Assembly: GCF_025698965.1 (NCBI RefSeq)
Contig: NZ_JAILWL010000014.1
Span: forward strand, 1 to 32,028
DNA from: Roseibium sp.
GTDB taxonomy: Bacteria > Pseudomonadota > Alphaproteobacteria > Rhizobiales > Stappiaceae
Direction of reading: 5' to 3'
Length of the DNA: 32,028 nt
This document shows, piece by piece, positions 1-32,028 of the stretch. A model generated the notes under the pieces. The model ran no database searches and had not been told where the DNA came from. It saw only the letters and a program-made list of their open reading frames with translations. A program made the position numbers and the translations under genes. Within the stretch, counting starts at the first letter, position 1, and each line of letters begins with the position of its first letter.

Positions 1-85
1 GAGAATTTGTGCTACAATTACTTTGCGTAGATTTTTAAATTAATTTTTTCAAAACTTAGCATCCTTTGCGTAAGTTGGAGGTATT

Positions 86-334
86 ATGCGTACGACTACT
101 GCCCTCGCGCTTTTAATGGCAATTTGTCCTGCGGCGGAAGCTTCAGCTCAAAAAGATTGGGATTCTGCACTGCGCGCTGAAACTGTGGAAGTGTTAGCTG
201 CGCAGGTCACTTTGCGAGATCGCCTGTCGAAACTGGGTGGAGTGCTGAAAGAGAACCAGGAAATGAAGCAAGTTGCCCAATGGAGTAACTGGCCCAACAT
301 TTGGCAGAACTGGCAGAATTGGGGGAACTGGTGA
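86..334 (+). CDS. Putative RiPP precursor peptide with Sec-like signal sequence and C-terminal W-x-N repeat core (…AQWSNWPNIWQNWQNWGNW)
   Basis: ATG at 86 preceded by GGAGG (77-81). N-terminus MRTTTALALLMAICPAAEASAQ resembles a signal peptide with an ASA-Q cleavage-like motif. Five W-x-N triads at the C-terminus, immediately upstream of a radical SAM/SPASM gene. Confidence 0.85.
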   Translation: MRTTTALALLMAICPAAEASAQKDWDSALRAETVEVLAAQVTLRDRLSKLGGVLKENQEMKQVAQWSNWPNIWQNWQNWGNW

Positions 335-339
335 TTCCA

Positions 340-1491
340 ATGTCGGCTCCGTCGCTTCTGATTTTGCAGCCGACGCCCTATTGCAACTTGAATTGCAGTT
401 ACTGCTACCTGCCGCATCGTGATCTTCGAAGTGTAATGAGCGAAGACGTTCTGCGCGCAATAGCGCGGTACATTCTTGCCCCGATGCCCAAGGCACAACG
501 ACCTGCAGTCATTTGGCATGCGGGCGAGCCCATGACGGTTCCCCCAAAATGGTATCACAACGCCTTTGAGCTGTTGCGGCGGGAGAGCGGGGGAACGCCT
601 TTGAACCATGGGTTTCAGACGAACGGTGTAGGCGTTACGGATCATTGGCTGAAGCTGTGGCAGGACTGGAACGTGCAAATCGGGGTGAGCCTTGACGGCC
701 CGGCCGAGTTTCACAATCGCCGCCGTAAGACGCGCCGGGGAACGGGTAGCCACGCATTGACAATGAAGGGGGTCGAAACCCTGAAGAGCGCGGGTTATCC
801 ATTCCACATCATTTCGGTTCTGACCACGGATATTTTGCCCCATCCGGAATTGCTGATCGAGTTCTATGCCGACAATGACCTGCATGACGTGGCCTTCAAT
901 ATTGAAGAAATAGAGGGGCAGACCGAGACCAGCAGTTTTGAAAATGATGATACTGCGGTTTCCCGGTACAGGCAGTTTTTGAAGCGTTTTTATGAATTAT
1001 CCGACCGTTTGCCGGTTCCCATCAATGTACGTGAACTGCAGAACGTGCAGTCACTGGCGGCAAACATGCGCAAGAACGGAATGCGAAACACTCAGAACAC
1101 GCCGCTGGCGATCGTAACGATTGCAGTTGATGGTGGCATGTCGACCTTTTCTCCCGAATTGATCGGCGTGACCGATCACGCGCGCGACAACTTCATATTC
1201 GCGAATGTTTGCGACGGCGGGGTTGAGCGAATTCTGTTGAGTCCTGCTTTTCAACAACTGAAGCGCGAGGTTGAGGAAGGCAAAAGGGCATGCGCGCGCA
1301 GCTGTGGTTACTTCGATGTCTGCGGGGGAGGAGCACCTGCCAACAAGTATTTTGAGCACGGTCGCTTCGATGGAACGGAAACGCTCTATTGCCAGCTGAC
1401 AATTCAGGCGAATGTTGATGTTGCGCTCGATTTCATGGAGCAGCGCTCGGGACGTGTTCCCGAGCAACCGCGTGAGATGGAGCTGCGATAA
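340..1491 (+). CDS. Radical SAM/SPASM peptide maturase, three-residue-cyclophane-forming type (GRRM/XyeB/FxsB-like)
   Basis: CNLNCSYCY radical SAM motif (CxxxCxxC) after LQPTPY. C-terminal SPASM-type CARSCGYFDVCGGGAPANKYF. Follows the precursor with a 5-bp gap (ATG 340) or GTGA overlap (GTG 331). The ORF track extends to a TTG at 301 inside the precursor, which is less likely. Confidence 0.88.
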   Translation: MSAPSLLILQPTPYCNLNCSYCYLPHRDLRSVMSEDVLRAIARYILAPMPKAQRPAVIWHAGEPMTVPPKWYHNAFELLRRESGGTPLNHGFQTNGVGVTDHWLKLWQDWNVQIGVSLDGPAEFHNRRRKTRRGTGSHALTMKGVETLKSAGYPFHIISVLTTDILPHPELLIEFYADNDLHDVAFNIEEIEGQTETSSFENDDTAVSRYRQFLKRFYELSDRLPVPINVRELQNVQSLAANMRKNGMRNTQNTPLAIVTIAVDGGMSTFSPELIGVTDHARDNFIFANVCDGGVERILLSPAFQQLKREVEEGKRACARSCGYFDVCGGGAPANKYFEHGRFDGTETLYCQLTIQANVDVALDFMEQRSGRVPEQPREMELR

Positions 1492-4400
1492 TGTGGGCAT
1501 GGCTCGGCAACCTGTTGAAAGGCCTTCGTCCAGCACTTTTGGGGCGGCTCGGTGACTGGGTTATGGTGCTGATCATGGTTGCTGTTGTCGGCGCAGTCAT
1601 TTTCGGGCGCCCGGTTTACGAATGGGGCATGACAAAGATCTCAGGCCCCCCGTTGTCTGGCGTTCTCTCGATCGAACCACCCCAGTTGTATACGCGTGAA
1701 AGATTGGTGAATGACCGGTTCAGTCAGGCAAACTGGCTGGAACAGTTGCTGGCCGAAACAAACAAGCCGGAAGTCCTTCGGGAAATCGGGCGCCCTACAA
1801 GTCAGTCTCGAACGGAAACGGAAGATTCCCTAAAGCTGATTGCAGCGTTGGCCGGCGGTGGTCCCGCTGCCGGGCCCGGCGCACCGAAAGATCAATCAAA
1901 ACGCGGTGAGACTGTCACATCATCCGCGCAGGTCTCAACATCTGGCGATAGCCCGGCGGCCAGTCTGGCTCAGCGAATTCGCGAATTGGACAAACTGCGC
2001 CTGCGTCTTCGCACCGACCTGATGGATACCTTGCTCGATGACGGTCATGACCTGGAGGGCAATACGCTCTACAGACTGAATTTTGATGCCGTCGTCATGC
2101 CTTTCAAGGAACAAACGACATATCCGGGAACCGGTGTGTTCATTGTCGAGATGGCAAATTCCTTTCAGGAACTGGACACTTACCTGGAAACCGCGGGTCA
2201 ATGCCTCGATGTGATCGACCAGGATGCCACCATGATAGAGGATTGTGAGGCAATTCGCGTCTTCCTCGAAAAGCGCTCGGCGGACGATGTCGAACTCCTG
2301 AGGTCATGGCAGCGTGAAATACAGCAGTTTCTGACAAGTGTGCTCCAAACCAGGTCGAAAGCCTTCAATTTCGAAGGCCGCCTGGTGAACCCCGTCGATC
2401 CCAAGGAAAATATAGCTTTTGACTGGTTTTTGAGGCGGGAACTGCTCAACGCGTTTTTCACGGCAATATCTTTTCATCCCAGAATAAAGCTCACCTGCGC
2501 AGAGTTCGGCCTGGAAGAAAGCGATTGTCTGAACAGAATTGCGGAAAGCATCGGTCTGAAATGGCGTGTCGAAAACCGGGTGCCTGACTTCGCCGATGAA
2601 CAAACAGGGGGAGGTGCACTTGGAAGCGGCTACAGAAAGTCGCTTAGGCGAGCACACTATGTGAACGCGGTTCGATATTCGGTTCAGAGAAATCTGGCAT
2701 TCGCCGGTCCGCCCGGACAAGGGCCGCCACCGGAAGCACAAGAACCGCAGGGACAGCTTGACGTCAGGCAGACAAGCGAACCTCCAAAACCAGGTGGGGA
2801 AGAATTTGCGCTGGCAAGCAATTCTCTCCCAAACGATGTCACAACAGGTGAAAGCAACACTACCGGTAAGCTGCCAAAAACGCGCAAGCCTGATGTTGCT
2901 CAGCGCCCTCGAAACGGGCCTCCACCTTCGGTGGGACCACCCCCGACCCTCCTCGATCCGGAATACAAGCGTGCGCTCATTCGTTTGATCTTGGTCTGGC
3001 GCGAGATGGCGGTTTTCATGCAGTCCATGACCGAACTGCCTGCGTCCGAAAAGGCGGCATTCGGCAGCGAAACTGAAGCAATTGCCGGTTTCGAACGGAA
3101 GTTGTTTGAAACTCTAATGAACTTCGACAGATATCTGCCGGGACCTGAGAATATCGGCGAACTTCAATCCGTTCTGAAAAGAGACTTTGATGTCCGTCAA
3201 CAGCATCTGGCGGCAACGGCTCATCTGCTCCCGCCGATGGAGGACGGTATCGAGCATTGCCGTAAATCTGCGGTGAAAAATCAACAGGCATCAATGCAGG
3301 CAGACGCCATCATAAGCGAGTATTATCGGTGTGCCTTCCTGTTCGTCGAAGGAGGTCGCGCAACGCATGATTTGCTGGCCAGATTTATCTACGAAAGATT
3401 GCGGGACGGCATACCCGGCTACGTATCAACAGAGCGGAGCATTACCGACTTTCTTGAAGTGACACTTGATGGATGCGCGGTAACGGGGTGCCAGATCGCG
3501 GTTTCTCAAAAACGCTGCAAACTCAAGAACGATATTCTGGAGTATACAGGAGAAGAGAGCTTTCTGGACACGGTCTGGCGTCAAATCGACCTCCCGTTCT
3601 CCAACGTATTCTGGGCTGTGCAAGAAGAGTTCGGAAACGATCCATCCGATTGCGACGAAATATTCCAAAGCGTCTCGGAAGATCCGGCGGCGGACGCCGT
3701 CGTGCAGAAATGTCTCACGCTGGTTGCTTTGCTGGATGACGAAATAACAGACATGTCGGAAGCCTATATCGCCTGCCATCTCAGGCAATGGATCGACACG
3801 CGCAAATCCGATGTCGCTGTTTATACGGTTAGTCCACGGGCAGGTGAGGGCGAGGATCTTGAACTGAATTCCGCAAGCCTGAAGGATGATCTGTCAGGTT
3901 TTCTCAAGCTGCCGGCCGGTAAGGGAGAGATTACGGCGCAACACAAGCAACTTCAGGACGTTGCGGCGGTGCTTTCAAATCCGTCTGTGATCGGGTTCAG
4001 CGACTTGCCAACCATCAAGGGTATCGACAATGCCATTTTTGGTTGGGCGGTGCGTCCCAATAAAATGCCTGCAGGCGGTTACATGTCGAGCCGGCACAGG
4101 TTTGCCGCGGTGATCAGTGTGCCGAGCTGGTGGAAACGCGTGACTTTGAACATCAAGGCTTGCTGGATTCAGCCCAATGAAATCAGGCGTTCCGGAACGC
4201 GTTTCCTGAATGACTTCACCAAGTTGTGTCCGGTGGCGGAACCCAAGACAATCGCTGCGCGGCTGCAGTCTCACGGCAGAGTGGTATCTGAAATCGACCA
4301 GGATACGCTTGCCTCTGAAAATCCGGTGACGCATTGGAGTTTTGAATTGAAGCTTCCAAGGCGGATGGATGAAATTACATCGAGGTTCAATTTCGATTTC

Positions 4401-4820
4401 ATCAAGGCGCCTTATTTTTATCCCGAATTTGATGAGACAGCGCAAAAAAACCCGTACGTTCTGGCTCTTGAGGCAGGGCGCCCCGGCAAGTTGGTCCTGT
4501 CAGGAGAACGGCTATGGCGCGGAACTGTCGTAACTGTCGGAAATCAACCTGCGGATCGAATAGAGGTTTTGCCCGACATGAAGGGCGTGATTGCACACTT
4601 CAACTGCGTTAAGCCGCCTGAAGGCAGCCGCCATTTTGAACCCATGAAGACAGGTGCATCCGGTCCGGCTTTTGGCCCCGGTGGCCTCGTCAATTCACCA
4701 CTCTTTGTCTGGACTTCTGAGGGAAGCACCAACATGAGATTTGTAAAAGTGGCTCCCTTTGTTCAGCGTATGGAAGCTGAGCGGCCCTGCTGGCTACCTG
4801 CCAACAGTGACGGAAACTGA
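1491..4820 (+). CDS. Large membrane-anchored protein of unknown function in the RiPP operon (single N-terminal TM, Pro-rich linker, C-terminal beta-like region)
   Basis: Start overlaps the rSAM stop (TAATG). N-terminal hydrophobic segment WVMVLIMVAVVGAVIFG preceded by K/R residues (N-in). Pro-rich segments GPPGQGPPPEAQEPQ and RPRNGPPPSVGPPP. Uninterrupted 1109-aa ORF. Confidence 0.85.
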   Translation: MWAWLGNLLKGLRPALLGRLGDWVMVLIMVAVVGAVIFGRPVYEWGMTKISGPPLSGVLSIEPPQLYTRERLVNDRFSQANWLEQLLAETNKPEVLREIGRPTSQSRTETEDSLKLIAALAGGGPAAGPGAPKDQSKRGETVTSSAQVSTSGDSPAASLAQRIRELDKLRLRLRTDLMDTLLDDGHDLEGNTLYRLNFDAVVMPFKEQTTYPGTGVFIVEMANSFQELDTYLETAGQCLDVIDQDATMIEDCEAIRVFLEKRSADDVELLRSWQREIQQFLTSVLQTRSKAFNFEGRLVNPVDPKENIAFDWFLRRELLNAFFTAISFHPRIKLTCAEFGLEESDCLNRIAESIGLKWRVENRVPDFADEQTGGGALGSGYRKSLRRAHYVNAVRYSVQRNLAFAGPPGQGPPPEAQEPQGQLDVRQTSEPPKPGGEEFALASNSLPNDVTTGESNTTGKLPKTRKPDVAQRPRNGPPPSVGPPPTLLDPEYKRALIRLILVWREMAVFMQSMTELPASEKAAFGSETEAIAGFERKLFETLMNFDRYLPGPENIGELQSVLKRDFDVRQQHLAATAHLLPPMEDGIEHCRKSAVKNQQASMQADAIISEYYRCAFLFVEGGRATHDLLARFIYERLRDGIPGYVSTERSITDFLEVTLDGCAVTGCQIAVSQKRCKLKNDILEYTGEESFLDTVWRQIDLPFSNVFWAVQEEFGNDPSDCDEIFQSVSEDPAADAVVQKCLTLVALLDDEITDMSEAYIACHLRQWIDTRKSDVAVYTVSPRAGEGEDLELNSASLKDDLSGFLKLPAGKGEITAQHKQLQDVAAVLSNPSVIGFSDLPTIKGIDNAIFGWAVRPNKMPAGGYMSSRHRFAAVISVPSWWKRVTLNIKACWIQPNEIRRSGTRFLNDFTKLCPVAEPKTIAARLQSHGRVVSEIDQDTLASENPVTHWSFELKLPRRMDEITSRFNFDFIKAPYFYPEFDETAQKNPYVLALEAGRPGKLVLSGERLWRGTVVTVGNQPADRIEVLPDMKGVIAHFNCVKPPEGSRHFEPMKTGASGPAFGPGGLVNSPLFVWTSEGSTNMRFVKVAPFVQRMEAERPCWLPANSDGN

Positions 4821-5144
4821 TATCCCCTCCATTATCGGTCCTTGAGATGCCACCGGTTGGCGAAAGGACAATCGGAAGCTTCTTGGCGTTTGCCGTCTCC
4901 CTTGCTTCCTCAGTGATCCGCTTCGTTTATTCAATACGATCAGGTGGCATATCAAAGTTACACACTCACGGGTCGACCTGGAAAATACACTCGTTCAACA
5001 GCGCAAATTGAATGGACGAAACACCCGCTTGCTCAATATGATAGGTTATGACGACGGCAAGGATACCGTCAGTCCGCATGCAATGTGAGATTCGCTGGCC
5101 GGCAGGACGGAAACTTGAGACGGTATTCCTTTGGGGAGGCAGTC

Positions 5145-5588
5145 ATGGCACATGACGATGAGTTTTCAGGATCTGACAATGGTCAGGACAATGATGCGCG
5201 AACCGGATCGAACGATGATGCGGAAGAAGCGATCGCGCAATTGTTTGACGACTACCAGGCTGGATTCAACGATTACGACGTTGACAGGATCTGTGATTGC
5301 TTTGCGATGCCAGCCACGATCTGGCAACACGAAAAGGGCCATGTCTTCAACAACGATGACGAACTGATCGAAAACATCGATGCGCTCTTGAAAGCTCTGG
5401 AAAAGGAAGGCGTTACGCATTCCGATTTCCACGTGAGCTCAAGTCATGTCAGTGGGTCGGCGGCCCTTGTGAGCCTGGACTGGACCCAGGAGACTGCAGA
5501 TGGCGAAGCAGTGTTCGAGTTCACGTGCCACTATCAGCTTGTTCAAAATGGTGCCGATTGGGTCATCGCCTGTATCATAAACGACTAG
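5145..5588 (+). CDS. NTF2/SnoaL-like domain protein
   Basis: ATG 5145 with GGGGAGG upstream. Sequence AIAQLFDDYQAGFNDYDVDRICDCFAMPATIWQ… resembles NTF2-like/DUF4440-type folds. The ORF track starts at GTG 5085. Confidence 0.7.
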   Translation: MAHDDEFSGSDNGQDNDARTGSNDDAEEAIAQLFDDYQAGFNDYDVDRICDCFAMPATIWQHEKGHVFNNDDELIENIDALLKALEKEGVTHSDFHVSSSHVSGSAALVSLDWTQETADGEAVFEFTCHYQLVQNGADWVIACIIND

Positions 5589-6270
5589 AAGAACTGTCAG
5601 CACCGGGAAGGTGTGACGAACCGGCGTCCATTTGTTCGGCGACGTGATCGACCACGGGTAGACATCCCAGAATACTGTCGGAAAGATGAGTGAGGATCCG
5701 GTCACGGTCGTGATGGGCTTTGTTGTCCTGAACCGCCGCATGCATGATCGACCGGACCATGTTCATGATAACGAATATCAGGGAATCGAGATTTGAATTG
5801 TTTGGGATCTCCGGTCTTGAAGCCAGAAAATCACCTATCGTCTTAGCCATTTCGTTCTGAAAGCTGTCACGGTCAACATGCCTCGACTGAGTGGGGATCC
5901 ACTCCTCGAAGGCTGCGTGCAATTGCGGCGTCCTGAGATGCAGATTCAGATTGGCGCCGATGATTGTTCTGATCGCTGTCTTCAGAGGCTGATTTCTGGA
6001 TCGATCCATCGCGGCCCGGATGACACTCAGGACTTCACCATGATGAGCTTTCTGAACCTCCAGAATGAGCGCGTCCTTGTTTGGAAAGTACTGGTAGAGC
6101 GAACCGATGCTGATGCCAGCACGTGCCGCTATCTGATTTGTCGTGGCAGCTTCAAAGCCGTGTTCTGCGAAAACCTGCCGCGCGGCTTCAATGGTTACCT
6201 CCACCATCATCCGCGAACGCAGCTGCTTTGGCCGACGCCTTTGTCCGGGCTCCAATTGTACGGGCACCAA
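5575..6270 (-). CDS. TetR/AcrR family transcriptional regulator
   Basis: N-terminal HTH AARQVFAEHGFEAATTNQIAARAGISIGSLYQYFPNKDALI is typical TetR. Convergent with the upstream gene, 14-nt overlap. Confidence 0.92.
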   Translation of the reverse strand: MVPVQLEPGQRRRPKQLRSRMMVEVTIEAARQVFAEHGFEAATTNQIAARAGISIGSLYQYFPNKDALILEVQKAHHGEVLSVIRAAMDRSRNQPLKTAIRTIIGANLNLHLRTPQLHAAFEEWIPTQSRHVDRDSFQNEMAKTIGDFLASRPEIPNNSNLDSLIFVIMNMVRSIMHAAVQDNKAHHDRDRILTHLSDSILGCLPVVDHVAEQMDAGSSHLPGADSSSSRL

Positions 6271-6572
6271 TTAATCCTCTTCACATCCACTAGGCAGTTA
6301 TACGGGGAGCAGATTGGACAGAAATGTGACCGGAACGCGAGCGGTTCAAGAGAAACGAGCCGGAATAATTTTCGGGAAATTCGAATTTAGTTTTTAAAAA
6401 CAATCGGATAATCCTTCGAGTGCGCGCCGGGACAGGCGCAAATTGCAATCGAGAAATGCGAGTTTCTGTTCCGACCGCTCATCGTCAAATTCGTCCTGCG
6501 AACCGGCGCTCCAGATCATGAGGAGTACCGGGTGTCGAACTCGGGGCAGGGCGTTGGACGGAGGCTTGGGCA

Positions 6573-7430
6573 TTGCGCACCATCACGGAAATTGCGTTTT
6601 TTACAGGATTGAAACTGGTTGCGGTCGGAAGTGCGGTGGCTCCCGCATGGGCTGCCGATTTGGCGGGTTCTGCGGATAAGGTCGAATTGGATGGGGCGGA
6701 AGAAAATCAGTCTGAAGGTTTTCACGGGTTTGTCGTTCTCGGTGGAGGTGCGGAGCCGGATTATGAAGGGGCAACGGAATATGCCGCCATGCCGTTTTTC
6801 TTTGCCGAGTTGACTGCATACGGTGTTGGACTGGAAATAAAGGGGCCGGAGGCATCGCTGAATTTGCGGCCGGATGCGGCGTTCCAGTTTGGTCCGTCGA
6901 TCGGCTACGACATGGGGCGGGACGGTACTGCCAACAAGGTGGTCGACCGTCTGGAAACGATTGACGGAGCATTTGAAGTCGGTGGATTTGCGACCTATCA
7001 ATTCAACGCCCTGCTGGCGCAATCCGACATGCTTGAGATTTCAGCCGAGTTGATGGCGGACGTTTCCGGGGTACATGAAGGTGTCAGCGGTTCAATCGGA
7101 GTATCCTATATGGTCGCCGCGACCGAGCGTTTACGCCTCGGCCTTGATACGTCGGTCGGCCTGGCAAGTGACGGCTACATGGACACCTACTTTGGCGTGA
7201 CCGGAAAAGGCTCCCGCCAATCCGGCCTTGCAGCTTATTCTGCATCGGGTGGTGTCAAGGATGTCAGTTTGGGGGCAACCGCCAGCTTTAATTTGACCGA
7301 GCGATGGGGAATTGTAGGTCGGGCGCAATACTCCCGGTTGCTGGGAGATGCAGCTGACAGTCCTATCGTCAAGCAGGAAGGATCAGCCGATCAATTCTCC
7401 GGCGGTCTTGGCATATCGTATTCGTTCTAG
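6573..7430 (+). CDS. MipA/OmpV family outer membrane protein
   Basis: Signal peptide (…AVAPAWA). GFVVLGGGAEPDYEGATEYAAMPFFFAEL and a terminal Phe (GISYSF) are typical of MipA/OmpV beta-barrels. TTG start with GGAGG upstream. Confidence 0.8.
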   Translation: MRTITEIAFFTGLKLVAVGSAVAPAWAADLAGSADKVELDGAEENQSEGFHGFVVLGGGAEPDYEGATEYAAMPFFFAELTAYGVGLEIKGPEASLNLRPDAAFQFGPSIGYDMGRDGTANKVVDRLETIDGAFEVGGFATYQFNALLAQSDMLEISAELMADVSGVHEGVSGSIGVSYMVAATERLRLGLDTSVGLASDGYMDTYFGVTGKGSRQSGLAAYSASGGVKDVSLGATASFNLTERWGIVGRAQYSRLLGDAADSPIVKQEGSADQFSGGLGISYSF

Positions 7431-7461
7431 AAAACGGGGGCAGGATGGGGGAGCCACCTTC

Positions 7462-7493
7462 GAAAAAAAGCCGGCGGACAAGTGCCGCCGGCT
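7462..7493 (-). terminator. Rho-independent terminator for the DEAD-box helicase gene
   Basis: AGCCGGCGG-ACAAGTG-CCGCCGGCT perfect 9-bp stem. On the minus strand it is followed by a run of seven T (plus-strand AAAAAAA). Confidence 0.8.
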
Positions 7494-7501
7494 GGAATTC
7501 A

Positions 7502-9568
7502 TTATTTCGCTTTTGCTGCTTTGCGTTCAGAGCGGGAAGGCTTGTTTTTCTTCGCAGCTTTCTTTTTCGGCTTAGACGGTTTTGATCCTGTCCTGCTTTT
7601 CGGCTTGCGGAACTGATCACCTTCGTCAGTTGCCTGAGGGTGACGTTTGCCGTGGGGCTTTCGGTCTTCGCCGTCAAGGTCCCGCGCCAGTGCTTTCGGA
7701 TCCAGTGGCTCATATGCCGGGTGATGCGGAGCACGATCATCATCGCCGAAATTACGCCGTTTCTTGCCACGTGGCCCATCAAAGTCACGCTTTGGTCCTC
7801 GTCTGGGGCGATCGGATTTCAAGGTGTCTTCACGGCCCATTGTTTCGTAGTCCGGCGCGTCACCTCTACGTGGACGGCGCTGTGGAGGGCCGCCACGGCC
7901 ACGACGATCATCGTCTTCTTTCGGTGGGTTCGGGATCTTGCCACCGCGTGCATCCAGAAGGGTGATGACGACATTGTCCTCACCGGTTCCATCCCGTTTG
8001 ATGACTTCGGCGAAGCGTTCACCATGCTTGCCTGCGATCTCGAAATAGAGCTGGTTCTGGAAAATCTTGATCGCACCGACTTCTTTCTTGGTCACGTGAC
8101 CGGCCCGGCAGATCATTGGCAGGATCCAGCGCGGTTCAGCCCGCTGGCGATGTCCGAGAGACAAGGAGAACCAGACACCGTCCTCGAATTTGCCGGTGAT
8201 TTCCGCGCTGCGGCCTCCGCGGGCGCCTGCGTCGCGACCCTTCAGGAAGGAATCGTTGAGCTCGGAAATCTCTTCCGGGGCCGGAAGGCGCGACTGACGG
8301 AGCTTGACGAACGCGGCGGCTAGTTGCTCCGGGCTGTGGACAGCCAGAAGTTCCATTGCGATTGCCCGATCTTCGTCTTCCAGCTCGACGGAAAGCGCCG
8401 GATCGGCCAGGAGACGCTCCTTATCCATCGCCCGGATTTCATCGGCTGTCGGCGCTCCTTTCCAGGTTGCCTTGACCCCGGCAAAGTTCAGAACACGTTC
8501 TGCCTGGCGCCGCCGCGGGAAAGGCACCATCAACACGCATGTTCCCTTGCGCCCGGCGCGGCCGGTACGGCCTGAACGGTGCAGAAGGGCGGCTTTCCCC
8601 GTGGGCAGGTCAGCGTGAATCACAAGGTCAAGATTGGGCAAGTCGATACCGCGGGCGGCAACATCGGTGGCCACGCACACCCGGGCTCGTCCGTCCTTCA
8701 TGGCGGCAAGGGCGCTGGAGCGCTGTTCCTGGCTGAGCTCGCCGGAAAGAGACACGATCGAGAAGCCCCGGTTGGCTAGGCGTGAGGTCAGGCGGCTGAC
8801 GGCTTCACGGGTCGAGCAGAAGACAATTGCTTTCTCGGCTTCATGCAGCCGGAGCACATTGATGATTGCGTTTTCACGCTCGTTCGGCGCAACCGGATGC
8901 GCGACGTATTCAATGTCCCCGTGTTGTTCGCGGGCATTGATGGTTGAAAGACGGACTGCATCTTTTTGAAAACGTTTGGCAAGTTCTGCAATCGGCCTCG
9001 GAACAGTCGCTGAGAACATCAGCGTGCGACGGTTTTCCGGCGCGGCATCAAGGATAAACTCAAGATCTTCGCGAAAGCCCATGTCGAGCATTTCATCGGC
9101 CTCGTCGAGCACGACGGCACGAATTTCGGAAAGATCGAGCGAGCCTCGCTCTATGTGATCACGCAAGCGGCCGGGGGTGCCGACCACGATATGGACACCA
9201 CGGTCCAATGTCCGCCGTTCCGTACGCGGGTCCATGCCGCCAACGCAGGAAGCGGTTACGGCACCTGCTTCATTATAGAGCCAGGTCAGTTCTTCTTTCA
9301 CCTGAAGAGCAAGCTCACGGGTCGGAGCAATTGCCAGGGCTATCGGCGCCCCTGCCTTGCCGAGCTGTTCCTGGTCGCCAAGCAGAGTAGGGGCCAGAGC
9401 GAGACCAAAGGCAACGGTTTTACCGGAACCGGTTTGTGCCGACACAAGCAGGTCAGCTTCCGCCGGAGTTTCATTCAGGACGCTTTCCTGTACGGGAGTG
9501 AGGCTCTCATAGCCTCGTTTCGCCAGCGCGGCCGACAGGGCCGGGGCGAGAGACGTCAAATCAGTCAT
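7502..9568 (-). CDS. DEAD/DEAH-box ATP-dependent RNA helicase (DeaD/CsdA-like, DbpA-type RNA-binding region, basic C-terminal tail)
   Basis: Motifs SAQTGSGKT, PTRELALQ, DEAD (VLDEADEMLDMGF), SAT and HRSGRTGRAG. Lys-rich low-complexity C-terminus. Confidence 0.95.
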   Translation of the reverse strand: MTDLTSLAPALSAALAKRGYESLTPVQESVLNETPAEADLLVSAQTGSGKTVAFGLALAPTLLGDQEQLGKAGAPIALAIAPTRELALQVKEELTWLYNEAGAVTASCVGGMDPRTERRTLDRGVHIVVGTPGRLRDHIERGSLDLSEIRAVVLDEADEMLDMGFREDLEFILDAAPENRRTLMFSATVPRPIAELAKRFQKDAVRLSTINAREQHGDIEYVAHPVAPNERENAIINVLRLHEAEKAIVFCSTREAVSRLTSRLANRGFSIVSLSGELSQEQRSSALAAMKDGRARVCVATDVAARGIDLPNLDLVIHADLPTGKAALLHRSGRTGRAGRKGTCVLMVPFPRRRQAERVLNFAGVKATWKGAPTADEIRAMDKERLLADPALSVELEDEDRAIAMELLAVHSPEQLAAAFVKLRQSRLPAPEEISELNDSFLKGRDAGARGGRSAEITGKFEDGVWFSLSLGHRQRAEPRWILPMICRAGHVTKKEVGAIKIFQNQLYFEIAGKHGERFAEVIKRDGTGEDNVVITLLDARGGKIPNPPKEDDDRRGRGGPPQRRPRRGDAPDYETMGREDTLKSDRPRRGPKRDFDGPRGKKRRNFGDDDRAPHHPAYEPLDPKALARDLDGEDRKPHGKRHPQATDEGDQFRKPKSRTGSKPSKPKKKAAKKNKPSRSERKAAKAK

Positions 9569-9743
9569 AGAAATCTTTCAACTGCTCCGGATCATCTGCG
9601 TGCCAGTCAGCAGTCTACCGGATCGGGCCGAGGTTGCATCAGCCATTGGATGGGCGCGGCTTATACAGGGAAAAGACCAGAACGTCCATCCCGCTGTTGG
9701 CGTTGGTCTTGTAATTGAGCTCGTTCCCGGTTTTTCTCTGTTC

Positions 9744-11381
9744 ATGAGAGCTTTCTCCCAGCTGCTTGACAGGTTGTCTCTGGAACCACGGCGTCTTGCC
9801 AAGGAGGCGCTGTTGATGCGGTACTTTCTGGAAACACCGGATCCCGACAGGGGATATGCCCTGGCGGCGCTCACCGGCGGTCTGAACTTCAAACATGCAA
9901 AGCCCGCGCTTCTCAGATCTCTCATCAGCGAGCGGACCGATCCTCAATTGTTTGCGCTGTCCTACGATTTTGTCGGTGATCTTTCCGAAACCATCGCGCT
10001 CATGTGGCCGCAAAATTTAGCGACGGACGGGCAATCTCAGATGCTTGCCTTGTCGGAAGTGGTCGACCAGCTTAAGCGGGCAGGCAAGACCGATGTTCCA
10101 AGGTTGTTGACTGCCTGGCTGGATGATCTGGACGATACCGGGCGTTGGGCACTGCTGAAACTTGTGACAGGTGGACTTCGGGTCGGGGTTTCGGCCAGAC
10201 TTGCCAAGACGGCTGTGGCCCGGCTTGGCGATCTAGAGACCTCGCAGGTTGAAGAAGTCTGGCACGGACTTGAACCGCCCTACGAAGTCTTGTTCGCCTG
10301 GGTGGAAGGCAGGACAGGTCCGCCTGACAATGACGATCCGGCACCGTTCCGGCCTGTCATGCTGGCTCATCCGCTGGATGAGGACAAAGACCTCGCTCAA
10401 CTGGTGGCGAGTGATTTTGCCGTTGAATGGAAGTGGGACGGTATTCGTGTCCAGGCTGCCGCCGGCAGGTCGCAGACCGGCGAGAGCGTCAATCGGCTTT
10501 ACAGTCGGACGGGCGAAGAAATCTCAAGGGCTTTTCCCGACCTCCTGGACGCGTTGGACTTCGATGCCTGCATCGATGGCGAACTCCTGATCATAAAGGA
10601 CGGCAGGGTGCTTCCTTTTTCCGACCTGCAGAAGCGGTTGAACCGGAAAACGGCCGGGCCGAAACTCGTTAAATCCTATCCGGCGGCAATACGGGCATAT
10701 GACTTGCTGCATCTGGAAGGAGAAGATCTTCGTGGGCTACCCTTTTCAGAGCGTCGGAACCGGCTGTCGACCTTCATCGCATCCCTTCAGGATCCTCGAA
10801 TCGATCTGTCTCCGCTGACGAGCGTCGGCGATTGGCAGGAAATCGCAGCCGCACGTGCCGACCCGGGGCAATTCCTGGATAAGGATAACGCAGCAGTGGT
10901 GGAAGGCGTGATGCTCAAACGCTGGGACTCATCCTATGTGAACGGTCGTCCAAAAGGTCTCTGGTTCAAGTGGAAGCGTGAACCGTTTCTGATCGATGCG
11001 GTGCTGATGTATGCTCAGCGCGGCCATGGAAAGCGGTCCTCTTTCTATTCAGACTACACTTTCGGGGTCTGGAGAGACGGCGACAACGGTCCTGAATTGG
11101 TGCCGGTCGGCAAGGCCTATTTTGGTTTCACCGACGAGGAACTGCGCGAGATAGACAGATTTGTGCGAAACAATACGGTGAACCGATTTGGCCCGGTTCG
11201 AGAAGTTCAGCACGATATGGAAACCGGGCTGGTTCTTGAAGTGGCATTTGAAGGACTGAACAGGTCTACGCGTCATAAGTCCGGCGTTGCCATGCGGTTT
11301 CCTCGTATTTCCAGGCTGCGTTGGGACAAGCCAACTGGAGAAGCGGACCGGATCGAAAATCTTGAAGCACTGCTGCCTTGA
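9744..11381 (+). CDS. ATP-dependent DNA ligase (cisplatin damage response/PP_1105 family-like)
   Basis: Ligase motif I EWKWDGIRVQ, DGELL, EGVMLKR and WFKWKRE. ATG at 9744 (MRAFSQLLDRLSLEPRRLAKEALLMRYF) matches the family N-terminus; the ORF track extends to 9600. Confidence 0.93.
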   Translation: MRAFSQLLDRLSLEPRRLAKEALLMRYFLETPDPDRGYALAALTGGLNFKHAKPALLRSLISERTDPQLFALSYDFVGDLSETIALMWPQNLATDGQSQMLALSEVVDQLKRAGKTDVPRLLTAWLDDLDDTGRWALLKLVTGGLRVGVSARLAKTAVARLGDLETSQVEEVWHGLEPPYEVLFAWVEGRTGPPDNDDPAPFRPVMLAHPLDEDKDLAQLVASDFAVEWKWDGIRVQAAAGRSQTGESVNRLYSRTGEEISRAFPDLLDALDFDACIDGELLIIKDGRVLPFSDLQKRLNRKTAGPKLVKSYPAAIRAYDLLHLEGEDLRGLPFSERRNRLSTFIASLQDPRIDLSPLTSVGDWQEIAAARADPGQFLDKDNAAVVEGVMLKRWDSSYVNGRPKGLWFKWKREPFLIDAVLMYAQRGHGKRSSFYSDYTFGVWRDGDNGPELVPVGKAYFGFTDEELREIDRFVRNNTVNRFGPVREVQHDMETGLVLEVAFEGLNRSTRHKSGVAMRFPRISRLRWDKPTGEADRIENLEALLP

Positions 11382-11516
11382 GAAAATACCAAGGATGCGC
11401 AGATTCACGATAACAGCTGAAAAACAGCTAAAGGCCGTGCTTTGGTCATGGAATCGTGGCAACCATCGGGTGAGTGAACACCGGTGGTTCGCCATTCCGA
11501 AAGTCGGAGAGACATT

Positions 11517-12083
11517 ATGACGTTCAACAAGCGTATGCCCGCATCATTGCTCGCAGGTACCTTGGCTGCATTTATGATGACAGCCGCTGCAATGGCCGAA
11601 GGTACGGTCACGCCGGAGCAAGCCGAAGGGGCAACGTCAGGACAACCGGGCCGGTTTTCCCTGGTGGAAGTTGACGGTGACATTCTGAGAGTTGACCGGC
11701 AAAACGGTACCGTTTCCATTTGCCGGGAGCAGAATACGGCATGGCGCTGCAATCCGGTGCCTTTGGCCGAGGATGCTTACCTTGCCGAAATCAATGACCT
11801 TGCCGCTGAAGTGGATCGTCTGACCGCGCGACTGGAACACCTTGAAAGCAGTAACGGCGGCGAGGGAAAACAATTACCGCCGGGATCAGCGCTTGATCGC
11901 ACCACGCCGGATACAGGAACGCAAACAGGTCCCGATAGCAGTTCTGAGGATCAGACAACCGGTCTCGAACAGGCAGACGAGGAGCTTGAAAAGGTTCTGA
12001 CATTTACCGAAAGCGCCATGCGACGCCTCTTTGGCATGGTGCGCGAACTTCAAAAGGACTTCGAAGACGAAGGCAACCAATAA
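11517..12083 (+). CDS. Exported protein of unknown function with coiled-coil segment
   Basis: Signal peptide MTFNKRMPASLLAGTLAAFMMTAAAMAEG. Heptad-like LAEINDLAAEVDRLTARLEHLE. RBS-like GGAGAG upstream of ATG 11517. Confidence 0.65.
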   Translation: MTFNKRMPASLLAGTLAAFMMTAAAMAEGTVTPEQAEGATSGQPGRFSLVEVDGDILRVDRQNGTVSICREQNTAWRCNPVPLAEDAYLAEINDLAAEVDRLTARLEHLESSNGGEGKQLPPGSALDRTTPDTGTQTGPDSSSEDQTTGLEQADEELEKVLTFTESAMRRLFGMVRELQKDFEDEGNQ

Positions 12084-12114
12084 CAATCGCCTCGCGTCTT
12101 TCGCAGATGCCATT

Positions 12115-12609
12115 CTAATCAATGAGCATCTTGGAGATGCAGTTTTGAGTATCTTCAGGCAGTTGGACTGAAGTGCGGGACGTCAGGTCCATCATAAGCG
12201 CCACGACATCCAGCGTTGCCGCCAGCCGTTTGGTCCGGCTCTCAAACAGGTGGTGACGCATGTTAAAGGATTTCGATCCGACACCGGTGAAACCCGTTGC
12301 TACCACGACGGCATCTCCCGTCTTCAACGGCGTTGCCCAGGTCAGTTTCATCTCCACAGCAACACGTCCGAACCCGTTTTCGCCAAGAAAGGCGCGGGTC
12401 ATTGGGGTGCGTTCCCAAACGTGGGCGACACCATCGGTGCAGCAGGCCAACGCATATTGGTCGTCCGCCTTGCCGTCAACGCCGATATCGCGCGGCAAAA
12501 CAGTTCCGCGAAAACAGATGCCAGCCTCTTTTGCAAGAAGCCCGGGAAGAGTTGCCCGAAGTCCACCTGGTCCGGTTTGTATTCCCCTGGGGGCAGCCTC
12601 TTCAATCAT
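12115..12609 (-). CDS. C-terminal half of a double-hotdog acyl-CoA thioesterase-like protein (separate frame; ORF open to 12723)
   Basis: MIEEAAPRGIQTGPGG…VAVEMKLTWATPLKTGDAVVVATGF… is hotdog-like. ATG at 12609 overlaps the stop of the N-terminal ORF (ATGATTGA). Confidence 0.6.
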   Translation of the reverse strand: MIEEAAPRGIQTGPGGLRATLPGLLAKEAGICFRGTVLPRDIGVDGKADDQYALACCTDGVAHVWERTPMTRAFLGENGFGRVAVEMKLTWATPLKTGDAVVVATGFTGVGSKSFNMRHHLFESRTKRLAATLDVVALMMDLTSRTSVQLPEDTQNCISKMLID

Positions 12610-12976
12610 TGGTGTCTGGAAATCTCTGACGCAAGGTCTTTGCGGTGCTGGCACTCGGCTCGTAACCGTCAAGTGCTGTCGCGGCAAGGGCGCCGGTTGC
12701 GCCATCCCGCATTTCATGGACAACCGTCAGCATATGGGGGCCGTCAAAGGCAATGCTGGATTGGACTGTGATCAGATCGCCCGTGCGCAGTTCCTTGTGA
12801 TAACGCACGTGCCGTACGCGCCGCGCACCGACCAGTGTCTCACTCAGCCCGGACAGCAGTCGGAATTGTCGGTCAGCCTCTTCAAACCGACTAAAGTAAT
12901 ATTGAACGTTTAGATGGTCATTCTCATCGCATTCCCAGCGATTAACAAATGAAAAAAGGGTCTCTTGAATTGTCAT
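12602..12976 (-). CDS. N-terminal half of a double-hotdog acyl-CoA thioesterase-like protein
   Basis: WECDENDHLNVQYYFSRFEEADRQF resembles 4HBT/YbgC-type thioesterases. Ends abruptly with RFPDTND where the other frame continues …FQTPMIEEAAPRG. Confidence 0.65.
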   Translation of the reverse strand: MTIQETLFSFVNRWECDENDHLNVQYYFSRFEEADRQFRLLSGLSETLVGARRVRHVRYHKELRTGDLITVQSSIAFDGPHMLTVVHEMRDGATGALAATALDGYEPSASTAKTLRQRFPDTND

Positions 12977-13447
12977 CCTGTAGATTCGTGCGCTCAGTGA
13001 TTTTATTTAATGGTTGCAAAGTCGTACAATTTTATTTGTTGACGCCTTTTCGTGAATTTATCAATAAGAAATATTCTCTGTGGACAAAATATATCGTTTG
13101 ATCAATTGGCTGTATTTAGAGACGAAAAATCAACTGCGGAAGTTTTTTGTTAAATGCAGGGTTGAGAGTTTTGTCTGCTTTCCTCTCTCTAGGTTGTGTT
13201 TTGAAAAGTATTAAGGACCAGACAACGCAAAGTGGGTGTTTGCCGGGAATGGAGGGTCCGCATGATTGTGTTGGTCAAAAGCATGGTTTGACTTGCGTGC
13301 AATCCATGATGCAAACATACTTCAAACAAGCCGCTGATCGGGGATAACGTCCCGAAAACCAGGTGACCTTGAAGCGCATTTGGAGGGAATGCGCTCGGTT
13401 GAGCTGGTCGTGATGCGGAATAGGGCCGTTTTGGGAGGAATTACAAC

Positions 13448-14131
13448 GTGTCGGCGACAACGTATCGGTTCATTATCGCAGATGATCACCCATTGTTTCG
13501 CGGTGCCCTGCGTCAAACCCTGGAAACGCAATATCCGGATGCAACGATCGAAGAGGCCGGTGCTCTTGAAGATGTCACCTCGCGTCTGGAGCAGGACGGT
13601 GATGTTGATCTGATCCTGCTGGATCTGACCATGCCTGGAATGCGCGGTTTTTCCGGTCTCATGTACTTGAGGGCACAGTATTCCGGTGTTCCCGTCGTCG
13701 TTGTTTCGGCGAATGAAGACCCTCAGGCGATCAGGAGGGCTGTTGAATTCGGCGCTTCCGGTTTCATTCCGAAGTCTCACGGAATTGATGTGATCCGGCA
13801 GGCCATTTCAGAAGTCATGTCCGGAAATATGTGGACACCACCGGATGTTGACCTCAAGGCGGATGACGGAAGCGGAGATCTGGTCCAGCGCCTGTCCACG
13901 CTGACCCCCCAGCAGGTCCGGGTCCTTATGATGCTGTCGGAGGGGTTGCTGAACAAACAGATTGCCTATGAGTTGTCGGTCTCGGAAGCAACCGTGAAGG
14001 CTCATGTTTCTGCAATCTTGCAAAAGCTCGGTGTCGAGAGCCGCACCCAGGCGGTCATTGCAGCATCGAAGATCGAAGCGGGCCAGTGGCAACTGGGCGG
14101 TGATGCAACGGAAACAGCAGAAGTCCAGTAA
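13448..14131 (+). CDS. Two-component response regulator, LuxR/NarL family
   Basis: Receiver (IIADDHPLFRGALRQTL, DLILLDLTMPG, PKSHG) plus LuxR HTH (LTPQQVRVLMMLSEGLLNKQIAYELSVSEATVKAHVSAILQKLGV). GTG start. Confidence 0.93.
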   Translation: MSATTYRFIIADDHPLFRGALRQTLETQYPDATIEEAGALEDVTSRLEQDGDVDLILLDLTMPGMRGFSGLMYLRAQYSGVPVVVVSANEDPQAIRRAVEFGASGFIPKSHGIDVIRQAISEVMSGNMWTPPDVDLKADDGSGDLVQRLSTLTPQQVRVLMMLSEGLLNKQIAYELSVSEATVKAHVSAILQKLGVESRTQAVIAASKIEAGQWQLGGDATETAEVQ

Positions 14132-14403
14132 AGGTTCCAACCAGTCATGAAATCCGGAAACCGTGCTCCCGGTCCAGGACGCAGGGAGCTACTGCGCGTG
14201 GTGGTAGCAGGTTTTTCTGTTCGTCCTATCTCTTGGGAAACCTTTGTTAAGGTAAACCAAAATTAGTTCTAATTTTTTGAAAAGTTTCGCGAATTTCCCG
14301 AAACACTTCGCTGGTTTTTACCGGAATTTCAGGGAATGAATGTAACTCTGCAGCTCATGAAGCTGTGCCACGCACGGTATTGAGTAGCAAATGCGGAGAG
14401 AAG

Positions 14404-16896
14404 ATGCGGCTCAGCGCCAACTGGAAACTGATCCTCAGCACGACCTGCCGGGCGTTTCTTGTTCCTGAAGCCCGCGGTGTGTCGTTCTCAGTGCCGTCCG
14501 AACAGCAGCAGTTCGGACAGAAGCAACCGGATCAGAACCGTGCGTTGCTGCTGGCATTCGGTTATCCGGTCGTTGAAGAGTTTCTTGCGCGCCGGGTGCG
14601 TGCGGCGCAAATATCAAGCATTGCCCGGCTGACGCCTTTCACCGTTCTGGCGAATCTTGTCAACGCCATTGTCGTTGCGCCGGTTTTCACGGAATTTCTT
14701 CCGGTTCCATATGTTGCGGTCTGGGTGATCGCCGTCGCCGGCCTGATGTGCTTCACGATCGCAAAATGGATTGCAGCCCGGAACAACCCGGTTGAATTGG
14801 CATCCCGGCGTGCTTTGGGGAAAGCCGTTCGTCATGCAACGATATTGAGTTCGCTTTGGGCGGTGGTGCCAATTGTGGCGTTTGCCAGTGGCAATGTGTA
14901 TGCGATCTGGGTGTCTTCCTGCATTGCAACGGCAATGATCTGCGCCGGAGGATTTGCCCTGGCCACAGTGCCACAGGCTGCCTTTCGTTGGATCGCCATC
15001 CTTTTTTCAGCCTCTGTGATTTCTCTGCTTGTCGGCCAAACCGCCTTCATGTGGCAGCTTCTTCTGCTGCTCACCAGCTATTCGATCCTGGTGGTTGCCA
15101 GCGTAACGGCGACAGGTTGGCTGTTCGCCTCTCATTTTCTAGCTGAAGCGGAGCTGAAACAGAGGGGGGAACTCATTGCACTTCTGATGAACGAGTTCGA
15201 AGAAAAGGCAAGCGACTGGATCTGGGAAACCGACAGCGCAGGCAATTTTCGTAATGTTTCCGAGCGGTTTCTGCACGCAAGTGGCCGGTCCAGTGTTGAA
15301 CTGAAAGCCATGCGCATGGTCGATCTGGCCTATTCTCTGAACCAGAGCGACGCGCGCGAAGTTGTTCGCCAGCTTCAAAAGAATTTCAGCCTGCAAAAGT
15401 CTTTCCGCGAATTCGTGATTGGAGTGGATGTAAACGGCGATGAGCGCTGGTGGTCTTTGGCGGCGAGGCCGACTTACGACGATCACGGTTCGTTTGCAGG
15501 CTATCGAGGTGTTGCGTCCGACGTCACTGAAACGCGGCGTGCCAATGCCCTTGTCGCGCATATGGCAGAACACGATTCCCTGACCGGGATCGGCAATCGG
15601 AGCTGGTTCCTGAACCAGGCAGAATTGCTTCGTAAGACCCAGATCAGCTCGGGGCAAAAAACATTGACCCTGTTTCTGGTGGATCTGGACAATTTCAAGG
15701 TCGTCAACGACACCAGCGGTCACCCGGCCGGTGATGAACTCCTGAAGCAGGTGGCGAAACGGTTCACTGCTGTTGGGGAGGGAAGAATTACCCTTGCCAG
15801 GTTTGGTGGTGACGAGTTTGCTGCGCTCGGTCACTTTGTCAGTGATCAGGCCGCTGGCGCCTTTGCGGAAGAACTGGTCAATGTTGCCCGCAAGCCGTTT
15901 ACGATTGGCAATCGGGATTTTGCAATTGGCGCAACGGTCGGTTTCACGAGGTTTGGCGAGGTAAATGACACCGTCGATGACCTGATGCGCAAGGCGGACA
16001 TAGCGCTTTACAAGGCCAAAGAAAGCGGTCGTGGCAGAGCCCTGTCCTTTGAAGCTGAGATGGAGCTTGAGGTCAGGGAGCGCCGAGAGCTGGAATCCGA
16101 TCTTCGCGAAGCATTTGAAAACGGTAAATTGAGTGTCGAGTTCCAGCCGATTGTGGATACAAGATCCGGCAAGGTCGTTTCCAGCGAAGTTCTCGTCAGG
16201 TGGGTTCATCCCACGCGCGGAGAAGTTCCGCCGAATACTTTCATTCCGATTGCGGAACAGGCGGGCCTGATCCTGCCACTCGGCAGCTGGGTGTTGAAAA
16301 GGGCTTGTACGGCTGCTAGCCAGTGCCCGGATCTTGAAAGCGTTGCCGTGAACCTGTCCTCGGTTCAGTTCATGGATCCCAACCTGGTGGACAGCGTCGC
16401 ATCCGTATTGGAAGAAACCGGATTTCCTGCCGAACGACTGGTTCTGGAAATCACCGAATCCGTGTTCCTGCGCGACTTGGGATCAGCATCGGAAAAACTC
16501 CAGAAACTGCGCAATCTGGGGATCAAGATTTCTCTTGATGACTTCGGTACAGGTTATTCGTCGCTCTCCTATCTGCGTCAGTACAAGTTCGACAAGATCA
16601 AGATAGACAAATCGTTTGTCGACGAAATCGGCGAGCGTAGCGACGGCCTCGCCATCATTTCAGCGGTCATTGCCCTTGCGCATAATCTGGGCCTCGAAGT
16701 GACGGCCGAAGGCGTTGAACGGCAATTCCAGGTGGATGCGCTGAAAACGCTCGGATGTGACACCCTGCAGGGGTACTTTTTCGGAAAACCGGACGCAAAT
16801 CCCCGGAACATCACGCGGATTGAAAACAAGGACTGGTTGGATGCCGGGGAGGCCGCTTCGCCTGATCAGCCTGGTATCAGCAAAGAAGCCCTCTGA
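14404..16896 (+). CDS. Membrane-anchored PAS–GGDEF–EAL protein (bifunctional c-di-GMP signalling)
   Basis: N-terminal TM segments, PAS (DWIWETDSAGNFRNVSERFL), RFGGDEFAAL, EVLVRW and DDFGTGYSSLSYL. ORF track starts at GTG 14365; ATG 14404 has a better RBS. Confidence 0.92.
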   Translation: MRLSANWKLILSTTCRAFLVPEARGVSFSVPSEQQQFGQKQPDQNRALLLAFGYPVVEEFLARRVRAAQISSIARLTPFTVLANLVNAIVVAPVFTEFLPVPYVAVWVIAVAGLMCFTIAKWIAARNNPVELASRRALGKAVRHATILSSLWAVVPIVAFASGNVYAIWVSSCIATAMICAGGFALATVPQAAFRWIAILFSASVISLLVGQTAFMWQLLLLLTSYSILVVASVTATGWLFASHFLAEAELKQRGELIALLMNEFEEKASDWIWETDSAGNFRNVSERFLHASGRSSVELKAMRMVDLAYSLNQSDAREVVRQLQKNFSLQKSFREFVIGVDVNGDERWWSLAARPTYDDHGSFAGYRGVASDVTETRRANALVAHMAEHDSLTGIGNRSWFLNQAELLRKTQISSGQKTLTLFLVDLDNFKVVNDTSGHPAGDELLKQVAKRFTAVGEGRITLARFGGDEFAALGHFVSDQAAGAFAEELVNVARKPFTIGNRDFAIGATVGFTRFGEVNDTVDDLMRKADIALYKAKESGRGRALSFEAEMELEVRERRELESDLREAFENGKLSVEFQPIVDTRSGKVVSSEVLVRWVHPTRGEVPPNTFIPIAEQAGLILPLGSWVLKRACTAASQCPDLESVAVNLSSVQFMDPNLVDSVASVLEETGFPAERLVLEITESVFLRDLGSASEKLQKLRNLGIKISLDDFGTGYSSLSYLRQYKFDKIKIDKSFVDEIGERSDGLAIISAVIALAHNLGLEVTAEGVERQFQVDALKTLGCDTLQGYFFGKPDANPRNITRIENKDWLDAGEAASPDQPGISKEAL

Positions 16897-16917
16897 AGGT
16901 CTTCCCGTCACTTCATT

Positions 16918-19900
16918 CTATTCTGCGGCCTGTCCTGCCTGGCAGCGGGTCAGATGAGCCCTCAGCGCTGCCGGTTTAACCGGCTTGTTGAAGAAAGTGA
17001 TGTCCTTGTCCCCGGCTTCAGTGCGCACTGCGCGGCTTCGGTCTGCCGTGATCAGGATGGCGGGTATATGACTGCCGAATTTCCACCGCAGTTTCACGAT
17101 CGCATCAATACCTGTGCCATCGTCCAGGTGATAATCCGCAAGGATTACATCCGGTGTTGCTCCGGCCTTGTTGAGGGCCGAGGCCGCTTCGACCTCGTCC
17201 GACGCGGTGAAGACGTTGCACTTCCAGTTCAACAGCAGATGGCGCATTCCGCTCAGAATGTCGGGTTCATTGTCTATGGCGACAACACATAACCCTTCCA
17301 GATGACCTGCCGAGGCGGGGGTCTGCTGTACCGGTACAAGATCCGGCATTGCGGCGGAGCGAGGCAGTTCCACGGCAAAACAGGAACCCCGGTTTGCGTC
17401 GGACCTGAGTTCGACCGGGTGTTTCAGCACATGACTGATCCGTTCCACGATGGACAGGCCGAGGCCGAGCCCCTTGGCAACGCGCATGCCGTCGTCCAGT
17501 CGGTGAAACTCCTGGAAGATTGCTTTTTGCTTGCTCTTGGGAATACCCATGCCCGTGTCGTGGATCTCGACAACAACACGGTTTCCACGTCGGCGGCATC
17601 CGACAAGAACCCTGCCTTTCTGGGTGTATTTCAGTGCGTTGGAAATAAGGTTCTGCAACAGCCGGCGAAGCAATCTCCTGTCTGTGCGAACGGATACGGA
17701 AGTCTCGACAATCTTGAGTTCCAGTCCTTTTTCCTGCGCCACGGGCTGAAAATCCAGGGCCAGACCCCGAAGCAGTTCATCCAGCCGGAAGACGGTCGGT
17801 TCCGGTTTTAGCGCGCCTGTGTCCAGCCGGGAGATATCCAGTACCGCGCCAATGATGTCTTCAACCGATTCCAGTGCGGATTCGACATTGCGGACGAGCT
17901 CGCCATCGTTGCCTTCCTGTAGCCGATCCACAAGAACCGAGGCATAAAGACGGGCTGCGTTCAAAGGCTGCAGAATGTCATGACCGGCAGCTGCAAGGAA
18001 ACGGGTCTTGCCGATATTGGCCTCTTCGGCTGCCCTGGTTGCCTCCACAAGCCGTTCGTTGACATGGGTCAGTTCTTCCGTTCTTTCACGTACGCGCCGC
18101 TCGAGCGTTTCGTTGGCACGCGCGAGCGCTTCTTCAGCCATTACCCGCTCGGTTATATCCGTATAGGTGGTCACGATGCCGCCATCGGGCATCGGGCTGA
18201 TTCTGACTTCGAACACGGTACCCGTTGATTCAAGCCTTTCCTGGTAGGTCTCCTGAATGAGCACCAGTCTCTCGATACGATCAGCCACGATCACTTCCAC
18301 GGGCCCGGGGCCATGTTCTCCACGCTCAGCATTGAAGCGTATGATCGCGTCCAGGGTGGTGCCTACCTGACCGTAATCGGCAGGCAATCCGAGCAGATCG
18401 CGGAACTGACGGTTCCAGCAGATCAGACGCAGGTCCGGATCAAAAACCCCGATCCCTTGTCGAACCTGATTGAGCGCTGTTTGCAGCAGATCGCGATTGT
18501 ACTGAATGGCAATCGACGCATCATCGAGCAGCTTCACGCTTCCCTTGGTGGAAGGGTCGTGACGCTTGAGCATCAAGGTCAGGACGAGACGGGAGGAAGC
18601 GGCTCCAATTGCGCTCGCAAGAAGCTGCTCGGAGAACCGTAGCAGGTTGGCATCGGCAAGCGTGTTGAGATCAAGCGGAATGCCGCGTTCACTGGCAAAC
18701 CGTTGAAATGACCGTTCAGTGCGCTCCTCACCAAGGTAGCGGGCAACGGTCGCCTGCAGGTCTCCCGCCGTGACTGAAGTTCGCCAGTATCGCAGGCCCG
18801 GGGTCGGTGAGAATTCGGCCGGAACAAAAACGTTGGCCTGCAAGGTCTCCGCCGGCAATGGTTTTCTGAGAAAAGAAGCGCCGACAAACAGAAGGATGTT
18901 CACCGCCAGGCTCCAAACCGTTCCGTGTATGAACGGATCGATATCAAGACCGAGAAGAGCCTGGGGGTTCAAAAAGCCGACGCCGAAGGGGCCGGTAATC
19001 AGGAAACCGTCGGAAATGAGCCCCGATTGCGCGAATGTCGGCAGTAGAAGCGTGTAACCCCACAGGAGGAAACCGCCGCTGAGACCTGCGATGGCCCCAA
19101 GGGATGTCGCCCGTCGCCAGAAGAGTGCCCCGACAAAGGCAGGAGCAAATTGTGCGATGGCCGCAAAGGACAGCAGCCCGATCGAGACAAGCGCAGCGGT
19201 GTCGCCCGCCGCCCGGTAATAGGCATAGGCCAGCAGCAGGATTGCGAAAATCGCCAGCCGCCGGATCAAGAGCAACTGGCGGCTCATGTCCCGCCCGCTT
19301 GTGGCGACGAGTTCGTCTTCACTGTGCCGTCGCAGCAAAAGCGGGACGACGATGTCGTTTGATATCATGATGGCCAGGGCAACGGTGGCAACGATCACCA
19401 TCGCGGTTGCAGCTGACAGGCCGCCGATAAAGGCGAACAGCGCGAGCCAGTTCTGGCCGGCATCAAGCGGCAAGGCAAGAACGAATGTATCGGGGTTGAT
19501 GTCCTGTCCGAAACGCAAGAGACCGGCGGCGGCAATCGGGATCACAAACAGGTTGATCAGCACCAGATAGAGCGGAAACATCCAGGTCGCCCGGCGAAGT
19601 TCCGCGTCCGAATTGTTTTCCGTCACCGTGACATGGAACTGGCGCGGCAGCAGCAAAACGGCAAAGGCGGAGAGCACGGACAAGACAACCCAGTTGCTGA
19701 TATTGACCGGTTGCTCGAAGACCTCGGCGACTTCGGGGGCTTCGGAAATGGCGCGAACAAGATCGAACGGGCCGTTGAAGAGCCAGTAGGTGACCCAGAT
19801 GCCGACCGCCAGAAAGGCAATGAGCTTGACGATAGCTTCCGCCGCAATCGCCAGCATCAATCCTTCCTGGTGCTCGGTAGCATCAATATGCCTAGTCCCG

Positions 19901-20439
19901 AAGGCCCAGCTGAAAATCGCCATGCCCAATGCGATCAGAAGTGTCAGGTCATTGAAAATCGGCGTGAAGACATCGCCAGGTGAAATCAACGGACCGACCA
20001 TTGTCGTCACAGACAGGGAAACAGCTTTGAGCTGCAGGGCGATATAGGGAATGACGCCGATCACCGCGATCAAGGTTGCGAGCGCTGCAACGGTCTGGCT
20101 TTTGCCATAGCGCGCGCCGATAAAGTCGGCAATTGAGGTGATGCTTTCCGTTTTCGAGATCTGAATGATCCGGCGCAGCAAGGGATATCCAAGCGCGAAG
20201 ACAAGTAGCGGGCCAATATAGATCGTCAAAAATTCCGCGCCATTGCGACTGGCATTGCCGACTGAACCGAAAAAGGTCCAGGACGTACAGTAGACGGAAA
20301 GCGAAAGCGCATAGATGAACGGCCGTCCTCCCTTGCGCGAGGAATAGCGGCGTGTCATGCGATCGCCGTAGCTGGCAATAGCAAACAAGAACAGGATGTA
20401 GGCCGTTGCGGCCAATATCACGAACCACCCGTGCAGCAT
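16918..20439 (-). CDS. SSS-family transporter-like hybrid sensor histidine kinase/response regulator
   Basis: Multi-TM Na+/solute-symporter-like N-terminus, PAS, HisKA (FLAAAGHDILQPLNAARLYASVL), HATPase (NLISNALKYT, GLGLGLSIVERI) and C-terminal receiver (VIAIDNEPDI, VILADYHLDDGTG). Confidence 0.93.
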   Translation of the reverse strand: MLHGWFVILAATAYILFLFAIASYGDRMTRRYSSRKGGRPFIYALSLSVYCTSWTFFGSVGNASRNGAEFLTIYIGPLLVFALGYPLLRRIIQISKTESITSIADFIGARYGKSQTVAALATLIAVIGVIPYIALQLKAVSLSVTTMVGPLISPGDVFTPIFNDLTLLIALGMAIFSWAFGTRHIDATEHQEGLMLAIAAEAIVKLIAFLAVGIWVTYWLFNGPFDLVRAISEAPEVAEVFEQPVNISNWVVLSVLSAFAVLLLPRQFHVTVTENNSDAELRRATWMFPLYLVLINLFVIPIAAAGLLRFGQDINPDTFVLALPLDAGQNWLALFAFIGGLSAATAMVIVATVALAIMISNDIVVPLLLRRHSEDELVATSGRDMSRQLLLIRRLAIFAILLLAYAYYRAAGDTAALVSIGLLSFAAIAQFAPAFVGALFWRRATSLGAIAGLSGGFLLWGYTLLLPTFAQSGLISDGFLITGPFGVGFLNPQALLGLDIDPFIHGTVWSLAVNILLFVGASFLRKPLPAETLQANVFVPAEFSPTPGLRYWRTSVTAGDLQATVARYLGEERTERSFQRFASERGIPLDLNTLADANLLRFSEQLLASAIGAASSRLVLTLMLKRHDPSTKGSVKLLDDASIAIQYNRDLLQTALNQVRQGIGVFDPDLRLICWNRQFRDLLGLPADYGQVGTTLDAIIRFNAERGEHGPGPVEVIVADRIERLVLIQETYQERLESTGTVFEVRISPMPDGGIVTTYTDITERVMAEEALARANETLERRVRERTEELTHVNERLVEATRAAEEANIGKTRFLAAAGHDILQPLNAARLYASVLVDRLQEGNDGELVRNVESALESVEDIIGAVLDISRLDTGALKPEPTVFRLDELLRGLALDFQPVAQEKGLELKIVETSVSVRTDRRLLRRLLQNLISNALKYTQKGRVLVGCRRRGNRVVVEIHDTGMGIPKSKQKAIFQEFHRLDDGMRVAKGLGLGLSIVERISHVLKHPVELRSDANRGSCFAVELPRSAAMPDLVPVQQTPASAGHLEGLCVVAIDNEPDILSGMRHLLLNWKCNVFTASDEVEAASALNKAGATPDVILADYHLDDGTGIDAIVKLRWKFGSHIPAILITADRSRAVRTEAGDKDITFFNKPVKPAALRAHLTRCQAGQAAE

Positions 20440-20481
20440 GGTTTGGCTTACCGTCCTCCCGATCGGTTTGTGTGCCTTTTA

Positions 20482-20515
20482 AAAAGCCTTGCCCAGTGAC
20501 CTGGGCAAAACTTTT
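20482..20515 (-). promoter_or_regulatory. Candidate leader hairpin/attenuator upstream of the hybrid histidine kinase gene
   Basis: Minus-strand RNA AAAAGUUUUGCCCAG-GUCA-CUGGGCAAGGCUUUU forms a 15-bp stem (two U·G pairs) ending in a U-rich tail, about 43 nt upstream of the start codon. Confidence 0.5.
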
Positions 20516-20717
20516 GCGCTGCTTTTCCAGATCCGACCACAGCTTGCACTTGCTGTCTATTCGTCTTGCGAACAAGACACATGAGAACGGATTTCAGTCC
20601 AGTAGGCAAATAGTTGGCATTCATAACAGTTGGTGAAGTTCGCTTCACATCCTTTCATAAAACATCTCGAGACAAACCAAGTAAGGTGTCGGCAATCTGA
20701 TTTGAGGGGAAAACCAA

Positions 20718-21890
20718 TTGACCAGTCTGATTGACCGGCTGAGCCCGGAAGGGCGCAATGCTCCTGAAAGCGGGATTGTCGAAGTTTTCAATGCTGGCAG
20801 GGGGCGAGAGGATCTGATCCCGCTTTGGGCCGGGGAAGGGGACTTGCCGACACCGGAGTTCATTCGCGAGGCGGCGAAGAACTCGCTTGATCGGGGCGAG
20901 ACATTCTACACCTACCAGCGCGGAATCCCGCAATTGCGTGAAGCCCTGGCGCAGTATCATCAGGACCTTTACGGCAAGACGTTTTCACCCGATCGGTTTT
21001 ACGTCACGGGTTCGGGCATGCAGTCCATTCAGCTTGCGGTTCAGGCGGTTTCGAGCGCAGGCAAGGAGGTCCTGGTCCCGTCTCCGACCTGGCCTAACAT
21101 CACAGCGGCTGTGGAAATTCACGGTGCTCGGGCCGTGCCCGTGAGAAAGCGCGCCGAAGATGACGGTTGGCAACTGCATCTGGAGGACATCGAAGCGGCT
21201 ATCACGCCGGAAACCACTGCTGTGTTCCTCAATTCGCCATGCAATCCGACAGGCTGGGTGGCAAAAGAAGACCTTTTGAAAGGCATGCTGGAGCTGGCGC
21301 GCCGTCACAATCTGTGGATCATTGCCGACGAAATCTACACGTTGTTCTACTATGGCGACGAGGCGCGAGCGCCGTCATTTTACGACATCGCGGAGGAAGA
21401 CGATCAGATCATCTTCGTAAATTCCATGTCGAAAAACTGGGCGATGACGGGTTGGCGGATTGGCTGGATTTCTGCACCTCCCGCTCTCGGTCAAGTGTTT
21501 GAAAACCTTATCCAGTATTCAACCTCCGGCGTCCCCTCCTTTTCGCAATGGGGAGCTGTCGCGGCCTTGAATGATGGCAAGGAGTTTCTGGCAGCGCAGG
21601 TACTTCGTGCAAGGAAGGGACGGGAATGCGTGCTGCAGGGTTTTCAAGGGGTGACCCGGGTCAAGGTGATGCCTCCCGATGGCGCATTCTACCTCTTCTT
21701 TTCAATTGACGGAGTTACGGACACGCGTCAGTTCGCGTTGGATCTCGTGCGACAGACCGGCGTCGGTCTGGCTCCCGGAACTGCTTTTGGGGTTGGCGGT
21801 GAAAACTATCTGCGACTTTGCTATGCCCGCCGGAAGGATCACTTGGAAGAAGCAGTGCGGCGAATTAACGCTTGGCTCCCAGAGATTTAG
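20718..21890 (+). CDS. Pyridoxal-phosphate-dependent aminotransferase, class I/II
   Basis: NSPCNPTGWV, IADEIYTLFYYG and SMSKNWAMTGWRIGW (PLP lysine). TTG start with a GAGGGGA upstream. Confidence 0.93.
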   Translation: MTSLIDRLSPEGRNAPESGIVEVFNAGRGREDLIPLWAGEGDLPTPEFIREAAKNSLDRGETFYTYQRGIPQLREALAQYHQDLYGKTFSPDRFYVTGSGMQSIQLAVQAVSSAGKEVLVPSPTWPNITAAVEIHGARAVPVRKRAEDDGWQLHLEDIEAAITPETTAVFLNSPCNPTGWVAKEDLLKGMLELARRHNLWIIADEIYTLFYYGDEARAPSFYDIAEEDDQIIFVNSMSKNWAMTGWRIGWISAPPALGQVFENLIQYSTSGVPSFSQWGAVAALNDGKEFLAAQVLRARKGRECVLQGFQGVTRVKVMPPDGAFYLFFSIDGVTDTRQFALDLVRQTGVGLAPGTAFGVGGENYLRLCYARRKDHLEEAVRRINAWLPEI

Positions 21891-21964
21891 CCGATAGACG
21901 GGTTGCTGCCATACGGGAAAACCCCTAAACCATAATTGGACACGATTTCCATATGGGTTGAGGG

Positions 21965-23143
21965 ATGACGCGCGACAGCGTTTTAGATCATGACGAGGAG
22001 ACGGCCGCAGTCTCGGAAGCGCGCCTTGCAAGCGTCTTCGATACAGCGGCCGATGGCATCGTCGTGATCAACGATCGTGGACAGATCCTGGCGTTTAACA
22101 AGGCCTGCGAACAGCTCTTCGGATATGAAGCCTCGGACCTTCTGGGTCGTGACGTCAGCCGGATCATGCCTGAACAATATGCCAAAGAGCATCACCACTA
22201 TGTCCAGAACTATCTGGACACGGGGGAAAAGAAGATCATTGGCATTGGCCGTGAGGTTCAGGCACGTCACAAGGACGGCACGGTGTTTCCGATCGAGTTG
22301 TCCGTTGGCGACGCTTCGACGCCATGCGGACGTCAATTCATCGGCATTTTGAGGGATTTGCGCCCCCGCAAGCAAATTGAAGACAGGCTTGCCAAAACGC
22401 AGGCTCAGCTTCTGCACATGACCCGCATCAGTGCGCTTGATGAAATGGGTGCTGCGATCGCTCATGAGCTCAATCAGCCCTTGACCGCCACGCTTCTTTA
22501 CTTGCAGACGGTATCCCGTAAGGTCAAAGCTGAAGAAAGCCTCGATCCCCTGATCCTTGAGGTGATCGACAAGGCCGTCCGCGAAGCTGAACGCGCGGGA
22601 GAAATTATCCAGCGTATGCGTCAGCTCGTCGAGAAGAAGGCACCGGAACGCCAGAAGATCAACGTACCTGATCTGGTTAAAACCTGCCTTGAGATGGCAG
22701 AGCTCGGCAATGGTGAAGCAAAATCCTGTTTCAGTGCGAAAGTCGAGCCGGACTTACCGCCATTGCAAGCCGATCCAGTTCAAATCCGGCAGATCCTGAT
22801 CAATCTCCTACGCAATGCGCGCGAAGCTGTCGCCGGACAGCCGGTCAAGAAGGTCACGCTGTCCGTTCAGCATGCAGACGACAGGCTGGAATTCCGGATT
22901 CAGGACAATGGACCCGGCGTGCCGAAGGAACTGGTCGCCGGTCTGTTCCGCGCCTTTACCGGCGCCAAGCACAAAGGTGTGGGCCTTGGTCTGGCAATTT
23001 CCAGATCGATTGCGCAGAACCATGGTGGTGATTTAAGACTGGAAGCATCGCAGGACGGCAACGGTGCGTCTTTTCTTTTGACGTTGCCTGTCAACCCGCC
23101 GGAAGACTTCAATGCAGGACCTCATGAAACGGTCGCTGAATAA
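21965..23143 (+). CDS. fixL: Oxygen sensor histidine kinase FixL-like (heme PAS, soluble)
   Basis: PAS with LFGYEASDLLGRDVSRIMPEQYAKEHHHYVQNYLDTGEKKIIGIGREV matches the FixL heme-PAS region (His in the …H.. Y motif and IGIGR Arg). H-box ALDEMGAAIAHELNQPLTA. Followed by fixJ. Confidence 0.88.
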   Translation: MTRDSVLDHDEETAAVSEARLASVFDTAADGIVVINDRGQILAFNKACEQLFGYEASDLLGRDVSRIMPEQYAKEHHHYVQNYLDTGEKKIIGIGREVQARHKDGTVFPIELSVGDASTPCGRQFIGILRDLRPRKQIEDRLAKTQAQLLHMTRISALDEMGAAIAHELNQPLTATLLYLQTVSRKVKAEESLDPLILEVIDKAVREAERAGEIIQRMRQLVEKKAPERQKINVPDLVKTCLEMAELGNGEAKSCFSAKVEPDLPPLQADPVQIRQILINLLRNAREAVAGQPVKKVTLSVQHADDRLEFRIQDNGPGVPKELVAGLFRAFTGAKHKGVGLGLAISRSIAQNHGGDLRLEASQDGNGASFLLTLPVNPPEDFNAGPHETVAE

Positions 23144-23163
23144 CTGGTAAGGATAAGACACAA

Positions 23164-23775
23164 ATGAATTCTGACGCGGAGGCCATTTACATCGTTGATG
23201 ATGACCCTGCGGTGCGCGATGCGCTGTCTGTGTTGTTCAACATGGAAGGATATGTGGTTGAAACCTTCTCCGACGGTGACACGTTCATCAAGTTCGCGAG
23301 CAAGGCGGTTCCGGCTTGCGTCATGCTGGATGTCCATATGCCGGGGCGGTCCGGGATCGAGATCCTGAAAGCTTTGAATGCGGAAAACTATCCTGCTCCG
23401 ATCTTTATCATTTCCGGGCAGGGGGACATTCCCATGGCGGTTGAAGCTATTCGGAACGGTGCTTTCGACTTCATCGAAAAACCGTTCTCTGCCGAAACGG
23501 TGCTGGAGCGGGTCCAGGACAGTATCAAGGCGATGAAGCAACGGGAGGAAGAACTCTCGACGCCGTCATTTCAGGGGGCGGAACTGTTGACGCGCCGCGA
23601 ATTGGAAGTGCTCAAGGAAATCACCGACGGCGCCTCCAACAAGGAAGCCGGACGTACATTGGGGATCAGTCCTCGAACCGTCGAAGTGCATCGGGCCCGT
23701 ATCATGGAAAAGCTCGGCGCCCGCAATGCCGCAGATCTCGTGCGAATCGTGCTGAGGCATCCGAACGCGGGATAA
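23164..23775 (+). CDS. fixJ: Response regulator FixJ-like
   Basis: IYIVDDDPAVRDALSVLF, LDVHMPGRSGIEIL, PFSAETVLERV and the LuxR HTH RRELEVLKEITDGASNKEAGRTLGISPRTVEVHRARIMEKLGARNAADLVRI. Directly downstream of fixL. Confidence 0.93.
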   Translation: MNSDAEAIYIVDDDPAVRDALSVLFNMEGYVVETFSDGDTFIKFASKAVPACVMLDVHMPGRSGIEILKALNAENYPAPIFIISGQGDIPMAVEAIRNGAFDFIEKPFSAETVLERVQDSIKAMKQREEELSTPSFQGAELLTRRELEVLKEITDGASNKEAGRTLGISPRTVEVHRARIMEKLGARNAADLVRIVLRHPNAG

Positions 23776-23929
23776 AGTGCGCGGAATTCCGCGATCTTTG
23801 GTGTTTCGCAGCTGTCAGCAGCCATACGTAGTCATGCGACAGCGTATTTATGCGTACGTGCGTTCGGTCGAATGTGGCGTATGTTTCATGTCAGATCCGG
23901 CAAATTGCAGCGGCTGAGGATGAAGCTAC

Positions 23930-24307
23930 GTGCTAGTACATATAGTGGAAGATGACGAAGCGGTTGCAGATGCGCTGGCACTGGCGCTTGCTGATCTCGA
24001 TCATCTTCCAAAAATCTATGAAGATGGTGAAACGTTCCTCGAACAGGCAGACCTGTTGGCTTCCCATTGCGTGATTGTTGACCTGGGCCTTCCTGGAATG
24101 AGCGGCGCTGATATCGTCAAAAAGCTTAGAAAACAGCCGGATCCTCCCAATATTATCGTGATTTCCGGCAAGTCGCGGGTCAAGTTGATGCGGCACTTGA
24201 ACGAAGTGCCTGAGCTGACCGTTCTGAGAAAACCGCTTTCCATGGAAATGCTGGCGTCAGCAATGGCAAAAATCGGTCGGGGTGTCGCGAAGCCCCGGTC
24301 AACTTGA
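23930..24307 (+). CDS. Stand-alone receiver-domain response regulator (FixJ-receiver-like, no output domain)
   Basis: VHIVEDDEAVADALALAL, VIVDLGLPGMSG, IVISGKS and VLRKPLS; 125 aa. GTG start. Confidence 0.85.
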   Translation: MLVHIVEDDEAVADALALALADLDHLPKIYEDGETFLEQADLLASHCVIVDLGLPGMSGADIVKKLRKQPDPPNIIVISGKSRVKLMRHLNEVPELTVLRKPLSMEMLASAMAKIGRGVAKPRST

Positions 24308-24574
24308 TCGGAAATTTTACCGAGGCACCTGTTCGACCAAAGTCGTGCGTCCTTTCATCTCATATGTAGTTCCTCTTACGCAGTCGACCGAATTCCTCCA
24401 GTACATTCCAACGGTTAAGGTGCATCTTGCAACTGGCGAAGTGTCGGACGGGATACTTTGCAGCAGCAGGTGAGAACCCCCGAATTGCAGGGTTATGCAG
24501 TTTCATGGGTGAGTGAAAGCGATGGCTGTCGTTGCGCAATGAAGGCCGTGCAGGTCTGCACGAAGGAGGGTTAC

Positions 24575-25288
24575 ATGGCATATCTTGAAGCGGGCAGCTC
24601 TGGTCATGGCGTCGGCGTAAAACACAATCGCGCAGTGATGTGCGCGCACAGCAAGACTTCCTTTTCCGAATTCGGTGGTAGGGCGTCACAGTATGAAACC
24701 CATGCGGTGATCTACTATGAGGGCGACCCCACCAAGCGTCTTTATGAGTTGGTCAGCGGCTCGGTGATGCTCTACAAGCTCTTGCCCGATGGTCGTCGGC
24801 AGGTTGTCGAAGTGTTGCGTCCTGGTGATATTTTCGGTCTCGCCGGCAGCGACGAATACGACTGCACGGCTGAAACGCTAACCGATGCTGAAGTGCAGGA
24901 AATCGATCTGAGGCAGGTTGAACGGTCCGACGAACTTCAACGGACGCTGACCAAGTGTCTCACCACGCAAATGCAGGCGCTGCATGAGCATGCTGTTCTG
25001 CTCGGACGCAAATCTGCAATCGAACGTGTTGCCAGCTTCTTCATGCACCTGGTGCCGCAGCGCGGTGGACTTGGCTGTGTCGGGCCGAGCGACGAAAATG
25101 ATGACAGCTGTGACTTGCAACTGCACATGACTCGACAGGAAATCGCCGATTATCTGGGATTGACCATCGAGACGGTGAGCCGGGTTGTGTCGGATCTGAA
25201 ACGTCGTGGCGTTATTCGTGTGGACAAGGCCGACAAGATTCATTTGAACCGCGTTTGTACGCTGTGTCAGATGACCGGAATGCACTGA
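24575..25288 (+). CDS. fixK: Crp/Fnr family transcriptional regulator, FixK-like
   Basis: cNMP-like domain (RLYELVSGSVMLYKLLPDGRRQVVEVLRPGDIFGL) and Crp HTH (MTRQEIADYLGLTIETVSRVVSDLKRRGVI). Lacks an N-terminal four-Cys FNR cluster. ATG 24575 with GGAGG; the ORF track extends to 24458. Confidence 0.85.
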   Translation: MAYLEAGSSGHGVGVKHNRAVMCAHSKTSFSEFGGRASQYETHAVIYYEGDPTKRLYELVSGSVMLYKLLPDGRRQVVEVLRPGDIFGLAGSDEYDCTAETLTDAEVQEIDLRQVERSDELQRTLTKCLTTQMQALHEHAVLLGRKSAIERVASFFMHLVPQRGGLGCVGPSDENDDSCDLQLHMTRQEIADYLGLTIETVSRVVSDLKRRGVIRVDKADKIHLNRVCTLCQMTGMH

Positions 25289-25311
25289 ACACCACTGCCA
25301 CGAATGATGAG

Positions 25312-25340
25312 AAGGCTGCGGTCACCGCGGCCTTTTTTTT
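25312..25340 (+). terminator. Rho-independent terminator after the fixK-like gene
   Basis: AAGGCTGCGG-TCA-CCGCGGCCTT stem (one G·U) followed by eight T. Confidence 0.85.
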
Positions 25341-25425
25341 GATGCAAAAGCAGTAAAAAACTCTTCAGATTTGCCTTGAGCCGGACCTACGGTCATAGCT
25401 TACAGGAACCTTTATGGAGGTTCCC

Positions 25426-26508
25426 ATGGACAGACATTCCCCGAAAGACACCTTGTTAACGGCAGCAGAATGTGCCAGCCGGATCGGAATATCCGTAAAG
25501 GCTCTTCGAGTTTACGAGGCGCAAGGGCTGTTGGCTCCGCTTCGCACGGAAAAGAATTGGCGGCTCTATGGTGCGGAGGACATCGCTCGCCTGAACGAAA
25601 TCATGTTTCTCAAACAACTGGGGCTCAGCCTGTCGGAGATTGCAAAGCTGCTCTCCGGCCAGACCACTGATGTCAGCCGTCTTTTGGAAATGCAGGAAAC
25701 CCTGCAAAACAACCGCCTGGAACAAGCCGAACGCAGTCTTCGGTTGATCTGCTCTCTTCGGGCTAAGTGCGGTTCGGGAGACAGGCTGTCCATGGACGAT
25801 CTCCTTGATTTGGCAAAGGAGGTTCAAATGAGTGAAACTGCGGATGAATTCGCCTGGAAACGCTATGTCCAGGCACGGCCGAGGACGAAAAAAGAGCCCG
25901 ACTCAGGAGAGCTTGAGGACTGTGCTGGAGAGTACCGGTTTGACGACGGCAGCGTTTTACGGATCACGACCGCTCGAGACCGTTTGCGCGTTCAGCTCCT
26001 CGGCCAGCCTGCATGTGATTTGTTTTGTGAAGAAGCGGATCATTATTTTCTGAAGGTCACGCCCGCACAGATTGTTTTTTCAAGAAACAAGGCCGGTGAC
26101 ATCGACGGTCTTGTTCTTCATCAGGGCGGCTACGAAACGAAGGCCTTGCGATGCGAAACGGGTGCGTATGACAAGGCGGAACGGGAACTGGACGAGCGCA
26201 TAAAGGCAAAAACGCCCTTTCCGGGAAGCGAGCAATTGTTGCGAAAAGTAATCGAGGATCACAGAAAGGGACAGCCGGATTACGACAGCATGAGCCCGGT
26301 GCTCAGGTCGCTGGCACAAGAACAGATACCGACTGTCATGCGTGAATTGGAACGTCTTGGAGCTGTTGGGTCGATCGAGTTTCGCGGTATCGGCGTCGAT
26401 GGATTCGATATTTATATCGTCGATTTCGAAAATGGCCGGCTGGAATGGGGATTGGCACAGGCAAAGGACGGAACATTGACCGGTCTATATTTACGCCCCA
26501 CGCCTTAA
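25426..26508 (+). CDS. MerR family regulator fused to C-terminal lipocalin-like (DUF3471-like) and further effector-like regions
   Basis: MerR HTH (AAECASRIGISVKALRVYEAQGLLAPLRTEKNWRLYGAEDIARLNEI). C-terminal EYRFDDGSVLRITTARDRLRVQLLGQ… beta-rich region. GGAGG directly upstream of ATG 25426; the track starts at 25414. Confidence 0.85.
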   Translation: MDRHSPKDTLLTAAECASRIGISVKALRVYEAQGLLAPLRTEKNWRLYGAEDIARLNEIMFLKQLGLSLSEIAKLLSGQTTDVSRLLEMQETLQNNRLEQAERSLRLICSLRAKCGSGDRLSMDDLLDLAKEVQMSETADEFAWKRYVQARPRTKKEPDSGELEDCAGEYRFDDGSVLRITTARDRLRVQLLGQPACDLFCEEADHYFLKVTPAQIVFSRNKAGDIDGLVLHQGGYETKALRCETGAYDKAERELDERIKAKTPFPGSEQLLRKVIEDHRKGQPDYDSMSPVLRSLAQEQIPTVMRELERLGAVGSIEFRGIGVDGFDIYIVDFENGRLEWGLAQAKDGTLTGLYLRPTP

Positions 26509-26510
26509 TC

Positions 26511-26540
26511 ACAAAAAGCGCGCGAAACGCGCGCTTTTGT
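26511..26540. terminator. Bidirectional rho-independent terminator between the MerR and hemN genes
   Basis: ACAAAAAGCGCGCG-AAA-CGCGCGCTTTTGT hairpin with A/T tracts on both sides, between convergent genes. Confidence 0.85.
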
Positions 26541-26556
26541 CGGGAGCACGGAGGGA

Positions 26557-27933
26557 TCAAACAGCGGCGGAGTGTCTTGCCTTGCCGGTCGCCATGCTGT
26601 CGGCAAGATAGGCATCGAATGCCGCGGCAGCGAGACGTACATAGGGGCGACCTGCTGCTGTAACCTTGACCCTCGCATTGTCGTTGGCACCAAGTTCCAG
26701 GTCAACCAGTCCGTCTTCGGCAAGGTCTTCCAATGCAGTAAAGGCTTCCGACAGGTCCTGGATCGACAATCCGTGTGTCTTGCAGACCTGTGCAAGATCA
26801 CACGTATAATTTGTCATCAGATCTTCAATGATCTGACCGCGCAAGCGATCGTCGGCCGACAGGGCCAGACCTTTGCAGACCGGAAATTCGCCGGACATTA
26901 TGCTGCGTCTCCAGTTGCCGACATCCGGCATGTTCTGAATATAGCCGTTTGACAGCTTTCCGATGGATGACACACCGAGGCCGATGAGCTGTTCGCCCCG
27001 GTCGGTGGTGTAACCCTGGAAATTGCGCTTCAACGATCCGTCGGACAGTGCAATCGCCATACTGTCATCCGCCCGCGCGAAATGGTCGAGACCGATGGCG
27101 ACATAACCGGCATCCAGCAGGGCGTTGCGGGCAAGATCTGCCAGCTCGAGCCGTTCGGCGGCAGAAGGCAGTGCTTTCTCGTCAATCAACCGCTGGTGCT
27201 TTCGCATCCAGGGAACGTGCGCGTAGCCAAATAACGCAATTCTTCCTGGTGCGAGCGAAAGTGTCTTTTCGACCGTGTCCAGGATTGTTGCAGACGATTG
27301 GCCGGGAAGGCCGTACATCAGATCGAAATTGAGCGCATCCAGACCGGCCGAACGCAAATGAGTCGTTGCCTTTTCGACAACCTCGTAAGGCTGAACACGG
27401 CCAATGGCCTTCTGGACGTTCAGGTCAAAGTCCTGCACCCCGAGGCTTGCCCGGTTGATACCGATCGTCGCGAGCGTGTCTGCCAGTTGAGCGCTCACAA
27501 GCCGCGGGTCGAGCTCAATCGCGTGTTCCAGATCCGGGGACAGGTCAAAATGCACACGCATTGAGACAGTCAGATCAATCAGGCTTTGCCTTGGCAGCAG
27601 GCTTGGGGTGCCGCCACCCCAATGAATGTGGCGAACCGGACCGGCTTTTTGAACGTGTTTCCCGACCAGCTCGATTTCCTGACCGAGCGCCGCAGCGTAG
27701 GACACAAGTGGCGCTTCCTGGCGGGTTGCCTTGGTGTGACAACCGCAATAGTGGCAAAGCTCACGGCAATAAGGCACATGAAGATAAAGCGACAGCGTAT
27801 CGTCCGGCTTCAAGGCCCCCAACCAGTCAGCATAGGTGTCGGCTGTCACGCCGCCATGAAAATGCGGAGCGGTGGGATAACTTGTGTAGCGCGGCACGTT
27901 GCGCAGGGCATAGGAAAGCGGATCATTTGTCAT
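26557..27933 (-). CDS. hemN: Oxygen-independent coproporphyrinogen III oxidase (HemN)
   Basis: VPRYTSYPTAPHF and YLHVPYCRELCHYCGCHT (radical SAM CxxxCxxC) are hallmarks of HemN, as is HWGGGTPSLL. Confidence 0.96.
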   Translation of the reverse strand: MTNDPLSYALRNVPRYTSYPTAPHFHGGVTADTYADWLGALKPDDTLSLYLHVPYCRELCHYCGCHTKATRQEAPLVSYAAALGQEIELVGKHVQKAGPVRHIHWGGGTPSLLPRQSLIDLTVSMRVHFDLSPDLEHAIELDPRLVSAQLADTLATIGINRASLGVQDFDLNVQKAIGRVQPYEVVEKATTHLRSAGLDALNFDLMYGLPGQSSATILDTVEKTLSLAPGRIALFGYAHVPWMRKHQRLIDEKALPSAAERLELADLARNALLDAGYVAIGLDHFARADDSMAIALSDGSLKRNFQGYTTDRGEQLIGLGVSSIGKLSNGYIQNMPDVGNWRRSIMSGEFPVCKGLALSADDRLRGQIIEDLMTNYTCDLAQVCKTHGLSIQDLSEAFTALEDLAEDGLVDLELGANDNARVKVTAAGRPYVRLAAAAFDAYLADSMATGKARHSAAV

Positions 27934-27968
27934 GCGTCCATAATTTCCGCAAAAAGGACGACGAAGCC

Positions 27969-27982
27969 TTGATATTGCTCAA
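27969..27982 (-). promoter_or_regulatory. FNR/FixK-type box (TTGAT-ATTG-CTCAA) upstream of hemN
   Basis: Matches TTGAT-N4-ATCAA with one mismatch; centred about 42 bp upstream of the hemN start codon. Confidence 0.6.
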
Positions 27983-28011
27983 GTCCGTGGCACAGAAATT
28001 GGAGATCAGAA

Positions 28012-28749
28012 GTGAGCGAAATTGAAGAGATGTCCGTTCCGGACGAAACTGCGCCGCATTACAGGCTTCACGGCTCCCCGGATAGTGCCAATTTTGTCGT
28101 TCGGATGATTCTCGAAGAGCTTGGTGTACCTTACGACTATGTTCCGGTGGATCGTCTTGTTTTAGAACAAAAATCAGAGGCTTATCGGAAACTCAATCCG
28201 CAGGGCTTGATTCCGGTTCTTGAAATCGAAGGGCAGGATGCACCGATGTTCGAGACCGGTGCGATTCTCCTATTTCTTTCAGATACGCACGGAAGGCTGG
28301 CCCCGGACACATTCTCTTCGGAACGTGGCCGGTTTCTGAAATGGTTGTTCTTTCTGTCCAATACCCTCCATTCTGACTTGCGTATCTCGTTCAAGCCGCA
28401 CAGATATCTGAAGGACAGAAACCAGTTGGATGTAATTGCCGAGCCATTGATGGCGCGCATCTCGACCAGTTTTCAGCAAATCGAAAAGGAAATTGCGGCA
28501 ACCGGTGGCCCCTATGTGCTTGGTGACCGATTGAGCTGTCTGGACCACTATCTGGCCGCTTGTGCAAGATGGGCGCAGGTCTATGGCTGTTGCGGAGACT
28601 GGTCCCTCAAGGCAACGCCAGGCATGCGGAACATGTTAGAGGAACTGGAACTGAGGCCGGCTGTGAGGCATGCTTGCAAGCAAGAGCTGATCGAGGGGTC
28701 ACCCTTTGTCACACCTAAGGCAGTTACGTTACCGGGAACGACGACGTAA
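28012..28749 (+). CDS. Glutathione S-transferase family protein
   Basis: YRLHGSPDSANFVVRMILEELGVPYDYVPVD, KLNPQGLIPVLEIEG and ETGAILLFLSD are typical of GST N-terminal domains. GTG start. Confidence 0.9.
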   Translation: MSEIEEMSVPDETAPHYRLHGSPDSANFVVRMILEELGVPYDYVPVDRLVLEQKSEAYRKLNPQGLIPVLEIEGQDAPMFETGAILLFLSDTHGRLAPDTFSSERGRFLKWLFFLSNTLHSDLRISFKPHRYLKDRNQLDVIAEPLMARISTSFQQIEKEIAATGGPYVLGDRLSCLDHYLAACARWAQVYGCCGDWSLKATPGMRNMLEELELRPAVRHACKQELIEGSPFVTPKAVTLPGTTT

Positions 28750-28768
28750 GGTCTCTAACTTGTTCATG

Positions 28769-28785
28769 TTGATTGATGCAATCAA
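28769..28785. promoter_or_regulatory. Inverted repeat TTGATTG-ATG-CAATCAA, probable operator upstream of the AbrB-family gene
   Basis: Perfect 7-bp half-sites with 3-bp spacer, flanked by CATG on both sides, about 63 bp upstream of the start at 28849. Confidence 0.5.
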
Positions 28786-28848
28786 TCATGCGCAAGACGA
28801 TCAACATATGTATAGCAGCTATGGTTCCTCCAACTCAGACGGTTGCTT

Positions 28849-29892
28849 ATGAAGTCTGCAACGCTTGATACCTCCATTGTCCGACTGCCGATAACGCTGC
28901 TGATCGCGGCGTTGGGAGGAGGAGTGTTTTATCTTCTCGAATTGCCTGCGGCATGGCTCTCCGGAGCTATGGTATTCGTGGCCGTCGCAACGCTCTCGGG
29001 AGTGCCGACGGCGTTGCCCAACCGTGTGCGGGATGCGTTGTTCGTCCTGATTGGTGTTTCGATGGGGGCTGGCGTCCGGCCTGATGTTGTCGAGCGAATT
29101 GGCGAATGGCCGGTCTCCATGGCCTTGTTGCTCGTCGTCGTTGTCTGCGTGACGCTGGCTGGATATGCCGTGCTGCATTTTGGCGCCAAGTGGTCCAAGG
29201 AGACGGCTTATTTCGGCGCAATTCCGGGTGCCCTGTCTTATGTGATTGCACTTGCCTCTGACCGGGGAGCCGATTTGCCAAGGATCGCGTCGAGCCAGTC
29301 CCTGCGCCTGTTTGTTCTCGTTGCGATTCTCCCCTTTGCCGTGGTGTCCTCAAACGGGACGATCGAGGGGGAAGGCATCATCCTGTTGTCATCCAGTTTC
29401 TTTGAGATTCTGATCGGCTTGCCTCTTTGTCTGGCTGCCAGCTTGCTGGCGGTAAAGCTGAGGGTGCCGGGTGGCTGGATGACCGGGGCATTCTTCATGA
29501 GTGCGGGTCTGAACGCTTCAGGGGTATGGACGCTGATCTTACCTTACTATGTGGTCATTCCCTGTTTCGTCATGATGGGGGCCATGATCGGGTGTCGCTT
29601 TGGCAACATGACATTTCGCCAATTTGTCAGCGTTCTTGGTGCTTCGCTTGCCGCTTTCACCGCGGCTTTCCTGACCTCCATCCTGGGGGCCCTTCTGATT
29701 TCCACCCTGGTGGACATTCCATTCGGTCAGGCTCTGCTTGCCTATGCTCCGGGAGGCTTGGAAGTCATGACCCTTCTTGCCTTCATGCTTGATCTCGACC
29801 CGGCTTTCGTTGCCGCGCATCAGATTGCCAGATTCACCGGCATGGTGCTGTTGCTGCCTCTTGTGACCGGTCTGGTGCTTGGTCGCAGGTGA
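28849..29892 (+). CDS. AbrB family membrane protein (putative transporter)
   Basis: Multi-TM protein with an internally repeated layout. LPAAWLSGAMVFVAVATLSG, PYVVIPCFVMMGAMIGCRF and AYAPGGLEVMTLLAFMLDLDPAFVAAHQIARF are typical of the AbrB/'ammonia monooxygenase-like' family. Confidence 0.88.
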   Translation: MKSATLDTSIVRLPITLLIAALGGGVFYLLELPAAWLSGAMVFVAVATLSGVPTALPNRVRDALFVLIGVSMGAGVRPDVVERIGEWPVSMALLLVVVVCVTLAGYAVLHFGAKWSKETAYFGAIPGALSYVIALASDRGADLPRIASSQSLRLFVLVAILPFAVVSSNGTIEGEGIILLSSSFFEILIGLPLCLAASLLAVKLRVPGGWMTGAFFMSAGLNASGVWTLILPYYVVIPCFVMMGAMIGCRFGNMTFRQFVSVLGASLAAFTAAFLTSILGALLISTLVDIPFGQALLAYAPGGLEVMTLLAFMLDLDPAFVAAHQIARFTGMVLLLPLVTGLVLGRR

Positions 29893-29896
29893 AGAA

Positions 29897-29920
29897 GGCA
29901 GGACCGACTTCGATCCTGCC
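29897..29920 (-). terminator. Possible terminator hairpin downstream of the SHMT-like gene
   Basis: Minus strand GGCAGGAUCG-AAGU-CGGUCCUGCC (one U·G) then UUCUUC; lies between the convergent AbrB and SHMT-like genes. Confidence 0.45.
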
Positions 29921-29934
29921 GTTTGTGGGAAACA

Positions 29935-31254
29935 TCACCGGACGTAGTGCAACGTATCAAAGCTCCTCCGCCATTTCGACACATTGCCGGCCATTGCTTC
30001 CGGGGCATTGGATCGCAATGCTTCGGCGATCAGGCGGGCAAGTTCCGGCATGTCGGCTTCATTCATGCCCCATCTGACGAGCTCCGGCGTGCCGAACCGA
30101 AGTCCGTTCATGTCACCGGCGATTTCAGGAAGCGGAAGGCCTATGCCACAGGCAAGAAATCCGGCTTTGCGCAGTTTCTTCGACGCTGTCTGGCCTCCTC
30201 CCAACGGGGCCGCTTCCAGAGCAAATTGATGGGACGCGGTGAAACCTCGCTCGCTTGAATAGACCGGCAAACCTTCTTCGGCGAGAGCGGCTGCGAGGGC
30301 TTTCGCCGTGCTGACCATTTTTTGCGCATAAGCTGACCCATGGTCCCGCCAGTCAACAAGTGAGACGGCGAGGGACGCGGATTTTGCAACATCAAAATTT
30401 GCAGTCAGTCCGGGAAAGGCAATCCCATCCAGCTTTCTGGAAAGATGTTGCTCGTTGGTGACGATCAGACCACCAGCCGGTCCGCCAAGACTTTTGTAGG
30501 TGCTCATCGTCATCAAATGCGCACCTTCTGCCAACGGATCGGCAAACACACCGCCCGCGATCATGCCGCACTGATGGGCCGCATCGAACAGAACATAGGC
30601 CCCGACTTCATCGGCAATGGCCCGAATTTCTGAAACAGGATGCGGAAACAGGTTGAGGCTCATGCCGATGGTAATGAGTTTCGGGCGCAATTCCAGGGCC
30701 TGGGTGCGCAGTCCGGCCAGATCAATCGTATAACCATCCGGATCGACCGGAGCTTCGTGGACCTTCAACCCGTAAAGACCTGCACAACCTGGAGTGTGAT
30801 GCGTTACGTGACCACCCACCGATGCAGGAGGGGCAATGATCGTGTCTCCCGGTTTTGTGGTCGCCATAAAAGCGTAGAGATTGGCAAGAGCACCAGAAGC
30901 GACCCGGATTTCCGCATAGGTCGCATTGAAGACTTCGCACGCCAGGTCTGCAGCGATCACTTCAATCTCTTCGATTGCCTCGAGGCCCATTTCATATTTG
31001 TCACCAGGGTAGCCAAGCGAGGGACGGGAACCCAGGCCGCTGGCCAGAAGAGCTTCGGCTTTCGGGTTCATGACATTGGTTGCCGGATTGAGATTGAAGC
31101 AATCCCGTTCATGGATCGCGCGGTTTTCTGCAACCAGTTCATCGATGCGGCTCGTCACCTGATCGGATGTCATTGGGCGGATATTGTCGGCAATCCCGTC
31201 AATACGCGTTGCCACGTCCTGCGGCAGCCATGGCCTGAGTTCATGTACTGACAT
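29935..31254 (-). CDS. Serine hydroxymethyltransferase-like PLP enzyme (GlyA-related)
   Basis: NLNPATNVMNPKAEALLASGLGSRPSLGYPGDKYE, FDAAHQCGMIAGG and MSTYKSLGGPAGG (PLP lysine). Divergent from canonical GlyA, so substrate uncertain. Confidence 0.85.
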   Translation of the reverse strand: MSVHELRPWLPQDVATRIDGIADNIRPMTSDQVTSRIDELVAENRAIHERDCFNLNPATNVMNPKAEALLASGLGSRPSLGYPGDKYEMGLEAIEEIEVIAADLACEVFNATYAEIRVASGALANLYAFMATTKPGDTIIAPPASVGGHVTHHTPGCAGLYGLKVHEAPVDPDGYTIDLAGLRTQALELRPKLITIGMSLNLFPHPVSEIRAIADEVGAYVLFDAAHQCGMIAGGVFADPLAEGAHLMTMSTYKSLGGPAGGLIVTNEQHLSRKLDGIAFPGLTANFDVAKSASLAVSLVDWRDHGSAYAQKMVSTAKALAAALAEEGLPVYSSERGFTASHQFALEAAPLGGGQTASKKLRKAGFLACGIGLPLPEIAGDMNGLRFGTPELVRWGMNEADMPELARLIAEALRSNAPEAMAGNVSKWRRSFDTLHYVR

Positions 31255-31382
31255 TCAAATTCCTCCAATACGATCTGGCACCAGAGTGAGCTTATGCTTG
31301 CAAATCCGCAAATCAGTTTTTAGATAAATAAGGGCTAGAAAAATTAGGTCTCAAAGTGTCGATATCTCCACCAGTCCCCAGA

Positions 31383-32028
31383 ATGCCCTCTCTCAATGCC
31401 CTTCGCACATTCGAAGCGGCAGCGCGTCTCGGTGGATTTGCGCTCGCTGCCGAGGAACTCGGGGTGACGCCGGGAGCGGTCGCGGCGCAAATCAAATCAT
31501 TGGAAGATGAAATCGGTGCTCCGCTGTTTGCGCGTCACGCGCGAGGCGTGAAGCTCACACCGGTAGGTCAAAGGGCATTGCCGGCCTTTGTCAGTGCCTT
31601 TGATTCACTTGGTCAGGCCGTACGCGATCTCAAGCAGGATGCCGCGCCGCATAAGGTACACATTGCGGCATTGCCCGCCTTGGCCCAACTTTGGCTGACA
31701 CCGAGACTGCCAGCCTTGCGGGAGCAACTGACCGACATCGATATTTCCGTAACAGCCCTGGAAACACCGCCCAATCTGAAAAGAGTTCCTTATGATCTTT
31801 GCCTGTTTTACTGCGAAACCGTTCCGGACGGCGGCGTTCAGATGGGACGTGAGGAAGTGTTACCCGTCTGTTCACCTGCTCTGGCGCAGGAATTGATACG
31901 ACCGCAAGATCTGAAAAACGTCGCCTGTCTGACCGACACAGCCTGGGTTGGAGACTGGGACCTGTGGGCGGAAAAGGCGATGCCTGGCGAAGGGTTCAAG
32001 CCACGCGGGCCTGTCTTCTCTCTTTTCG
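31383..32028 (+). CDS. LysR family transcriptional regulator (GcvA-like), 3' truncated by the window end
   Basis: My own translation: MPSLNALRTFEAAARLGGFALAAEELGVTPGAVAAQIKSLEDEIGAPLFARHARGVKLTPVGQ… Alternative in-frame GTG at 31356. Absent from the ORF track because it runs off the window. Confidence 0.92.
   Translation, partial: MPSLNALRTFEAAARLGGFALAAEELGVTPGAVAAQIKSLEDEIGAPLFARHARGVKLTPVGQRALPAFVSAFDSLGQAVRDLKQDAAPHKVHIAALPALAQLWLTPRLPALREQLTDIDISVTALETPPNLKRVPYDLCLFYCETVPDGGVQMGREEVLPVCSPALAQELIRPQDLKNVACLTDTAWVGDWDLWAEKAMPGEGFKPRGPVFSLF

Follow-up and report, generated by a model that had tools for sequence, protein, structure and literature searches.

The window (the whole stretch of DNA analyzed, 32,028 nucleotides long) begins with three plus-strand genes, encoding a small precursor peptide, a radical SAM/SPASM maturase, and a 1,109-residue protein with a predicted membrane anchor, here called the giant (Table 1). 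The first-pass annotation had described three genes with tiny gaps or overlaps, and all three open reading frames (ORFs) were confirmed at the coordinates it gave. The precursor gene starts at an ATG preceded by GGAGG, and its stop codon (332 to 334) is overlapped by the alternative in-frame GTG start of the maturase; the maturase stop codon TAA (1489 to 1491) and the giant's ATG have one base in common. Base 1 of the window is also base 1 of contig C46, so genes 5′ of the precursor are not visible. The GC content of the cassette (0.52 to 0.54, versus 0.55) gives no foreign signature, and a promoter and terminator scan returned matches at chance level only. Placement of the same genome's only strong nSTAND1 match (contig C546) directly 5′ of the window was considered and not supported; no end overlap was found, and C546 is wholly internal to one gene with WD40-like repeats (by eye). 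Elsewhere in the window (21965 to 23775) lies a PAS-type sensor kinase-like and response-regulator-like pair with an ordinary FixLJ-like look (by eye).

Table 1. Features of the three-gene locus (window coordinates)
Feature	Position	Strand	Basis
Precursor peptide, 82 aa; secretion-signal-like N terminus, W-x-N repeat C terminus	86..334	+	Sequence; alignment with six GrrM-linked precursors
Sec-type signal peptide-like region, residues 1-21, MRTTTALALLMAICPAAEASA followed by QK, AxA site	86..148	+	Sequence, alignment; cleavage predicted
Core WSN-WPN-I-WQN-WQN-WGN-W, residues 66-82, five W-x-N triads	281..331	+	Permutation, alignment
Radical SAM/SPASM maturase, GrrM/OscB family, 383 aa from ATG 340 (alternative GTG 331)	340..1491	+	TIGR04261
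Radical SAM motif CNLNCSYC (C15, C19, C22)	382..405	+	Conserved in 14/14 aligned sequences
SPASM cysteines C318, C322, C328, C351 (auxiliary Fe-S site)	1291..1392	+	Conserved in 14/14 aligned sequences
Giant partner, 1109 aa, one N-terminal membrane helix, rest predicted extracytoplasmic	1491..4820	+	ORF, hydropathy, homologues, lipoprotein-anchored relatives
Predicted membrane helix of giant, residues 20-38	1548..1604	+	Hydropathy; sole fairly confident helix of a weak model
Family motif YTRERLVNDR, residues 67-76	1689..1718	+	Homologue comparison
Second N-terminal block LLDDGHDLEGNTLYRLNFDAVVMP, residues 181-204	2031..2102	+	Homologue comparison
C-terminal conserved block, residues 831-1038: IGFSD, ISVPSWWKR, RLWRGTVVTVG..ADRIEVLPDMKG	3981..4604	+	Homologue comparison

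Precursor and maturase

The five W-x-N triads (at W66, W69, W73, W76, and W79) stand in tandem within the last 17 residues of the precursor. Permutation of the whole protein gave at least five triads in 3 of 200,000 trials, and permutation of only the W/N/Q-rich last 22 residues gave five in 0.018% of trials; the tandem arrangement is thus not a composition effect. When the window precursor was aligned with six GrrM-linked precursors, A21 (the presumed signal-peptidase site) was invariant (7/7), as were Q65, N68, and N75; the core starts with Q[WF]-x-N, and the leader helix carries ADRI..IR in several relatives. The signal peptide is short and of only moderate hydrophobicity, and the precursor is probably exported via Sec. 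No meaningful match to the precursor was found in NCBIfam and Pfam. Since TIGR04260 (GrrA/OscA1; cut-off, 31) gave no match at an E value of 1, the window precursor is not a GrrA/OscA1 member by score; the G273 precursor (...QWYNWPNWRNGWNDWRNQRWFNYRR) reached 23.5 bits against the same cut-off. Other precursors were found in G065, from the genus of the window (...HLAQWYNWPNWGNWPNWGNWRNY), in G494 (...RIAQWLNHNTFDNFNNWYNY), on Phaeobacter plasmids (...QWLNSWSNWNNWSNWYKPWHNFSNYSWGNW), and, as an F-x-N version, in G369 (QFPNFPNFNNFPNF...). Separately, two actinobacterial loci (L012, 3852 to 4019; L013, 9085 to 9234) carry small ORFs just 3′ of a radical SAM gene, with W-D-N and F-D-N motifs, as candidate precursors (e.g., ...RPTWDNQGQRFDNRPTWDNWSK).

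The maturase belongs to the GrrM/OscB family: it scored 379.2 bits over the full profile of NCBIfam model TIGR04261 (cut-off, 310) and fell below the cut-off of each other cyclophane model (AmcB, YhhB, FxsB, XyeB, DynA, and DarE; NCBIfam). All seven expected Fe-S cysteines are present and are kept (7/7) across 14 aligned sequences. The score supports, at the level of predicted function, the first-pass proposal of a triceptide-type locus with a GRRM-like maturase. According to a review (PMC11002830), OscB makes i/i+2 links of two kinds, between Trp C7 and the C-beta of Asn or Asp and between Phe C4 and the C-beta of Asn. By extension from the family, up to five links (−10 Da) would be expected on the window precursor.

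Giant partner

The giant is strongly hydrophobic in one segment only (peak at residues 20 to 38; mean hydropathy, 2.46), which has basic residues ahead of it; from this an inner-membrane anchor is predicted, with the bulk of the protein outside the cytoplasm. Profile searches of Pfam, NCBIfam, and PDB gave no convincing match. The AlphaFold models of the giant (from single sequence; pLDDT, 35) and of its 112-aa C-terminal module (pLDDT, 38) were both unusable. The C-terminal block is possibly beta-rich and IPT/TIG-like; the IPT/TIG match, seen in a Vibrio relative, is weak (E value, 0.012, under its cut-off). A split STAND NTPase with the giant as its C-terminal half was considered and rejected, as there is no similarity.

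Across homologues, N-terminal blocks (YTRERLVNDR and LDDxHDxxGNTLYRLxFD) and C-terminal blocks (IGFSD, SVPSWWKR, LWRSTVVTVGSQxADxIxVLPDMKG, and VWTSEG) flank a variable middle, and in G273 the C-terminal module is duplicated. The family was defined by a membrane anchor, Y[TS]RERLxNDR, LDDxHDxxGN, and the C-terminal SVPxW, LWRxxxVTVG, and VLPxMxG blocks. The window giant has every one of these features; the motifs also occur in G273, G756, G705, G802 (start missing), and G494 (start only), and in looser form in three more distant members, from G1124, G1145 (another class), and Vibrio pMAO6. These three have lipobox-like starts (LSGC, LAGC, and LYGC, respectively) in place of the helix, so sequence signs of anchoring in the family are of two kinds, and the family appears extracytoplasmic whatever the anchor, independently of the window protein. 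Searches of plasmids, phages, and viral contigs with giants matched only one Vibrio plasmid.

These features bear on whether the giant could process or secrete the peptide (as a protease or export scaffold), as its operon position and the lack of another processing gene nearby might suggest. Neither Pfam nor NCBIfam gave a protease or transporter family match, the protein has a single membrane helix only, and homologues whose only attachment seems to be a lipid anchor cannot form a pore in the inner membrane; we regard such a function as very unlikely.

Occurrence and neighborhoods

The series precursor, GrrM, giant recurs in G494 (from a different family within the window's order), where the giant's ATG overlaps the stop codon of the maturase gene and the contig ends before the giant does. 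Two genomes of one genus in another order, G273 and G756, have the same series with a 251-aa gene between GrrM and giant, and neighboring genes overlap or adjoin throughout. The 251-aa gene (L066, 9612 to 10367, in G273; L080, 8969 to 9724, in G756; 64% identical) is of no known family. The expectation that a giant membrane-anchored partner would be conserved with the maturase was thus borne out in three genomes, and the three-gene set is conserved, though rarely. A class-wide sample (385 genomes) held GrrM in 5 genomes and the giant in 2, both giants alongside GrrM; an order-wide sample (298 genomes) held GrrM and the giant in 3 genomes each, with both present in 2.

The giant is not exclusive to the GrrM system. 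It was seen with no GrrM nearby in G705, G763 (beside a transposase-like gene), G760 (a fragment), G1124, and G1145; the giant of G802, which begins at a contig end, was not counted either way. Conversely, GrrM stands without a giant in G065, G369, G366, G444, and the Phaeobacter plasmids, and most genomes seen with GrrM have no giant. Since relatives without GrrM include lipoproteins in another class and a Vibrio plasmid protein, the giants read as a broad, predicted extracytoplasmic family captured by some GrrM operons. In the maturase tree, the window pairs with G494 (81/91) and G065 with G369 (85/92), both with moderate support; deeper branches are not resolved, so one or several captures are both compatible with it.

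Two further giant loci have other neighbors. In G705 (L059, 8023 to 10870), the solo giant is preceded by a small ORF for a secreted Cys-containing product (...CATPAGVCFINPQPIGTPCSCGQFQGTVIW), and an amidase-like gene lies close by. In G1145 (L099, 5741 to 10342), a 2-oxoglutarate-Fe(II) oxygenase gene follows the lipoprotein-like giant relative after 10 nt, possibly another pairing of a giant with a modifying enzyme.

Both kinds of solitary occurrence would fit a giant that is a passenger from a general surface-protein family, the working system being only precursor and GrrM, as at other GrrM loci. That reading is possible but doubtful in our judgment, as the genes keep their order, overlapping or adjoining, across three families and two orders, the maturase tree groups the window with G494, and both genes are so rare that a repeated chance neighborhood is unlikely.

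The G065 locus (L050, 3659 to 10233) has a TIR-domain gene (519 aa) and an nSTAND1 NTPase gene (a 1,247-aa ORF with a predicted membrane helix) directly upstream of the W-x-N precursor and GrrM, the precursor starting about 12 nt past the NTPase stop. Another family provides a second STAND-linked triceptide locus (G369; L067, 710 to 7386), with a 620-aa gene (TIR-like by eye, with no Pfam match) and an nSTAND1 NTPase gene directly upstream of an F-x-N precursor (L054, 1171 to 1455) and GrrM; these are the two nSTAND1-linked maturases that pair in the tree. By this parallel, the window locus might be a conflict module (defense or inter-bacterial) in which the triceptide is the effector and the giant, as sensor, immunity, or delivery part, plays the role of the TIR-like and nSTAND1 genes. 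For another NTP-dependent conflict system, modification of a peptide effector by a radical SAM enzyme has been put forward (PMC7159879), and the sporadic distribution also fits. Nevertheless, no STAND or TIR gene was seen at the giant loci (the upstream genes of G494 and G273 are unrelated, and the window ends there), the giant has no detectable similarity to nSTAND1 proteins, and PADLOC gave no meaningful match for the TIR and nSTAND1 genes, and a conflict role for the window locus seems improbable. The position of nSTAND1 directly ahead of both W-x-N and F-x-N GrrM loci does make triceptides as parts of conflict systems a testable idea.

The giant had also been proposed to replace the usual transporter or protease. 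That part of the first-pass reading was not upheld: the other alphaproteobacterial GrrM loci examined have no recognizable transporter or protease adjacent, and the giant is homologous to neither. On Phaeobacter plasmid pP18_a (L061, 7971 to 8974), a gene for a 220-aa secreted-looking protein overlaps the W-x-N precursor start upstream of grrM; this protein may be the partner in the Phaeobacter lineage. In Henriciella and Hyphomonas (L010 and L011), a GrrM-like radical SAM gene sits amid oxidoreductase-like, glyoxalase-like, and dioxygenase-like genes (by eye), with one gene weakly similar to peptide arginase (E value, 0.004), in what looks like a different RiPP cluster.

Proposed role

We give about even chances to a model in which the operon makes a triceptide that is exported by Sec and the giant is its dedicated periplasmic binding, scaffolding, or display partner. 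In the cytoplasm, the maturase would link each Trp, at C7, with the C-beta of the Asn at i+2, in up to five triads, as its family suggests. The precursor would then leave by Sec on its own signal peptide, with signal peptidase cutting between ASA and QK; a peptide with its own Sec signal would not require a dedicated transporter or protease. The giant, last to be translated and presumably coupled to the maturase through the start/stop overlap, would be anchored by its one helix in the inner membrane and expose about 1,070 residues to the periplasm, where linkage and topology suggest that it could meet the modified peptide as a receptor, scaffold, or display protein. Giants that occur without GrrM (G705 and the lipoprotein members) show that the family exists independently of this system, so the giant does not necessarily act on the peptide, and the unusable structure prediction puts no fold behind a binding role.

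A more specific form of the dedicated-partner model, in which a rod-like multi-cyclophane peptide is exported by Sec and then held and shown by the giant as a surface sensor or effector assembly, is speculative, and we would sooner bet against it; if true, W-x-N triceptides would be structural or signaling parts and not diffusible antibiotics. To our knowledge, the biological role of GrrM-type triceptides is not settled, and a protein partner fixed in the operon in separate lineages offers a concrete handle on it.

Comparison with known systems

A literature search, whose reach took in few of the subscription papers on triceptides, found no paper on this gene set. Among cyclophane-forming radical SAM/SPASM families, FxsB (TIGR04269) is distant by score (114.2 bits for the window maturase; cut-off, 370), and the window has no Fxs-type precursor. 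For XncB, of the XyeB family (TIGR04496), three-residue cyclophanes between Trp and Arg or Asn are reported, yet the window maturase reaches only 58.6 bits (cut-off, 450). The closest other cyclophane maturase model is AmcB (NF041718), at 286 bits, which is still under its cut-off of 425.

The nSTAND1-linked loci of G065 and G369 share the precursor and maturase type and have a large neighbor with a predicted membrane helix, but those neighbors are NTPases that show no similarity in sequence to the giant, and no giant was seen there. GrrP (TIGR04262), the periplasmic partner in GRRM systems (an adjacent orphan substrate-binding protein), has no NCBIfam match in the giant or the next gene (5085 to 5588); upstream genes lie beyond the contig start.

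GrrA/OscA1 (TIGR04260) shares a secretion-like leader and an aromatic-x-N core with the window precursor, which is likewise a small ORF beside GrrM with aromatic-x-N motifs but has no Gly-rich repeat and no TIGR04260 score; by its sequence it is a putative GrrA-like precursor without the Gly-rich repeat. Reported target motifs of OscB are W-x-N/D and F-x-N, and the window precursor offers W-x-N. The window maturase, like GrrM/OscB (TIGR04261), is over the family cut-off, so the first-pass description of the system as undescribed does not hold for the enzyme; it appears to hold for the giant, an anchored third-gene product of no named family that sets the window apart from GrrM/OscB systems. 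The locus appears to combine triceptide chemistry of a known kind with a new third partner.
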